From Marinilabiliales bacterium (GTDB lineage Bacteria > Bacteroidota > Bacteroidia > Bacteroidales > PUMT01): a DNA stretch of 64,000 nt. The stretch is taken from positions 1 to 64,000 of the forward strand of contig REEN01000065.1 in NCBI GenBank assembly GCA_007695015.1, written 5' to 3'. Below are positions 1-64,000 of this stretch, in pieces. Position numbers and translations under genes: made by a program. Every line of letters starts with the position of its first letter. Positions within the stretch are counted from its first letter, which is position 1. The notes below the pieces were generated by a model. The model did no database searches, was not told where the DNA came from, and saw only the letters and a list, made by a program, of their open reading frames with translations.

Positions 1-1
1 C

Positions 2-1699
2 GATGCAGTCGACCATTTCAGACAAGCCGTGTCTGTCAATGCAGAATTTTACCCGCTTGTATATTTTAACAAGGGTAATGCATTAATGGCCCTGGGAAGA
101 TATGAGGAGGCCCGTACCTCCTACAATAAACTATCCTCTTACAATGATGTTCCGGAAAGGATCCGGAGATCGGCCGGTCAGAAGATACTGAACTGTGAGT
201 TTGCGATAGAAGCCATGAAGAACCCGGTGCCCTTTGATCCGGTGGATATAGGCCCCGCCATAAATTCGGAAGATGATGAGTACTGGCCCACCCTGACAGC
301 CGATGAGCAGGTACTGATCTTCACCAGACAGACTAAACGGGATACTTCAGGAAGAAGGGTTCCGCCCAATTTAAGGGAGGATTTCTATGTCAGCTACTTT
401 GCCGGCAATGAATGGACCCCTGCCCGGGAAATAGGGCCTCCGCTAAGCTCCGAACTGAATGAAGGAGCACCCTCTGTTACCGCCGACGGCAGGCTGATAT
501 TCTTTACAGGCTGCAACCGTGAGGACGGACATGGCAGTTGTGACATTTATTTTGCCGAGCGGACCGGCAACAAGTGGGGGGAGCCTGTTAATCTCGGTCC
601 GCCGGTCAATACCACGGCATGGGAAGCCCAGCCTTCGGTAACACCCGATGGCCAGACCCTGTTTTTCTCAAGTAACCGCAGGGGAGGCCTAGGCAATATG
701 GACCTGTGGTATTCAAACTACCTTGGGAACGGCAGATGGGACGCTCCCGTTAATATGGGAGAAGTGATCAATACCCCGGGCAATGAGATGTCGCCTTTCA
801 TCCATGCTGACAACACGACGCTCTACTTTTCATCAGACGGGCACACCGGTATGGGGGGGTATGACCTGTTTGTTATTCGCAGGGATGACGAGGGAGGCTG
901 GACCGCACCGTTGAACCTCGGGTATCCGCTCAATACCCATCATGATGAGATCGGTCTTATAGTAAATGCAAGGGGCGACAGGGGTTATTTTGCCTCCGAC
1001 AGGATGACCGGACTCGTAAGGGATATATATACATTTGAGCTCTACCCCGAAGTACGCCCAAAGGAAGTCTCCTATATGAAAGGCACCGTTTTTGACGCTG
1101 AAACCCGGAGGCGTTTGTCTGCCGGTTTTGAACTGATTGACCTGGAGACCGCTGAGACTGTAATACAATCTCTTTCAGATCCTGTAACGGGTGAGTTCCT
1201 GGTTCCGATAACCATGGGCAGGAATTATGCCCTGAATGTTTCCGGGGAGGGCTACCTTTTTTATTCTGACCATTTTTCCCTTAGCGGATTTACCCCCCAG
1301 TCCGATCCCTACCTGAAGGATATTCCGCTTAATCCTATAAGAGAGGGTGAAAAGACTGTACTCAGAAACATATTTTTTGAGTTTGACAGTTACGAGCTGA
1401 AACCGGAATCAATCGTCGAGCTCGATTACCTTGTGAGTTTCCTGAACAACAATCCGGCTATCAGGATACGCATTAACGGTCATACCGATAATGTAGGAGG
1501 TGCAGATTACAACAAGGAACTGTCGGACCGGAGGGTTGAATCGGTTGCCGGTTACCTTTACCAGGCCGGTATTAGTCCCCAACGAGTTGAATACCGCGGA
1601 TTTGGCGAAACAATGCCGGTAGCAACAAATGAGACCGAAGAGGGCAGGGCATTGAACCGGCGGATTGAGTTCGAGATTATTGGCTCAGAGAGCCGTTGA
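2..1699 (+). CDS. TPR / PD40 beta-propeller / OmpA-like envelope protein, 5' end missing (PorE-like architecture)
   Basis: The frame is open from base 2, and the first residues (DAVDHFRQAV) continue a TPR helix pair, so the gene begins left of the window; a GTG at 29 is only an internal codon. Domain order is TPR (to about base 150), PD40/WD40-like beta-propeller blades with repeated FFSSNRRGG-type strands (about 270-1040), a carboxypeptidase-regulatory-like beta-sandwich (about 1075-1290), and a C-terminal OmpA peptidoglycan-binding domain (about 1350-1690; FFEFDSYELKPES, INGHTDNVG, LSDRRVESV, NRRIEFEI). OmpA domains of this kind bind peptidoglycan in the periplasm. The same four-domain order is known in Porphyromonas PorE of the type IX secretion system, but Bacteroidota carry many paralogues, so the PorE assignment is only suggestive. 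Confidence 0.88.
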   Translation, partial: DAVDHFRQAVSVNAEFYPLVYFNKGNALMALGRYEEARTSYNKLSSYNDVPERIRRSAGQKILNCEFAIEAMKNPVPFDPVDIGPAINSEDDEYWPTLTADEQVLIFTRQTKRDTSGRRVPPNLREDFYVSYFAGNEWTPAREIGPPLSSELNEGAPSVTADGRLIFFTGCNREDGHGSCDIYFAERTGNKWGEPVNLGPPVNTTAWEAQPSVTPDGQTLFFSSNRRGGLGNMDLWYSNYLGNGRWDAPVNMGEVINTPGNEMSPFIHADNTTLYFSSDGHTGMGGYDLFVIRRDDEGGWTAPLNLGYPLNTHHDEIGLIVNARGDRGYFASDRMTGLVRDIYTFELYPEVRPKEVSYMKGTVFDAETRRRLSAGFELIDLETAETVIQSLSDPVTGEFLVPITMGRNYALNVSGEGYLFYSDHFSLSGFTPQSDPYLKDIPLNPIREGEKTVLRNIFFEFDSYELKPESIVELDYLVSFLNNNPAIRIRINGHTDNVGGADYNKELSDRRVESVAGYLYQAGISPQRVEYRGFGETMPVATNETEEGRALNRRIEFEIIGSESR

Positions 1700-1704
1700 T
1701 ACTG

Positions 1705-2106
1705 CTATTTACTATCCTGGATTGTTTGCACCGCAATCTCAGGTGGCGAGGCCAGGTGCTTCTTTACAGTGCACAGGTCTGCTGCCTTTTTTATCGCATC
1801 CCTGTATCTTTCAGGAAAACCGGCCGGCAGTTGAATTTCTATGCTTATTTTGTCAATCAGCCTTTTTTCGGGATTATAATTCATTGTCTGGACCAGCCTG
1901 ATCCCGGAGGAAGGTATATCTCTCTGATCGCAGAATGATTTAACATATATGCCGGCACATGTCCCGATTGAAGCAAGAAACAGGGAAAAGGGCTCCGGTG
2001 CGCTGCTCTCACCACCAGCCTTGGCCGGCTGGTCAGTTTTAATTGTCATGCCCTTGTATTCTGCATTAACTTTCTTGCCATCCTCAAAACTTATAATCAT
2101 TTCCAT
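1705..2106 (-). CDS. OsmC family protein
   Basis: This 133-residue protein matches the OsmC/Ohr/YhfA fold family: an N-terminal beta-strand region, then SAPEPFSLFLASIGTCAGIY and a C-terminal ADLCTVKKHL. These hold the two cysteines (in GTCAGIY and DLCTVKK) placed as in OsmC-type thiol peroxidases. Family members reduce organic hydroperoxides in the cytoplasm; the exact substrate here is unknown. The ATG at 2104-2106 gives the normal family length. It converges on the OmpA-like gene with only a few bases between the stop codons. A Bacteroidota -7 box (TATCTTTG on the minus strand) lies about 40 nt upstream, so it is probably a single-gene unit. Confidence 0.85.
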   Translation of the reverse strand: MEMIISFEDGKKVNAEYKGMTIKTDQPAKAGGESSAPEPFSLFLASIGTCAGIYVKSFCDQRDIPSSGIRLVQTMNYNPEKRLIDKISIEIQLPAGFPERYRDAIKKAADLCTVKKHLASPPEIAVQTIQDSK

Positions 2107-2144
2107 TTTATGATGATTTTTACCCTGGGTTTAGTTTACAACTG

Positions 2145-2152
2145 CAAAGATA
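2145..2152 (-). promoter_or_regulatory. -7 box of the OsmC gene
   Basis: Read on the minus strand this is TATCTTTG, an exact match to the Bacteroidota consensus TAnnTTTG, 39 nt upstream of the ATG at 2106. No convincing -33 TTTG was found at the expected spacing. Confidence 0.5.
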
Positions 2153-2317
2153 ATCTAAATGTATTGATATATTAATCAGATTGTAAGGGAAGATACAACT
2201 CCCGTACTGACTGGCCGGGTAATATCATTGTTTCTTCAGGGTATAATTCTTGCTTCAGGGTGTGATCTTTTGTATATTGGCGGGCTGACAGATCATGACA
2301 AACAATAAGCAACAGTT

Positions 2318-2503
2318 ATGGAATGCAAGATCGAAAAGAACAAAGAGATTTGTAACTGTACATATTCTTGCAGCCGCAAGGGGATGTGCTGCGAATGCCT
2401 TCACTATCATCGGCGGATGGGACAACTCCCGGCGTGTTACTTCAGTGAAAGTGCAGAAAGGACCTATGACCGGAGCATTGAGAATTACCTGAGGAGCCGC
2501 TAG
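2318..2503 (+). CDS. Small Cys-rich protein, DUF6485 family
   Basis: This 61-residue protein has seven cysteines, clustered as CNCTYSC and KGMCCEC, followed by [15 protein letters not shown] and ending [17 protein letters not shown] recognise the pattern as the small DUF6485 family found in anaerobic bacteria; its function is unknown. The Cys/His pattern suggests a zinc or iron-sulfur site, which is inference. The ATG at 2318 starts directly at the conserved MECK segment. It stands alone, upstream of a long hairpin (2522-2585) and convergent with the tricorn-like gene. Confidence 0.75.
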
Positions 2504-2521
2504 GTTTCCACCGGAGCGCAT

Positions 2522-2585
2522 AAAGGCAACAGGCCCGGATGCCGGAGGGTTTAACTCCTGCATTCAGGCCTGTCCCTGTGCCTTT
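2522..2585. terminator. Long hairpin between convergent genes, candidate bidirectional terminator
   Basis: AAAGGCA (2522-2528), ACAGGCC (2529-2535), GGATGC (2537-2542) and GGAG (2544-2547) pair in order with CTCC (2555-2558), GCATTC (2560-2565), GGCCTGT (2567-2573) and TGCCTTT (2579-2585). This gives about 24 pairs, broken by two single mismatches and one 5-nt bulge, around a 7-nt loop. It lies between the stop of the DUF6485 gene and the stop of the tricorn-like gene. The flanking T-runs are short, so intrinsic termination is likely but not certain. Confidence 0.5.
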
Positions 2586-2611
2586 CCCGGGCCACGGGTA
2601 TGTTCACGTCA

Positions 2612-5600
2612 TTATTTGCTCTTATCGGGAAATTCGGGTATTGGAGGAACCCACTGATCCCACTCCTCAATCTTCTTAAGTATCACTTCTATTGCCTTGT
2701 TCAGCTGGTCATCAATCCCCCTGAACTCCCTGGCAGGATCGTTGTCGATCCAGATATCGGGTTCAACCCCTTCGCCCTCAATGATAAAGCCGCTTCCGTC
2801 TGCCGCATATGGGGCATATGATGGAGTAATGATCGAGCCCCCGTCCATGCAGGGTATGGCTCCGCTGTAGCCGACAACTCCTCCCCAGGTTGTGACACCG
2901 ATGATTGTCCCGATGTTGTGCTGCCTGAACCTGTAGGGGAAGAGATCGCCGTCAGATGCCGAATACCTGTCTATCAGCGCTACCTTCGGACCTACATGCG
3001 TGCCTACCGGGTTCACAGAACCTACCGTCTGGTTTGTATGCATGGTGGCATAGGTCATTGTCCGCTGCAACCTCTCTATTATCATGGGTGAAACGTTACC
3101 ACCACCGTTGCCGCGGTCATCTATGATAAGTCCGCGTTTCTGCAATTGCGGGTAATAAAGCCTTGCCCACTGGTTAAGTCCGTTTACACCCATATCGGGT
3201 ATGTGAATGTAGCCAACCTGTCCGCCCGTTGCTTCATCGACCCTGCGAATATTATCCTGGACCCAGTTATAATAATAGAGGTCGGCCTCGTCGGCAACAG
3301 GTGTAACCAGTATTTTACGGCTGCCTTCAAGATCAGGCTTGCTGTTGACGGTCAGCTCCACAAGTCTGCCGGCGGTATTGATGAGCAGGCTGTATATGTT
3401 ATCAACTTCATTAACCGGATTTCCGTTTACGGCAAGGATGAAATAACCAGGTTCGACATTCATGCCGATCTCTGTAAGTGGTGATCGCAGATTGCTGCTC
3501 CAGTTGGCTCCTTCAAGTATGCGATCAATCCTGGCAAAACCTGATTCGTCAGTACTAAGCTCTGCACCCAGCAGTCCCATATTGATCCTTTCGGGCATGG
3601 GCCGTTCACCGTTCTGTGCGTATGCATGGCTCACATTCAGTTCGGCAATAAGCTCGCCTATTATGTAGGTCAGGTCGGTTCTGTGACGCACGTGGGGGAC
3701 CAGAACATTGTACTTTTCATACATCGCTTCCCAGTCCACCCCATGCATGTTCGGATCATAGAAGAAGTCCCTCATCTGTCTCCAGCTTTCGTCATATATC
3801 TGCTGCCACTCCTCTGAATAGTCAACCCAGGCTCTGAGACCGGACAGGTCAATGTGGTCGGAAACGTTGATGGGGGATGACGGCAGGTCGATGACTGCGA
3901 AGTTGTTGCGGATGCGGACAAGCATTTTCCTGTTGTTGGGAGAGAGGCTGAAGGATATGTTCTCACCAAGTTTTGTCTCTTCCTCTTTGGAAAGGTCATA
4001 CATTTTCATGCTGGTAGCTCCTGCGCCGGTCGACCTCTCATTGTAATAGATGCGGTCGCCTGTGGCAACAACGCTGAAATAGTTCGAAGGGGAAACCGGA
4101 AGCGAGACGATCCTGTTACCGATGCCCTCGATATCCACCTTTATCGGATCTCCGGGCTGCCTGTCAGGACCTGATGATTGTCCGGCCGAACCGCTGCTGC
4201 CGGCTGTTTCTACCGTATCATCTTTTGGGGCAAAGGGACTGGGTGTCTCTTTTGCAAGAGTAACCAGGTATATTCTGGTCATGTCAGTGTATGCATGGTT
4301 CCACTCGGTCTGGCTGTAAGTGGGGTTGAAATCCCTCCTGGAGGTGAATACCAGGTATTTGCCGTCTGTACTGAAAGTCGGGTTACCCGATGCGTACCAT
4401 TTGTCGGTTACCTCATGGATGCTGCCGTTCTGGACATTATAGAGGCAGATGATGTTCATTCCGCGTTCGGGCCTTGTAAATGCTATCCACCTGCTGTCGG
4501 GCGACCAGCTGTAGTCTGAGATAACCGACAATCCGCTGTAGGCTACATCAGTTATGGTTCGGGTAGTTACATCCACTATCCTCAGCCTGTTTCTCTTGTC
4601 GTGATAAAGTATCTTCCTGCTGTCGGGCGACCACTGGAAACCGAATATGTAGGTGTCGCCTGCAGAAGTCAGCTGAACCGGAGACCCGGAGCCATCATGT
4701 TTTTGCATGTAAATCTCAAATTCCCCGCCTTTATCAGACACCCAGGCAATGTGTTCGCCGTCGGGCGACCAGCTGGCATTCCTGTCATGGGCGCCGGGTG
4801 ACTGGGTCAGGTTCCTTGTAATGCCTTTTGTCACGGGCACATTGAAGATCTCTCCTCTTGCCGAGAAGACCACCCTTTCGCCATTGGGCGATGTTCCGGC
4901 CGAGCGTACCGATCCGGAGACGTCCTTCCATTCAGCCCTTGCATGAACGAAGTCACCTGTAATTGTTATGGGTACCTTCTCATACTCCTTCGTCCTGGTA
5001 TCAAACTTATATATGTATCCGCCGTTTTCAAATACGATGAAGTTCCTGCCCAGGGACGGGAACTTAATGTCATATTCGGCAAAGTTGGTCACTCTCCTGG
5101 TCTCTCCGGTATTGGTGTTATAAACATACATGTTCATGATACGCTCCCTGTCGGAAAGGAAGTATATCTCATCTCTTACCCACATGGGGATTATGTCCTG
5201 TGATTTGCTGTTTGTTATGTTGGTATTGGTCCGCGCAACCCTGTCGTATACCCAGATATCATCGGCCATTCCACCTTCATAATATTTCCAGGTACGGAAC
5301 TCACGGAACACCTTGTTGTATGCAAACTTCTGTCCGTCGAGCGAGTAGGAGAGGAAACCTCCCTCTGAAAGGGGAAGCTGAACCGGAAGTCCCCCCTCTG
5401 CCGGGACGTTGTATAGCTGCCCCTTGAAAGAGTTGAACGATCTTTTTCTCGACCGGAATGTTATACTGCTGCCGTCGGGTGTCCATCCCATCACAATATT
5501 GTTGGGCCCCATACGGTCTCCCAGGTCATCACGCCCCAGTGTGGCAGTGTAAGTCAGCCTCTCAGGCTCGCCGCCTCCGGCGGGAATGAGGAACACCTCG

Positions 5601-5860
5601 GTATTGCCGTCATACTGGCCGGTAAAAGCGATATGTTTACCGTCGGGCGAAAACCTGGGAAACATCTCATAACCGTCGTGCCCGGTAAGCTTCCTGGCTG
5701 TCCCCCCTGAACTGCTTACCGTATAAAGGCTTCCGGCGTAACTGAATGCTATCTGATCGCCGTGAATTGCGGGAAACCTCAGCAACCTGGCTTCCTCTCG
5801 GGCTGCAGTAATGCAGAATGCAAACAGCAGTAACGTAAAAACTGTAATTTTTTTTGTCAT
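2612..5860 (-). CDS. Tricorn-like serine protease with PD40 propeller, PDZ and S41 domains, secreted
   Basis: This 1082-residue protein has an N-terminal signal peptide (KKITVFTLLLFAFCITAA), then PD40/tricorn beta-propeller repeats up to about residue 560, recognisable from FSPDGKHIAFTG and WSPDSRKILYHD motifs. The tricorn core and a PDZ segment follow (about 740-870), then the C-terminal S41 protease domain with GLIIDDRGNGGG and the nucleophile region DRYSASDGDLF. In archaeal tricorn this core degrades peptides of proteasomal size. In Bacteroidota the homologues are exported peptidases of unclear substrate. It is transcribed away from the GH3 fusion gene. A low-complexity S/G/P stretch near residue 570 separates propeller and core. 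Confidence 0.9.
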   Translation of the reverse strand: MTKKITVFTLLLFAFCITAAREEARLLRFPAIHGDQIAFSYAGSLYTVSSSGGTARKLTGHDGYEMFPRFSPDGKHIAFTGQYDGNTEVFLIPAGGGEPERLTYTATLGRDDLGDRMGPNNIVMGWTPDGSSITFRSRKRSFNSFKGQLYNVPAEGGLPVQLPLSEGGFLSYSLDGQKFAYNKVFREFRTWKYYEGGMADDIWVYDRVARTNTNITNSKSQDIIPMWVRDEIYFLSDRERIMNMYVYNTNTGETRRVTNFAEYDIKFPSLGRNFIVFENGGYIYKFDTRTKEYEKVPITITGDFVHARAEWKDVSGSVRSAGTSPNGERVVFSARGEIFNVPVTKGITRNLTQSPGAHDRNASWSPDGEHIAWVSDKGGEFEIYMQKHDGSGSPVQLTSAGDTYIFGFQWSPDSRKILYHDKRNRLRIVDVTTRTITDVAYSGLSVISDYSWSPDSRWIAFTRPERGMNIICLYNVQNGSIHEVTDKWYASGNPTFSTDGKYLVFTSRRDFNPTYSQTEWNHAYTDMTRIYLVTLAKETPSPFAPKDDTVETAGSSGSAGQSSGPDRQPGDPIKVDIEGIGNRIVSLPVSPSNYFSVVATGDRIYYNERSTGAGATSMKMYDLSKEEETKLGENISFSLSPNNRKMLVRIRNNFAVIDLPSSPINVSDHIDLSGLRAWVDYSEEWQQIYDESWRQMRDFFYDPNMHGVDWEAMYEKYNVLVPHVRHRTDLTYIIGELIAELNVSHAYAQNGERPMPERINMGLLGAELSTDESGFARIDRILEGANWSSNLRSPLTEIGMNVEPGYFILAVNGNPVNEVDNIYSLLINTAGRLVELTVNSKPDLEGSRKILVTPVADEADLYYYNWVQDNIRRVDEATGGQVGYIHIPDMGVNGLNQWARLYYPQLQKRGLIIDDRGNGGGNVSPMIIERLQRTMTYATMHTNQTVGSVNPVGTHVGPKVALIDRYSASDGDLFPYRFRQHNIGTIIGVTTWGGVVGYSGAIPCMDGGSIITPSYAPYAADGSGFIIEGEGVEPDIWIDNDPAREFRGIDDQLNKAIEVILKKIEEWDQWVPPIPEFPDKSK

Positions 5861-5943
5861 GTCTGAACTCAGTTGATTAATTCAATCATTAATTATTATG
5901 GTTGTAAAAGTACATGCAATTTTTTTTAAAAAAAACCGTATTT

Positions 5944-5975
5944 ATTGGGCAATACAGGGTAATCAAGTATCTTTG
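5944..5975 (+). promoter_or_regulatory. Promoter of the GH3/beta-lactamase fusion gene
   Basis: An ATTG -33 element (5944-5947) and the exact -7 box TATCTTTG (5968-5975) are separated by 20 nt, as in the Bacteroidota sigma-ABfr promoter. Transcription should start near 5981. This rules out an upstream in-frame ATG at 5914 and supports the ATG at 6037 as the start codon. Confidence 0.65.
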
Positions 5976-6036
5976 CGTTGCTGACCGGCATTTTTTCCCG
6001 GATTACTTGCTTGCAACTTTTTATCAGGTTTGGATT

Positions 6037-9000
6037 ATGTTTTCATTTTCCCGGTTCTTGTTTCCTGTAATACTGGTCCTCCTTCTTCTTCCGGCTAATC
6101 ATCCTCCAGTGCTGAATTTGGCAGCCCAGGAAGGAAGGATAATACCGCCGCCGTATGCAGGGGTAGGCGACGGATGGGTTGATTCCGTTCTTAACTCCCT
6201 TACCCTGAAAGAGAGAATAGGTCAGCTTATAATGGCCGAGGCATATTCCGATTCCCGGTATGCCGATGAGGATGAGATATTGAGGCTGATAAGCGAGTAT
6301 AATATCGGGGGACTTATCTTTATGAGGGGAGGGCCTGTAAGGCAGGCCAATATGGCCAACCGTTACCAGTCGCATGCTGCTACACCCCTGATGATCGCCA
6401 TGGATGCTGAGTGGGGACTCGAAATGCGTCTTGACAGCACTATGTCATGGCCACGCCATATTGTCCTCGGAGCAGTGCAGGACAACAGGCTTATATATGA
6501 AATGGGTGCTGAGATTGCCCACCAGATGAGGCGGGTAGGTGCGCACGTAAACTTTGCACCTGTTCTTGACATCAATGTCAACCCCCGGAATCCCGTTATA
6601 GGCAGCAGGTCATTTGGCGATGACAGGTGGAATGTAGCTGACAAGGGTCTGCATCTGATGAATGGGATGCAGGATAACGGGGTGCTTGCCGTGGGCAAAC
6701 ATTTTCCCGGGCACGGTGATACAGACATGGATTCCCACCATACGCTCCCGCTTATTCCTCATTCCATTGAACGGATCGACACCCTCGAGCTTGTTCCCTT
6801 TAAGGAGTTCATTGACAAGGGTGCAGGCGGGATCATGACTGCACATCTTCAGGTACCCGCAATAGACAGCACACCCATGCTTGCGACATCGCTTTCTCCG
6901 CTGGCTGTTGAGGAACTTCTGAGGAGGACCCTCGGATTCCGTGGCCTGGTTTTTACCGATGGCCTTGGTATGAGTGGTGTAACCGACCATTTCAGTCCGG
7001 GCCATCTTGAAGTGCAGGCTTTGCTGGCCGGTAACGATATACTGCTTATGCCGCCGGATGTTGACAGGGCCGTTGCTGCAATACTGGAGGCCGTAGAAAG
7101 CGGGATCATTCCGGAAGAGATCATCGAAGAGAGGTGCAGGAGGGTGCTGCAGGTTAAATACTGGTTAGGGCTGAACAGTCTCAGCCATGTTGATACATCG
7201 GACATTATGCGGGACCTTAACCGGCCATCTGCCGGGGTGAACTTCAGGAGGATTACCGGAGCTTCCCTCACGCTGCTTGAAAACCGTAATGAAATGCTGC
7301 CGCTTGTCCGGCCCGATACACTCCGCATTGCCAGCGTCTCAATTGGCGACGGGAGCAGAACAGAGTTCCAGGAAGGGCTTGAGCTGTACTCACCTGTAAA
7401 GCACTATTCGATCAGTAAATATGCTACACTTCAGCAGTTCGGAAACCTGATGGCAGAGCTTGACAAATACGACCTTGTTATTGCAGGTGTTCATAATCCT
7501 GATAACCGGCGGTCAAGGCAGTACGGAGTATCTCCCCAGACATCCTACTTCATCAGGAGGCTGGCCCCCAGGAACAACCTGGTGCTTGTCCTTTTCACCT
7601 CACCCTATGCAATCTCTTTCTTTGACGATCTTTCGGGAGTTGATGCCCTGCTTGTTTCATATGACGATAACCCGGTTGCACAGCAATACTCTGCGCAGTT
7701 AATATTCGGTGCGGTTGCTGCATCGGGCAGGTTGCCGGTCAGTGTCAGTTCCCGGTTCACTGCGGGAGCCGGGAAGGATACTTATCTGACGGGAAGACTC
7801 AGGTACTCGGTGCCTGAGGATGCAGGCCTCGATTCAGAGAAACTTCAGAAAATTGACGAACTGGTCAATAATGCAATTAGTGAGAAGGCAATACCAGGAG
7901 CCCAGGTGCTTGTGGCCAGGCGTGGCAATGTTGTGTATCACAAGGCTTTCGGGTTTCACACATACAGGCAGACAAACCCGGTAAGGACAACCGATCTTTA
8001 CGACCTTGCCTCGATAACGAAAATTGCTGCTTCTGTTCCGGCAATAATGAGGCTTATTGAAGAGGGCAGGCTGGATCTTTCAAAAACCCTGGGATATTAT
8101 CTTCCTGAGCTGGAAGGTACAAATAAGTTCGACCTGGTTATCAAGGATGTGCTTATGCACCAGGCACGTCTGCAACCGTGGATACCATTCTATTACGACA
8201 CCTTTGAGAGTCTTGTGCCGGATGAGGAGCTTTTCTCCCGCAGGGTTTCGGCTCATTATCCGTATATGCTTGCAGCAAATATGTTCATGAACAGAAACTA
8301 CCGGTTCCTGGACAGCCTTTTCAGTGACCAGGCCGGAGGAGATTATACGGTAAGGGTTGCCAACAGGATGTTCATGAACAGGGCATGGCGCGACACCATA
8401 TACAAAAGGATCAATGATTCCCCTCTGAGGAGCAGCAACCGTTACCTGTACAGCGACCTTGGGTATTATTACCTGAAAAGCATTATAGAAAGAATAGGTT
8501 CGGAACCTCTTGATCAGTATGCATGGAAAAATTTCTACAAACCCATCGGAGCAGGCAGGATGACTTACCTTCCTCTTGAAAGGTACCCGGAAACTGAAAT
8601 TGTTCCCACTGAGAATGATGTGATCTTCAGGCGGCAGCTGGTTCACGGACACGTGCACGATCCGGGTACTGCAATGCTGGGCGGTGTGGGCGGCCATGCC
8701 GGACTTTTTTCGAATGCCAATGATCTTGCCAAGCTTATGCAGCTATACCTGCAGGGAGGCGTATACGGAGGGGTAAGGTACTTTGATCCTGAAACCATTG
8801 AATGGTTCACGTCGGCTCCGAACAGCAATAATGGGAACCGCCGGGGTATAGGTTTTGACAAGCCCGAGCGAAACAATTCAGGAAACGGGCCTACGGCATC
8901 TTCAGCCTCGCCTGAAAGCTTCGGCCACAGTGGCTTTACCGGGACCATGGCCTGGGCAGACCCGGCTGAAGAGATAATATATATTTTCCTGTCGAACAGG

Positions 9001-9090
9001 GTTCACCCCGATCAGTTCAACAACAAGCTGCTGCAGATGAACCTCCGCACCCGCATTCAGCAGGTAGTTTACGATGCAATAACGGATTAA
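6037..9090 (+). CDS. Exported GH3 glycosidase fused to a beta-lactamase-fold serine hydrolase
   Basis: A signal peptide (SRFLFPVILVLLLLP) is followed by a GH3 catalytic barrel of the NagZ type: the KHFPGHGDTDMDSHH motif at 221-235 carries the His acid/base dyad and D308 in FTDGLGMS is the expected nucleophile. A GH3 C-terminal domain (about 440-600) follows, then a class C beta-lactamase/esterase-fold domain (about 615-1017) with S659-x-x-K662, Y805-S-D and H964-S-G. NagZ-type enzymes remove N-acetylglucosamine from peptidoglycan or chitin fragments, and the second domain may act on peptide or ester bonds. The fusion is known in Bacteroidota. The ATG at 6037 is preferred over 5914 because of the promoter between them and the good signal peptide. 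A paralogue lies at 17248-19197. Confidence 0.9.
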   Translation: MFSFSRFLFPVILVLLLLPANHPPVLNLAAQEGRIIPPPYAGVGDGWVDSVLNSLTLKERIGQLIMAEAYSDSRYADEDEILRLISEYNIGGLIFMRGGPVRQANMANRYQSHAATPLMIAMDAEWGLEMRLDSTMSWPRHIVLGAVQDNRLIYEMGAEIAHQMRRVGAHVNFAPVLDINVNPRNPVIGSRSFGDDRWNVADKGLHLMNGMQDNGVLAVGKHFPGHGDTDMDSHHTLPLIPHSIERIDTLELVPFKEFIDKGAGGIMTAHLQVPAIDSTPMLATSLSPLAVEELLRRTLGFRGLVFTDGLGMSGVTDHFSPGHLEVQALLAGNDILLMPPDVDRAVAAILEAVESGIIPEEIIEERCRRVLQVKYWLGLNSLSHVDTSDIMRDLNRPSAGVNFRRITGASLTLLENRNEMLPLVRPDTLRIASVSIGDGSRTEFQEGLELYSPVKHYSISKYATLQQFGNLMAELDKYDLVIAGVHNPDNRRSRQYGVSPQTSYFIRRLAPRNNLVLVLFTSPYAISFFDDLSGVDALLVSYDDNPVAQQYSAQLIFGAVAASGRLPVSVSSRFTAGAGKDTYLTGRLRYSVPEDAGLDSEKLQKIDELVNNAISEKAIPGAQVLVARRGNVVYHKAFGFHTYRQTNPVRTTDLYDLASITKIAASVPAIMRLIEEGRLDLSKTLGYYLPELEGTNKFDLVIKDVLMHQARLQPWIPFYYDTFESLVPDEELFSRRVSAHYPYMLAANMFMNRNYRFLDSLFSDQAGGDYTVRVANRMFMNRAWRDTIYKRINDSPLRSSNRYLYSDLGYYYLKSIIERIGSEPLDQYAWKNFYKPIGAGRMTYLPLERYPETEIVPTENDVIFRRQLVHGHVHDPGTAMLGGVGGHAGLFSNANDLAKLMQLYLQGGVYGGVRYFDPETIEWFTSAPNSNNGNRRGIGFDKPERNNSGNGPTASSASPESFGHSGFTGTMAWADPAEEIIYIFLSNRVHPDQFNNKLLQMNLRTRIQQVVYDAITD

Positions 9091-9321
9091 AGCCGCATCT
9101 GCATGCATCATACCGGACACTATGCCATGGCAGATCAGAGCCGCACATGCATTCAGCAGGCAGAATGCAACCCCCCGCATATAGGCGCCGCGTCTCCCAT
9201 AATAGGGCTGTCTGCAATGCCCTGACAGATCATTGTCGCAGCAGTCCGGCTTTATGTTTAAAAGCACTTATTATTACTTTGTTAGTTGATAAAAATCATA
9301 CAGTCAGATATGGATTGTAGA

Positions 9322-9329
9322 TACATTTG
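9322..9329 (+). promoter_or_regulatory. -7 box of the methylmalonyl-CoA operon
   Basis: TACATTTG matches TAnnTTTG exactly, 20 nt upstream of the epimerase ATG. No good -33 TTTG is visible at the standard distance. No other candidate promoter was seen before the next genes, so it probably serves the whole operon. Confidence 0.5.
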
Positions 9330-9349
9330 TGTAATAAAAAACCAGAGAC

Positions 9350-9760
9350 ATGAAGACAACACACATTGAGCATATTGGAATTGCCGTGAAAGATCTCAAA
9401 GAGGCGATCAGTTTTTATGAGGATGTGCTCGGACTGAAATGCTACAATATTGAAGAGGTAGAAGACCAGAAGGTCAGAACGGCCTTTTTCATGGTGGGTC
9501 AGACGAAGGTTGAACTGCTGGAATCGACATCACCCGACGGCCCCGTTGCAAAATTCATAGAAAAGAGGGGCGAAGGCATCCATCACATTGCTTTTGCTGT
9601 GAAGGGTATAGAAGAGGCGCTTGAACATGCAAAACAGAAGGGTGTGCAGACAATAGACCAGCAGCCCAGGAAAGGTGCCGAGGGGCTGGATATCGCCTTT
9701 CTGCATCCAAGGTCGACTCTTGGCGTACTGACCGAGTTGTGTGAGGATAAAAGCAAATAG
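9350..9760 (+). CDS. mce: Methylmalonyl-CoA epimerase
   Basis: This 136-residue vicinal-oxygen-chelate (glyoxalase-fold) protein interconverts (S)- and (R)-methylmalonyl-CoA. It shows the family start [12 protein letters not shown], with the first metal-binding His. [11 protein letters not shown] follows with the next His, and [15 protein letters not shown] at the C-terminus carries the last ligand. Length is typical. It is the first gene of the decarboxylase operon, which fits the succinate-to-propionate route: mutase product is epimerised, then decarboxylated. The next gene begins 63 bp downstream. Confidence 0.93.
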
Positions 9761-9823
9761 ATGTTTTACGGTGATCCGGAGAAGCCTTGCAGTCTGGCTT
9801 GATAATAAATCCCAATTTTAAAT

Positions 9824-11383
9824 ATGAGCCAACAGGAAAAGATACAAAGACTTATTGAGCTGCGTGAACAGGCAAAGCTGGGTGGAGGGAAGAAGCGGAT
9901 CGAGGCCCAGCATGCAAAAGGTAAATTAACGGCAAGAGAAAGGCTGGAGCTTCTTCTCGATGAAGGCAGCTTCGAAGAGTATGATATGTTTATTACCCAT
10001 CGCTGCAATGACTTCGGACTGGAGGATAAGAAATACCCGGGTGACGGAGTAATCACAGGGCATGGAACGATCGACGGCCGGGTCGTTTATGTCTATTCAC
10101 AGGATTTTACCGTTCTCGGCGGATCTCTGTCGGAAACCTTTGCGAAGAAGATATGCAAGATCATGGATCAGGCGATGAAGGTAGGGGCCCCGGTAATAGG
10201 GATCAATGACAGCGGCGGTGCGCGTATCCAGGAGGGAGTTCTCAGCCTGGCCGGCTATGCTGAGATCTTCCAGAGGAATATCATGGCATCGGGTGTCATA
10301 CCGCAGATCTCTGCGATATTCGGCCCGTGTGCCGGGGGTGCGGTCTATTCTCCCGCTCTTACCGATGTGATAATAATGAGTGAGAAGACCAGTTACATGT
10401 TCGTTACTGGGCCAAAGGTTACGAAGTCGGTTACAGGAGAGGTTGTAAGTACCGAAGATCTTGGTGGTGCAGAGGTTCATACCTCCAAATCGGGAGTTGC
10501 CCATTTCAGGGCAGAGGATGAGGAGGAGGGCCTGATGATCATCCGGAAGCTGCTGGAATACCTGCCCCAGAATAACCTGGAAGATCCTCCGGTAACAGAA
10601 ACCGGCGATCCTTCCGAAAGGGCGGATGACATACTCAATGATATCATCCCTGAAGAATCAAACCAGGCATATGACGTCAAGGATGTAATATATTCGGTTG
10701 TTGACAACAAGGAGTTTCTTGAGATGCACCGGCACTATGCACGTAATATAGTTGTCGGGTTTGCAAAATTCAACGGAATGCCGGCAGGTATTGTTGCAAA
10801 CCAGCCGAACTACCTGGCAGGGGTGCTGGATATTGACGCTTCACGTAAAGCTGCCAGGTTTGTCCGTTTTTGCGATGCATTCAACGTACCTGTTGTAACG
10901 TTTGTTGATGTGCCCGGTTTTCTTCCCGGCAGTGCCCAGGAGTACGGAGGGATAATTGTTCAGGGTGCAAAGCTTCTTTTCGCATACGGAGAGGCTACCG
11001 TTCCCAAGGTTACCATCACATTGCGGAAATCATACGGAGGTGCGCATGATGTTATGGGGTGCAAGCAGCTTCGCGGGGATATCAATTATGCCTGGCCCAC
11101 TGCCGAGATCGCGGTGATGGGAGCGAGGGGCGCTGTTGAAATCCTTGAAGGCAGGAATATTGCACAAATTGACGGGGATGAGGAAAAAGCCAGGTACATA
11201 AGCGAAAAAGAGAATGAATATGTTGAAAAGTTCGCTAATCCATACGAGGCGGCCAGGCACGGATACATAGATGATGTTATTGAACCCAGAAATACCAGGT
11301 TCAGGATTATCAGGGCGCTGCAGACGCTGGTTACGAAAAAGGATGTCAATCCTCCGAAGAAACATTCCAATATACCCTTATAA
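9824..11383 (+). CDS. mmdA: Methylmalonyl-CoA decarboxylase alpha subunit / propionyl-CoA carboxylase beta chain
   Basis: This 519-residue carboxyltransferase has both crotonase-like halves. The N-half shows [18 protein letters not shown] and [13 protein letters not shown] and the C-half [19 protein letters not shown] and [16 protein letters not shown]. The enzyme moves the carboxyl group of methylmalonyl-CoA to biotin on the carrier encoded two genes downstream. The neighbouring OadG-like, biotin-carrier and membrane-pump genes show that here it works as the sodium-pumping decarboxylase rather than as an ATP-dependent carboxylase. Start at 9824 gives the family N-terminus ([19 protein letters not shown]). 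Three bases separate it from the next gene. Confidence 0.93.
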
Positions 11384-11386
11384 TTT

Positions 11387-11740
11387 ATGTTTGACTTTAC
11401 CCAAATAGATGGTTTCTCTGCCACGGTAGCCCTTGTCGGTTACATTGTTGTTTTTGCAGCCCTGGTGCTTTTGTACATGGTCTTTTACAAAATGCCCTCA
11501 ATACTGAAGTTCGACTTCAGGGGAATACTTCATAAAGGAAGAATGAAACCGGAGGCAGATAAAGACACCGATTTGCGGGTTACAGGTGAGGTAAATGCAG
11601 CAATTGGAATGGCTCTTTTCCTGTATCTGAACAAGATGCATGATGAGGAGAGCGGGGTAATAACGATAAAAAAGATCTCCAAGAGATATTCTCCCTGGAG
11701 TTCAAAAATATACGGGTTAAGACAAAATCCAAGGCACTAG
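11387..11740 (+). CDS. OadG-family small membrane subunit of the decarboxylase complex
   Basis: This 117-residue protein has one N-terminal membrane segment (ATVALVGYIVVFAALVLLYM) and a charged cytoplasmic tail. Size, topology and position between the carboxyltransferase and the biotin carrier fit the OadG / MmdD subunit, which holds the complex together. Sequence conservation in this family is low, so context carries much of the assignment. It starts 3 bp after the previous stop and ends 3 bp before the biotin-carrier start. Confidence 0.75.
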   Translation: MFDFTQIDGFSATVALVGYIVVFAALVLLYMVFYKMPSILKFDFRGILHKGRMKPEADKDTDLRVTGEVNAAIGMALFLYLNKMHDEESGVITIKKISKRYSPWSSKIYGLRQNPRH

Positions 11741-11743
11741 AAT

Positions 11744-12166
11744 ATGAAGACGTTCAAATTTACCATCAGTGGTAACACATATGAGGCTGAGATAAAAAGT
11801 TTTGAGGATACAACGGCGGAAATTGAGATCAACGGCACCAGCTACTCCGTAGAGGTCCACCGGGAAGTTAAAAAGACAAAGACCCCGACACTTGTCAGGG
11901 CCGAATTACCTCCAAGTGACAAAGGAGATATAGAAAAGAGAGAGAAGGGATCAACTGAACCTGTTGTTGCCCCGCTGCCCGGAACAATAATTGAGATCAT
12001 GGTTAAACCCGGGGATATGATAAAAAAAGGCCAGGTGATCCTGGTGATGGAAGCCATGAAAATGGAAAACAGGATCAGGGCAGAAAAGGAAGGTGTCGTT
12101 GAATCTGTTAACGTTAACAGGGGATCTAGTGTTTTGCAGGGTGATATCCTGATAGAAATGGTATGA
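11744..12166 (+). CDS. mmdC: Biotin carboxyl carrier subunit of methylmalonyl-CoA decarboxylase
   Basis: The C-terminal half is a biotinyl domain with VMEAMKMEN; K106 is the expected biotinylation site. About 70 N-terminal residues form a small beta-rich domain and a charged linker. A Pro/Ala-rich swinging arm is short here (PVVAPLPG). It carries CO2 from the carboxyltransferase to the membrane pump. Gene order in the operon (A, D/G, C, B) is typical for Bacteroidota. Confidence 0.92.
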   Translation: MKTFKFTISGNTYEAEIKSFEDTTAEIEINGTSYSVEVHREVKKTKTPTLVRAELPPSDKGDIEKREKGSTEPVVAPLPGTIIEIMVKPGDMIKKGQVILVMEAMKMENRIRAEKEGVVESVNVNRGSSVLQGDILIEMV

Positions 12167-12194
12167 TATGCCCGGGATTTAGAAATATTCTTAG

Positions 12195-13565
12195 ATGAAG
12201 AGATTGTTTACCGTTTTTGGCCTTATCGCACTCCTGGCCCTGTTGTGGTCGGGTAGCGGACATTTAATTGGCACCCCTGTGTTTCCCGCTGCCCGGGAGG
12301 CTTCCATACACCTTTCAGACCCCCCATTTGGCGAATATGTCAGCATACATCAGGATGCAACCGCCCCCCTGAGGGCTACAGGATCAAGAGCGGCAGAGGG
12401 GCTGCAGACGTTTTTCAGTTTTTCCGGTTTTGTAAATATCACCTGGGCCAATGTATTTATGATTGCGATCGGACTGATCTTCATATTTCTGGCAGTCAGA
12501 TATGAATATGAACCCCTGTTGCTTGTACCCATTGGTACAGGGATAATTATAGGGAATATGCCCTTTGTGCAGGATGCCGGTCTGCAGCTTGGTGTTTACG
12601 AGGAGGGAAGTGTCATGAATTATCTCTATTTCGGGGTTCTGAAAGGCGTTTATCCGCCCCTGATATTCCTGGGAATAGGTGCAATGACCGATTTTTCATC
12701 ACTCATTTCGAATCCCCGCCTTATGCTGCTGGGAGCAGCGGCACAGATAGGTATATTCCTGACTTTCCTTGGCGCTCTCTCGCTTGGTTTTGCACTGCCT
12801 GAAGCCGGCGCCATTGGCATCATAGGGGGGGCAGACGGACCCACGGCCATTTTTCTCTCTTCCAAACTGGCTGACGGGGTTAATATATTGCCTGACGGCA
12901 CGACCGTGCGGAACCTTATCGGGCCGATCGCGATTGCCGCTTACTCTTACATGGCCCTGGTCCCCGTTATACAACCCCCCATAATGCGGCTGCTTACGAC
13001 AAAAAAAGAGAGGCTGATCCGAATGAAGCCTCCAAGGGCCGTATCAAGGCTTGAAAAGATCCTCTTCCCCATTATCGGGCTAATCATTACCGCGCTTATT
13101 TCACCCAGTTCGTTGCCACTTCTCGGGATGCTGTTCTTTGGCAACCTGCTCAAGGAATCAGGTGTAACAAGGAGGCTTGCCGAAACGGCAAGGGGCAGCA
13201 TGATAGATATTGTGACCATACTGCTTGGGCTTACCGTTGGCGCTTCAACACAGGCCAACGTGTTCCTGACCCCGACATCTGTGCTGATATTCGTACTGGG
13301 TGCCGTTTCGTTCATGATAGCAACTGCCGGTGGCTTGGTCTTTGCAAAAGTGATGAACCTTTTTCTCAGGGGTGATGATCGTATCAACCCGCTGATAGGT
13401 GCTGCCGGTGTGTCGGCCGTACCCGACAGCGCCCGTGTGGTGCAGCATGAAGGGCTGCGCTACGACCCCACCAATCACCTGCTGATGCATGCCATGGCAC
13501 CCAATGTTTCAGGCGTGATTGGTTCGGCAGTTGCCGCAGGTATTTTACTCAGCTTCTTGTTATAA
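12195..13565 (+). CDS. mmdB: Sodium-pumping decarboxylase beta subunit
   Basis: This 456-residue multi-pass membrane protein of the OadB/MmdB/GcdB family decarboxylates carboxybiotin and exports Na+. Diagnostic motifs are [19 protein letters not shown] and the C-terminal [16 protein letters not shown] with a conserved Asp. Its N-terminus adds a membrane segment plus a roughly 60-residue extracytoplasmic stretch before the conserved core begins near [15 protein letters not shown]. The sodium gradient it makes could drive the two Na+-coupled transporters encoded at 46.5-49.4 kb, which is inference. Confidence 0.93.
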
Positions 13566-13609
13566 TCAGGAATATATCTTTTATTTACCCATTGAACGAA
13601 AACAAAGCT

Positions 13610-13771
13610 ATGAAGAGACACAAATGCAGGGTATGCGGATACCTTTACGATCAGGAAAACGGCGATGCAGCCGGCGGGATTGAACCCGGAACCCCCTTTG
13701 AGGAGCTTCCCGACAACTGGAAATGCCCGGTGTGCGGCGCAGGGACAGAGGAGTTCAAGCCGGCGGACTGA
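13610..13771 (+). CDS. Rubredoxin
   Basis: This 53-residue protein was read by direct translation. It shows both iron-binding knuckles, CRVCGYLYD and CPVCGAG, with the usual [19 protein letters not shown] between them. Rubredoxin carries one electron on a single Fe(Cys)4 centre, typically to oxygen- or peroxide-reducing enzymes in anaerobes. It lies 44 bp after the decarboxylase beta subunit and may be co-transcribed, though a metabolic link is not obvious. Confidence 0.95.
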
Positions 13772-13861
13772 GACCGGTGAACCGGCCCTCCGGGGACAGG
13801 GCGTCTAGATAACTGATGCCGGCAGCAGGACCCGGCTTTCCGGCTGCCTGATATGCCGGCT

Positions 13862-15313
13862 TCAGGGTATTGTTCTGAGCACCTCCAGCAGCAGGTCCCA
13901 GAACCGGGTCACCGAGCCGATATGCAGCCTCTCATCAGGCGAGTGGGCCCCCTTTATAGTGGGGCCAAAGGATATCATATCGAGTCCGGGATACTTCTCC
14001 AGGAAAAGTCCGCATTCCAGTCCCGCATGTATTGCGCGGACCACCGGTTCGTTACCGAACAGCTTCTTATAGGCGGATTCTGTAAGGTTAAGTATCTTCG
14101 AATCCCGGTTGGGGTTCCAGCCCGGATATGATCCGGTTCTTTTTACATTTGCATTTGCCAGCCTGAAAACACTTTCGACCATAGCTGCCACATCGGCCTT
14201 TGCGGAATCGGATGATGACCGCTGACTTGTGGTTATAAGGATCCTGTTGTCTTTAAATTTTACAGAGGCGAGGCTGGTGGAGGTCTCAACCAGTCCCTCT
14301 ATCTTCGGGCTCCATGCTATTACTCCGTGTGGACATGCGTAAAGTGAATAGAGAAGATCGATCTGCGTGTCCTCATCCACCGCAGTTCCCGGCAGTTCAG
14401 CTTCACTGAGGGAGATCGACAGTCCCCTGTCCGCTTCGGTCATTTCCGTCATAACTGCCTGCCTGAATGATCCGAAGTACTCCTTCATGTCGCCGGCATC
14501 ATCTCGGTGGATTGAAAACAGGGCTTCGGCCTCCCTTGGAATGGCATTACGCAGGTTGCCTCCGTTAAATGATACTAGTTTCATATCATATCTGTTGTTC
14601 AGGTTCCAAAGGAAGCGGTTCAGTATCTTGTTGGAGTTACCCCTGCCCCTGTGAATGTCATCACCCGAATGCCCCCCTGCAAGTCCCCCGACCTTAACCA
14701 TGAATCCGGTATGGGAAGAGGGTATCTCCTCCTCATCATACTCCATGGTTGCAAGTGTGTCCACACCTCCGGCGCAGCCAATGAAAAGCTCTCCCTCATC
14801 TTCCGAGTCCAGGTTTATCAGGGTTTTCCCTTCAAAGAAACCCGGTTCCAGGGCAAATGCACCCGTGAGACCGGTCTCTTCGTCGACGGTGAAGAGGCAC
14901 TCTATCTTGCCGTGCTGCAGATCGCCTGAGGCCAGAACAGCAAGCTGGGCTGCCATGCCAATACCGTCATCCGCACCCAGGGTTGTTCCAGTTGCCCTGA
15001 CCCACTCACCGTCAATTACCGGTATGATGGGGTCATTTTCAAAATCATGGGTCACATCAGAATTTTTTTCACACACCATATCCATATGACTCTGCAGGAC
15101 AACCGTCTGCCTGTTCTCAAATCCCCCGGCAGCCGGCTTGGTTATAAGCAGGTTGCCGGCGGCATCCCTTTTGATTTCAAGACCCTGCTCTGCAGCGAAG
15201 CGGATCAGCCACTCTGTTATTTTCCCCTCTTTTTTTGAAGGCCGGGGCACCCTGCTGACTTCCTCAAAATATTTCCAGATCAGTTCCGGTTTGAGCTTTT
15301 CAGATATTGCCAT
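13862..15313 (-). CDS. pepD: Aminoacyl-histidine dipeptidase (M20 family)
   Basis: This 483-residue cytosolic zinc dipeptidase (peptidase D / carnosinase type) has SHMDMVCEK (metal-binding His and catalytic Asp), GTTLGADDGIGMA, and FTVDEETGLTG (general-base Glu plus metal-binding Glu). A lid-domain region GLAGGHSGDDIHRGRGN and a C-terminal SFGPTIKGAHSPDERLHI with the last metal His follow. It hydrolyses Xaa-His and other dipeptides. Length matches the family. It is transcribed away from the M-box/mgtE unit and converges on the rubredoxin gene. Confidence 0.93.
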   Translation of the reverse strand: MAISEKLKPELIWKYFEEVSRVPRPSKKEGKITEWLIRFAAEQGLEIKRDAAGNLLITKPAAGGFENRQTVVLQSHMDMVCEKNSDVTHDFENDPIIPVIDGEWVRATGTTLGADDGIGMAAQLAVLASGDLQHGKIECLFTVDEETGLTGAFALEPGFFEGKTLINLDSEDEGELFIGCAGGVDTLATMEYDEEEIPSSHTGFMVKVGGLAGGHSGDDIHRGRGNSNKILNRFLWNLNNRYDMKLVSFNGGNLRNAIPREAEALFSIHRDDAGDMKEYFGSFRQAVMTEMTEADRGLSISLSEAELPGTAVDEDTQIDLLYSLYACPHGVIAWSPKIEGLVETSTSLASVKFKDNRILITTSQRSSSDSAKADVAAMVESVFRLANANVKRTGSYPGWNPNRDSKILNLTESAYKKLFGNEPVVRAIHAGLECGLFLEKYPGLDMISFGPTIKGAHSPDERLHIGSVTRFWDLLLEVLRTIP

Positions 15314-15433
15314 AGTTATAACCTCTTTTTGTGCTGAGAATACCGGCGCAAATTAGCGGTTTTTTGAATTAATGCAATTTTTTACAGGTTTTTTATTAGT
15401 GAACAGCTGTTTTTTTTTTGAGAATATTCTTCT
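15314..15433. other. Divergent intergenic region between pepD and the mgtE riboswitch
   Basis: This is the gene-free start of the 467-base gap between pepD and mgtE. It is AT-rich with T-runs near 15359-15420. I see no coding sequence. A CAAATTAG near 15350 resembles, but does not match, a minus-strand -7 box for pepD. The rest of the gap is the M-box and its terminator. Confidence 0.4.
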
Positions 15434-15441
15434 TAATTTTG
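15434..15441 (+). promoter_or_regulatory. -7 box of the M-box/mgtE transcript
   Basis: TAATTTTG matches TAnnTTTG and lies 7 nt before the first strand of riboswitch helix P1 (15448), so the RNA would start almost exactly at the aptamer. The nearest TTTG upstream (15417-15420) is only 13 nt away, shorter than the usual spacing. Confidence 0.55.
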
Positions 15442-15447
15442 TGCCCG

Positions 15448-15606
15448 GTTTTAGCCTGTTAGGTGAGGCTACTGAATGAACACAGGCTGCTGCCCAAAAA
15501 CGTCCACAGACGCCAATGGGTAGAACAGGCCCTGCCGGATTAAGGCTTGGCATAATGCAGCTTTCCGTTTTGCACGGAATAAGTCATTCAGAGCTAAAAC
15601 TCAACA
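15448..15606 (+). ncRNA. M-box (ykoK leader) magnesium riboswitch aptamer
   Basis: The conserved M-box blocks occur in order: GTTAGGTGAGGCT (15458-15470), CTGCTGCCCAAAAA (15487-15500), GACGCCAATGGGT (15509-15521) and ATGCAGCT (15555-15562). Helix P1 is closed by GTTTTAGC (15448-15455) with GCTAAAAC (15593-15600), eight perfect pairs. M-box RNAs bind several Mg2+ ions and shut off magnesium transporter genes when Mg2+ is ample. The gene downstream is mgtE, which confirms the call. A terminator follows at once (15670-15695), so control should act on transcription. Confidence 0.95.
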
Positions 15607-15607
15607 A

Positions 15608-15695
15608 GGGGCATCTTTCTCATACCGGTTAGCGGCACAAACCCGCGAATCAGTCTGTATGTCTGTTATGCCCCTTCCACGGAAGGGCTTTTTTT
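15608..15695 (+). terminator. Expression platform of the M-box: terminator and competing antiterminator
   Basis: GCCCCTTCC (15670-15678) pairs with GGAAGGGC (15681-15688), with one bulged C, and is followed by seven Ts (15689-15695): a standard intrinsic terminator. The 5' arm overlaps ATGCCCC (15668-15674), which is a perfect 7-base complement of GGGGCAT (15608-15614). That upstream pairing, stacked over an inner GCGG/CCGC stem (15632-15646), would block the terminator. How the aptamer decides between the two is not settled from sequence, since P1 does not directly overlap GGGGCAT. Confidence 0.8.
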
Positions 15696-15780
15696 ATTTG
15701 GCCCTGCCCGTTTATAAGCCCACCCGGGACTTTAACCATCTATTGTGCGGATTTTTCATGTAAATAAATAACACCGGGTT

Positions 15781-17166
15781 ATGGTAGATATAGTAAAGGA
15801 CCAGAGACACTCTATCGTAAGGGGTCTTATTGAGGCTGACGAGATGGAAGCCCTCGGGGCGATCTTAAAAAAGATGCCGTCGGTTGAGACTGCAGAACTT
15901 CTTAAGAACCTGTCCGGTGAACAGATCCTGAAACTTCTGCCGGATTTTGCTGATGAGGATCTCGGGGATATCGCCTCAAACATGGAGATGGAGCAGTTGC
16001 TTGAACTGTTCGATATTGCAGACCGGCGGCTGTTTGCCAGGATATTCACCAACATGTCGTCCGATATAAGGGCTGACCTTTACCAGGAACTGGATAAGGA
16101 CCAGCAGCTTGAGCTGCTGCCTTTCCTGGACAAAAGGACCCGTGAGAACGTTATCTTCCTCAGCTCCTTCCCGGAAGAGACGGCAGGAAGTATCATGATC
16201 ACCGACTTTGCCACGGTAAGGGCAGATATGACTGTTAACCGGGCCATTGAAAAGATCAGGCAGGATGCACCCTCCAAAAAGATGATCTACTATGTTTACG
16301 TGGTTGACGAGAACATGAAGCTGAGAGGCTTTGTCACTCTCAAGGATATCATCATGGCTGAACCTGATACCCCGGTAGGAGATATATTGCATTCCGACTT
16401 TGTTTGGGCCGATGTGAAAGAGGACAGGGAGAGTGTTGCACAAAAGATAGAGAAATATGATATGGTTGCCATACCGGTTCTCAATGCCCACCGGCAGCTT
16501 GCAGGAATCGTCAGGCATGATGAGGCTATAGATGTCATCCGGGCAGAGCATACCGAGGACCTGGAGAAATTCATGGGTATTGTGCATGCCCCGGAGGACC
16601 TTAATTATGTTGAAACGGGAGTGTTCGGGCATTTCAGGAAAAGGGTGGTATGGCTGTCGTCTCTTGCCGTGATAGGAATTATTTCGGGAATGATAATACA
16701 TCGTTACGAAGAGGCGATGACTTCGCTTATCATTCTTGCTCTTTATATGCCCATGATTGCCGATACGGGAGGTAACGCCGGTTCACAGGCTGCAACCATG
16801 GTCATCAGGGCGATCGCGCTCGGGCAGATAACGGCCCGGAGCTGGCTGAAAATTCTGTTCAAGGAGGCGAGGATAGCATTCCTGCTGTCACTGGTACTCG
16901 GTGTTATAGCTTTCGGCAAGATACTTTTCCTTTCATGGGAGACTGATGTGCCCCCGGAATATAACCTTTTGTTTATTGCATTTGCCATTTCGCTTGCATT
17001 AAGCCTGCAGGTCATAACGTCTACGGTTTTGGGTGCCGGACTTCCACTGCTGGTCAAGCGCCTCGGGGGCGACCCGGCTGTCGCTGCAAGTCCCGCGATT
17101 ACCACACTGGTTGATATAACGGGACTGCTAATATATTTCGGGGTCGCCACTTTGTTTTTCTTTTGA
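15781..17166 (+). CDS. mgtE: Magnesium transporter MgtE
   Basis: This 461-residue channel has the full family layout: N-terminal helical superhelix (about 1-130, LPDFADEDLGDIA), tandem CBS domains that sense Mg2+ (about 135-260, RGFVTLKDIIMAEPDTPVG), a connecting helix, and five membrane helices. The pore region is MPMIADTGGNAGSQAATMVI, containing the family-defining GGNAGSQ. It imports Mg2+ and is gated by the cytosolic Mg2+ level. The start at 15781 lies 85 nt after the riboswitch terminator. Regulation is therefore doubly Mg2+-linked, at RNA and protein level. Confidence 0.97.
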   Translation: MVDIVKDQRHSIVRGLIEADEMEALGAILKKMPSVETAELLKNLSGEQILKLLPDFADEDLGDIASNMEMEQLLELFDIADRRLFARIFTNMSSDIRADLYQELDKDQQLELLPFLDKRTRENVIFLSSFPEETAGSIMITDFATVRADMTVNRAIEKIRQDAPSKKMIYYVYVVDENMKLRGFVTLKDIIMAEPDTPVGDILHSDFVWADVKEDRESVAQKIEKYDMVAIPVLNAHRQLAGIVRHDEAIDVIRAEHTEDLEKFMGIVHAPEDLNYVETGVFGHFRKRVVWLSSLAVIGIISGMIIHRYEEAMTSLIILALYMPMIADTGGNAGSQAATMVIRAIALGQITARSWLKILFKEARIAFLLSLVLGVIAFGKILFLSWETDVPPEYNLLFIAFAISLALSLQVITSTVLGAGLPLLVKRLGGDPAVAASPAITTLVDITGLLIYFGVATLFFF

Positions 17167-17247
17167 TTATTTTTGAAGTTGGCTCAGTTTCCGGATGGCC
17201 TTTGCCGGCACTCCGGCGCCGCTTTATTAATTCAAAATTCCTGAAGT

Positions 17248-19197
17248 ATGCCCTTCCTGCGATCCGTTGTTTCGTTTTTTGTGGTACTCATCACTTCAAT
17301 GGCCTATGCCGGTGCTGCCCCGCCGGTATTCTCCGGCAAGCCTGCATCGAAAACCGGATTTGATGCCGTTCATCATGAACGGACTGTTTTCCAGGTACAG
17401 GAGGTGCCCGGCGCCAGGCAGGCGGTCGCCCGTTCTCTTACAGTGCTGGTCAACGATAATGCCCGTTTGCCACTGGCAGATCTTGAAAAGGGAAGCTTTG
17501 CAGTCCTTACCGTGGGGCAGGCAGAGTTTTTTGCAACCAGGCTCAACGACTACCTTGCCATGGAGGTTGTAAACATTGACCCTCTTTGTATCAGATCATA
17601 TGATGAGGCGTTCGTGAGGTTGTCGCGGCATGACCGCATTATTGCGGGTATCACTGCTGCCGCCCTGCCTGCAAATCCTGATAACCGCATCCTGTCAGGC
17701 CGCCTGACGGAATTCCTTGCTGAGAAAGAAGCCACCGTGGTCTTTTTCGGTCCCCTGCTGTTCCTGGGTCAGTGGGGCGGTATTGACGGTGTGCCCGGAC
17801 TTCTGTGGGCCGGCAATGACACACCGCTTGCACAGGACCTTTCCGCACAGGCTCTCTTCGGGGCCATAGCCACCGGAGGCAACCTGCCGGAGGCTGCAGG
17901 GAGTATTTTTGAACAGGGACATGGAATTGCCACACCGGGAGGGTGGAGGCTGGCATTTTCCGTACCCGGCGAGGCCGGGATTGACGGAAGAATGTTGCAG
18001 CACAGGGTTGATTCCATTGTGAAGAGCGGACTGGAGATGAAGGCATTCCCGGGATGCAGGGTGCTTGCTGCCGTGAACGGAAAGGTCATATTCGACAAGG
18101 CCTGGGGGCACCACACATATGACCGCAGGGTGGCCGTGCACCGGGATGACCTGTATGACCTGGCTTCGGTTACCAAGATATCAGGCCCGCTGCCCCTTTA
18201 CATGAAGCTTGTTGACGAAGGACGTCTTGACCTGGACATGCCCCTCAGCCACTACTGGGATGACTGGGAGAACAGGTTGTTCAGAAGGTCGAACAAGGAG
18301 GATATCCTGCTGCGCGATCTCCTCACACACCAGTCGGGTATCGTCCCCTATATCAACTACTGGGAGCGGACCGTCAGAAGGGGGCATTACATCAGGCGGT
18401 GGTACAGGTTGGAACCGGCAGGGCGTCACAACACGGAAATAGGCACTCATCTGTACCTGAGGGATGATTTCCGCGACCGGGTGTACCGTGATATCAGGAG
18501 GAGCGACCTGTTCACGCAAGGTGAATACAGGTACTCCTGTCTGCCTTTTATAGTATCGCCCGAAGTATTGTCAAGAGTTGACGGAAGACCATATACCGAG
18601 GCGTTGTACGATGATTTCTTCAGGCCCCTCGGGGCGGGGACCCTCCGGTACAATCCCCGCCGATTCTTTTCGCTCTACCGGATCGTACCTACTGAAACAG
18701 ACAACAACTTCAGGAGAAAGGTGGTCCACGGTTATGTTCATGATGAGGCTGCAGCCGTGCTGGGAGGGGTAAGCGGCAATGCCGGACTTTTTTCATCGGC
18801 TGTCGATCTTGCCAAGTTACTGCAGATGTATCTCAACGGGGGTGAGTATGGGGGCAGGAGATACCTTTCGGAGGAAGTGATCGCTGAATTTACCCGGGTT
18901 CAGTTCCCTGAGAACGACAACCGCAGGGGGATCGGCTTTGACAAACCTGTGCCCGACAATGCTGACCGTTCCCCCGAAAGGGCATACCCCTGCAGGGGCG
19001 CTTCGCCGTCCAGCTTTGGGCACAGCGGCTTCACCGGCACTTTTGTCTGGATGGACCCGGAGCATGACCTGCTCTATATTTTTCTGTCAAACAGGGTTCA
19101 TCCCACAAGGGACAATAACCTTATCAGCATTATGAATATAAGGACCGAAATACTCCAGGTGTTCTATGACGCGCTGAATACGGCTCTTACAAAGTAA
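17248..19197 (+). CDS. Exported beta-lactamase-fold serine hydrolase with GH3 C-terminal domain, lacking the GH3 barrel
   Basis: A signal peptide (LRSVVSFFVVLITSMAYAGA) is followed by about 200 residues that align with the GH3 C-terminal domain of the fusion protein at 6037-9090 (IIAGITAAALPANPDNR versus LVIAGVHNPDNRRS; AQALFGAIATGGNLP versus AQLIFGAVAASGRLP). The beta-lactamase/esterase domain follows, with S307-V-T-K310 and H592-S-G. The NagZ-type barrel and its KHFPGHGDTD motif are absent. The second catalytic motif reads Y429-S-C where the paralogue has Y-S-D; the Tyr is kept. The two proteins are clearly paralogues, and the barrel was probably lost here. The 3' end overlaps the convergent DUF456 gene by 34 bp. 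Confidence 0.85.
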   Translation: MPFLRSVVSFFVVLITSMAYAGAAPPVFSGKPASKTGFDAVHHERTVFQVQEVPGARQAVARSLTVLVNDNARLPLADLEKGSFAVLTVGQAEFFATRLNDYLAMEVVNIDPLCIRSYDEAFVRLSRHDRIIAGITAAALPANPDNRILSGRLTEFLAEKEATVVFFGPLLFLGQWGGIDGVPGLLWAGNDTPLAQDLSAQALFGAIATGGNLPEAAGSIFEQGHGIATPGGWRLAFSVPGEAGIDGRMLQHRVDSIVKSGLEMKAFPGCRVLAAVNGKVIFDKAWGHHTYDRRVAVHRDDLYDLASVTKISGPLPLYMKLVDEGRLDLDMPLSHYWDDWENRLFRRSNKEDILLRDLLTHQSGIVPYINYWERTVRRGHYIRRWYRLEPAGRHNTEIGTHLYLRDDFRDRVYRDIRRSDLFTQGEYRYSCLPFIVSPEVLSRVDGRPYTEALYDDFFRPLGAGTLRYNPRRFFSLYRIVPTETDNNFRRKVVHGYVHDEAAAVLGGVSGNAGLFSSAVDLAKLLQMYLNGGEYGGRRYLSEEVIAEFTRVQFPENDNRRGIGFDKPVPDNADRSPERAYPCRGASPSSFGHSGFTGTFVWMDPEHDLLYIFLSNRVHPTRDNNLISIMNIRTEILQVFYDALNTALTK

Positions 19198-19649
19198 ACC
19201 GTGAGGGTGCCCGAAACGGCAAGCTTAAGTCCCACTCCCAGCAGGAACCCTGCAAAAGAGCCAAGTCCCGCGACCACCGCCCTGCGCCCTCCAGCGCCCC
19301 TGATCAGCTCCCCTGCAATTGCCCCTGCAAGCGGCCCCAGCAGCAGTCCTGCCGGCGGGAAGAAAAATATCCCGGCAAAGATGCCTATTCCCGCCCCCCA
19401 CATGCCGTACCTGGAGCCTCCGAACTTTTTGGTGGCCCATACGGGAACTGCCAGATCAACCAGGGTAACCAATACGGCAATAATTCCTGTAATGATGAGG
19501 AAGTTTACTGTAAACTCTGCATATTTTGTAAAGCTTACGAGGAGAAGTGCCAGGAAGCTAAGCGGGGGACCCGGGATGACGGGAAGCAGGCAGCCCGCAA
19601 TTCCTGCAAGCAATAGCAGGACCGAGACAGATAGCAGAATTACATCCAT
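19164..19649 (-). CDS. DUF456 family membrane protein
   Basis: This 161-residue protein is almost wholly hydrophobic, with about four membrane segments. GCLLPVIPGPPLSFLALLL near the N-terminus and a Gly/Ala-rich LGPLAGAIAGELI-type segment are typical of DUF456. Function is unknown. Its last 34 bases overlap the end of the convergent serine hydrolase gene. The ATG at 19647-19649 gives a membrane segment directly at the N-terminus. Confidence 0.8.
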   Translation of the reverse strand: MDVILLSVSVLLLLAGIAGCLLPVIPGPPLSFLALLLVSFTKYAEFTVNFLIITGIIAVLVTLVDLAVPVWATKKFGGSRYGMWGAGIGIFAGIFFFPPAGLLLGPLAGAIAGELIRGAGGRRAVVAGLGSFAGFLLGVGLKLAVSGTLTVYFVRAVFSAS

Positions 19650-19697
19650 TGGGTAAAAATAGGAATTTTTAGCTGACCGGACTGCCGGGGTTCCGAA

Positions 19698-19985
19698 TTA
19701 CTTTTTACTGAAGGCACACCCGGAACATGATGCACAGTAGCCGGCGGTGAACTTCCCCGTTTTACCGGAGAGGGTTCCCGGTCCGGCAGTGAAACTTCCC
19801 TTTCCTGCTGCGGGGCCTCTTTTATTGCCGGATATTACATCAGTGCCGGCGGTGAACTTTCCTGTGCCGCCACTGATAGCTCCCATGCCGCCCTTAAGCC
19901 TGTCAGGCAGGAAAGTCAGTGCCGTGTGGTATATGGTATATGTAACCGCGTAAATAATTGCTGAATATGACAGTATGTCCTGCAT
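19698..19985 (-). CDS. FeoB-associated Cys-rich membrane protein, with internal repeats
   Basis: This 95-residue protein starts 8 bp after the feoB stop, in the same direction. It has one N-terminal hydrophobic segment (SYSAIIYAVTYTIYHTALTF) and a C-terminal C84-x2-C87-x2-C90 motif followed by two lysines. This is the layout of the small FeoB-associated Cys-rich proteins thought to help FeoB in iron uptake. Unlike the usual short form, it carries a roughly 50-residue Gly-rich insert with three near-copies of GKFTAG at 42-47, 63-68 and 77-82. Assignment rests on position, topology and the Cys motif. Confidence 0.7.
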   Translation of the reverse strand: MQDILSYSAIIYAVTYTIYHTALTFLPDRLKGGMGAISGGTGKFTAGTDVISGNKRGPAAGKGSFTAGPGTLSGKTGKFTAGYCASCSGCAFSKK

Positions 19986-19993
19986 AGTTTTTT

Positions 19994-22492
19994 TCAGATA
20001 ATCAGGCTAACAAAATTGTAGACCAGGAACGACATTATCCAGGCGAGCCCGGTTGTGTATAGAACCATGAAAGCCGCCCACTTCCAGTGCCCCGATTCGT
20101 TCTTTATAGCTGCAATAACAGCAACACACGGGAAATACAGAAGTATGAACACCAGGAATGAAAGGGCCGATGCGGTGGTGAAAACCCTGGTGCCGTCGGG
20201 ATATCTTTGCTGCTTCAGTTTGTCTCCAAGGCTTTCAGACGGGATACCGACTTCGCTTTCAGCATGGTACAGCACCCCCATTGTGCTTACCACGATCTCT
20301 TTTGCTGCAAGTCCCGATACAAGGGCTACCCCCATTTTCCAGTCAAATCCGAGTGGTGCCAGGACAGGCTCGATAAACCTGCCAATTCTTTCTATATATG
20401 AGCTCTGTTCAGTACTGAAACCCTGGGAGGCATCCGTTGCCGCGTCTGCCGGCATGCCTGCGGCACCTGATCCTGGGGTAGCTGATGCCGGGGTTATCAA
20501 TTCTGCGGCTTTGTCAGTATCATAGTGAGCGAGTGCCGTGTTCTGGTCATTTACTGCGGCAGTTCGCGATCCTGTGGGGAAATAGCCCAGGGCCCATATG
20601 ATGATTGATGCAACCAGTATTATACCCCCCATCTTTTTCAGGTAGAGTGATCCCTTGTGCCACATATGGCGCAGAGTTGTTTTGAGTGTGGGTATCCTGT
20701 AAGGAGGCAGTTCCATTACAAAAGGAACATCATCGGAGCGGAACAGCAGCCTTTTGAAAATCAGGGCAACCATCACCGCCATTACAATCCCGAACCCGTA
20801 AAGTCCGAACAGCACAATCCCCGGATATTTGGGAAAAAAGGCCCCGATGATCAGCACATAAACGGGCAGCCTGGCGCTGCACGACATGAACGGGTTTATG
20901 AGCATCGTCAGCAACCGGTTGTTCCTGTTCTCTATGGTTCGTGTGGCCATAATTGCAGGTACGTTGCAGCCAAATCCCATGATCAGGGGTATGAATGACT
21001 TTCCGTGCAGTCCTATCTGGTGCATCAACCTGTCCATTATAAAGGCTGCCCTGGCCATGTACCCGGTATCTTCCATAAGTGAAATGAAAAAAAACAGGAT
21101 AAGGATATTCGGCAGGAACACGATCACTCCCCCGACCCCGCCTATCATCCCGTTGATAAGCAGATCTTTGAAGCTTCCTTCTGCCATTCGGCTGTCAATA
21201 AACTCACCGGTGACCTCAACCAGGCCCTCTATCCATTCCATCGGATATTCCCCAAGCCTGAAGGTTGCCATGAACATAACGAATATAAAGAGGAGAAACA
21301 GAGGGAAACCAAGAACCTGGTTGGTAAGGATGGCGTCTATGGCCTCCGACCGTTTACGGCGTGTCACAGGCGACCGTTTCATGGTCTCCCGCAGGGCACC
21401 CGATACAAAACCATACTTTGCATCTGTTATCAGGGTTTCGCTGTCCTCGCCAATGGCAGCTTCCAGGCGTTTTACCTCCCTGCCTGCAACGTTGGCAATT
21501 TCAGCCGCGTTTTCAAGCACTGATATCCGTTTTCCGGCATCGCTGTCTTTCTCAAGCAGCTTCAGAGCAAGAAACCGTGAAGATATCTTGTCGGTAAGAT
21601 GGAGGTTTACCTTGATCCTTTCCTGTATGCGCCCTATCGATAGCTCTATTTCGGGGCCGTAGTTGATGTGAACATGCCTCATGTCCCTGTCCTCGTCCTC
21701 ATAAACATCAATTACTTTCTGAAACAGGTCGTTAATTCCAATTCCCCTTGAGCCTATGGTGGGGCTTACCGGGATGCCGGTCATCCTGGCAAGAGATTCA
21801 TAGTCCAGTTCGTCACCCGCCTCGAGCAGCTCATCATACATGTTCAAAGCCATTACCACCTTGATGTCCATGTCGATCAGCTGGGTGGTGAGGAACAGGT
21901 TCCGTTCGAGGTTTGAGGCATCAACAACGTTAATTACAACATCGGGAAGCTGCTCAATTATATGTTCCCTGACGAACAGCTCATCGGGAGACCATGCGGT
22001 AAGAGAATAGGTGCCGGGAAGGTCGACAATATTGAACCTGTATCCCCTGAGGGAAAACTTTCCATACTTGGCATCAATTGTCACACCCCCGTAGTTGCCC
22101 ACTCTCTCCTTTGAGCGTGTCGCAGAATTGAAGAGTGTGGTCTTCCCTGAGTTGGGATTGCCCACCATGGCAACATTGATGACTTTCCCCTTTACATCAG
22201 CCTTGTTTTTCAGCCATTTTTCAGTTACGATCCCGTTGTATTTTTCCTTAACCTTTTCGGGAGCCTCATCAGGGGTGATCACTTCGATAAGGGCTGCTTC
22301 ACTTTTGCGAAGCGAGATCTCGTAACCCATTATGCTGTATTCGACGGGATCTTTAAGAGGGGCATTTTTGATTACCTTCACAGTTTTTCCCCTGATGAAT
22401 CCCATCTCGGTTATCCTTTTGCGGAAAGCGCCCCGCCCCTTAACCTTGGTAATGATCCCGCTCTGGTCGGTATGAAGCTCTGCAAGGGTCAT
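19994..22492 (-). CDS. feoB: Ferrous iron transporter, FeoA-FeoB fusion
   Basis: The 832-residue protein begins with a FeoA-type SH3-like domain (1-75; GRGAFRKRITEMGFIRG), fused to FeoB. The G-protein domain has G1 GNPNSGKTT (111-119) and G3 DLPGTYSL; a helical GDI-like domain follows, then the membrane core with the two Gate regions (GFGCNVPAIMATRTI and SGLAAKEIVVSTMGVLY). It imports Fe2+ across the inner membrane. FeoA-FeoB fusions are usual in Bacteroidota. An Ala/Gly/Pro-rich loop near residue 680 (TPASATPGSGAAGMPADA) is longer than I would expect. The small Cys-rich partner gene follows. Confidence 0.96.
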   Translation of the reverse strand: MTLAELHTDQSGIITKVKGRGAFRKRITEMGFIRGKTVKVIKNAPLKDPVEYSIMGYEISLRKSEAALIEVITPDEAPEKVKEKYNGIVTEKWLKNKADVKGKVINVAMVGNPNSGKTTLFNSATRSKERVGNYGGVTIDAKYGKFSLRGYRFNIVDLPGTYSLTAWSPDELFVREHIIEQLPDVVINVVDASNLERNLFLTTQLIDMDIKVVMALNMYDELLEAGDELDYESLARMTGIPVSPTIGSRGIGINDLFQKVIDVYEDEDRDMRHVHINYGPEIELSIGRIQERIKVNLHLTDKISSRFLALKLLEKDSDAGKRISVLENAAEIANVAGREVKRLEAAIGEDSETLITDAKYGFVSGALRETMKRSPVTRRKRSEAIDAILTNQVLGFPLFLLFIFVMFMATFRLGEYPMEWIEGLVEVTGEFIDSRMAEGSFKDLLINGMIGGVGGVIVFLPNILILFFFISLMEDTGYMARAAFIMDRLMHQIGLHGKSFIPLIMGFGCNVPAIMATRTIENRNNRLLTMLINPFMSCSARLPVYVLIIGAFFPKYPGIVLFGLYGFGIVMAVMVALIFKRLLFRSDDVPFVMELPPYRIPTLKTTLRHMWHKGSLYLKKMGGIILVASIIIWALGYFPTGSRTAAVNDQNTALAHYDTDKAAELITPASATPGSGAAGMPADAATDASQGFSTEQSSYIERIGRFIEPVLAPLGFDWKMGVALVSGLAAKEIVVSTMGVLYHAESEVGIPSESLGDKLKQQRYPDGTRVFTTASALSFLVFILLYFPCVAVIAAIKNESGHWKWAAFMVLYTTGLAWIMSFLVYNFVSLII

Positions 22493-22549
22493 ATTCTGTA
22501 TTTAGATCGGCAATGGTCCTTTTCAGGCCCCATCAGTATTTGCGAAATG

Positions 22550-22557
22550 CAAAAATA
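22550..22557 (-). promoter_or_regulatory. -7 box of feoAB
   Basis: On the minus strand this reads TATTTTTG, an exact TAnnTTTG, 57 nt upstream of the feoB start. No clear -33 TTTG is present. It sits back-to-back with a plus-strand promoter (22571-22602). Confidence 0.5.
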
Positions 22558-22570
22558 GGCGATATTTTGC

Positions 22571-22602
22571 TTTGTACATATACCTATATATGGGTATTTT
22601 TG
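22571..22602 (+). promoter_or_regulatory. Promoter of the unknown-gene/ADP-ribosylglycohydrolase-like pair
   Basis: TTTG (22571-22574), 20 nt spacer and TATTTTTG (22595-22602) match the Bacteroidota promoter. Transcription would begin near 22608, giving a 150-nt leader before the ATG at 22760. The spacer contains an 18-bp near-palindrome. Confidence 0.5.
22580..22597. repeat. Near-palindrome in the feoAB divergent promoter region
   Basis: ATACCTATATATGGGTAT is self-complementary apart from one pair of positions (6 and 13). It lies in the spacer of the plus-strand promoter and 23-40 nt upstream of the feoAB -7 box, about where an upstream regulator of feoAB would bind. An iron-responsive repressor of the Fur or DtxR type is a natural candidate, but I cannot match it to a known box. 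Confidence 0.4.
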
Positions 22603-22759
22603 CCAGTTTCCTGGCGGTGTTACCCCCTCTTAGCATTGTAAAATAAACTGGTCTCAGGGTGGGGTATCAGGGTCGTTGTAAAGATTATTTAAAAAAAATT
22701 ATACCTGTCCATAATCTTTCAGGAACAGGTCCGTTTATGTTGATATCCTTGTCACCATT

Positions 22760-23488
22760 ATGGAAGACGAAAACATATATGAGAAGATAGAGGATGCTCT
22801 TGGCCACTCCCCTGGAAATATAAGTATTCTTGAAGAACAGATCGACATAGACCTGCAGGTGGAATACTTTGAATTCGCAAGGGAACTGAAAAAGAACCCT
22901 GTCAATGCTGATATACCTGAACTCTCAAAGAAACTTTTCGATTGCGGGTTTCCGGCAGAAGAGAAAAAGAGACTCCTGGCCCGGCTTGCCGCTTCGGAGG
23001 AGGTGGCTGCCTACCGGGCCATAGAAAGGTATCTCGGGAACCCTGATGCGGAGCTGAGGGACTGGGCCGTACTGGCATTTCAGGAGAGCAGGATGGTGAT
23101 CCAGAGCCGGCTGCTGGATGAGGATCAGGTATTCATATCAACCGGACTTGGCGGGAAGGGATCCGGGCTACGTTATTTTGTGGTCCTTATAAGCAGTTCC
23201 GGGAAACAATTCAGTGGATTCCAGCGTAAGCTTGTGAGAACTGAGTTTGACTATCATCTGAAGAATTGTGGAGCCGAAGCAGAGGAGATATGCTTTATGG
23301 ATAATTTTTGTTCGTTACTTGCTGTTCTTCCTGTCAGGGCGCCCGTACGCGATGTTTTCAGGGAGGCTGTTGCCGAATGCAACCAATATGGTGGGTTCCT
23401 CAGTGAGAAGTTCATCGTTACGAACGTGAAGAAGCTTTCATACGAAGAGATAAAAGAGTTTATTTCAGAAAAGGATAAAGAAGAATAA
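22760..23488 (+). CDS. Unknown protein with HEAT-like segment
   Basis: I do not recognise this 242-residue soluble protein. It has no signal peptide or membrane segment. The first half is helical and acidic, with a HEAT-like helix pair around 80-115 (IERYLGNPDAELRDWAVLAF). The second half appears alpha/beta (FISTGLGGKGSGLRYFVVLI, then an amphipathic helix and FCSLLAVLPVRAP). It ends in a charged KKLSYEEIKEFISEKDKEE tail. It is 28 bp upstream of the ADP-ribosylglycohydrolase-like gene and is probably co-transcribed with it. Position beside feoAB may be chance. Confidence 0.7.
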   Translation: MEDENIYEKIEDALGHSPGNISILEEQIDIDLQVEYFEFARELKKNPVNADIPELSKKLFDCGFPAEEKKRLLARLAASEEVAAYRAIERYLGNPDAELRDWAVLAFQESRMVIQSRLLDEDQVFISTGLGGKGSGLRYFVVLISSSGKQFSGFQRKLVRTEFDYHLKNCGAEAEEICFMDNFCSLLAVLPVRAPVRDVFREAVAECNQYGGFLSEKFIVTNVKKLSYEEIKEFISEKDKEE

Positions 23489-23516
23489 TCTGCTCAAAAA
23501 CAGCAATAAATTATTT

Positions 23517-24314
23517 ATGGTTGAGAAACTGATTATCGGTGCAATTGCGGGAGACATCCTGGGAACTGAGTATTCTGAATCGGGCAGGATGCCGGAAAAG
23601 CCCGACCCGGATTCAATTAAGGCGGGTTTTACAAGTAACAGCGTGCTGACTGTGGCAGTGATGGACTCTCTGCTTAACGGAAAGGATTACATAAATAACC
23701 TGCAAAGGTACGGTAATGAATACCCGGGCAGGGGATATGGCGCTGCCTTCATGCGCTGGATCTCACAGCAGGAGCCAAAGCCATACCATAGCTGGAACAA
23801 TGGTGCTGCACTCAGGGTCAGTCCGGTCGGCTATTCGGGCAGGACATTGCCCGAGGTGGTTGATGAGGCTGCCCGGTGCGCCATGGTAAGTCACAACCAT
23901 CCTGACGGTATAATAGGAGCAAAGGCTGTTGCTTCTGCTGTATTCCTTGCAAAGAACGGGCGTTCAAAGGATGAGATCCGGAGCCATATTGAGGCGGAGT
24001 ACAGTTATGACCTTAACCGTACCATTGAAGAGATCAGGCCCCGTTTCCGCTATGACCAGTCATGCCAGGGTTCGGTGCCTGAAGCTATCATAGCGTTTCT
24101 GGACAGCCGGAATTTCGGTGATTCTATAAGGCTTGCCATATCCCTGGGGAACAGGACTGCGACTATCACAACCATAACAGGCGCCATTGCTCAGGCTTAT
24201 TATAAAGAGATACCAGTTAATATGGTAAAACCGGTCGTAAGCAAGCTCACGCCAGGTATGTATGAGGTTATAGAACAATTCAGCAATAACTGGCCGTTAA
24301 GCCTGTTTCACTGA
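23517..24314 (+). CDS. ADP-ribosylglycohydrolase-fold protein without metal ligands (probable pseudoenzyme)
   Basis: The 265-residue sequence follows the DraG/ARH family from end to end: IIGAIAGDILGTEYS, GAAFMRWI, NNGAALRVSPVGY, SHNHPDGIIGAKAV, SCQGSVPEAIIAFLDS. Active members bind two Mg2+ through a TDDT-type motif near residue 40 and a GGDxDT motif near 213. Here these read T39-S-N-S42 and G211-N-R-T-A-T216, so all the usual Asp ligands are gone while the flanking sequence stays conserved. Removal of ADP-ribose is therefore unlikely; a binding role for ADP-ribose or a modified protein is possible but is inference. It is the second gene of a pair with the unknown protein. Confidence 0.85.
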   Translation: MVEKLIIGAIAGDILGTEYSESGRMPEKPDPDSIKAGFTSNSVLTVAVMDSLLNGKDYINNLQRYGNEYPGRGYGAAFMRWISQQEPKPYHSWNNGAALRVSPVGYSGRTLPEVVDEAARCAMVSHNHPDGIIGAKAVASAVFLAKNGRSKDEIRSHIEAEYSYDLNRTIEEIRPRFRYDQSCQGSVPEAIIAFLDSRNFGDSIRLAISLGNRTATITTITGAIAQAYYKEIPVNMVKPVVSKLTPGMYEVIEQFSNNWPLSLFH

Positions 24315-24343
24315 TATTGTCCTGCAAAAGAAGGCGGACTGAA

Positions 24344-24718
24344 TTATGATTGTTTTTCCAGGTCGTCGAAACTGACATCTGTAAAGCTCCCGGTGAGTTC
24401 CTTGCCGGTTTCATCCTCATCACCTGCCTCTGCCGGTTCAGCCGGTTGTGCGTTGTTGATGTATGAGATGACTGAAGTAAGTCCCTCGCTGAATTTCTCA
24501 AAATCTTCCTTGTACAGGAACACCTTGTGTTTCTCAAAAAACTGCTTCCCTTCCTTATTGAACCTTTTCTTACTCTCGGTAATGGTAAGGTAGTAATCAT
24601 TGTTCCTGGTAGCCTTGACATCGAAAAAATAGGTCCTCTTTCCAGCCCTTACCGTCTCCGAGTAGATTTCCTGTCTTGCGTCGTTATCTCCTCCGGTTTT
24701 TTTGTCATTCTCTTCCAT
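24344..24718 (-). CDS. DUF3276 (PUR-domain) nucleic-acid-binding protein
   Basis: This 124-residue protein has the Bacteroidota DUF3276 core, EIYSETVRAGKRTYFFDVKA followed by YYLTITESKKRF and an FEKFSEGLTSVI helix. The fold is related to PUR-alpha nucleic-acid-binding repeats. The N-terminus (about 15 residues) and the C-terminal 35 residues are acidic and unstructured. Role in the cell is unknown; a Borrelia relative regulates transcription. It converges on the ADP-ribosylglycohydrolase-like gene and diverges from nusB. Confidence 0.85.
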   Translation of the reverse strand: MEENDKKTGGDNDARQEIYSETVRAGKRTYFFDVKATRNNDYYLTITESKKRFNKEGKQFFEKHKVFLYKEDFEKFSEGLTSVISYINNAQPAEPAEAGDEDETGKELTGSFTDVSFDDLEKQS

Positions 24719-24935
24719 CTTCCTGCTTTTTAAAAAGATTATGTTTCACGTGATTGAGAAATAATTGCATCCTGGTGGAATCAATTATTTTAACAAATAA
24801 AATAATTTTGGCGGCGAAACACAAATTTGTCACTTAAAATATTGGTCGAAATATTTCCAAAAAACAGGTTGTTTGGGCAAAAAACATTTACTTTGCACCT
24901 CCCTGAACATGTTGCACGGGCTCTTTTAAATAAAA

Positions 24936-25886
24936 ATGATCAGCAGGAGATTATTAAGGATCAAGGTCTTGCAGGCCGCTTATGCTTATTTCAAAGCAGG
25001 GGTTGACACCCCTGCCAAAAGTGAAAAGGAGCTGTTTTTCAGTATAGGCAAAACATGGGAACTGTATCTCTCTGTTTACCAGCTTTTGATTGACCTTGCC
25101 AGATATGCCAGAAAAAGGATTGACCTTGCCCGGTCAAAACTCTCACCTGCATGGGAGGACCTTAATCCAAACACCCGGTTTGCCGAAAACTCGCTTATCC
25201 TTCATCTGGAGGAGCACGGTGAGTTGGGCACCCTGTTACGTAATCATAAGATTTCATGGGCCGGCCACCCCGAACTGATCAGGGGGCTTTTCAATACACT
25301 GGCCAGCTCAGAATTATACAGGGAGTACATGGGTGAGTCTGAAGCAACATGGCAGTCCGATAAAAAATTTGTACTGACAGTGCTCAATGATCTTATACTC
25401 CTCTCCCCGCAGCTTGACCAGGTGCTCGAGGAAAGAAGCATCTACTGGAATGATGACCTTGAATTTACAGTGCGAATGGTAGAAAAGAGCATCAGGAAAT
25501 TTTCGGGCGATCACAATACTCCGGTGCCGGTATATCAGCTATTCAAAGATGAAGATGACCGCGAGTTCGTAAGACGGCTTTTCATGAACCTGATCATTAA
25601 CCATAAGGATTATGAAAAGCTGATAGAACGGCATACCCGGAACTGGGACGTCGAGAGGATAGCATTTATGGATATCCTGATCATGGAGCAGGCAATAGCA
25701 GAGATCCTGGCCAATGAATCGATCCCGACCAAGGTATCCTTCAACGAGTATATAGAAATTGCAAAGTATTACAGTACTGACAAAAGCAGTAATTTCATTA
25801 ACGGGATACTTGACAAGATCATCGGGCAGCTCAAAGAGGAAAACAGGATCGTTAAGAAGGGACGGGGTCTTATAGGTGAGTCCTGA
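24936..25886 (+). CDS. nusB: Transcription antitermination factor NusB (long Bacteroidota form)
   Basis: The 316-residue protein starts with MISRRLLRIKVLQAAYAYF, the NusB N-terminal RNA-binding helix. The rest of the NusB fold lies in the C-terminal half: INHKDYEKLIERHTRNWDVE, RIAFMDILIMEQAIAEIL, and PTKVSFNEYIEIAKYYSTDKSSNFINGILDKI in pieces. NusB with S10 binds boxA and keeps polymerase running through rRNA operons. The roughly 170 extra residues between are usual for Bacteroidota. It heads a run of genes (DUF1573, yajC, ybbR-like, coaE, DUF5606) in the same direction. Confidence 0.93.
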   Translation: MISRRLLRIKVLQAAYAYFKAGVDTPAKSEKELFFSIGKTWELYLSVYQLLIDLARYARKRIDLARSKLSPAWEDLNPNTRFAENSLILHLEEHGELGTLLRNHKISWAGHPELIRGLFNTLASSELYREYMGESEATWQSDKKFVLTVLNDLILLSPQLDQVLEERSIYWNDDLEFTVRMVEKSIRKFSGDHNTPVPVYQLFKDEDDREFVRRLFMNLIINHKDYEKLIERHTRNWDVERIAFMDILIMEQAIAEILANESIPTKVSFNEYIEIAKYYSTDKSSNFINGILDKIIGQLKEENRIVKKGRGLIGES

Positions 25887-25945
25887 AAGACTTTTGCTGT
25901 TATTGTAATTTTATGCTTATTTTGCAGTTTAATAACACTCTTTTT

Positions 25946-26365
25946 ATGAACCATATAGTAAAGGTGGCGTTTTGTATGGTGCTGATCATGCTGACCTCCT
26001 GTGGTCCAGGGCCGGTTCGTGACCAGGGTTTTGCAGAGATGTCAGTTCATGAGGGAGGGCCCTATATTGAGTTTCGAAATATCAGGCACGACTTTGGCAC
26101 TGTCAGGCATGGCGAAAAACTGGTCCATACCTTCAGGTACAGGAACACGGGTGATGCGCCTCTGATAATTCATTCATCCAGTGCCGACTGTGGCTGCACT
26201 GTCCCTGAATTTGACGGCCGGCCAATTGGCCCGGGCGAGGAGGGAGGCCTTCGCGTGGTATTTGACACCAGGGGATTCAGGGGAAGGCAGGTAAAGACCA
26301 TCAATCTTTTTACAAATGCCGATAATGCTATGGTAACGCTTGCATTGCGTGTTATGATTGAATAG
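25946..26365 (+). CDS. DUF1573 lipoprotein
   Basis: An ATG at 25946 gives a 139-residue protein with a clear lipoprotein signal (VLIMLTSC, Cys19). The mature part is a single immunoglobulin-like DUF1573 domain: FRNIRHDFGTVRHGEKLVHT, then FRYRNTGDAPLIIHSSSADC and CGCTVPEFD. This domain is widespread in Bacteroidota exported proteins, and its function is unknown. An in-frame ATG at 25913 would put extra residues before the signal peptide and is not preferred. Confidence 0.85.
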   Translation: MNHIVKVAFCMVLIMLTSCGPGPVRDQGFAEMSVHEGGPYIEFRNIRHDFGTVRHGEKLVHTFRYRNTGDAPLIIHSSSADCGCTVPEFDGRPIGPGEEGGLRVVFDTRGFRGRQVKTINLFTNADNAMVTLALRVMIE

Positions 26366-26452
26366 GCATTTGATGAAACAGGACGACTGCCTGATAAGCT
26401 TTTCCTGAAAAAAATATTGCATTTAATTGATTACTAACTATAATTTTACAGT

Positions 26453-26776
26453 ATGACACACCAGGTTATTACATTTATTACGGCAACGGCACAGCCGGGC
26501 CAGAATCCATTGATCTCATTTTTACCGCTTCTGCTTATCATTTTTGTATTCTATTTTTTCATGATAAGGCCACAGATGAGAAAGCAGAAAGAACTGAGAA
26601 CCTTCAGGGAAGCTCTGAAGAAGGGTGACAAGGTTGTCACCACGGGAGGTATATACGGGAAAATAAACGATATCTCCGGCCAGGTGGTTACCATGGACGT
26701 TGGTAACAATATTCATATCAAGGTCGACAAGAACGCAGTCCTTAAGGATCCTACCGATCTGGCAGGACAGAAGTAG
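26453..26776 (+). CDS. yajC: Preprotein translocase accessory subunit YajC
   Basis: This 107-residue protein has a single N-terminal membrane helix (LPLLLIIFVFYFFMIRPQMR), then the family signature RKQKELRTFREALKKGDKVV and TTGGIYGKI. YajC associates with SecDF in protein export. The hydrophobic segment followed by RPQ is diagnostic. The gene lies between the DUF1573 lipoprotein and the ybbR-like gene, a common order in Bacteroidales. Confidence 0.95.
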   Translation: MTHQVITFITATAQPGQNPLISFLPLLLIIFVFYFFMIRPQMRKQKELRTFREALKKGDKVVTTGGIYGKINDISGQVVTMDVGNNIHIKVDKNAVLKDPTDLAGQK

Positions 26777-26875
26777 TCAGGCCCCTGCCGCCGAAAGCAG
26801 TAAGTCCGGTTCCATCAGGGGCAGGCTGAGCTTCACCCGGGATCAGTAAGATTTGACACTCAACCGGTATTATAA

Positions 26876-27895
26876 TTGGTTAAGGTTAAAGACATAATCA
26901 GCAGGGTACATGAAAGGCTGTCCAGGTTCAGGCCGGATCGCAGGGTACTGGTTTTTCTTTTTTTTGTTGCATTGTCCGCCATTTTCTGGTTTCTCAATGC
27001 ACTTGGCAAAGAATATACTGTTCCCGTAGGGTACCCGGTGCGCTATACGAATTTCCCTCCGAATATGGTCATGGTGGGAGAACTGCCTTCCAGCCTGGAG
27101 CTGACTGTAAATGCACACGGCTATACTCTTCTCAGGTATTATATAAGCCGCAGGCTTCTTCCCATAGTTTTTGACGTTAATTCTTTTTCGCTAAACAGGC
27201 TGCCCGACACCGGGACCCGTAACTTCTACATCCTTTCATCAGTTGCTGCAAACAGGATTGCCGGGCAACTGGGTGCCGGGATAGAGATACTTGAAATAAG
27301 GCCCGACACTCTTTTTTTCAACTTTACCGATAAAGTGAGCAGGAAGTTGCCTGTTGAGCCTGTAGTTGAACTGGAATTCAGGCCGCAGTTCATGGTCAAG
27401 GGGAATATCAGGACAGAACCGGATTCTGTAATCGTGTCGGGTCCTGCCACAGTAGTCGATACAATGAGTTCGGTAAGGACCCTCCCCGTGATTGCCAGGG
27501 GAGTAAGTGACGCACTACGGAGAAGGGCGGCCATACATGAGGCGGATATGCTTGAATATTCCGAACCGGCTGTATGGGTCAATATACCTGTTGAGCAATT
27601 CACGGAGGCAGGGCTGAGAATTCCCGTTGAAGTGATCAATCTTCCCGATACATTGCTGATAATAACCTTCCCTTCTGAGGTGTCAGTCTCTTTCCTCGTC
27701 GCCCTGACCGATTATGATAAGGTGAGCCGTCAGCAGTTCAGGGCAGAGACCGATTACCGCACACGGGTTCCCGGCACCGGACGTTTGCCTGTCCGACTGG
27801 TCAAACAACCCGATTTTATCAGGTCGGTAAGGTATTATCCGCAATCGGTCGATTTTATTATAGAAACAGATCCGGCAGAAAGGAGGGGTAATTGA
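26876..27895 (+). CDS. YbbR-like domain protein, membrane anchored
   Basis: The 339-residue reading frame starts at TTG 26876; no ATG lies before the membrane helix (RVLVFLFFVALSAIFWFLNA). The rest is outside the membrane and carries YbbR-type beta repeats (KVSRKLPVEPVVELEF, PDSVIVSGPATVVDTM). YbbR proteins in other bacteria bind the diadenylate cyclase CdaA, but no cdaA is present here. It sits 6 bp before coaE, so the two are coupled. Confidence 0.82.
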   Translation: MVKVKDIISRVHERLSRFRPDRRVLVFLFFVALSAIFWFLNALGKEYTVPVGYPVRYTNFPPNMVMVGELPSSLELTVNAHGYTLLRYYISRRLLPIVFDVNSFSLNRLPDTGTRNFYILSSVAANRIAGQLGAGIEILEIRPDTLFFNFTDKVSRKLPVEPVVELEFRPQFMVKGNIRTEPDSVIVSGPATVVDTMSSVRTLPVIARGVSDALRRRAAIHEADMLEYSEPAVWVNIPVEQFTEAGLRIPVEVINLPDTLLIITFPSEVSVSFLVALTDYDKVSRQQFRAETDYRTRVPGTGRLPVRLVKQPDFIRSVRYYPQSVDFIIETDPAERRGN

Positions 27896-27901
27896 CTGGT
27901 C

Positions 27902-28501
27902 ATGCTTAAAATTGGAGTTACAGGAGGAATTGGTTCGGGCAAATCAACAGTCTGCCGGGTGTTCGAAATACTGGGTGTACCCGTATACAATGCCGATGAC
28001 AGGGCAAGGAATATTTTATCCTGTGATGAAGAGGTGAGGCGCAGCCTGCTGGAGGCATTCGGCGAAAATTTCTTCACCGGCGGTAAACCGGACAGGGGAA
28101 AGCTGGCATCGCTCGTATTTGAGAACAGCGGGGCGCTGGATACCCTTAACAGCATTGTCCATCCGGCAGTGCACAATGACTTCACAGCCTGGCTGGAGGA
28201 TCATTATGGTGGGCCATACATAATAAAGGAGGCTGCCATACTGTTCGAGACGGGCACATGGAGAGAACTGGACTGGATCATCCTGGTTGCTGCACCTGAG
28301 CAGATGAGAATGGAGAGGATATTGAAACGTGGCGGTATTACCCGCGATGAGGTTGAGAAACGGATGGAGAATCAGTGGCCCGATGAGAAAAAGATACCTC
28401 TTGCAGGAACAGTGATCAGGAATGATGAAAGCGAGCCGGTACTCCCTGTACTGCTAAGTCTGCATGACATGCTCAGCCGCGGGATATTGCCGGCTGAATA
28501 A
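27902..28501 (+). CDS. coaE: Dephospho-CoA kinase
   Basis: This 199-residue P-loop kinase has KIGVTGGIGSGKSTVCRVF with the Walker A motif at about 8-15, NADDRAR with the substrate Asp, and the LID helix region ERILKRGGITRDEVEKRM. It phosphorylates dephospho-CoA, the last step of coenzyme A synthesis. Length is typical. The ATG at 27902 follows the YbbR-like stop by 6 bp. Confidence 0.95.
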   Translation: MLKIGVTGGIGSGKSTVCRVFEILGVPVYNADDRARNILSCDEEVRRSLLEAFGENFFTGGKPDRGKLASLVFENSGALDTLNSIVHPAVHNDFTAWLEDHYGGPYIIKEAAILFETGTWRELDWIILVAAPEQMRMERILKRGGITRDEVEKRMENQWPDEKKIPLAGTVIRNDESEPVLPVLLSLHDMLSRGILPAE

Positions 28502-28520
28502 TATAATCATTAACTCAAAT

Positions 28521-29153
28521 ATGGATATGGAACTAAAGGATCTAATGGCAATTTCGGGATATCCCGGACTTTACCGGTTTGTTTCCCAGGGGAGAAATGC
28601 AATAATTGTTGAATCGCTTGATGACAAAAAGCGTATGAGCGCTTATTCAACACAGCGGATAAGCACACTTGAAGAGATATCTGTTTATACCGGTTCAGGC
28701 GAACTACCCCTTGCCGATGTTTTCAGAAAGATACACAACCATAATGAGGGACGGGAAGCCCCGGATCCAAAATCCCCGCCGGCCGGGCTGAAGGAGTTTT
28801 TCGGTGTGGTACTGCCCGAATATGACAGGGAGAGAGTGTATGTTTCTGACATAAAGAAGATCCTCAGCTGGTACAATATTTTGCTCAGGCATGACCTTCC
28901 CGGGCTGCTTGCCAGGGCCGAAGAAAACAAAGATAAACCGCAGGGCAGCGATGAAAGTGAGGGGGAGGCAGAAACCGGGGCAGAAGCAAAAAGCAAAGCT
29001 GAAAACAAAGCTGAAAGCAAAACCGGAGCCAAACCGCAAGCCAAAGCCAAAACCAAGGCCAAACCGCAAGTCAAAGCCGGAGCCAAGCCGCCAGCCAGAG
29101 CCAAAACCGTAGCCAAACCGCAAGCCAAAGGCAAAGGCGATGGAAACAGATAA
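28521..29153 (+). CDS. DUF5606 family protein with Lys/Ala/Pro repeat tail
   Basis: The ATG at 28521 gives 210 residues. Residues 1-130 are the Bacteroidota DUF5606 core (DLMAISGYPGLYRFVSQGRN, RISTLEEISVYT, VYVSDIKKILSWYNILL). From about residue 135 the sequence becomes low-complexity: an acidic stretch, then repeated KAKTKAKPQ/KAGAKP units. The basic tail looks like histone-H1-like or linker sequence and could bind nucleic acid, which is inference. An in-frame ATG at 28464 would overlap the end of coaE and is less likely. Confidence 0.8.
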   Translation: MDMELKDLMAISGYPGLYRFVSQGRNAIIVESLDDKKRMSAYSTQRISTLEEISVYTGSGELPLADVFRKIHNHNEGREAPDPKSPPAGLKEFFGVVLPEYDRERVYVSDIKKILSWYNILLRHDLPGLLARAEENKDKPQGSDESEGEAETGAEAKSKAENKAESKTGAKPQAKAKTKAKPQVKAGAKPPARAKTVAKPQAKGKGDGNR

Positions 29154-29482
29154 TCCGGAGGTTAAAACCGGTTTTTTCAATAAGCCGGTTTCCGGATTTC
29201 GCCCTGCGGAAAAAGGTTTTCAGGAGATTAATTGCGGGCAAGGGAAAAAAAAGCAAATTCTTGCAACCTGAGGCCTCCTTATTGCATCTTTATATAAACA
29301 TTTTTTAACAACCGGGTCATTCGGCTATCCATTCCACCCGGAACATGCCTGAATTTTTACCCGCCGGATGCGACCGGGAAGGTAATTGTTTGTTGTTAAT
29401 CATTTAAATATCACCTGTTTTGAATTTATCAATGAGAGTGCTTCTGAATGCAGGTTCAATTTTAAATTATTTAACATTTTAT
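29154..29482. other. Gene-free upstream part of the region before susC
   Basis: No coding sequence is visible in this part of the 494-base gap. AAACCGG (29165-29171) and CCGGTTT (29185-29191) form an inverted repeat just after the DUF5606 stop, around a loop with six Ts. It may end that operon, though no T-run follows the stem. The remainder is AT-rich. Confidence 0.35.
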
Positions 29483-29512
29483 TTTGTTTTTCTTAATTTG
29501 TGCCTATATTTG
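29483..29512 (+). promoter_or_regulatory. Promoter of the susC/susD operon
   Basis: TTTG (29483-29486), an 18-nt spacer and TATATTTG (29505-29512) fit the Bacteroidota promoter very well. Transcription should begin near 29518, leaving a leader of about 130 nt before the susC-like ATG. No anti-sigma/sigma pair or two-component regulator is encoded nearby. Confidence 0.7.
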
Positions 29513-29647
29513 GGCAGAATAGTATTTTAAAATAAATTTAAAAAGCCTTTATGGATAGAATCTGAAAATTTCTTTTTTTATCAAGTCTGACACGATACGG
29601 TTTCGTTTTGTGTCTATTGTTATTTAACCTTAAAACCTTACACATTT

Positions 29648-32600
29648 ATGAAAAAACTACCTAAAACCGGAAATTTGTTCTCTCCAACGGAACATTTCCG
29701 AAAAAGCTCTTTGATGACCAAGATCACAAGTGCTTTCCTGGTACTGTTCCTGTGTGCTTTTCAGCTAAGCGCCCAGGAGCACAGGGTCAGCGGTACTGTT
29801 ACCGACCCTGAGGGAGTATCCCTGCCGGGAGTGAACGTGATTGTTGAAGGAACAACAATTGGTGCAGTTACCGATGTTGACGGCCAGTTCTCGTTCACAG
29901 CGCCGGCCCCCACATCAATACTAGTTATATCATATGTGGGATATGCCAGGCAGCGTGTTGCGATTGAGGGCCGCGATGTTGTTGATGTGGTTCTGCAGCC
30001 TGAGCTAAGAGCCATCGACGAGATCGTTGTCGTTGGTTACGGTACCCGTATGAGGGAGGAGCTGACAGGTTCGGTCTCGACCCTGTCGGGCGACCGGATG
30101 GAGATCTCGACAGCTCCAAGTACCATGGGCCGTATCCAGGGCCAGGTGTCAGGTGTTACCGTGACTACTGCCAATACTCCGGGCGGCGACGCTACAGTGC
30201 GTGTGCGCGGACTGGGTACGATCAACGATGCCAATCCGCTTTACATCATTGACGGTGTACCTGCAGGACCAGGCAACAATCTTAATCCCAATGATATCGA
30301 GTCGATATCCATCCTGAAGGACGCCTCATCGGCGGCCATTTACGGAACCAGGGGCGCTAACGGTGTTATCATTATCACCACCAAGAGGGGGCGCGAGGGA
30401 CAGAGGCCGCAAGTCAACTTTAACGTGCGCACCGGTATTACCCAGGCAGTTAACCAGTATGACCTGCTCAACACGGCAGAGTACGGTGAGATGCTCTGGC
30501 TTGAGGCCCGCAACAGGGGACTGACCCCGGGTGTTAACTACTCGCATCCGCAATACGGCGACGGTGCAGAGCCCAGGATACCCAACTATATCCTGCCTGC
30601 CGGTGCCATGAGCGTTGACCACGGGCTTTACAGGTACCCGGATTTCCCGATATTTGAGGCGAGCGTGCCTGGCACCAACTGGTATGACGAGATCTACCGG
30701 AACGGCTTTATACAGGAGTACGACATGTCGGTCACGGGCGGCGGCGAGAATGTTACTTATTCCTTTTCGGGAAGTTACCTGAATGAGGAAGGTATGCTTA
30801 TTCATACAGGCTTTGAGAGGTTCACCTTCCGTAACACAGCCGATGCCAGGTTCAACAACTGGCTGAAGGCCGGACAATCGGTTCAGGTTATCAACACCAG
30901 CAACTACGGTAACCTGGGCGATAACTCGGAAGGCATCCCGATTTCACAGGCGTACCGTTCGCAGCCAATCATTCCCGTGTATGACATAGAAGGAAACTTT
31001 GCGGGTTCCAGGGCTCCCGGAATGGGTAACTCGGGCAACCCGGTAGCGATGCTGTACCGTGCCAGGAACGACGGAGGGGACTGGTTCAGGATTCTTGGTA
31101 ATATATTTGCTGAGGCAGATCTTTACGAAGGGTTAAGTTTCAGGTCAACGATGGGTTACAACTACGGACAGTGGAACGGCTGGTGGGCAAACATTGCCAA
31201 CTTCGAACATTCAGAGCCCAACAGGATTGATGGATTCAACAGGAGCAACAACTACTCGCTCCAGTGGAACTGGTCAAATACACTTAACTATGCTGCCAGT
31301 TTCGGCGATGACCACCGCCTTGCGGTGATACTGGGCACGGAGGCCATAGACAACAACTACAGGTGGATGAATGCTTCCAGGAGCCAGTACTTCTCGACCG
31401 ATGTGAACTACATGCAGCTTTCATCGGGCGAGATAAACCAGGCCAACTCGGGTTCGGCCTCCTCATGGTCGCTCTTCTCGATCTTCGGCCGGGTTAACTA
31501 TGACCTGATGGGCAGGTACCTGTTCGAGGCCACTGTCCGCCGCGACGGATCATCCCGCTTCGGAGCAGACAACCGCTATGCCAACTTCCCGGCAGCATCA
31601 TTCGCATGGGCATTCTCCCAGGAGGATTTCATGGCAGGCACCAGGGGCTGGCTCGATTTCGGCAAGGTGAGACTTGGTTGGGGTGTGTCGGGTAACGACA
31701 GGATAGGTAACTACAATATCTTCTCGACCTACGGGACACATATCATGCACTCTGCATATGCCATTGACGGTTCAAACACCTCCTCGCAAATGGGCTTCCA
31801 GCCCTCGGCAGTCGGTAACCCCGGCGTGACCTGGGAAACCACTGAAACTGTCAATCTCGGGCTTGACATGACACTGTTCAACAGCACCGTCAACTTCTCA
31901 ATAGACGGCTGGCAGAGGTACACCTCCGACATGCTTTACCAGTTGAGCGTTCCGCAGGTGATGGGTATAGCAACCCCCCCCTTCGTCAATATCGGCGAGA
32001 TGAAGAACACCGGCTTTGATATTGAGCTGGGATACAACAACACCGCTATGGGCGGACAGTTCAGATATGCCGTAAGTGGAACGCTGTCACGTTACGTGAA
32101 CGAGCTGATGCAGCTCTCGGACGATGTAGAGGAGTACCTGGTAATGGGGTGGCAGAGGCAGATGTCATATACAAGGGCCACTGTCGGAACAGCGTTCCCC
32201 GAGTTCTACGGGTACATAGTTGATGGCATCTTCCAGACACAGGCAGAGGCTGATGCACATCCGCCCTTTGGCGACTATAACGCGCCGGGCCGCTTCAAGT
32301 ACAGGGATGTTAACGGTGACGGTGAAATAACTCCGGCCGACATGCAATATATCGGCAGTCCCCATCCCGATTTTACGGGAGGTCTGAACATTGACCTCGG
32401 TTATGGAAACTTTGACCTTAACATGTTCTTCTACGGAAGCTACGGCAATGATATGATCAACTACGTACGCCGCTGGATAGACTTCGGTATGTTCAACGGT
32501 GGTAAGAGCCATGATGCGCTATATAACTCGTGGGGCAGCCCATATGTTGACAATGCACAGGCCAAGCTTCCCATTCATGACCTTGCAGAAGGATCACAGC

Positions 32601-32863
32601 AGCCTTCAACACATTTTGTTGAGGACGGATCATTCCTGAGGATGAAGAACCTGAGGATCGGCTACAGGCTGCCGCAGGAGCTGACCAACAGGATGCAGAT
32701 ACAGAACGTGAGGATCTATGGCCAGGTTACCAACCTGTTCACCATAACCAATTATAGCGGACTTGATCCCGAGCTCAATACATCAGGCGGAAGCATGGGT
32801 ATGGATATGGGCGCATGGCCGACACCGCGCCAGATCATGTTCGGTGTATCACTAGGTTTGTAA
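29648..32863 (+). CDS. SusC/RagA-type TonB-dependent outer membrane transporter
   Basis: The 1071-residue protein has a long n-region and signal peptide (ITSAFLVLFLCAFQLSAQ), then a carboxypeptidase-regulatory-like domain (about 47-115, SGTVTDPEGVSLPGVNV). Next come the TonB box/plug region (AIDEIVVVGYGT, NDIESISILKDASSAAIYGT, GANGVIIITTKRG) and a 22-strand barrel to the C-terminus. No STN domain precedes it, so sigma/anti-sigma signalling through this protein is not expected. Together with SusD it imports a glycan or peptide. No glycoside hydrolase, sulfatase or peptidase gene lies in the same unit, so the substrate is unknown. Confidence 0.95.
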   Translation: MKKLPKTGNLFSPTEHFRKSSLMTKITSAFLVLFLCAFQLSAQEHRVSGTVTDPEGVSLPGVNVIVEGTTIGAVTDVDGQFSFTAPAPTSILVISYVGYARQRVAIEGRDVVDVVLQPELRAIDEIVVVGYGTRMREELTGSVSTLSGDRMEISTAPSTMGRIQGQVSGVTVTTANTPGGDATVRVRGLGTINDANPLYIIDGVPAGPGNNLNPNDIESISILKDASSAAIYGTRGANGVIIITTKRGREGQRPQVNFNVRTGITQAVNQYDLLNTAEYGEMLWLEARNRGLTPGVNYSHPQYGDGAEPRIPNYILPAGAMSVDHGLYRYPDFPIFEASVPGTNWYDEIYRNGFIQEYDMSVTGGGENVTYSFSGSYLNEEGMLIHTGFERFTFRNTADARFNNWLKAGQSVQVINTSNYGNLGDNSEGIPISQAYRSQPIIPVYDIEGNFAGSRAPGMGNSGNPVAMLYRARNDGGDWFRILGNIFAEADLYEGLSFRSTMGYNYGQWNGWWANIANFEHSEPNRIDGFNRSNNYSLQWNWSNTLNYAASFGDDHRLAVILGTEAIDNNYRWMNASRSQYFSTDVNYMQLSSGEINQANSGSASSWSLFSIFGRVNYDLMGRYLFEATVRRDGSSRFGADNRYANFPAASFAWAFSQEDFMAGTRGWLDFGKVRLGWGVSGNDRIGNYNIFSTYGTHIMHSAYAIDGSNTSSQMGFQPSAVGNPGVTWETTETVNLGLDMTLFNSTVNFSIDGWQRYTSDMLYQLSVPQVMGIATPPFVNIGEMKNTGFDIELGYNNTAMGGQFRYAVSGTLSRYVNELMQLSDDVEEYLVMGWQRQMSYTRATVGTAFPEFYGYIVDGIFQTQAEADAHPPFGDYNAPGRFKYRDVNGDGEITPADMQYIGSPHPDFTGGLNIDLGYGNFDLNMFFYGSYGNDMINYVRRWIDFGMFNGGKSHDALYNSWGSPYVDNAQAKLPIHDLAEGSQQPSTHFVEDGSFLRMKNLRIGYRLPQELTNRMQIQNVRIYGQVTNLFTITNYSGLDPELNTSGGSMGMDMGAWPTPRQIMFGVSLGL

Positions 32864-32900
32864 GAAGGCAATTATTTTAATCAATAAAAAACACAACCAC

Positions 32901-34712
32901 ATGAAAAAACTATCAATAATACTGGCCGCGGTAATGCTACTGGCCATATCATACTCATGTTCGGAGGACTTTTTCGACAAACGCCCACAGGGGGTGACCG
33001 ACGAGACGGTCTTCTACAGCGCCAAGGGAATTGACGCGCTGTTGCTCGGAACATACGGAATAGTCAGCGGAGGTGCCGTATGGGAGGTTAGCTGGGGCGC
33101 CTCAATCCAGAACTGGACATACGGCTCGGCCGCTTCTGACGATGCCTACAAGGGATCGGAGTTAACCGACCAGGTTCCTGCCAATGACATTGAACGATGG
33201 GAAGTACCAACCACGAACCCCTACCCGGGTGAGAAATGGAAATGGGCCATCGGTATGGGAGTTAACCGCGCAAACGAGGTGCTCAGGATCATTAATGCCA
33301 CAGAGGACATAACCGACGATTTCAGGGCGAGGAAAACAGCTGAGGCCCGTTTCCTCAGGGCTCTTTACAATTTTGAGGCATGGCTGGTGTTCAAGAATAT
33401 CCCGATCATTACCGAGGAGACTGAGAACCCGTCCGAAGTTTCAAACGTTAATCCCGAAGGAGCGGTGCTGGCTCATATTATCAGCGACCTTGAATACGCA
33501 TGGCAGAACCTGCCCGCTACCCAGTCCGATCCGGGACGCCCGACAAGGTATTCAGCCATGGCGCTTGCTGCCAGGGCGTACCTCCAGGTGCTGGACTATT
33601 CTTCGGCCAAGCCGCTGCTTGACAACATCATCAACAGCGGAAGGTTTGAGCTGATGCCGAACTTTTTGGACAATTACAGGATTGCCCATAACAACAACCC
33701 GGAGTCGATATTCGAGATACAGGCAAACGTGAATGACGGAGCCTGCTGCTCGGGTAACGCCGAGATGGGAATTGGGCTGAACTGGCCTCACGGAGGCGAC
33801 ATTGGCATGTGCTGCGGCTTTCACCAGCCTTCACAGAACCTGGTGAATGCCTTCAGGGTAGATGCCAACGGACTTCCTGTTTTTGACCAGGTTAACGTGC
33901 ACCTGAAGAATGATCAGGGTGTAGCATCATCGGCAACATTCGTCCCGTTTGATGATGAGGTTGACCCGCGCCTTGACTGGACCGTGAGCCGCAGGGGCAT
34001 TCCTTACAGGGACTGGGGTATCATGCGCGGAAGGGACTGGATACGCGACCAGAGCAACGGCGGCCCCTACATGCCGGTTTCGAAGCCCTTCTTCTACCAG
34101 CATGAGCGTTACAGCCTTTCCACAACAACGGGCTGGATGACCGGAAACAACGCCAACAACTACCGTTACATCCGCTACGGACACGTACTTCTGTGGAGAG
34201 CCGAGGTTGCAGCGTTTGAAAATGACCTGGAGACAGCCCGCACATATGTTAACATGATACGCGAACGTGCCGGAAACGAGGTTGTGATGGGCCGCGTGCT
34301 GATCACTGAACTTCCTCCTGAAGCACACCCGTGGGGTCCAGGTACCGATGAAGGCGACTATATGTCTGGTGGTGACGTGGACTGGGATCAGCCTGCTGCC
34401 AACTATAACATCGGCCTCTATCCTGCATTTGCAGACCAGGCTGAGGCTATGAGGGCCGTACAGTGGGAGCTGCGCCTTGAGTTTGCCACCGAAGGGCAGC
34501 GTTTCTTTGACCTGAGGCGCTGGGACGACCTGCCGGCCGGACTTAACTCTGTGCCGATGGCCAAGACCCTCAATGACTTTGCAAGGGCTGATGAGGAGAT
34601 CAGGACCTTCATGAGGGGAGCCACATTCACCGACAGGGACAGGTACCAGCCCATTCCGCAGTCGCAGCTCGACCTTCAGCCTGACGTGCTGCAGCAGAAT
34701 CCTGGCTACTAG
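32901..34712 (+). CDS. SusD/RagB-type nutrient-binding outer membrane lipoprotein
   Basis: The 603-residue protein has a lipoprotein signal (LLAISYSC, Cys20) and the SusD start SEDFFDKRPQGVTDETVFYS. Mid-domain helices of the TPR-like fold follow (ARKTAEARFLRALYNFEAWL), with the C-terminal LRLEFATEGQRFFDLRRWDD and NPGY end. It caps the SusC barrel and binds the substrate. It starts 37 bp after susC, and the operon ends in a clear terminator at 34734-34763. An unusual Cys cluster (NDGACCSGN and MCCGFHQP, around residues 280-315) may form disulfides or bind metal. Confidence 0.94.
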   Translation: MKKLSIILAAVMLLAISYSCSEDFFDKRPQGVTDETVFYSAKGIDALLLGTYGIVSGGAVWEVSWGASIQNWTYGSAASDDAYKGSELTDQVPANDIERWEVPTTNPYPGEKWKWAIGMGVNRANEVLRIINATEDITDDFRARKTAEARFLRALYNFEAWLVFKNIPIITEETENPSEVSNVNPEGAVLAHIISDLEYAWQNLPATQSDPGRPTRYSAMALAARAYLQVLDYSSAKPLLDNIINSGRFELMPNFLDNYRIAHNNNPESIFEIQANVNDGACCSGNAEMGIGLNWPHGGDIGMCCGFHQPSQNLVNAFRVDANGLPVFDQVNVHLKNDQGVASSATFVPFDDEVDPRLDWTVSRRGIPYRDWGIMRGRDWIRDQSNGGPYMPVSKPFFYQHERYSLSTTTGWMTGNNANNYRYIRYGHVLLWRAEVAAFENDLETARTYVNMIRERAGNEVVMGRVLITELPPEAHPWGPGTDEGDYMSGGDVDWDQPAANYNIGLYPAFADQAEAMRAVQWELRLEFATEGQRFFDLRRWDDLPAGLNSVPMAKTLNDFARADEEIRTFMRGATFTDRDRYQPIPQSQLDLQPDVLQQNPGY

Positions 34713-34733
34713 GAATTTGAGATACACAGCAAC

Positions 34734-34763
34734 AAAAAAAGCATCCTCCGGGATGCTTTTTTT
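34734..34763 (+). terminator. Intrinsic terminator of the susC/susD operon
   Basis: A7 is followed by GCATCC, loop TCCG, GGATGC and T7. The stem can extend through A/T pairs, and it lies 22 nt after the susD stop. Because of the A-run on the other side it could also work in the opposite direction for the lipoprotein gene that reads toward it. Confidence 0.9.
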
Positions 34764-34912
34764 ATTGTATGATACAGGATGAGCCCGCCATTAGATTGCT
34801 ATCTTTTCAGAATCGGGTGAACACATGCGGGCGGCCCGTATGGCATAAAGACGCAGCCATTATATCTTCACTGGTACTACAGGCAGTTTTGCTGCATGTT
34901 TACACTTATTTG

Positions 34913-35296
34913 TTACCAGATCTCGAATTCGCCTTTTGCCAGGAGGTTGCCTTTGCTGTCCTTCCATTCGATCTCAAAATCACCGCAGAGGTTGATGAAG
35001 AGCTGTTCCATGACAAGGGTCTGTCCGGGGTCCAGCTCATGATGGATACTCTCAATGAAAATGCGCTGTCCGTTCTGATACCCGTAGAAGTTGGCGGTTA
35101 CAGCAGTATCGTTGAATCGGGGACTCAGGATCAGGTGGGCCCACACATTGGTGCCCTGGATAAATACATTGTCCTCGCCCACACAGGGGTTTTGGGGACT
35201 GATATCGGCGCAGAACCTGGCGTGTGCCAGCGGTTCATCCTTGCAACCTGTAAAGGTGGCGGCCGCAATGGCCAGCAGTAGGAATATCTTCTTCAT
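34913..35296 (-). CDS. Unknown small lipoprotein
   Basis: The 127-residue sequence begins with a standard lipoprotein signal (FLLLAIAAATFTGC, Cys18). The mature part is beta-rich with two further Cys (RFCADISPQNPC) and ends KGNLLAKGEFEIW. I do not recognise a family; it could be an immunoglobulin-like domain. It has its own good promoter 30-60 nt upstream and no partner gene in the same direction. Confidence 0.75.
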   Translation of the reverse strand: MKKIFLLLAIAAATFTGCKDEPLAHARFCADISPQNPCVGEDNVFIQGTNVWAHLILSPRFNDTAVTANFYGYQNGQRIFIESIHHELDPGQTLVMEQLFINLCGDFEIEWKDSKGNLLAKGEFEIW

Positions 35297-35327
35297 GTTT
35301 TTGTAGTTTTTTATGTTCAGTCAGATG

Positions 35328-35357
35328 CAAATGTACATGAAATTATTTTTATCCAAA
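35328..35357 (-). promoter_or_regulatory. Promoter of the small lipoprotein gene
   Basis: On the minus strand: TTTG (35357-35354), 18-nt spacer, TACATTTG (35335-35328). Both elements match the Bacteroidota consensus. The start of transcription would be near 35322, 26 nt before the ATG. Confidence 0.65.
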
Positions 35358-35530
35358 TTACACACCGACGGATAAAAAAAATTTTATGGTAAAGCGAAGC
35401 GGTTCCGACTGTAAGTCAAAATTTTGTTTCTTTATGAATACAAAATTTTGATTTTTTACAGGAGAAATATACTCTTTAAGACGGTAATTTTTTAGTATAC
35501 TTGCTTCTGTTTTCATCAATATTTCTGTTT

Positions 35531-36487
35531 ATGGTCAACAGGGTTGGCGGACTTATCTATGTATTGTCTATACAGTTATTGTTACAGGGTTGCTCAAAGC
35601 CTGACAATGGCGGGACGATGTTACCCCCTGAACCTTTGAATTTTCAGTACGACCTTGATAACCTGGAATATCATCCGGGTTTTTCAGGGGCGGAGGCCAG
35701 GGGGGAGCTGGAAAACAGGTATATTGTTGAGGCAAGCGGACTTGCGGTGAGCCGCAGCAATCCTTCGAAAATATGGGTTCACAATGACAGCGGCGATTTT
35801 AACCGGCTGTTCGTGGTGGGCGAAAACGCCGAAGATTACGGTGAGTTCATCATAAGGGGCGCCTTTAACAGGGACTGGGAGGATATGGCTGCCGGTCCGG
35901 GTCCGCTCGACGGCATCACCTACCTTTATATCGGTGAAATCGGAGATAACCATGCGCAGTACGATATAATGTCGGTGTACAGGGTGCCTGAACCTGATAT
36001 AAGCCTGCTTGATTCGGTTGCAAATGAACCGGTTGACGGGGTCGAGAGAATTGACTTCATCTATCCCGACGGCCGGGCAAGGGATGCGGAGACCCTTATG
36101 ATCGATCCTGAAACCCGCGATATTTATATCGTCACCAAGAGGGATGAGAGGTCAATTGTTTATGTGGCAATTTATCCACAGGTTTCCGGGAAGGTGATAA
36201 CACTCGAAAAGGTGGGTTATTTCCCTTTCAACAGGGCGCTTGCAGGCGACATATCTGCCGACGGCAGCGAGATTGCCGTTAAAACAGATGACAGGATCTA
36301 TTACTGGCAGAGGAAGAGGGGAGAGCCGGTTTACGAGGCGCTTAAGCGCCAGCCTCTCCTGCTGCCATACAGGGTGGAGCCCCAGGGTGAGGCATTCGGC
36401 TGGATGCCCGACGGAAGCGGGTACTACACACTGAGTGAAAAGGTGGATGACACAATACCTGTGCTGTATTTCTACAGGCGCCTGTAA
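35531..36487 (+). CDS. Unknown lipoprotein, probable beta-propeller
   Basis: Starting at the ATG at 35531, the 318-residue protein has a lipoprotein signal ending LLLQGC (Cys21). The mature part has repeated beta strands: EASGLAVSRSNPSKIWVHND, GAFNRDWEDMAAG, YLYIGEIGDN, DAETLMIDPETRDIYIVTKR. This pattern resembles NHL/SdiA-regulated or phytase-like propellers in Bacteroidota, but I cannot name the family with certainty. The region around HNDSGD and EIGDN has well-spaced acidic residues that might bind calcium. It ends 3 bp before the convergent Omp85-like gene. Confidence 0.75.
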   Translation: MVNRVGGLIYVLSIQLLLQGCSKPDNGGTMLPPEPLNFQYDLDNLEYHPGFSGAEARGELENRYIVEASGLAVSRSNPSKIWVHNDSGDFNRLFVVGENAEDYGEFIIRGAFNRDWEDMAAGPGPLDGITYLYIGEIGDNHAQYDIMSVYRVPEPDISLLDSVANEPVDGVERIDFIYPDGRARDAETLMIDPETRDIYIVTKRDERSIVYVAIYPQVSGKVITLEKVGYFPFNRALAGDISADGSEIAVKTDDRIYYWQRKRGEPVYEALKRQPLLLPYRVEPQGEAFGWMPDGSGYYTLSEKVDDTIPVLYFYRRL

Positions 36488-36490
36488 TAA

Positions 36491-38221
36491 TCAGAACCTG
36501 CTCAGTACCCCCATATGCACCCTTGACGACCGGAATGAAAACGGGTTGCCAAGCTCCCTTCCAACGGCATAGCTTATTGTGAACTGTCCTGCCCGGGTAC
36601 CGACGGTAATTCCGGTCCCCAAACCGAAAGGCGTGTCGGAGGTAGTCCCGCCCGGCAGCCTTGCCCTGTAAGCCAGTCCGTCAAAAAACAGGAAGATGTT
36701 GCCTGTTGCATCAAAGAGGTAGCGGTATTCAACCCTCGGTATGAAATATTCCGTTGCCGCGATGCTTCTTTCATCAAACCCCCTTATCGTGTGAATTCCT
36801 CCCAGCAGGTACAGCTCGCCTGCATAAAAGTGGTCTGCTTCCCTGTCGTGACCGATGTTGAGCTTCCCGGCCGAGTTGCCGGAGAGCATTATGGTGCTTG
36901 CGGTGGCTACCGGTATGAACAGCCTTATCTCGCCGGCGCCTTCGGCAAACCATGCTGTGGCATCCTGGTTACCGGGTTCGGTTACTGACCTGCTGCCAGC
37001 CCCGAGGGAAGTGCGAAAACTCCAGCCCCTGCGGGGATTGACCAGGTTGTCTATTCTCCGGTACCTCCATGAAAGGCCTGTCATCCGGCTGCGCACCCCT
37101 GCCGCCGGGATACCCCCGGGCACCTGTTCCTTACCGGCAATTACCATTACCGAGGAGGTCCGGCCGAATAGGGAGACCGCTCCACCACCCGTAATTGTAA
37201 ACGGGATGCCTGCTTCGCCCTCTACCCTGAGATAGGCGCTGTCCTGCCTGAACATATGGAAATTAAGGTCAGCCCCGAAAGCCCTGCCGAAAAGATAGGG
37301 CTGGCCAAGTTCAATATCGATCTGCTGCACGCCGTTGCCCGGGCTCTGCCAGTGAAGTCCAATCCGCTCCATGCGGTTGAACATGTTTGCCAGGTCCAGC
37401 CCTGCCTCTCCCGCCAGCCTGATGCCCCCGCTGCCGGAGGGCGCCAGCCCTATAATCCCGTTGAATGAACCGGACTGCCTGTGGTTCAGGTACAGGTAGA
37501 GGTCAGCCTCCTCCCTCATGAACTCAACCTCTGGCTCACGTATCTCCTCAAAGAAGCCGGTTTCCCTTATCCTCTGGCCGGCCTGCCTGAAACGCTTTTC
37601 GCTGTAGGGATCTCCCGGCACAATCCCGATGTGGCGGTAAAGATGCTTCCTCTCAACACGGGTATCCCCGTAAACATGTATGCTGTCAATGCGGTAATGC
37701 CTGTTCCTCTGAACGGTCAGCCTGCCCCGTATGGTATCATTATGGATCTCCGTTCCTTCCAGGGCAACGGATGCAAAGGGGTAACCGTTGTTTTCGTAAT
37801 GGGTCAGCAGCCGGTGCTGCAGTTGCCTGAACGAGGCAATATCAACCGGCCTCCTTTCGTATCTTCGCTCCCTTATATTGAGCCTGCCAAGCACTTCACG
37901 GTCAATCCCGCCAAGGCAGACCCCGATTGTGCCGTACCGGGCTCCTGCATGGATATAGGCAGTTGCACCGCATCTGTCAAAAACAAGGCTGTCGACCGAT
38001 GCCTCAAGGTGGGCCATCGAGTGGAGGGCGCTTATTATGCCTGCCAGGTGCCTTTCAATGCCCAGGGTATCGTTAAACTGCAGGTCATCCTGATCTGCTG
38101 TGATTACCCTTTCGGGGAAGGCTACGCCTTCAAGCCCTTTTATATCCAGCAGTATTTGTCCCTGCAGCGACAGGGCCGGGACCAGCAGCATGATAAGAAG
38201 AATGGGGAAAGGGTTCACCAC
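36491..38221 (-). CDS. Omp85-superfamily outer membrane protein (BamA/TamA-like)
   Basis: The protein has a signal peptide (FPILLIMLLVPALSLQGQ), about two POTRA-like modules (RHYRIDSIHVYGDTRVERKH, NNGYPFASVALEG) and a C-terminal 16-strand barrel with the surface-antigen segment YLLGGIHTIRGFDERSI. It ends in a phenylalanine (VLSRF). Such proteins insert or export proteins at the outer membrane. Start is uncertain: the GTG at 38221 gives a plausible 576-residue form, while an ATG at 38374 would add a GC-rich, basic extension that does not look like protein sequence. Two POTRAs are fewer than in BamA, so a TamA- or ShlB-like role is more likely. Confidence 0.8.
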   Translation of the reverse strand: MVNPFPILLIMLLVPALSLQGQILLDIKGLEGVAFPERVITADQDDLQFNDTLGIERHLAGIISALHSMAHLEASVDSLVFDRCGATAYIHAGARYGTIGVCLGGIDREVLGRLNIRERRYERRPVDIASFRQLQHRLLTHYENNGYPFASVALEGTEIHNDTIRGRLTVQRNRHYRIDSIHVYGDTRVERKHLYRHIGIVPGDPYSEKRFRQAGQRIRETGFFEEIREPEVEFMREEADLYLYLNHRQSGSFNGIIGLAPSGSGGIRLAGEAGLDLANMFNRMERIGLHWQSPGNGVQQIDIELGQPYLFGRAFGADLNFHMFRQDSAYLRVEGEAGIPFTITGGGAVSLFGRTSSVMVIAGKEQVPGGIPAAGVRSRMTGLSWRYRRIDNLVNPRRGWSFRTSLGAGSRSVTEPGNQDATAWFAEGAGEIRLFIPVATASTIMLSGNSAGKLNIGHDREADHFYAGELYLLGGIHTIRGFDERSIAATEYFIPRVEYRYLFDATGNIFLFFDGLAYRARLPGGTTSDTPFGLGTGITVGTRAGQFTISYAVGRELGNPFSFRSSRVHMGVLSRF

Positions 38222-38396
38222 GAAAGCTTTTACACATAACGCCGGCAAGATAAAAAAATTATCCGGACCGGCCCGGCTGCCTGCTGCCGGAACCGTATGA
38301 CGGCCACCGGGGGGCGCGCCGGCAGCTACAGGACCCTTCCTCCTGGCGCGTTTGTAAGCCCTCGCGGCAACCAAAGGGTGCGCGTCCGGGATCAGG

Positions 38397-38429
38397 TTTG
38401 AGGTTTTTGGGTCAAAAGGGTTAAATTTG
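38397..38429 (+). promoter_or_regulatory. Promoter of cysH
   Basis: TTTG (38397-38400), 21-nt spacer and TAAATTTG (38422-38429). The spacer is slightly long. The -7 box overlaps a perfect inverted repeat (38425-38449) reaching into the start of the transcript. Confidence 0.5.
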
Positions 38430-38449
38430 TGTCAGGCACAGACACAAAT
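38425..38449. repeat. Perfect 9-bp inverted repeat over the cysH transcription start
   Basis: ATTTGTGTC (38425-38433) and GACACAAAT (38441-38449) are perfect inverted copies with a 7-nt loop. They cover the -7 box and the likely start site, where a repressor would bind. A role in sulfur or cysteine control of cysH is inference. Confidence 0.45.
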
Positions 38450-38470
38450 AATCTATAATTGAGCACCGAT

Positions 38471-39190
38471 ATGGATAAAGCAGAAATCAATGAACTGAAC
38501 AGCATGTGCCGGGGGAAAACCGCCGAAGAGATAGTGGCAATTGCTTGCAGTCGTTTCAGCGGAAGGATCGCCCTGGCCAGCAGCCTCGGGGCAGAGGACC
38601 AGGCGCTCACCCACATGGTGTGCCGGGTTGACCCCCAGGCCAGGATATTCACCCTCGACACGGGGCGTATGTTTCCCGAGAGCTATGAGCTGCTTGAGCG
38701 TACCAACAGGCACTACGGTATTAACATCGAGGTCTTTTTCCCCGATTACCTGCAGGTGGAGAAGATGGTGGCTGAAAAAGGGATAAACCTTTTCTATGAC
38801 AGCGTTGAAAACAGGAAATTATGCTGCGGCATAAGGAAGGTGGAGCCACTGAAGAGGGCTTTCGGTGGACTTGATGCATGGATATGCGGCCTCCGCCGGG
38901 AGCAGTCCGTTACCCGCTTCAATGTTGATTTTGCAGAGTGGGATGAAGGCAACAACCTGGTGAAGCTCAATCCGCTTGCCGAGTGGACGGAGAAGCAGTT
39001 GTGGGACTATATCAAGGAGCACAATATACCATACCATGCTCTGCATGACAAAGGTTTTCCGAGCATAGGCTGCCAGCCCTGCACCCGTGCGGTAAAGCCG
39101 GGAGACGATGTGAGGGCGGGAAGATGGTGGTGGGAAGAGCCTGAGAAGAAGGAGTGCGGCCTTCACAACAGGCCGCCGGACGGATCCTGA
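38471..39190 (+). CDS. cysH: Phosphoadenylyl/adenylyl-sulfate reductase
   Basis: The 239-residue protein has the PP-loop nucleotide site ASSLGAEDQ, TLDTGRMFPESYEL, and four cluster cysteines (C118, C119, C201, C204). The catalytic C-terminal C229 is in KKECGLH. The four extra cysteines mark the [4Fe-4S] type, which usually reduces adenylyl sulfate (APS) to sulfite in sulfate assimilation. No sulfate adenylyltransferase or sulfite reductase genes are near. It converges on mnmA with 7 bp between. Confidence 0.92.
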   Translation: MDKAEINELNSMCRGKTAEEIVAIACSRFSGRIALASSLGAEDQALTHMVCRVDPQARIFTLDTGRMFPESYELLERTNRHYGINIEVFFPDYLQVEKMVAEKGINLFYDSVENRKLCCGIRKVEPLKRAFGGLDAWICGLRREQSVTRFNVDFAEWDEGNNLVKLNPLAEWTEKQLWDYIKEHNIPYHALHDKGFPSIGCQPCTRAVKPGDDVRAGRWWWEEPEKKECGLHNRPPDGS

Positions 39191-39197
39191 CCTGTTC

Positions 39198-40583
39198 TCA
39201 GTCGATTATGCCGGAGCCGAGGATCTCGCCGTCACGGTACCATGCCGCAAACTGTCCGGCAGCAATACCCCTCTGCTTATTCTCAAAAACAATATAGAGA
39301 CCGTCTTCCCTCATGAACAGCCGGGCATTCTGAAGAGGCTGCCTGTAACGCACCCGTACCATAAAAGCTGCTGTTTCGCCGGGCTGCATTTTAATGTCGT
39401 CACGTATCCAGTGTACATCCTCCGCCCGTATGAAGAGTCCCCGCCGGTTCAGTCCGGGATGCGAATGCCCCTCGCCAGTGTATACTATGTTCCTTTTTGT
39501 GTCGGTGGCGATCACGAACACCGGCTCTTTCCGGCCTCCCACGTTCAGGCCCTTGCGCTGCCCCACGGTAAAATACCATGCTCCGTTATGCGAACCGGTC
39601 CGGATACCGTCATCGGGCAGGTAGGCAACCGGGCGGCAGATACTCTCAAGGGTTTCGGCATTAACGGTGCTGCTGTCTTCTTCGGCCCGGGATACTCTTT
39701 CTGCCGGTTCTGCGCCGCTGTCTTCTTCAGGCCGGAATGGTTTGCCGGACGATTTCGTGCCGCTGCGGGTCGATTCCGTGCCGCTGCGGGTCGATTCCGT
39801 GCCGCTGCCGGTCGATTTCGCGCCGCTGCCTGGCGACTCCGTACCGCTGCCTGGCGATTTCGTGTCGCTGCCGGGTTGTTCCAGGTGCCTGTAAAACCCC
39901 CGGGGTATCTCAATTATCTCACCCTTTTGGGACTGCAGTTTCTGCTGCAGGAACAGCGGCAGGTCCACCTTGCCCACGAAGCAGATGCCCTGGGAATCCT
40001 TTTTACCGGCAGTCGGCAGGTTAAGCTTTGCGGCCGTCTTGCGCACCTCTTCCTTGCTGATGCCGCCCAGGGGGAAGAGGGCCCGTTCGAGCTGTTTCTG
40101 GCTGAGCTGGCAGAGAAAGTAGCTCTGGTCCTTGTTCTGATCGGCGCCTGCAAGCAACCTGTATACAGTCCTGCCCCCCGAGGTTATCTGTTCCTTGCTG
40201 CAGTAGTGGCCCGTGGCAACCTTGTCGGCGCCAAGCTTCAGCGCCTCCTCGATGAACAGGTCGAACTTGATCTCACGGTTGCACAGCACATCGGGATTTG
40301 GGGTACGTCCCTTCTCGTACTCGCTGAACATGTAATTCACCACCCTTTCGCGGTAGGGTTTGCTGAGGTCGGTTTTGTGGAACGGAATGCCCAGCTTTTC
40401 GGCTACCAGCGATGCGAAGATAAGGTCGTCATGCCAGGGGCAGTCGCCCGAAAGGGTACCCTCCGTATCATGCCAGTTGATCATGAAGAGGGCGCTGACA
40501 TCATAACCCTGCTCTTTGAGCAGGTATGCCGCCACGCTGGAGTCCACCCCCCCCGATAACCCTACGACTACTTTTTCCGGCAT
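39198..40583 (-). CDS. mnmA: tRNA 2-thiouridine synthase MnmA with a large repeat insertion
   Basis: The 461-residue protein has the PP-loop VVVGLSGGVDSSVAAYLL (5-22), catalytic C101 in NPDVLCN and partner C201 in SQGICFVG, and the central-domain motif WYFTVGQRKGLNVGG (336-350). It adds sulfur to U34 of tRNA-Lys, -Glu and -Gln. Usual length is about 360. The extra 90-100 residues lie between about 235 and 328, where other MnmAs have a short loop. The insert opens with six 7-residue units (SGTEST-type) encoded by 21-nt tandem repeats, then an acidic stretch. Catalytic parts are intact, so it is likely active. It forms a unit with the upstream bTHX gene. Confidence 0.93.
   Translation of the reverse strand: MPEKVVVGLSGGVDSSVAAYLLKEQGYDVSALFMINWHDTEGTLSGDCPWHDDLIFASLVAEKLGIPFHKTDLSKPYRERVVNYMFSEYEKGRTPNPDVLCNREIKFDLFIEEALKLGADKVATGHYCSKEQITSGGRTVYRLLAGADQNKDQSYFLCQLSQKQLERALFPLGGISKEEVRKTAAKLNLPTAGKKDSQGICFVGKVDLPLFLQQKLQSQKGEIIEIPRGFYRHLEQPGSDTKSPGSGTESPGSGAKSTGSGTESTRSGTESTRSGTKSSGKPFRPEEDSGAEPAERVSRAEEDSSTVNAETLESICRPVAYLPDDGIRTGSHNGAWYFTVGQRKGLNVGGRKEPVFVIATDTKRNIVYTGEGHSHPGLNRRGLFIRAEDVHWIRDDIKMQPGETAAFMVRVRYRQPLQNARLFMREDGLYIVFENKQRGIAAGQFAAWYRDGEILGSGIID
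39751..39876 (-). repeat. Six 21-nt tandem repeats inside mnmA
   Basis: On the plus strand the unit is close to GATTCCGTGCCGCTGCGGGTC, written here in variants. Six copies run head to tail; the first three differ by only a few bases and the last three have CTGGC or similar at their ends. Each unit adds seven residues (Ser/Gly/Thr/Glu-rich) without shifting the frame. Confidence 0.85.
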
Positions 40584-40636
40584 GATCCTTTATATTTTAA
40601 GATATGGGAGCCGCAGATACGGCCCCGTTCCTCTTT

Positions 40637-40771
40637 TCAGGCTTTGGCGCCGGATGCCTTTTTCCTGCCGGTACCCGTGGTTACAGGCCCGGTTTTTTTG
40701 CGGGGCCTTCTGACGCCGTAACTTCCTTTGATAATCTTGCCCCTGCGGGTCTTTTTGTCTCCTTTTCCCAT
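40637..40771 (-). CDS. 30S ribosomal protein bTHX
   Basis: This 44-residue basic protein was read by direct translation of the minus strand. It begins MGKGDKKTRRGKI and has GSYGVRRPRKKTG, the signature of the small THX protein first known from Thermus 30S subunits and common in Bacteroidota. It sits at the top of the 30S head in a pocket of 16S rRNA. The C-terminal tail (TTGTGRKKASGAKA) is a little longer than in most. A -7 box lies 58 nt upstream, and mnmA follows after 53 bp. Confidence 0.93.
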   Translation of the reverse strand: MGKGDKKTRRGKIIKGSYGVRRPRKKTGPVTTGTGRKKASGAKA

Positions 40772-40828
40772 ATTTTTCAGTAATTAGATATTGATAATAC
40801 AAGAACTCCGGTAACAAAAAACAGTATG

Positions 40829-40836
40829 CAAAAATA
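40829..40836 (-). promoter_or_regulatory. -7 box of the bTHX-mnmA unit
   Basis: On the minus strand it reads TATTTTTG (TAnnTTTG). The expected start would be near 40823, giving a leader of about 50 nt. No clear -33 element is visible. Confidence 0.45.
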
Positions 40837-40976
40837 ATAAAAAGTGAGGAGAAAACCTCAGTCTGACAGGGTGATATCAGCGCCGGACCCTGAAACCGGT
40901 GACCGGCCGTACCTGTGCGGCAGAGTTGAAAGCGGGATATGGATGCCGCAAATGGCACTGATATTATGCGGCAATC

Positions 40977-42053
40977 CTAAAGTCTTGTTTCCATACCGAG
41001 CTCTTCTGCAATCCTGTTCATCTCCTCCCTTACGGCAGGTATAAGGCTTATGCCGCGTTTCCTTGCTGTCTCCTCATTTTTCCTCTCAATATCACCGGGT
41101 ATCAGCACCGCCGGTTTGCCTTCGGCGCTTTCTGCATTCCTGAATGTCATTATCCATCTGTCCATGGCATCCCTGAACTCGCCTGCTTCCCTGAACGCAT
41201 CGATGCGCATGGCCCCGAAGAAGTGCCCGGTCCCTTTGCCGTTACCCTCCTCCGGAAGGGGGAGATAGGCGACCGAAGGAGGTACGAACGGCCCGAAGCC
41301 TGCGCCGGACAGGAGTGCTGAGAGTATGTCAACTATGGCACCCAGGCAGTAGCCCTTGTGGCTGCCGTGTTCGCGGTCACCACCAAGAGGGAGCATGGCA
41401 CCTCCCTTGCGAAGGATATCGGGATCGTCGGCAGGCCGGCCCTCCCGGTCCTGCACATAGCCGTAAAGGGTTTTTTCCCCTTTCTTTACGGCCACCTCAA
41501 GCTTGCCCCTTGCAATGGGGGTTGTGGCAAAGTCGGCTACGAAAGGCGGCTCCTTGCCGGCAGGTACGGCCACTGCTACCGGGTTGGTGCCCAGCAGTCG
41601 CGATATAGAGAATGTAGGTGCCACCAGCGGGTTGGCATTGGTCAGGCATATGCCTATCATGTCGTGGTCAAGGGCCATCATGGCATAATAACCCGCTATG
41701 CCGAAGTGGTTTGAATTTCTGCATGCCACCCATCCGGTGCCCGCATCCCGGGCCTTGCCTATGGCGGTTTCCATGCTGAATACGGCCGGCAGCATGCCCG
41801 GGGCATTGTCGCCGTCAACGACAGCAGTTGATAAGGTTTCGCGGACGACCGTGATTTTGGGGGCGGTATTCAGGCGGCCGGCCTTCCAGAGGTTATGGTG
41901 ATCGGCAATCCGTATAAGTCCGTGCGACCCTATCCCCCTGAGTTCGGCTGCTATGAATACGTCGGCAATGATCGATGCATCATTTTCGCTGCAGCCGATT
42001 CGGGTAAAAAAGCCGCGTGTAAAATCCCGGAGGGTTTCGTGCGAGTGGTGCAT
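40977..42053 (-). CDS. Malate/L-lactate-type dehydrogenase (Ldh family)
   Basis: This 358-residue NAD(P)-dependent oxidoreductase belongs to the family of sulfolactate, ureidoglycolate and malate dehydrogenases, which is distinct from the Rossmann LDH/MDH family. Motifs: IAAELRGIGSHGLIRI with the conserved His, RNSNHFGIAGYYAM, LGTNPVAVAVPAG, and GSHKGYCLGAIVDILSALLS near the end of the core. The real substrate cannot be told from sequence. It stands alone, divergent from porT. Confidence 0.88.
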   Translation of the reverse strand: MHHSHETLRDFTRGFFTRIGCSENDASIIADVFIAAELRGIGSHGLIRIADHHNLWKAGRLNTAPKITVVRETLSTAVVDGDNAPGMLPAVFSMETAIGKARDAGTGWVACRNSNHFGIAGYYAMMALDHDMIGICLTNANPLVAPTFSISRLLGTNPVAVAVPAGKEPPFVADFATTPIARGKLEVAVKKGEKTLYGYVQDREGRPADDPDILRKGGAMLPLGGDREHGSHKGYCLGAIVDILSALLSGAGFGPFVPPSVAYLPLPEEGNGKGTGHFFGAMRIDAFREAGEFRDAMDRWIMTFRNAESAEGKPAVLIPGDIERKNEETARKRGISLIPAVREEMNRIAEELGMETRL

Positions 42054-42167
42054 AAGGTTTTTTCTGCTAATTTAATAACTTTATCAGCGCCAGCCGCCTT
42101 GTAACTTCTTATTTCTGCAAGCGTAAAATATTTTATTGTCCCTGGCAGTTAATTAATATGTTGTCTG

Positions 42168-42175
42168 TATATTTG
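42168..42175 (+). promoter_or_regulatory. -7 box of porT
   Basis: TATATTTG lies only 10 nt before the ATG at 42186, so the transcript would have a very short leader. No good -33 TTTG is present at the normal distance. Confidence 0.5.
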
Positions 42176-42185
42176 CCCCTTTAAC

Positions 42186-42929
42186 ATGAATGACTTGAGG
42201 AACCGTTTTCTTATATTGTTATTGCTTTTTCCCCTTACCGCAGGCGCACAGAGGGTCATAGTGCGCAACATGCCCGAGTATGACCACAGGGCCATGCATT
42301 TCGGGTTTACCCTGGGTGTCAACACTATGGATTTCAGGATCAGGGCATCTGAATATGCTGTCAATGAAGGCTTATTTGCAGAGGTAAGCACCCTTACTCC
42401 GGGGTTCAACATCAATATTGTATCCAACTTCAGGCTCGGGAACCACTTTGATTTCAGGATGCTTCCCGGGGTCGCATTCGGGCAGCGCAGGATAAATTAC
42501 TACCGTATTCCAGGAGGAAGAGTACCCGGCGAGAGCGGATGGGACAGCAGGAGTGAGCCCATAAAAGAAGGCTATCAGGACATGGAGTCGTCGTTTATTG
42601 AGTTCCCGTTCATATTCAAATATAAATCGGTCCGCATAAACAATTACAGGCCCTATCTGATTGCCGGTACAAGCCTCAGGTATGACCTTGCGAAGAACTT
42701 CAGCGAGGAGGATGGGATTTACCTTAGCCTGAAGCCTTTTGATGTGTACCTTGAAACAGGGTTCGGCATTGATTTCTACCTGCCGTTCTTCAAGTTCTCA
42801 ACAGAACTGAAATATGCAACCGGATTTCTTCATGTGCTGGAACCCCGGTCCAGCAGGCGTCAGCGGTACCAGGATACGATCGAAAGGCTCCATTCAAATC
42901 TTTTCATCCTCTCCTTCCATTTCGAGTGA
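42186..42929 (+). CDS. porT: PorT family outer membrane beta-barrel protein
   Basis: The 247-residue protein has a signal peptide (LILLLLFPLTAGAQ) and then the PorT pattern NMPEYDHRAMHFGFTLGVNTMDFRIR, given here in pieces: HFGFTLGVNTMDF, FNINIVSNFRLGNHFDFRML, SSFIEFPFIFKYKSVRINNY. It forms an eight-stranded barrel. PorT is needed for type IX secretion in Porphyromonas and Flavobacterium. Length matches (PorT about 244). It ends about 46 bp before the end of the convergent rRNA methyltransferase gene. Confidence 0.85.
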   Translation: MNDLRNRFLILLLLFPLTAGAQRVIVRNMPEYDHRAMHFGFTLGVNTMDFRIRASEYAVNEGLFAEVSTLTPGFNINIVSNFRLGNHFDFRMLPGVAFGQRRINYYRIPGGRVPGESGWDSRSEPIKEGYQDMESSFIEFPFIFKYKSVRINNYRPYLIAGTSLRYDLAKNFSEEDGIYLSLKPFDVYLETGFGIDFYLPFFKFSTELKYATGFLHVLEPRSSRRQRYQDTIERLHSNLFILSFHFE

Positions 42930-42975
42930 TACCCGAGCCGGTGATGATGGCATTACCGGTATTGCCGGTTTGCTG

Positions 42976-43851
42976 TCAGGTGCCGTCAAACATCCGGCGG
43001 CTGAATTCGGCCATTATTATGCTTCCTGCCGCTGCAATATTCAGTGATTCAGTTTGACCGCGCGGCCTGCCCCGGGGTATGCCTATTTTGTGGGTAACCA
43101 GCTTTTCAACCTCCGGTGAGATCCCCTGCGATTCATTGCCCAGCACCAGGAACCCCGCCTTCGAAAGCGGATGTGACCATACTGATGATCCGCCCGAAGA
43201 TGCACCATAAACGGGGACTCCTGAAAACCGGGGTGATGCAAGGAATGAGGGAAGGTGCACATAATGGTACCTGATCCTGAACAGCGAGCCCATAGTGGAC
43301 TGGACTGTTTTGGGGCTTGTCATCTCGGCTGAATCTTCTGACAGTACCAGGGTATCCACCCCGAACCAGTCCGCCGACCTCACCAGTGTACCCAGGTTAC
43401 CCGGATCCCTGATCCTGTCAAGTATCAGCGTCAGCGAATTCTTCATCTTTTCGTGATCTTCGCTGTATGAGGGGATGCGCACCAGGGCCAGAACCTTGTT
43501 GGGAGTGGTGAGGCTGCTGATGCGCTGCAGCTCCTTTTCTGTTATCCTGTAAAAGGGGCAGCCGGAACGAAATGCTTTTCCTCTCACTTCGCTTTCTGTT
43601 CCGCCCGGCACCTTATCCTTTCCAACGAGCCATCGACTCCCGGCTTCAACCTGATCATGTTTGCCACCATCAGGTTCTATATCTCTTTCGGCGAACCACT
43701 GTCCGGTGGCATAGACCGCTTCAGTGTGCAGGCTGCTTTTCAGCAGGTCATCAACCATCTTTTCACCCTCTGCAACGAAAAGATTGTGCAGGCGACGGTA
43801 TTTTTTATGTTTGAGCGATGATATGAATTTCAAACCTGGGAGTCCGGACAT
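42976..43851 (-). CDS. TrmH/SpoU-family RNA 2'-O-methyltransferase
   Basis: The 291-residue protein begins SGLPGLKFISSLKHKKYRRL, the substrate-binding domain start, with NLFVAEGEKMVDDLL. The SPOUT methyltransferase core follows: LILDRIRDPGNLGTLVRSAD, LVLSEDSAEMTSPKTVQSTM, FLVLGNESQGISPEVEKLVT and IPRGRPRGQTESLNIAAAGS with the knot. It methylates ribose in rRNA or tRNA using S-adenosylmethionine. The frame is open upstream to 44079, but the family start is at the ATG 43851. Confidence 0.92.
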   Translation of the reverse strand: MSGLPGLKFISSLKHKKYRRLHNLFVAEGEKMVDDLLKSSLHTEAVYATGQWFAERDIEPDGGKHDQVEAGSRWLVGKDKVPGGTESEVRGKAFRSGCPFYRITEKELQRISSLTTPNKVLALVRIPSYSEDHEKMKNSLTLILDRIRDPGNLGTLVRSADWFGVDTLVLSEDSAEMTSPKTVQSTMGSLFRIRYHYVHLPSFLASPRFSGVPVYGASSGGSSVWSHPLSKAGFLVLGNESQGISPEVEKLVTHKIGIPRGRPRGQTESLNIAAAGSIIMAEFSRRMFDGT

Positions 43852-43923
43852 GTTTTTTCTTATTTTTACAAGAGAGATAAGGTGTTCATAAGGTGTATGA
43901 TTTCGGATGCAAAAAATTTGGTG

Positions 43924-43931
43924 TATTTTTG
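43924..43931 (+). promoter_or_regulatory. -7 box of the TamL-like gene
   Basis: TATTTTTG matches TAnnTTTG, with TTTC-like bases about 19 nt upstream (near 43902). It implies a start near 43938 and excludes the upstream ATG at 43907 as the translation start. Confidence 0.5.
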
Positions 43932-43969
43932 CCGGCAATGTAAACAAGTCATTCTGTATTTCAAAGAAA

Positions 43970-46465
43970 TTGAGATCAAAATTCTTATATAGCAGGATTA
44001 TACAGTTACTCCCTGCCATTGTTTTAATGGCCGCAGGGCTTCTTTCCTGCCGGCCTGCGCGGCACATACCCGAAAGCAACCATCTTCTTGACCGCTACAG
44101 GATTGAGGCGCCCACCAATGATATTAACAGGGAGGAACTGCGAAGATATGTGAGGCAGAGGCCGAACAAGAGAATACTTGGTTTCAGGTTCCATCTCTGG
44201 CTCTACAATATGGCCAATCCCGTGAAGGACGGGTGGCCGCACAACTGGCTGCGCAGTATAGGCGAGGAACCTGTTATTTATGACCCGTTCATAACAGACA
44301 GGTCTTCAACCCAGTTGAGGCAGTATCTTCGCAACAAGGGGTTCTATAACGCCATAGTTGATGATACGGTAAGCCTGAGGAGGAAAAGGGCAGTAGTGAC
44401 ATATGTTATAGAACCGCGCGAGCCTTACTACGTTTCGGCGCTGAACTACCAGTTTGATGATGAGGGACTGAGAGAAATAGTCCTGGCCGATACGGCCAAC
44501 TCCCTTATCAGTCCGGGAATCATCTTTGACGTTGATATATTGCAGGATGAACGGCTGAGAATTGCGGAACACCTGCGCAACGAGGGTTATTATTACTTCA
44601 CCAGGGAGCATGTATATTTCAATGCCGATACCACGGCAGGCGACAAGGCTGTTGACCTGACACTGGGGATCAGCCGGTACAGGCAGCGAAGGGAGAGCGG
44701 AAGGTTTGAATCAGTGCCGCACCGCAGGTTCCGTATAGGAGATGTATATGTGATCCCCTCCTATGACCCGAGGGGGGCCATTGACCGTCCCGATGAATAC
44801 TACCGGGAATTTGATACGCTCATGTTCAGGGATATGCACTATCTCTACAGGGAAGAGATGCCGGTAAGGGCCAGGGTGCTTGCGCAATCGACCTTCCTGC
44901 TGCCGGGCGACATCTACAGGAAGGAGAATGAGGACAGGACTTACCGTCACATGTTTGCACTCAGGCAATACCGGCTTGTAAATATAAGGCTTTCGGAAGC
45001 CGGTATCAATCCCGGAGTTGACGGTGATGAACTCCTTCCGGTTGACGACAATCAAGGCACGCCTTTCGATGGCGATCAGGGCCCGTCGTCAGACATTGAT
45101 CAGGGCCAGTTCTACGAAGACTCTGAAGGTCCGTTTTTAGTGGACGATGAAAGCCAACCCGTTGATACCGGGAACCGGACAGGGGACACCCTGCCACGGC
45201 TCGATGCCTGGATACATCTGACACCATTTAACCAGCAGTCCTATACCGTTGAGCTGGAGGGTACAAACTCCTCAGGCGATTTCGGGTTTGGCGGGAACAT
45301 CGCATACCAGCACAGAAATTTTTTCGGGGGAGCCGAGATTTTTGATTTCAGGATCAAGGGTGCGATAGAGACCCTGAGTGAGTCTTACAGCCGCTCTTTC
45401 AGGAATACCTATGAATATGGTGCCGAGGCAGGGCTGCAGATACCAAGGTTCATGCTGCCTTTGCGTTCTGTTAGTTTTGTAAGACGTTACAATCCGCGCA
45501 CCAACCTTGCCGCTGCCTACAACTACCAGTTGCGTCCCGACTATACACGTACCATTGCCAATGCAGCTTTCGGCTATACATGGAGGGGATCGGAATTTAC
45601 AACACACATAATTAATCCTGTTGAGATAAACCTGGTTAGCCTGCCCTATGCGGCGCCCGAATTTGAGGAAATAATACGCCGCTACAACCTTGAGGCGAGC
45701 TTCAGGGACCATATGGTTACGGAGACCAATTACAGCTTTATCTTCAATAACCAGGACATCAGAAGGCGTGGCGATTTTGTCTTTCTCCGGTTCAATGCCG
45801 AGGTGGCCGGCAATATCCTTGCCGCCTACAGCAGCATGGCCGACAGGCCCAGGGACGACGGGTATTACCGGGTGCTGGGCACCGGGTTTGCACAATATTT
45901 CAAGACCGACATTGATGTCAGGTATTACCGTCAGCTTGATGACGATAATTCGCTTGTATACCGGTTTTTTGCCGGTGCCGGACTTCCCTATGGCAATTCT
46001 ACGGCCCTTCCATTCGAGAAGAAATATTTTTCAGGTGGCGCGAACAGCATAAGAGCATGGCAGGTGAGGTCACTCGGCCCCGGCTCCTTCCATGAACCGG
46101 CCGACAGGTCCTTCCCGAACCGGACGGCCGATATCAAACTCGAGGCTAACCTGGAGTACCGCTTTGACCTTTTCTGGGTGCTGGAGGGCGCACTCTTCCT
46201 GGACGCCGGCAATATCTGGGCAATTGATGATAATGACGGTCGGCAGGGTGCGTTATTCCGTTTAGACAGTTTTTACAATGATATTGCCGTAGGTACTGGT
46301 ATGGGCCTCAGGTTTGATTTCTCATTCTTTATATTCCGTTTCGACATGGGCGTGAAGCTGCGCAATCCTGCTTACCCGGAGGGGCAAAGGTGGATACCGC
46401 TGAACCGGTCGCTGAACTTCCAGGATGATTTTGCCGTCAATATAGGAATAGGATATCCTTTTTAG
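43970..46465 (+). CDS. tamL: TamL-like outer membrane assembly lipoprotein (Omp85 superfamily)
   Basis: A TTG start at 43970 gives 831 residues with a lipoprotein signal (IIQLLPAIVLMAAGLLSC, Cys27) and mature start RPARHIPESNHLLDRY. POTRA modules follow, then a 16-strand barrel with YFSGGANSIRAWQVRSLGPG and a C-terminal Phe. A lipidated BamA/TamA relative is typical of Bacteroidota (TamL), probably assembling outer membrane proteins with TamB. An ATG at 43907 is in frame but lies before the probable promoter. Just before the last POTRA is an acidic insert with DQG repeats (about 45010-45180) not expected in the family. Confidence 0.85.
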   Translation: MRSKFLYSRIIQLLPAIVLMAAGLLSCRPARHIPESNHLLDRYRIEAPTNDINREELRRYVRQRPNKRILGFRFHLWLYNMANPVKDGWPHNWLRSIGEEPVIYDPFITDRSSTQLRQYLRNKGFYNAIVDDTVSLRRKRAVVTYVIEPREPYYVSALNYQFDDEGLREIVLADTANSLISPGIIFDVDILQDERLRIAEHLRNEGYYYFTREHVYFNADTTAGDKAVDLTLGISRYRQRRESGRFESVPHRRFRIGDVYVIPSYDPRGAIDRPDEYYREFDTLMFRDMHYLYREEMPVRARVLAQSTFLLPGDIYRKENEDRTYRHMFALRQYRLVNIRLSEAGINPGVDGDELLPVDDNQGTPFDGDQGPSSDIDQGQFYEDSEGPFLVDDESQPVDTGNRTGDTLPRLDAWIHLTPFNQQSYTVELEGTNSSGDFGFGGNIAYQHRNFFGGAEIFDFRIKGAIETLSESYSRSFRNTYEYGAEAGLQIPRFMLPLRSVSFVRRYNPRTNLAAAYNYQLRPDYTRTIANAAFGYTWRGSEFTTHIINPVEINLVSLPYAAPEFEEIIRRYNLEASFRDHMVTETNYSFIFNNQDIRRRGDFVFLRFNAEVAGNILAAYSSMADRPRDDGYYRVLGTGFAQYFKTDIDVRYYRQLDDDNSLVYRFFAGAGLPYGNSTALPFEKKYFSGGANSIRAWQVRSLGPGSFHEPADRSFPNRTADIKLEANLEYRFDLFWVLEGALFLDAGNIWAIDDNDGRQGALFRLDSFYNDIAVGTGMGLRFDFSFFIFRFDMGVKLRNPAYPEGQRWIPLNRSLNFQDDFAVNIGIGYPF

Positions 46466-46539
46466 ATCTGTTTGTCTTGTATAAACCGACAAAATTTACA
46501 ATCTTGCGCCCCGAAATTTCACCCAAATATACATTGTAA

Positions 46540-47904
46540 ATGAGCGGATCTGATTTTACTCCCCGTGAAAACTTCGGAAGCAGGTTCGGGATCATAGCGG
46601 CTGCAGCAGGATCGGCCGTGGGTCTTGGAAACATCTGGAGATTCCCATACGTGGTAGGGGAGAACGGAGGGGGCGCCTTCCTTATTATATATCTTGTTTT
46701 CATTATTGCCATAGGACTGCCGGTAATGCTTTCCGAGTTTACCATCGGCAGGAAGGGGCAGCGTAATGCGATAGGCTCGTTCAGGAAACTGGCTCCGGGC
46801 ACCCCCTGGTACCTGGTGGGGGTTATGGGAGTGGCTGCAGCTTTCCTGATCCTTTCATTCTACAGTGCTGTTGCGGGATGGACCCTTGAGTATGTTTTCA
46901 AGTCGGTTACCAACTCATTTGCCGGTCATAGTGATGCCGGACTCAACCTGATGTTCGGCGATTTTATTTCGGGTACCTGGCGACCCCTTTTCTGGCAGCT
47001 TGTATTCATGATACTGACTGCCTGGATAGTTGCCGCCGGCGTTAAGAAGGGAATAGAAAAGTACACCAAGGTGCTGATGCCGGTCCTAATACTGATGATA
47101 ATAATTCTATGTGTCAGGTCCGTCACCCTGCCGGGGGCTGCCGAGGGAATTGCTTTTCTTTTCAAACCCGATTTTTCAGCCATTACGGCCGATGCCATGC
47201 TAAGCGCCCTGGGACAGGCGTTCTTTTCTCTGAGCCTCGGAATGGGCACACTGATAACATACGGTTCCTATATCGGCAGGAAGGAGAACCTGCCGGGAAC
47301 GGTGGTCCAGGTATCAGCGGCCGATACGATCATTGCCCTGATGGCCGGTGTAGCCATATTCCCTGCCGTATTTGCCTTTGGCATTGATCCCGGTGAGGGT
47401 CCCGGACTTGTGTTCATAACACTGCCCAATATATTTCTTCAGATGCCGGGAGGTTATTTCTTTGCACTCATATTTTTCATCCTTCTTGCCATCGCGGCTC
47501 TCACCTCATCGATATCTGTTCTGGAGGTGGTAGTGGCTTACTTTGTTGAGGAGCTTCGTCTTACCAGAAAAATGGCTACGGTGTTTGCATCGGTCATGAT
47601 AACCGTACTGGGGGTTTTCTGCACACTTTCATTCGGCATAATGTCGGATGTGAGCATCTTTGGAATGGATTTTTTCAACCTGATGGAATTCACCGCCTCT
47701 GATCTGCTGCTTCCTCTGGGGGGCTTTTTCATAGTTATGTTCGTGGGCTGGTACCTGGGATCTGCCCCTGCGAGGCGCGAGATATCAAATGATGGCGTCT
47801 ACAGGCTCGGATATTTCCCGGTCTTCATCTTTCTTGTGCGTTTCGTTGCACCGGTGGCAATAACGCTTGTATTTATTTACGGACTTGGCCTGCTCAGGTT
47901 TTGA
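46540..47904 (+). CDS. Sodium-dependent transporter, SNF/NSS family
   Basis: The 454-residue membrane protein starts GSRFGIIAAAAGSAVGLGNI followed by WRFPYVVGENGGGAFLI, the neurotransmitter:sodium symporter signature around the Na+ and substrate sites. About 11-12 helices follow. Bacterial members such as LeuT and TnaT take up amino acids with Na+. It lies 35 bp before the alanine symporter gene and is probably co-transcribed with it. Confidence 0.92.
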   Translation: MSGSDFTPRENFGSRFGIIAAAAGSAVGLGNIWRFPYVVGENGGGAFLIIYLVFIIAIGLPVMLSEFTIGRKGQRNAIGSFRKLAPGTPWYLVGVMGVAAAFLILSFYSAVAGWTLEYVFKSVTNSFAGHSDAGLNLMFGDFISGTWRPLFWQLVFMILTAWIVAAGVKKGIEKYTKVLMPVLILMIIILCVRSVTLPGAAEGIAFLFKPDFSAITADAMLSALGQAFFSLSLGMGTLITYGSYIGRKENLPGTVVQVSAADTIIALMAGVAIFPAVFAFGIDPGEGPGLVFITLPNIFLQMPGGYFFALIFFILLAIAALTSSISVLEVVVAYFVEELRLTRKMATVFASVMITVLGVFCTLSFGIMSDVSIFGMDFFNLMEFTASDLLLPLGGFFIVMFVGWYLGSAPARREISNDGVYRLGYFPVFIFLVRFVAPVAITLVFIYGLGLLRF

Positions 47905-47939
47905 TCATTTAAAGACACTGAAATATTGCAAACCTGCCG

Positions 47940-49424
47940 ATGACACCGGAACTTACCACAGCTGAAAAGATCAACGCCTGGTTTGAACCCCTGGTTGAGA
48001 TGCTTTCTGCGGTTCTTTTCTGGGATCCGGTGGCTGCCATGGGAATTGACATTGGCGCAAGGGTGCCGCTGGTGGTTATATGGCTCATATTCGGAGGCGC
48101 TTTCTTTACCCTGAGAATGGGGTTCATAAATATCAGGGGTTTCAGGCATGCGGTGGGACTGGTATGCGGCAGGTATGACAAACCCGGGGACCATGGTGAA
48201 GTTTCAAAGTTCCAGGCCCTTTCCACGGCATTGTCGGCCACCGTGGGGCTGGGCAATATTGCCGGAGTGGCAATTGCCATGGCTATCGGGGGGCCGGGCG
48301 CCACGCTGTGGATGATCATGGCCGGGTTCTTCGGTATGTCGCTCAAGTTTACCGAATGCACCCTGGGCATGAAGTACCGGGTGATAGATGAGAACGGCGA
48401 GGTGAGCGGGGGACCGATGTATTACCTGAGGGATGCACTTGCAAAAAGAAACCTGAAATATACAGGAAAGGTACTGGCATTTGTCTTCGCTGTAATGATG
48501 GTGGTTGCCTCCTTCGGCGGCGGCAACATGTTCCAGTCCAACCAGGCATTTTCCCAGCTTGTGTACCTGTTCCCTCCGATGGAAAGGATGGGTTTTGTAT
48601 TCGGACTGGTACTGGCTTTACTGGTTGGTATAGTTATCATTGGCGGGATAAAGAGCATTGCCAGGGTGACTTCGAGGATAGTTCCGTTTATGGCTGTTCT
48701 CTATGTAGGGACCTCGCTCGTGATCATAATCATGAATATAGGCCAGATAGGTGAGGTCTTCTCGCTTATAGTGCGCGGTGCCTTCTCTGCCCCGGCCCTC
48801 AAGGGTGGCGTAATAGGGGTACTTATAACCGGTTTTCAGAGGGGGGCTTTTTCGAATGAGGCCGGCCTGGGATCCGCATCTATAGCGCATTCGGCTGCAA
48901 AGACAGATGAGCCGGTAAGCGAGGGGTTTGTGGCTCTCCTTGAACCCTTTATTGATACTGTGATCATCTGCACCATGACCGCTATGGTGATCATCTTTAC
49001 GGGTATGTACAAGAATCCCGGGGGACTGGAGGGTGCTCCGCTGACCTCGGCTGCTTTTGCTACGGTGTTCAGCTGGTTTCCTTATTTACTTGGACTTGCA
49101 ATCCTGCTGTTCGCATTCTCCACCATGATATCATGGTCATACTACGGGCTGAAAGGATTTGATTTTTTGCTGGGCGGTTTTTCCGTTCGTCTGTTTGGCA
49201 GCAAAAAGGTGGCTGCGGTAACATTCCAGCTTCTTTTCCTTTTCTTCATAGTGGTGGGGGCATCATCCAACCTTGGGTCGGTGATCGATTTTTCTGACAT
49301 GATGATACTCAGCCTGGCCTTTCCTAATATCGCGGGACTTATAATACTGGCGCCCGAGGTGAAAAAAGACCTTGAATCCTACCTGAAAAGACTCAGATCG
49401 GGTGAAATCAAACCCTGCAGGTAA
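47940..49424 (+). CDS. Alanine/glycine:cation symporter, AGCS family
   Basis: The 494-residue membrane protein has the AGCS features LRMGFINIRGFRHAVGL, STALSATVGLGNIAGVAIA, FTECTLGMKYR and GAFSNEAGLGSASIAHSAA. It carries about 11 helices and imports alanine or glycine with Na+ (or H+). Two Na+-coupled amino-acid transporters in tandem fit an amino-acid-using anaerobe that keeps a sodium gradient. Confidence 0.93.
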   Translation: MTPELTTAEKINAWFEPLVEMLSAVLFWDPVAAMGIDIGARVPLVVIWLIFGGAFFTLRMGFINIRGFRHAVGLVCGRYDKPGDHGEVSKFQALSTALSATVGLGNIAGVAIAMAIGGPGATLWMIMAGFFGMSLKFTECTLGMKYRVIDENGEVSGGPMYYLRDALAKRNLKYTGKVLAFVFAVMMVVASFGGGNMFQSNQAFSQLVYLFPPMERMGFVFGLVLALLVGIVIIGGIKSIARVTSRIVPFMAVLYVGTSLVIIIMNIGQIGEVFSLIVRGAFSAPALKGGVIGVLITGFQRGAFSNEAGLGSASIAHSAAKTDEPVSEGFVALLEPFIDTVIICTMTAMVIIFTGMYKNPGGLEGAPLTSAAFATVFSWFPYLLGLAILLFAFSTMISWSYYGLKGFDFLLGGFSVRLFGSKKVAAVTFQLLFLFFIVVGASSNLGSVIDFSDMMILSLAFPNIAGLIILAPEVKKDLESYLKRLRSGEIKPCR

Positions 49425-49510
49425 AATAATACCCTGCTTGTTTTTTTCCCGCTAATTTGGTAACTTATGTATGCAATAAGCTTTGCACCCACAGGACCAA
49501 CAGCACCGGT

Positions 49511-50422
49511 ATGGAAAAACTACGGCAGTTCCTGGCCTCCTGGCTCACCTTCACACGTTCTGAAAGGAACGGGGCGACGGCACTGGCTGTAATAATGATG
49601 CTTTTGCTGGTTCTTCCCTGGTTGTACGAGGTTGTGAGGGGACCGGCAGTTTACGAACCAGACCAGGAACTACTGGAGCTGATTGCCCGGTTCTACGGCA
49701 CCGGGGATGAAGGGGCGCCTGGTGCTGATACGGGATCGCCTGTCGTGACGAATCTTCAGGGTGTTGTTCCGGATTCATCCGGTAACCAGAAGCTGCCGCT
49801 TGCAGAGACGGGAATGCATGTTGGGGAGAGTGCGCCGGTTACTGATGCAGGGTCTGACGGTGTACTTAGTCTGCCTGCTACTGAGGGATCAGGTGACGCA
49901 AAGGGTGCGACTGCTACTGAGGGATCAGGTGACGCAAAGGGTGCGACTGCTGCTGCATCAGGATCAGTTGGTGTACAAATGTTGCGGGATGGCGGCATCG
50001 GCCGGACTGCCGGCCGGAATGTCCCGGTCAGGTTCACGGTAGAGCTCAACAGCGCCGACACGGCCTGCCTTATGGCAGTGCCGGGCCTGGGCCCTGTCCT
50101 GTCACGCCGGATACTGAGGTACCGGGAGCTCCTGGGAGGGTATTACTGCACTTCGCAGCTTCTTGAGGTATACGGTGTTGATTCATCCCGGTACCTTCAG
50201 ATAGTTCACTACCTGGATGCCGATCGATCAATGATCTCCAAACTTGACCTTTCGGAAGGGGAGTTCAGGGACCTGCTCAGGCATCCGTACCTCGATTACG
50301 ACCAGGTTGTCTGGATCGTTCGCTTCCGCGAAAGCGAAATAAATACCGGTTACGATGATATTTTTATTTCACCGCTGTTTTCGCGCTTTGAGGCCGAAAG
50401 GCTGAGGTTCTACCTTGAGTGA
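49511..50422 (+). CDS. Helix-hairpin-helix protein with membrane anchor and repeat linker
   Basis: The ATG at 49511 gives 303 residues. A membrane helix lies near 20-42 (ALAVIMMLLLVLPWLY). A linker of about 130 residues follows, rich in Gly, Asp and Ala, and includes two identical 12-residue units (ATEGSGDAKGAT). The C-terminal part has two ComEA-type helix-hairpin-helix units: VELNSADTACLMAVPGLGPV with LSRRILRYRELLGGYY, and a second less regular copy. HHH motifs bind DNA without sequence preference. ComEA-like uptake is one option; many Bacteroidota carry such proteins with no known role. Confidence 0.82.
   Translation: MEKLRQFLASWLTFTRSERNGATALAVIMMLLLVLPWLYEVVRGPAVYEPDQELLELIARFYGTGDEGAPGADTGSPVVTNLQGVVPDSSGNQKLPLAETGMHVGESAPVTDAGSDGVLSLPATEGSGDAKGATATEGSGDAKGATAAASGSVGVQMLRDGGIGRTAGRNVPVRFTVELNSADTACLMAVPGLGPVLSRRILRYRELLGGYYCTSQLLEVYGVDSSRYLQIVHYLDADRSMISKLDLSEGEFRDLLRHPYLDYDQVVWIVRFRESEINTGYDDIFISPLFSRFEAERLRFYLE
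49877..49948 (+). repeat. Two identical 36-nt tandem repeats in the HHH gene
   Basis: Bases 49877-49912 and 49913-49948 are identical, and each codes for ATEGSGDAKGAT. Identity at every base suggests a recent duplication and possible length variation between strains. Confidence 0.9.
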
Positions 50423-50497
50423 GCAAATAACCGGGCCAAATATTTATGTTCATGGTGGATTTTTTGCCGGGATTTTTGTAATTTTAAGGCGTAAGGC

Positions 50498-50538
50498 AAT
50501 AATGTTTGGAATAAAAATGTTTTGAAATAAACATTATT
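50498..50538. repeat. Inverted repeat around the rpsU -33 element
   Basis: AATAATGTTT (50498-50507) and AAACATTATT (50529-50538) are perfect inverted copies 21 nt apart. The pair flanks the TTTG -33 element at 50521-50524 and ends just before the -7 box. An operator or a DNA cruciform is possible; AT-rich composition weakens the case. Confidence 0.35.
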
Positions 50539-50551
50539 AATAATAATTTTG
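50521..50551 (+). promoter_or_regulatory. Promoter of the rpsU-xerC-hpf unit
   Basis: TTTG (50521-50524), exactly 19 nt, TAATTTTG (50544-50551): the full Bacteroidota consensus. Transcription should start near 50557, with a leader of about 17 nt. Confidence 0.75.
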
Positions 50552-50573
50552 CGGCTCACTAAAAAAATTGCAT

Positions 50574-50765
50574 ATGATCGTTGTACCATTGAAAGAGGGC
50601 GAAAACATCGAGAGAGCTCTGAAGAAATTCAAAAGGAAGTTCGAGAAGACAGGAGTTGTAAAGGAACTGAGAAGCCGCCAGGCTTTTGCAAAACCTTCTG
50701 TCAAACGCAGGGAGCAGGTCAAAAAGGCCATATACATTCAGAAGCTGCAGCGGGAAGAAGAGTAG
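50574..50765 (+). CDS. rpsU: 30S ribosomal protein bS21
   Basis: This 63-residue basic protein begins MIVVPLKEGENIERALKKFK and has EKTGVVKELRSRQAFAKPSV and a Lys/Arg-rich end, which is the bS21 pattern. bS21 binds near the 3' end of 16S rRNA at the site of start-codon selection. The ATG at 50574 gives the correct family N-terminus; an in-frame TTG two codons earlier is not needed. Confidence 0.95.
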   Translation: MIVVPLKEGENIERALKKFKRKFEKTGVVKELRSRQAFAKPSVKRREQVKKAIYIQKLQREEE

Positions 50766-50836
50766 TTCGTCCTGCCGGTTTGTAAACGTAAGTACAAACT
50801 TTCCACAGGTTACCGGACATTTTTCCACAATGCATC

Positions 50837-51724
50837 ATGCAAATAGATTCCTTTATTATCTACCTGAAAACTGAAAGACGGTACTCTGAGCATACGCTGA
50901 AAGCGTATGAGAATGACCTGAAACAGTTTCTGGCTTTCCTTGTTTCAGAGGGATCAGGTGAAATGATAAGAGGGTCAGAGCACAGGTACATCAGAAGGTG
51001 GATCGTGCAGATGATGGAAGAGGGAACCACCCCTGTAACAGTGAGGAGGAAGATTTCTGCCCTTGCTTCATATTACCGGTACCAGTTACGAAAAGGAGAT
51101 ATTGAGGCCAACCCGGTCGTTAAGGTTACACTTCCCAGGGCAGGCAGACGCCTGCCGGGATTTATCCCCGAAGATAAGATGAACATGCTTCTGGATGATG
51201 TCGATTTCGGAACGGACTATGCCGGTGTGCGCGACCGGCTTATAATTGAAATGCTTTGGTTTACCGGTATGAGAAGGTCTGAGCTGATCAGGCTTGATAA
51301 CAGGGATGTGGATACCGGGGCAATGGTGATAAAAGTCCGCGGAAAAGGCAATAAGCAGCGATATGTGCCGGTTGGGCAAAGTTTTGCAGGGACCATCAGG
51401 GAGTATTTGGCAGTAAAGGCACATCAGTTCGGCACCCTGCTGCCCGGCAACCCGTTTTTTGTGACAGCCGGCAACAAAAGAATATATCCCGAACTGGTCT
51501 ACCGCGTGGTAAGGAATTATCTGAAGCTTATTACAACTGTAGAGAGGAGGGGGCCGCATATGCTGAGGCATACCTTTGCAACCCATATGCTGAATCACGG
51601 CGCCGACCTGAACGCGATCAAGGACCTGCTTGGGCACGCAAGCCTCGCCGCAACGCAGGTATATACGCACAACTCATTTGAAAAACTGAAAAAGATTTAT
51701 AAACAGGCTCACCCGCGAGCATAA
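50837..51724 (+). CDS. xerC: Tyrosine recombinase of the XerC/XerD type
   Basis: The 295-residue protein has the SAM-like N-domain (FIIYLKTERRYSEHTLKAYE) and the catalytic domain with R146 in FTGMRRSEL, K170 in VRGKGNKQR, H241-x-x-R244, H267 in LLGHASL and the nucleophile Y276 in QVYTHNS. These are the full active-site residues. XerC/XerD resolve chromosome dimers at dif. It sits 71 bp after rpsU and 19 bp before hpf, a known Bacteroidota gene order, so this is the chromosomal housekeeping enzyme and not a mobile-element integrase. C versus D cannot be decided by eye. Confidence 0.9.
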   Translation: MQIDSFIIYLKTERRYSEHTLKAYENDLKQFLAFLVSEGSGEMIRGSEHRYIRRWIVQMMEEGTTPVTVRRKISALASYYRYQLRKGDIEANPVVKVTLPRAGRRLPGFIPEDKMNMLLDDVDFGTDYAGVRDRLIIEMLWFTGMRRSELIRLDNRDVDTGAMVIKVRGKGNKQRYVPVGQSFAGTIREYLAVKAHQFGTLLPGNPFFVTAGNKRIYPELVYRVVRNYLKLITTVERRGPHMLRHTFATHMLNHGADLNAIKDLLGHASLAATQVYTHNSFEKLKKIYKQAHPRA

Positions 51725-51743
51725 ACTAGAGGAGGAAAGCAAT

Positions 51744-52043
51744 ATGGATATCAAAATTCATTCTGTCAGGTTTGATGCAGACATCAAGCTTATTAACTTC
51801 ATAAAGTCGAAGGTAAACAAGCTGGCGCAGTTCAATGATGACATTATTGCCGCTGAAGTGTTTCTCCGGCTGGAGAATTCACAGGATATGGAAAACAAGA
51901 TAACAGAGATCAAGCTGGATATACCCGGCAACAGCCTCTTCGCCAAGAAGCAGGGCAAGACCTTTGAAGAGGCAACTGATCTCACGGTTGAGGCCCTCAG
52001 GAGGCAGGCCAAAAAGAAAAAGGAAAAACTGAGAAAGATATGA
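51744..52043 (+). CDS. hpf: Ribosome hibernation-promoting factor, short form
   Basis: The 99-residue protein begins MDIKIHSVRFDADIKLINFI and shows the HPF/RaiA pattern with EVFLRLEN, ITEIKLDIPGNSLFAKKQGK and TFEEATDLTVEALRRQAKKK. It binds the 30S A and P sites and blocks translation in slow growth. A C-terminal dimerisation domain of long HPF is absent. It is the third gene of the rpsU unit. Confidence 0.92.
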   Translation: MDIKIHSVRFDADIKLINFIKSKVNKLAQFNDDIIAAEVFLRLENSQDMENKITEIKLDIPGNSLFAKKQGKTFEEATDLTVEALRRQAKKKKEKLRKI

Positions 52044-52122
52044 TTTGATCCCGGTGATGCAATTGGCTGATTAACCAGTAGTTTGTATCTCCGTATCTTA
52101 TCAGAAAAAATAGATTGTTATT

Positions 52123-52154
52123 TTTGGGTTATTGCCAAAATATTTATACATTTG
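52123..52154 (+). promoter_or_regulatory. Promoter of the tRNA-tuf unit
   Basis: TTTG (52123-52126), 20 nt, TACATTTG (52147-52154). The start would be near 52160, 40 nt before the first tRNA. It probably drives the four tRNAs and tuf. Confidence 0.7.
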
Positions 52155-52201
52155 CAAACCGATTTTGGAGGGTAACCTCGTGATCGTACGTTCTTTTTGA
52201 T

Positions 52202-52275
52202 GCCGATGTAGCTCAGCTGGTCAGAGCAGCTGATTTGTAATCAGCAGGTCGGGGGTTCGAATCCGTCCATCGGCT
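52202..52275 (+). tRNA. tRNA-Thr (anticodon TGT)
   Basis: 74 nt. Acceptor GCCGATG pairs with CATCGGC. The anticodon stem GCTGA/TCAGC encloses loop TTTGTAA with anticodon TGT, reading ACA. The T-arm is GGGGGTTCGAATCC-like. CCA is not encoded. Confidence 0.96.
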
Positions 52276-52296
52276 CAAGTGTGGTAAAAGTAACAG

Positions 52297-52382
52297 GGGG
52301 AGATACCAAAGTGGCCAACTGGGGCAGACTGTAAATCTGCTGTCGCACGACTTCGGAGGTTCGAATCCTTCTCTCCCCACCA
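52297..52382 (+). tRNA. tRNA-Tyr (anticodon GTA)
   Basis: This is a class II tRNA with a long variable arm. Acceptor GGGGAGA pairs with TCTCCCC; anticodon stem GCAGA/TCTGC with loop CTGTAAA gives GTA. The mature body ends at A52379. CCA (52380-52382) follows directly, so the 3' end is encoded, unlike in the other four tRNAs here. Confidence 0.96.
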
Positions 52383-52391
52383 GTTGCACAA

Positions 52392-52464
52392 GCGGGAGTA
52401 GCTCAGTTGGTAGAGCATCAGCCTTCCACGCTGAGGGTCGCGGGTCCGAGTCCCGTCTCCCGCT
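52392..52464 (+). tRNA. tRNA-Gly (anticodon TCC)
   Basis: 73 nt. Acceptor GCGGGAG pairs with CTCCCGC; anticodon stem TCAGC/GCTGA with loop CTTCCAC gives TCC, reading GGA. CCA is not encoded. Confidence 0.96.
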
Positions 52465-52472
52465 CTTTCATT

Positions 52473-52544
<72 letters not shown>

Positions 52545-52615
52545 CGAATATTTAATGTTTTTACAGAGTTTGAAACCAATAATTTTATATCATTTTATCT
52601 AATAATTCTGGAGTT

Positions 52616-53800
52616 ATGGCAAAAGCAAAATTTGAAAGAACCAAACCTCACGTCAATGTCGGAACCATAGGTCACGTCGACCATGGAAAAACCACCTTGA
52701 CTGCAGCGATTACACTCTTGCTTTCAAAAAAGGGCCTTTCAGAGATCAAGACCTTTGATCAGATCGACAATGCCCCCGAAGAGAAGGAGAGAGGTATTAC
52801 CATCAATACTGCACACGTTGAATATCAGACCGAAGCACGTCACTATGCACACGTTGACTGCCCAGGTCACGCCGACTATGTTAAGAACATGGTTACAGGT
52901 GCCGCGCAGATGGATGGTGCAATTCTCGTTGTAGCCGGTACTGACGGACCCATGCCCCAGACACGTGAGCATATACTTCTTGCACGCCAGGTGAACGTAC
53001 CCCGCCTTGTTGTTTTTATTAACAAGGTTGACATGGTTGACGATCCCGAGCTACTAGAGCTTGTTGAGATGGAAGTTCGTGAGCTGCTGAGCTTCTACGA
53101 TTTTGATGGCGACAATGCACCCGTTATTCACGGTTCGGCGCTTGGCGCCCTCAACGGAGAGGAGAAGTGGGAAGAGAAGGTGATGGAGCTTATGACCGCA
53201 GTTGACGAGTTTATTCCTGTTCCCCCGAGGGATGTTGAAAAGCCTTTCCTTATGCCTGTCGAAGATGTGTTCTCGATCACGGGACGTGGTACTGTTGCCA
53301 CCGGCAGGATTGAAACTGGTGTTGTTAACTCGGGCGAAGAGATGCAGCTTGTAGGCCTTGGTGCAGAAAGGAAGACTGTTGTTACAGGTGTTGAGATGTT
53401 CCGTAAGATACTTGACCGCGGTGAGGCAGGTGATAATGTAGGGCTGCTGCTCAGAGGTGTCGACAAGAAGGAGATCAAGAGGGGTATGGTTATAGCCAAG
53501 CCCGGATCGATCACTCCTCACACCAAGTTCAAGGCTGAGGTATACGTTCTGAAGAAGGATGAAGGCGGGCGTCACACTCCGTTCCACAACAATTACCGTC
53601 CGCAGTTTTTCCTGAGGACCCTTGACATTACCGGAGAGATCAAGCTTCCCGAGGGAACAGAAATGGTTATGCCCGGAGATAACGTTACGATAACAGTTGA
53701 GCTTATCTACCCCGTTGCCATCAATCAGAACCTCAGGTTTGCAATACGCGAGGGCGGACGTACCGTCGGAGCCGGACAGGTTATTGAAGTTCTGGATTAG
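52616..53800 (+). CDS. tuf: Elongation factor Tu
   Basis: The 394-residue GTPase begins [20 protein letters not shown] with the P-loop GHVDHGKTT, effector region [14 protein letters not shown]3 DCPGHADY and G4 NKVD. Domain 2 ([15 protein letters not shown]) and domain 3 ([14 protein letters not shown]) follow. It carries aminoacyl-tRNA to the ribosome. Location after Thr-Tyr-Gly-Thr tRNAs and before tRNA-Trp, secE and nusG is the classical bacterial arrangement. Confidence 0.99.
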
Positions 53801-53812
53801 TACCGAACAGGA

Positions 53813-53845
53813 AACAGGTGAATGCCCGCGGGCATTCTGCCTGTT
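53813..53845 (+). terminator. Hairpin between tuf and tRNA-Trp
   Basis: AACAGG (53813-53818) pairs with CCTGTT (53840-53845), and GAATGCC (53820-53826) with GGCATTC (53831-53837), around loop CGCG. The T-run after it is weak (TTTGCATTCC). It may be a partial terminator or an RNA-processing site between tuf mRNA and the tRNA. Confidence 0.5.
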
Positions 53846-53857
53846 TGCATTCCAGAC

Positions 53858-53930
53858 ACGGGTGTAGCTCAATTGGTAGAGTAGCGGTCTCCAAAACCGT
53901 TGGCTGGGAGTTCGAGTCTCTCCACCCGTG
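53858..53930 (+). tRNA. tRNA-Trp (anticodon CCA)
   Basis: 73 nt. Acceptor ACGGGTG pairs with CACCCGT; anticodon stem GCGGT/ACCGT with loop CTCCAAA gives anticodon CCA, reading TGG; discriminator G. The 3' CCA is not encoded. It lies 15 nt before secE, so it must be cut out of the same transcript. Confidence 0.96.
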
Positions 53931-53945
53931 CTAATTAATTTCAAC

Positions 53946-54137
53946 ATGAGAATCAAGACATATTTTCAGGAAGCTTTTACCGAACTTGTACATAAAGTGT
54001 CCTGGCCAACATGGGCGGAGCTGCAGAATTCAGCCGTGGTGGTTATGATCGCCTCCTTCATCATAGCCATGATAGTTTTTGGAATGGATATGGTTTTTGA
54101 AAATTTTATGGAGGTTATTTACAGCATATTCTATTAA
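53946..54137 (+). CDS. secE: Preprotein translocase subunit SecE
   Basis: The 63-residue protein begins [20 protein letters not shown] with the conserved amphipathic helix and WPTW motif ([10 protein letters not shown]). One membrane helix ([20 protein letters not shown]) follows. It holds the SecY channel together. The short single-helix form is usual outside enterobacteria. Confidence 0.94.
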
Positions 54138-54150
54138 TGCGGGAGTTGTA

Positions 54151-54699
54151 ATGAGTGATAACATAAAAAAGTGGTACGTACTCAGAGCTATCGGGGGGAA
54201 GGAGAAGAAAGTCAAGGAATACCTGGAAAGTGAGATCAACAGGCTGAACCTGCAGGACTATATTTCACAGGTTCTGATCCCGACCGAAAAGGTCTATAAG
54301 ATACGAAGCGGGAAAAAGATCAGCAAGGAGAGAAACTATTTCCCGGGATACGTGCTTGTTGAAGCAGTTCTTGCCGGTGAGATACCTCACATACTTCAGA
54401 ATATCCCGAATGTTATCGGGTTCCTTGGCAGCAGCAAGGGCGATGAACCGGTGCCGCTGCGCCAGTCCGAGGTAAACCGCATACTCGGAAAGGTAGATGA
54501 GCTTGCTGCAAGTGAGGAGGAGATCAATGTGCCGTTTTTTGTCGGTGAAGCCGTCAAGGTTATAGATGGACCCTTCAACAGCTTTACAGGGATAATTGAG
54601 GAGGTGAATGATGAGAAGAAAAAACTCAAGGTGATGGTAAAGATATTCGGGCGCAAGACACCTCTGGAACTGAGTTTTATGCAGGTTGAGAAAGAGTAG
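54151..54699 (+). CDS. nusG: Transcription termination/antitermination factor NusG
   Basis: From the ATG at 54151, 182 residues: NGN domain ([52 protein letters not shown]) and C-terminal KOW domain ([39 protein letters not shown]). It binds RNA polymerase to keep it moving and links it to Rho or ribosomes. An upstream in-frame ATG at 54079 lies inside secE and is not used. Confidence 0.97.
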
Positions 54700-54839
54700 C
54701 TGCATCTGGCAGCGATTAATCAGGAAACTGTTACGCATCCTTTCATATATATTAATTTTTCATGTATTATGAACCAACCGAATCAGGATCATGCAGAATT
54801 TTTCACAGGATCTGACAGCGGATGTTTCATATAACAAAG

Positions 54840-54872
54840 ACGGTTATTGACAAGCTTCCAGGAAGTAACCGT
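54840..54872 (+). promoter_or_regulatory. Hairpin in the rplK leader, candidate L1-responsive element
   Basis: ACGGTTA (54840-54846) pairs perfectly with TAACCGT (54866-54872). Inside, AGCTTCC and GGAAG can form a short second stem, leaving an unpaired stretch TTGACA on one side. Two stems joined by a one-sided bulge just before rplK is the general form of L1 binding sites in L11-operon mRNAs. The match is by shape only. Confidence 0.4.
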
Positions 54873-54899
54873 TGCACAAAAAGCAAATAAAGTAAAACT

Positions 54900-55343
54900 A
54901 TGGCAAAAGAAGTTGCTGGATTAATTAAGTTGCAGATCAGGGGTGGCGCCGCCAATCCGTCTCCTCCGGTGGGCCCGGCGCTTGGCGCCAAGGGTGTTAA
55001 CATCATGGAGTTTTGCAAGCAATTTAATGCCAGGACCCAGTCAAGCGCTGGAAAACTGTTGCCGGTAATTATTACGGTCTATTCTGACAAATCGTTTGAT
55101 TTTATCGTTAAGACCCCGCCGGTTGCAGTTCAGCTGATGGAAGCCTCCAAGGTACAGAAAGGTTCTTCTGAACCCAACAGTATGAAGGTGGCTTCGGTAA
55201 CATGGGACCAGGTAAAAAAGATTGCCGAGGACAAAATGCCCGACCTCAACGCTTTTACTGTTGAGTCGGCAATGAAGATGGTGGCCGGTACAGCCAGGAG
55301 TATGGGGATAACCGTAAAGGGAGCTTCCCCTTTTGCTAATTGA
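54900..55343 (+). CDS. rplK: 50S ribosomal protein uL11
   Basis: This 147-residue protein has the L11 N-domain [20 protein letters not shown] followed by [18 protein letters not shown], and the rRNA-binding C-domain ending [16 protein letters not shown]. It forms the GTPase-associated stalk base with L10 and L12. It starts 200 bp after nusG, the largest gap in this ribosomal run, which contains the leader hairpin. Confidence 0.98.
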
Positions 55344-55361
55344 TAATTATATCTATTGATA

Positions 55362-56054
55362 ATGACTAAACTCACTAAAAACAGAAAAGCAGCTCTGGAG
55401 AAACTTGAACCCGGTAAGCTTTACAAATTGAGCGAGGCAGCAGAGATGGTTAAGGATATAACATCCGCACGTTTTGATGCATCGGTCGATATTGATATGA
55501 GGCTTGGTGTAGACCCGAGAAAAGCCAACCAGATGGTCAGGGGAGTTGTTACCCTGCCCAACGGAACCGGCAAGGAGATACGGGTCCTGGTTTTGTGTTC
55601 ACCTGACAAGGAGGAAGAGGCTAAAGCTGCCGGTGCAGATCATGTCGGTCTTGACGAGTATGTTGAGAAGATCAAGGGAGGATGGACAGATGTGGATGTT
55701 ATTATAACCATGCCTTCTGTTATGGCAAAGGTAGGACAGCTCGGCCGGATACTGGGGCCACGCGGACTGATGCCTAATCCCAAGAGCGGCACGGTTACTA
55801 TGGATATCGGAAAGGCCGTAACCGAGGTCAAGGCAGGTAAGATCGATTTCAAGGTAGACAAGTTTGGTATCGTTCATACTTCGATAGGTAAGGTATCTTT
55901 TGAAACTCCCAAGCTGGTTGAGAATGCCAGGGAGTTTATTCAGACCATTCTTAAGCTCAAACCTGCTGCTGCGAAAGGTACATACATAAGGAGCATATAT
56001 CTTTCAAGCACTATGAGCCCCGGTCTGAAAATTGATCCTAAGTCAGTTGATTAG
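55362..56054 (+). CDS. rplA: 50S ribosomal protein uL1
   Basis: The 230-residue protein from the ATG at 55362 shows [20 protein letters not shown] and the L1 signature [20 protein letters not shown], plus [20 protein letters not shown]. It binds 23S helix 76-78 and in many bacteria represses its own operon by binding the leader RNA. It starts 18 bp after rplK. Confidence 0.98.
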
Positions 56055-56055
56055 C

Positions 56056-56114
56056 AAGGCAGTTCCGGATTGAAAAATTTCCCTTCCGGGGAAATGAAAG
56101 CCACTGACTGCTTT
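56056..56114 (+). promoter_or_regulatory. Structured leader upstream of rplJ (candidate L10 leader)
   Basis: AAGGCAGT (56056-56063) pairs with ACTGCTTT (56107-56114, one G-U pair), enclosing a perfect hairpin ATTTCCC/GGGAAAT (56077-56095) with loop TTCCG. It starts 2 nt after the rplA stop and 100 nt before rplJ. L10-L12 complexes are known to bind such leaders and repress rplJL translation. No attempt to place the kink-turn was successful by eye. Confidence 0.5.
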
Positions 56115-56214
56115 ATTAAAATTTTACAGATATGGAAGAAAAGGTTTTATATGAATTGATTTAACCGGGATTTATTCCATGTCTTATACAAATTGTTTAA
56201 TGTAATCAACAATA

Positions 56215-56733
56215 ATGAAGCGAGAAGATAAGAACGTGATTATTCAGGAGCTTACCGAAAAGCTGAACAGGTATGATCATTTTTACCTGACAAACATTTC
56301 CGACCTGAATGCGGCTGATACAAGCCTGTTGAGAAGGAAATGCTTTGACAGAAGCATCAACCTGGTGGTGGTAAAAAATACCCTGCTGAGGAAAGCACTT
56401 GAGCAATCGGAAAAAAATTTCGACAACCTGTACGATGTTCTGAAAGATTCAACATCGGTCATGTTTTCGGAAACAGCCAATGTTCCTGCCAAACTTATAA
56501 AGGAGTTCCGCAAAACGCATGAGAGGCCTTTGCTTAAGGCAGCATTCGTTGAGGAGTCCTTTTACTTTGGCGACGACCAGGTAGATATTCTTTCCCAGCT
56601 CAAGTCACGCGAAGAGCTGATAGGAGACATAATTATGCTACTCCAGTCACCCGCCAAAAATGTCGTATCGGCCCTACAGTCCGGTGGCGGCAAGCTGGCA
56701 GGAATTGTAAAAACTTTATCAGAAAAAGAGTAA
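56215..56733 (+). CDS. rplJ: 50S ribosomal protein uL10
   Basis: The 172-residue protein begins MKREDKNVIIQELTEKLNRY and has the L10 pattern HFYLTNISDLNAADTSLLRR, VVKNTLLRKAL and the C-terminal helix that binds L12 dimers (LLQSPAKNVVSALQSGGGKL). It anchors the L12 stalk. It starts about 160 bp after rplA, the gap holding the structured leader, and 35 bp before rplL. Confidence 0.97.
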   Translation: MKREDKNVIIQELTEKLNRYDHFYLTNISDLNAADTSLLRRKCFDRSINLVVVKNTLLRKALEQSEKNFDNLYDVLKDSTSVMFSETANVPAKLIKEFRKTHERPLLKAAFVEESFYFGDDQVDILSQLKSREELIGDIIMLLQSPAKNVVSALQSGGGKLAGIVKTLSEKE

Positions 56734-56768
56734 AAAATCAGAACAATCAAAATTAAATTCTACAAAAA

Positions 56769-57143
56769 ATGGCAGATTTAAAAGCGTTTGCAGAGCAATT
56801 GGTTAACTTGACTGTAAAAGAGGTAAATGAGCTGGCTCAGATCCTTAAGGATGAATATGGTATTGAGCCTGCTGCAGCTGCAGTTGCAGTTGCAGGTCCC
56901 GCTGCAGCCGAAGGTGCGGCAGCTGAAGAGAAGACACAGTTTGATGTGATACTGACAGCACCAGGTGGTGCAAAATTGCAGATAGTTAAGCTGGTTAAGG
57001 AACTGACCGGACTTGGTCTGAAAGAGGCTAAGGAGTTGGTTGACGGTGCCCCTAAGCCTGTTAAGGAAGGTGTATCAAAGGAAGAAGCCGAATCGGTCAA
57101 ATCACAACTTGAAGAAGCAGGAGCAGAAGTTGAACTTAAATAG
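56769..57143 (+). CDS. rplL: 50S ribosomal protein bL12
   Basis: The 124-residue protein has the N-terminal dimerisation helix pair ([20 protein letters not shown]), an Ala-rich hinge (about 38-55) and the C-terminal domain with [20 protein letters not shown] and [20 protein letters not shown]. It recruits translational GTPases. Confidence 0.98.
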
Positions 57144-57169
57144 CAATTACCAGATAATATTGGTGCTTA

Positions 57170-57207
57170 GGGGTTTAGAATCTTGAAAATAGATTCTAAC
57201 CCTTTTT
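57170..57207 (+). terminator. Attenuator-like terminator between rplL and rpoB
   Basis: GGGTTTAGAATC (57171-57182) pairs with GATTCTAACCC (57192-57202), with one bulged T, around a 9-nt loop and followed by five Ts (57203-57207). It lies 27 nt after rplL and 43 nt before rpoB. Partial termination here would lower RNA polymerase synthesis relative to ribosomal stalk proteins, as in the E. coli rplL-rpoB attenuator. Confidence 0.8.
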
Positions 57208-57249
57208 ATTGTTATAACTGTCAGGCTTCAACTTTAATAATTTTATAAG

Positions 57250-60200
57250 ATGTGTGCAGCAAATAACGGAAGTAAAAGGATAAACTTTTCGTCATCAAAG
57301 ATCCAACTTGAATATCCTGATTTTCTTGAAATACAGATCAAATCATTTTCCGATTTCTTTCAAATGGGAACACCACCCGAAAACCGGAAAAATGAAGGTC
57401 TGTTCAGGGTTTTTAACGAGAATTTTCCTATAACAGACACCAGGAACAATTTTGTACTTGAGTTTATCGATTATTATATTGATCCGCCCAGGTACTCCAT
57501 TGAAGAGTGTATTGAGCGGGGCCTTTCATATAATGTGCCTCTGAAAGCAAAGTTGAAACTCTATTGTACCGACCCGGAACACGAGGACTTCGATACGGTG
57601 ATATCTGATGTCTATCTGGGGACTGTTCCCTACATGACTGACCGGGGTACTTTTGTTATTAATGGTGCTGAAAGGGTTATAGTATCGCAGCTGCACCGTT
57701 CACCCGGTGTTTTCTTCGGGCAAAGTATACATGCCAACGGGACCAAGCTTTATTCTGCAAGGATAATTCCCTTCAAGGGATCGTGGATTGAGTTTGCGAC
57801 CGACATCAACAATGTGATGTATGCCTATATAGACAGGAAGAAAAAGCTTCCCGTCACAACCCTGTTGCGTGCAATAGGCTTCGAAAGCGACAAGGATATT
57901 CTTGAGATATTTGACCTTGCCGATGACATCAAGGTATCAAAAACAGCTCTCAAAAAGAATGTTGGCAGGAAACTTGCCGCCAGGGTGCTTAAGACATGGG
58001 TTGAGGATTTTGTTGATGAAGACACCGGCGAGGTCGTATCCATAGAAAGGAACGAGGTGATTATTGACCGTGAAACGGTTCTCGAGAATGACCATATTGA
58101 AGAGATAATCGATTCCGGGGCACAAAATATACTTCTCCACAAGGAGAACCAGAATCTGGCGGACTTTGCAATAATATACAATACCCTTCAAAAGGATCCC
58201 TGTAACTCTGAAAAGGAGGCTGTGCTGCATATTTACAGGCAGCTGAGGAATTCAGAACCACCCGATGAGACTACGGCACGCGATGTTATCGAAAAGCTCT
58301 TCTTTTCCGACAAACGTTATGACCTGGGTGATGTGGGTCGCTACAGGATAAACAGGAAGCTCGGACTTGATACAGATATTGACACCAAGGTGCTTACCAG
58401 GGAAGATATTATCAGCATCATAAAGTATCTGATCGAACTGATAAATTCAAAGACAGATGTTGATGATATTGATCATCTCAGTAACAGGCGCGTGAGGACG
58501 GTGGGAGAGCAGATGGCTAATCAGTTCGGAGTGGGACTGGCACGTATGGCACGTACGATCAGGGAAAGAATGAATGTTCGTGACAACGAGGTGTTTACTC
58601 CGATTGACCTGATAAACTCGAAGACCCTTTCATCGGTAATAAACTCATTTTTTGGGACGAACCAGCTTTCTCAGTTCATGGACCAGACCAACCCGCTGGC
58701 CGAGATGACTCACAAACGGCGTATGTCAGCTTTGGGCCCCGGAGGTTTGTCGCGCGAAAGGGCCGGTTTTGAAGTTCGTGACGTTCACTATACGCATTAC
58801 GGCCGTCTGTGCCCGATTGAGACGCCAGAGGGTCCGAATATCGGACTTATCTCTTCGTTGTGCGTCTATGCCAAGATCAACGATCTTGGGTTTATAGAGA
58901 CTCCCTACAGGCCAGTTGAGAACGGTAAGGTGAGCCTGGATCCCAGTAAAATTATCTACCTGAGCGCTGAAGAGGAAGAGGCTAAGACCATTGCACAGGC
59001 GAATGCCTTGCTGAACGATGACGGTTCGTTTATTAATTCCAGGGTTAAGGCAAGATTTAACGGCGATTTCCCGCTGGCAGAGCAGGAGCAGGTGGAACTG
59101 ATGGACGTGGCGCCAAACCAGATTGCTTCGATCGCCGCATCTTTGATACCTTTCCTTGAGCACGACGACGCCAACAGGGCGCTGATGGGCTCAAACATGA
59201 TGAGACAGGCCGTGCCCCTGCTCAAACCTGAGGTTCCGGTCGTGGGTACCGGACTAGAGTCGAAGGTGGCAGCAGATTCGAGGGTCCTGATCGTTGCCGA
59301 AGGCGAAGGAGTTGTTGAATATGTTGATGCCGAAGAGATACTAATTCGATATACCCGGTCGGACAAGGAGCAGTTTGTGAGCTTTGACCCCGAGGTTAAG
59401 AGGTACAGGCTGCCTAAATTCAAAAAGACCAACCAGAATACGGTGCTTACCCTTAAGCCTATGGTGGCCAAGGGCGACAAGGTTCATAAAGGACAGATAC
59501 TTACCGAGGGCTATGGTACAAGCCAGGGAGAACTCGCCCTGGGCCGGAACCTGAAGGTGGCATTCATGCCCTGGAAAGGATACAATTTTGAAGATGCCAT
59601 CGTTATAAGCGAGAAGCTGGTCAGGGAGGATTTCTTTACATCCATTCATGTCGATGAGTACCTTCTTGAGGTCAGGGATACCAAGCGTGGCATGGAGGAG
59701 CTGACATCCGACATACCCAATGTAAGCGAGGAGGCCACGAAAGATCTTGATGAGAACGGTATCATCCGCATCGGGGCGGAGGTCAACCCCGGCGATATAC
59801 TGATCGGCAAGATCACGCCCAAAGGAGAATCAGATCCTTCTCCAGAGGAGAAGCTGTTACGTGCCATATTCGGCGACAAGGCAGGTGATGTTAAGGATGC
59901 ATCGCTAAAGGCGTCGCCATCGCTGCATGGTGTGGTAATAGACAAAAAGTTGTTCTCCAGGTCAGTAAAAGATAAAAAGGTAAAGCTGTCAGAGAAGGCA
60001 ACCATAGCTAAGCTTGATGAGGAGTTCAACAACAGGATAGAGGATCTTACCGGTAAGCTGGTAGACAAGCTGTTCATTCTGGTCAACGGCCGCACTTCCC
60101 AGGGAGTGAAAAGCTATCTCAACGTTGAGGTTGTACCGAAAGGAGTCAAGTTCACCCAGAAACAGCTCCAGGAGATAGATTACCTTAATGTAAACCCCAA

Positions 60201-61065
60201 CAAATGGACAACCGACAAGGAGAGGAACGAAACCGTAAAGCTCCTTATACAGAACTATATACTGAAGTGCAAGCAGCATGATGCTGTATACAAGAGGAAA
60301 AAGTACAATCTCACCATAGGTGATGAGCTGCCGGCAGGTATAGTGCAGATGGCAAAGGTTTATATAGCCAAGAAGAGAAAGATCAAGGTCGGCGACAAGA
60401 TGGCCGGCCGTCACGGCAACAAGGGTATCGTATCCAGGATAGTTCGTGAAGAGGACATGCCTTTCCTTGAAGACGGAACCCCGGTTGATATTGTTCTCAA
60501 CCCCCTTGGTGTGCCTTCAAGGATGAACCTGGGGCAGATCTATGAAACGGTCCTTGGCTGGGCCGGGGAAGAGCTGGGTATGACATTTGCCACACCAATT
60601 TTTGACGGCGCAAATATAGATCAGATAACCGGTTATACTAAAAAGGCCGGACTGCCGGAATTCGGCAAGACATACCTTTATGACGGCGGAACAGGCGAAC
60701 GTTTTGACCAGCCCGCCACTGTTGGCGTGATATATATGATGAAGCTGGGCCATATGGTGGATGACAAGATGCATGCACGGTCTATAGGGCCCTATTCACT
60801 AATAACGCAGCAGCCCCTGGGCGGTAAGGCACAGTTCGGCGGACAGCGTTTCGGGGAAATGGAGGTATGGGCGCTTGAAGCGTTCGGCGCTTCACATATC
60901 CTGCAGGAGATTCTTACGATCAAGTCTGATGACGTGATCGGTCGTGCCAAGGCATATGAGAGCATAGTAAAGGGCGATCCCCTGCCACAGGCGGGAATTC
61001 CCGAATCTCTCAACGTTCTTCTGCACGAGTTGCGGGGACTGGGTTTGAGTATCAACCTGGTCTGA
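57250..61065 (+). CDS. rpoB: DNA-directed RNA polymerase subunit beta
   Basis: The 1271-residue protein is complete. Motifs include the rifampicin-region [20 protein letters not shown] followed by [57 protein letters not shown] and the C-terminal [20 protein letters not shown]. No resistance-type change is seen in the short rifampicin cluster (Asp, Gln, His and Ser positions look wild-type). Start 107 bp after rplL. Confidence 0.99.
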
Positions 61066-61139
61066 TATTAAAATGTGTTGGCCGGCTGGCCCCACAAGCC
61101 TGCCCGGTCTGTTTGGTTAATAAATTAATTGAATCAGAT

Positions 61140-64000
61140 ATGTCATTCAGAAGAGATACCAAGGTAAAAAGCAGTTTTACAAAGATCTCTATTGGTCTCG
61201 CATCACCCGAGGAGATACTTGAGCGCTCAAGCGGAGAGGTACTCAAACCAGAGACCATTAATTACAGGACCTATAAGCCCGAGAGGGACGGTCTTTTCTG
61301 CGAACGGATCTTCGGGCCCGTGAAGGATTACGAGTGCCACTGCGGTAAATACAAGCGCATCAGGTACAAAGGCATTGTGTGCGACCGTTGTGGTGTCGAG
61401 GTTACCGAAAAGAAGGTGAGGCGTGAAAGAATGGGGCACATAAACCTTGTCGTTCCCGTGGCCCACATATGGTATTTCAAGTCGCTGCCCAACAAGATAG
61501 GGTATCTTCTCGGACTTCCCACGAAGAAACTTGAATCGATTATCTACTACGAACGTTACGTCGTTATCAACCCCGGTGTAAAGCAGGCTGACGGTGTTGA
61601 ATACCTTGACTTCCTTACTGAGGAAGAGTACCTTGACATCTTTGAGTCTCTGCCCAAGGATAACCAGAATCTTGAAGATGACGATCCCAATAAGTTCATC
61701 GCCGGCATGGGTGCGGAGGCGCTTAATTTGCTACTGTCACGGATAGACCTTGATGAGCTCTCCTATTCACTGCGTCACAAGGCAAACACGGAAACTTCCC
61801 AGCAGAGGAAAAATGAGGCCCTGAAGAGGCTGCAGGTGGTTGAGGCTTTCCGTGCGTCCAAGGGTATTAACAAGTCTGAATGGATGGTAGTGAAGGTAGT
61901 ACCTGTAATTCCTCCCGAGCTGCGGCCTCTTGTGCCACTTGACGGGGGGCGCTTTGCCACATCAGACCTGAATGATCTTTACCGGAGGGTTATAATAAGG
62001 AATAACAGGCTCAAGCGCCTGATAGAGATAAAGGCTCCCGAGGTCATACTCCGCAATGAGAAGAGGATGCTGCAGGAGTCTGTCGACTCCCTGTTTGATA
62101 ACTCAAGGAAGGCCAATGCGGTTAAGACCGATGCCAACAGGCCTCTCAAGTCCCTCAGCGACAGCCTTAAGGGTAAGCAGGGACGGTTCCGCCAGAACCT
62201 GCTGGGTAAAAGGGTCGACTATTCAGCCCGGTCGGTTATAGTTGTGGGCCCGGAGCTGGAGCTGCATGAATGCGGACTTCCGAAGGATATGGCCGCTGAG
62301 TTGTATAAGCCCTTTATTATAAGGAAGTTGATAGAGAGGGGCATTGTAAAGACCGTCAAGTCAGCCAAAAAGATCGTCGACCGTAAAGACCCTGTTGTAT
62401 GGGATATACTGGAGAATGTGATAAAGGGGCACCCGGTCCTTCTGAACCGTGCACCGACTCTGCATCGTCTGGGAATACAGTCCTTCCAGCCAAAAATGAT
62501 AGAGGGGAAGGCTATACAGCTTCACCCGCTGGTATGTACGGCGTTTAACGCCGATTTTGACGGCGACCAGATGGCTGTACACCTGCCGCTCGGCAATGCT
62601 GCCATCCTTGAGGCCCAGATACTGATGCTTGCATCGCATAATATTCTGAACCCTGCAAACGGCGCTCCCATCAGTGTGCCATCACAGGACATGGTACTCG
62701 GACTCTATTATCTGACAAAAGCCCGTAAAAGTGAGCCTGACCATCCGGTGAAAGGTGAAGACATGGTTTTTTATTCACCTGAAGAGGTGATCATTGCCTA
62801 TAACGAAAAAGTGGCGGACCTTCATGCTATTATCAAGGTTAAGATCAGGGATTATACTACAGGTGAATCCAGTATGGTTGAAACAACCGTAGGCCGTGTA
62901 ATTTTCAACCAGTACGTTCCCGATGAGGCAGGATTTATAAATGAACTGCTTACCAAGAAGTCACTTCGCGAAATTATCGGACTGGTCCTGAAAAAGACCG
63001 GGACTGCCAAGACTGCCAGGTTCCTTGACAGCATCAAGAATATGGGGTTCGAAATGGCCTTCAGGGGAGGCCTGTCATTCAACCTCGACGATGTAATCAT
63101 TCCTGATCAGAAGACCGAACTTATTGACGAAGGTTATGCCCAGGTTGAAGAGGTGTTCAATAATTACAATATGGGGTTCATTACCAATAATGAGCGCTAC
63201 AACCAGATCATTGACATCTGGACACACATAAACGCCAAGCTGACCCAGACACTGATGAGGCAGCTTACAGCCGACCAGCAGGGGTTCAACCCGGTTTACA
63301 TGATGCTGGACTCGGGTGCCCGGGGATCCAAAGAGCAGATCAGGCAGCTTTCCGGTATGAGGGGACTTATGGCCAAGCCACAGAAATCCGGCTCCGCAGG
63401 TTCGGAAATCATTGAGAACCCCATATTGTCCAATTTCAAGGAGGGGTTGTCAGTTCTCGAATACTTTATTTCAACCCACGGTGCCAGGAAAGGTCTGGCC
63501 GACACTGCCCTCAAGACTGCTGATGCAGGTTACCTTACCAGGAGACTGGTTGATGTTTCACAGGATGTGATCGTTTCGGAGCCTGACTGCGGGACTTTGC
63601 GGGGACTTCAGGCGACAGCCATCAGGAACAACGAAGAGGTTGTAGAATCGCTTACTGAAAGGATACTGGGCCGGACAACCGTTCATGATGTGTACCACCC
63701 GTCAACCGGTGAGCTGGTAGTAGCTGCAGGGGAGGAACTGACCGAAGAGATTACAGCCGTCATAGAAGAATCGCCGATAGAACAGGTTGAGATCAGGTCG
63801 GTACTTACATGCGAGAGCAAGAAGGGTGTATGTGCTAAATGTTACGGCCGGAGCCTTGCAACCGGAAAAATGGTGCAGATTGGAGAAGCGGTGGGTGTTA
63901 TTGCGGCACAGTCGATTGGTGAGCCCGGTACACAGCTAACGCTCCGCACATTCCACGTTGGCGGTACAGCTTCGAACATTGCTGCCGAATCAAGCATACT
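61140..64000 (+). CDS. rpoC: DNA-directed RNA polymerase subunit beta', 3' end beyond window
   Basis: Translation from the ATG at 61140 gives [20 protein letters not shown], then the zinc-ribbon [20 protein letters not shown] at about 69-88, and the catalytic N470ADFDGDQM478 that holds the active-site Mg2+. The trigger-loop region [16 protein letters not shown] is near the right edge. About 953 residues are present of the roughly 1400 expected. It starts 74 bp after rpoB in the same operon. The frame stays open to the end of the window. Confidence 0.98.

Follow-up and report, generated by a model that had tools for sequence, protein, structure and literature searches.

The mgtE gene in the 64,000-nucleotide stretch of DNA analysed here (hereafter, the window) is preceded by a well-formed M-box OFF switch of an ordinary kind, found in an unusual phylum, the Bacteroidota. 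We assign a probability of about 0.92 to this main reading, in which a canonical M-box controls mgtE as a transcriptional OFF switch, most likely by halting transcription of the Mg2+ importer when magnesium is plentiful. With a Firmicutes-style terminator riboswitch standing under an apparent Bacteroidota promoter, in a phylum nearly without the class, the leader provides a compact setting in which to study the spread of a riboswitch and of its expression platform. The features concerned are the following:

15434-15441, + strand: -7 promoter box TAATTTTG (TAnnTTTG), from the sequence
15448-15618, + strand: M-box (ykoK) magnesium riboswitch aptamer, RF00380 (cmscan, full model)
15454-15459, + strand: P1 5' strand (GCCUGU), Infernal alignment mapped to coordinates
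15604-15612, + strand: P1 3' strand ACAAGGGGC, paired at 15604-15605 and 15609-15612
15606-15614, + strand: antiterminator 5' strand AAGGGGCAU, shared in part with the P1 3' strand
15668-15676, + strand: antiterminator 3' strand AUGCCCCUU, shared in part with the terminator 5' arm
15672-15687, + strand: intrinsic terminator hairpin CCCUUC-CACG-GAAGGG (6-bp stem CCCUUC/GAAGGG, loop CACG)
15689-15695, + strand: U7 tract of the terminator, from the sequence
15781-17166, + strand: mgtE, 461-aa magnesium transporter with MgtE_N, CBS and MgtE domains

Judged by its sequence, the element at 15448-15618 is a genuine full-length M-box aptamer of the known class. The Rfam covariance search (cmscan) matched RF00380 on the forward strand with 146 bits against a gathering threshold of 44 (E 4e-33), covering model positions 1-169 of 169, and the closing helix P1 joins both ends of the aptamer through 6 pairs between 15454-15459 and 15604-15612. 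The sequence-only reading that preceded this analysis had listed all conserved M-box blocks and P1 as present, which holds except that here the bases at the two outermost P1 positions of the Rfam model do not match. Its placement of the M-box before mgtE was confirmed: the gene, which starts 162 nt after the last base of the aptamer, encodes the Pfam domains PF03448, PF00571 and PF01769 and scores 336.7 bits against the NCBIfam equivalog TIGR00400 (cut-off 232.75), marking 15781-17166, on sequence grounds, as a bona fide mgtE. An Rfam search of the whole genome of the window, which is 98.5% complete, found one M-box, and mgtE is the genome's only PF01769 gene.

Between aptamer and gene sits an intrinsic terminator (15672-15695), whose U-tract ends 85 nt before the mgtE start. 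It had been called strong; the U-tailed hairpin is indeed there, but at -9.1 kcal/mol, with 18/200 shuffled sequences equally stable, it is moderate, and the better evidence for it is conservation among relatives (hairpins containing the U-tract were excluded from the terminator search). Its 5' arm had also been said to pair perfectly with GGGGCAT just after P1. The pairing is perfect and extends over 9 bp rather than 7, as 15668-15676, which includes 5/6 bases of the terminator 5' arm, is fully complementary to 15606-15614; GGGGCAT, however, does not follow P1 but is mostly P1's own 3' strand. Since the antiterminator thereby shares the P1 3' strand as well as the terminator 5' arm, the sequence predicts two mutually exclusive structures, such that the RNA forms either P1 with the terminator or the antiterminator, never both. 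As a control for chance, we examined 163 other sites in the window at which a hairpin is followed by a T-run, none of which (0/163) had more than 6 contiguous Watson-Crick bases against the last 18 nt of the aptamer.

Folding of 15448-15700 without constraints gave the antiterminator state as the minimum free energy structure (-83.9 kcal/mol; z -3.27, 0/200 shuffles as stable), with the P1 5' strand (15453-15457) additionally pairing with the end of the terminator 3' arm (15685-15689). Enforcing aptamer and terminator gave -77.5 kcal/mol. These energies leave out tertiary contacts and co-transcriptional folding, and the gap between them is therefore of the sort that Mg2+ binding would have to make up; that the model favours the antiterminator is as expected if switching needs Mg2+-dependent tertiary contacts.

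In the mechanism that we propose, at low Mg2+ the aptamer would leave P1 unclosed and the strand at 15606-15614 would pair with that at 15668-15676, such that the antiterminator blocks the terminator and mgtE is transcribed. With sufficient Mg2+, a compact aptamer would close P1 and sequester AAGGGGC, the terminator at 15672-15695 would form, and transcription would end before mgtE. We infer Mg2+ binding and this direction of switching for the present leader; for the B. subtilis M-box the mechanism has been published, in a paper that also gives the intrinsic terminator as the route of most M-boxes (Shin 2014, PMC4072509).

The same platform logic, written in different letters, was found in two Bacillota M-boxes. 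The mgtE (ykoK) M-box of Bacillus velezensis (L116) matches the full RF00380 model at 146.9 bits and precedes mgtE, as in the window, and the 5' arm of its intrinsic terminator likewise complements the P1 3' strand (UGGAGGC/GCCUUCA). Its aptamer is 64% identical to the window's, so the letters of P1 and terminator differ while their complementarity is kept, and its terminator starts 26 nt past the aptamer, compared with 53 in the window. On an Alicyclobacillus plasmid (L117), an M-box of 146 bits is similarly followed by an antiterminator (GGGGGAU/AUCCCCU) and a terminator, but the downstream gene is a divalent metal cation transporter rather than mgtE. Two further Alicyclobacillus plasmids were matched by blastn only; one (L127) carries a CBS-domain protein and an Nramp transporter downstream, in place of mgtE, while no annotated gene is listed downstream on the other (L126).

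Upstream of the aptamer, TAATTTTG at 15434-15441 conforms to TAnnTTTG, which we take to be the Bacteroidota-type -7 consensus. The box had been placed 7 nt before P1; it is present, but its last base lies 12 nt upstream of the first P1 pair and 6 nt upstream of where the Rfam match starts. Upstream sequence was extracted for 11 leaders of the window's family (f1), the window's included, and in 6 of these TAnnTTTG begins 14 nt upstream of the Rfam match. No clear -33 element was seen by eye upstream of the leader. A scan of 13600-20000 for sigma-70 promoters found 6 sites against 5.8 expected, none of them upstream of the leader, and the TAnnTTTG box is preferred; we infer its use as the promoter. 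Leaders of a second family of the window's order (f33) carry a -7 box, TATATTTG, in 3/4 cases (L007, L123, L124), at 39-42 nt upstream of the aptamer as against 14 in f1, the fourth having one base of upstream sequence; this spacing could mean that the leader is longer or starts elsewhere.

The phylum has very few M-boxes. RF00380 was found in 13/149 relatives, in 9/393 genomes of the window's order and in 2/394 genomes sampled from the phylum, the window's own genome being included each time and surveys of more than 40 genomes being run with stricter filters that lose weak matches. The elements were seen in f1 and f33, two families that both belong to the window's order and in which they precede mgtE, and in f154, a family of another class of the same phylum. 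Within f1, which comprises two genera, 12/16 genomes have an M-box, own included; the four members without one (G001, G002, G005, G012; completeness 74-94) have distant MgtE matches or none. When the window's MgtE was searched against 60 relatives, a homologue of at least 66% identity was found in 13 genomes, all of which (13/13) have an M-box; in one of them (G014) there is another MgtE besides, 55% identical, but still just one M-box. Of 58 MgtE loci taken from genome contigs, 11 have an M-box and 47 do not, two of the latter (L040, L042) having almost no upstream sequence. All 11 loci with an M-box come from Bacteroidales/Bacteroidetes MAGs labelled CSSed, B1Sed or T1Sed, labels that suggest an origin in soda-lake or saline sediment. 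Going by such labels, most of the window's close named relatives are MAGs from soda-lake sediment, a habitat that has been described as poor in calcium and magnesium (PMC6146748).

Two genomes that appeared to hold two M-boxes each (G007, G644) were set aside as such, their partial matches being one element split by a contig end. In both pairs (L076/L077 in G007, L121/L122 in G644) the contigs stop inside the M-box, one per pair after 119 nt. It seems that the conserved aptamer causes metagenome assemblies to break, so that M-boxes may be undercounted in MAGs. The presence of the class in this part of the tree is not new, given that a Bacteroidetes/Chlorobi metagenome fragment with a ykoK/M-box is tabulated by Kazanov 2007 (PMC2211319). 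Our literature search on M-box riboswitches in Bacteroidetes returned just a tool paper, which uses the B. subtilis mgtE M-box.

That the M-box was acquired by transfer, as had been raised, is possible: the patchy distribution fits transfer or heavy loss, and the trees give neither direction nor donor. In MgtE trees built from chosen rows (38 of the 58 loci, the window and three f33 proteins, with B. velezensis in one tree only), f1 (100/99) and f33 (100/100) are each firm, while their joint support is 64/45; several deep forks are weak, and the tree needs just a single change of M-box state. Whether there was one gain or a transfer is not settled by the MgtE trees. In the aptamer tree, which omits G007, the 19 aptamers from Bacteroidota group together (98/97), apart from seven outgroup rows, of which six come from Bacillota plasmids and one is a viral-collection contig, and the window's aptamer is 74-80% identical to those of f154 and 64-68% to the outgroup rows, so that in this small sample the M-boxes of the phylum look like one lineage. 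This single group, spanning two classes with different target genes, would fit an M-box that was ancestral in the phylum and was lost almost everywhere rather than gained by transfer. We regard such an ancestry as a real possibility, although we lean away from it: with an M-box in 2 of the 394 genomes sampled from the phylum it would require very many losses, and the closest MgtE proteins without an M-box, up to 66% identical in a partial match, are scattered over several phyla, their sources including Leptospiraceae, Chloroherpetonaceae, Cyclobacteriaceae, Marinilabiliaceae and Bdellovibrionota, among others.

Whatever its origin, the switch is conserved at sequence level in all of its parts, aptamer, P1/terminator and antiterminator. 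We compared 20 M-box leaders of the phylum, 12 from f1 (the window's included), 4 from f33 and 4 from f154. Of these, 18/20 have a terminator hairpin at or below -7.2 kcal/mol, and 19/20 an antiterminator in which the aptamer 3' end and the terminator 5' arm form 5 or more Watson-Crick pairs. These relatives, together with the analysis of the platform, bear out the earlier assignments of the element as terminator-coupled and of Bacteroidota origin. An alignment of 11 f1 leaders (without G007, whose copy is cut) shows a near-invariant aptamer, a variable linker of about 50 nt, and a conserved island that returns at the terminator. In the terminators of G003 and G008, U-A stands in place of a C-G pair, both bases having changed, and the antiterminator is kept by G-U; as the two are sister taxa, we count this exchange as one event. 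Two genomes have a poor platform: the hairpin of G009 reaches -0.3 kcal/mol, and that of G015 -3.5 kcal/mol, with an antiterminator of 4 bp. In these leaders (L018 and L062, respectively) the aptamer is intact and the terminator or antiterminator degenerate, for which loss of control, another form of control or an assembly error are possible explanations.

Two other accounts of the switch itself deserve mention. An intact aptamer could be tuned to, or gated chiefly by, another divalent ion or ionic strength in general, with the same terminator switch controlling MgtE; M-box relatives do precede Nramp-type genes in other bacteria, which prompted earlier tests, but the Nramp-linked M-boxes acted as Mg2+ sensors (PMC4072509), and here the aptamer core is near-consensus (146 bits) and the target an equivalog MgtE, making this account very improbable. 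Even less credible is control that is mainly translational or Rho-dependent, with the hairpin an incidental or constitutive attenuator: the pe20 Mbox of Mycobacterium tuberculosis, an aptamer of the same class linked to a Mg2+-related operon, is reported to act in these ways (PMC12810186), translation attenuation is commoner outside Firmicutes (PMC2258182), and two relatives have weak hairpins, but the window has an intrinsic terminator, its stem, U-tract and overlap with the P1 complement are conserved again past a variable linker, and the U-tract lies 85 nt away from the mgtE start.

While the proposed transcriptional OFF switch would govern mgtE in the window, the M-boxes of f154 stand before other genes. 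In the class to which f154 belongs, 4/245 genomes have an M-box (G356, G817, G823, G832), all of them in f154. Each matches RF00380 (130-148 bits) and has both a terminator and an antiterminator, like the window's, with which their aptamers group, yet none (0/4) precedes mgtE. In three of the four genomes (G356, G817, G823) the M-box is followed by an OprB-type porin, a permease of 584-585 aa and an ABC ATPase, whereas in G832 the permease follows directly, without the porin. The proteins of G356 show the domains OprB, BPD_transp_1 (in two stretches, the permease thus having two domains), and ABC_tran with AAA_assoc_C. The loci of these operons are L074 3901-8814 (G356), L118, L119 and L120. 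The permease occurs in 20/245 genomes of the class at E <=1e-60, with an M-box in 4/20. At the permease loci without an M-box, the G356 OprB had no match within the flanks covered. Another known riboswitch was considered for these loci and rejected, with no Rfam match at 16/16, the stretches covered extending about 1.5 kb or less past the permease.

We tentatively propose, with the odds somewhat against it, that the f154 permease and ATPase, with an outer-membrane channel of their own, form an ABC-type Mg2+ importer, a further class of uptake system. The proposal stems from the near-constant association of M-boxes with Mg2+ transporters, an association that revealed NrmT (PMC4072509), together with the failure to find CorA or MgtE in any of the permease-carrying f154 genomes examined (10/10). 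More broadly, neither CorA (PF01544) nor MgtE (PF01769) was found in 14/20 permease-positive genomes as against 3/20 permease-negative ones (Fisher p 0.001), the latter being 20 listed genomes of 225 negatives; since 10 of the 14 importer-less genomes with the permease come from one family, they represent far fewer than 14 independent cases. The permease occurs together with CorA or MgtE in f152, f170 and f176, and three genomes (G798 of f154, G187, G406) have neither the permease nor CorA or MgtE. Against an importer of this kind, the permease looks like a member of the nitrate/taurine/betaine type and reaches none of the equivalog cut-offs shown, and genes that are merely helpful in Mg2+ starvation can likewise come under M-box control. 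By eye, no binding-protein gene was recognised beside the permease in the stretches read. Our literature search, which left most subscription journals outside its reach, found no title on an M-box-linked ABC importer; a phrase for an ABC-type magnesium transporter was met as the label of mgtA in one paper's table. The f154 operon is the part of these results likely to surprise specialists, and its role in Mg2+ import is a prediction; such an importer would open to direct test the question of how bacteria lacking CorA and MgtE acquire Mg2+.

Several minor observations accompany these results. Plasmids of Enterococcus gilvus (L125) and E. raffinosus (L128) carry an M-box-like sequence, about 80% identical to the window's (blastn only), directly before genes of the FtsW/RodA/SpoVE family. 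In the window itself, near mgtE, 19994-22492 on the reverse strand encodes an 832-aa protein that by eye resembles a FeoA-FeoB fusion (ferrous iron uptake). Further along, four tRNA genes (Thr, Tyr, Gly, Thr) lie at 52202-52545 and a tRNA-Trp gene at 53858-53931.
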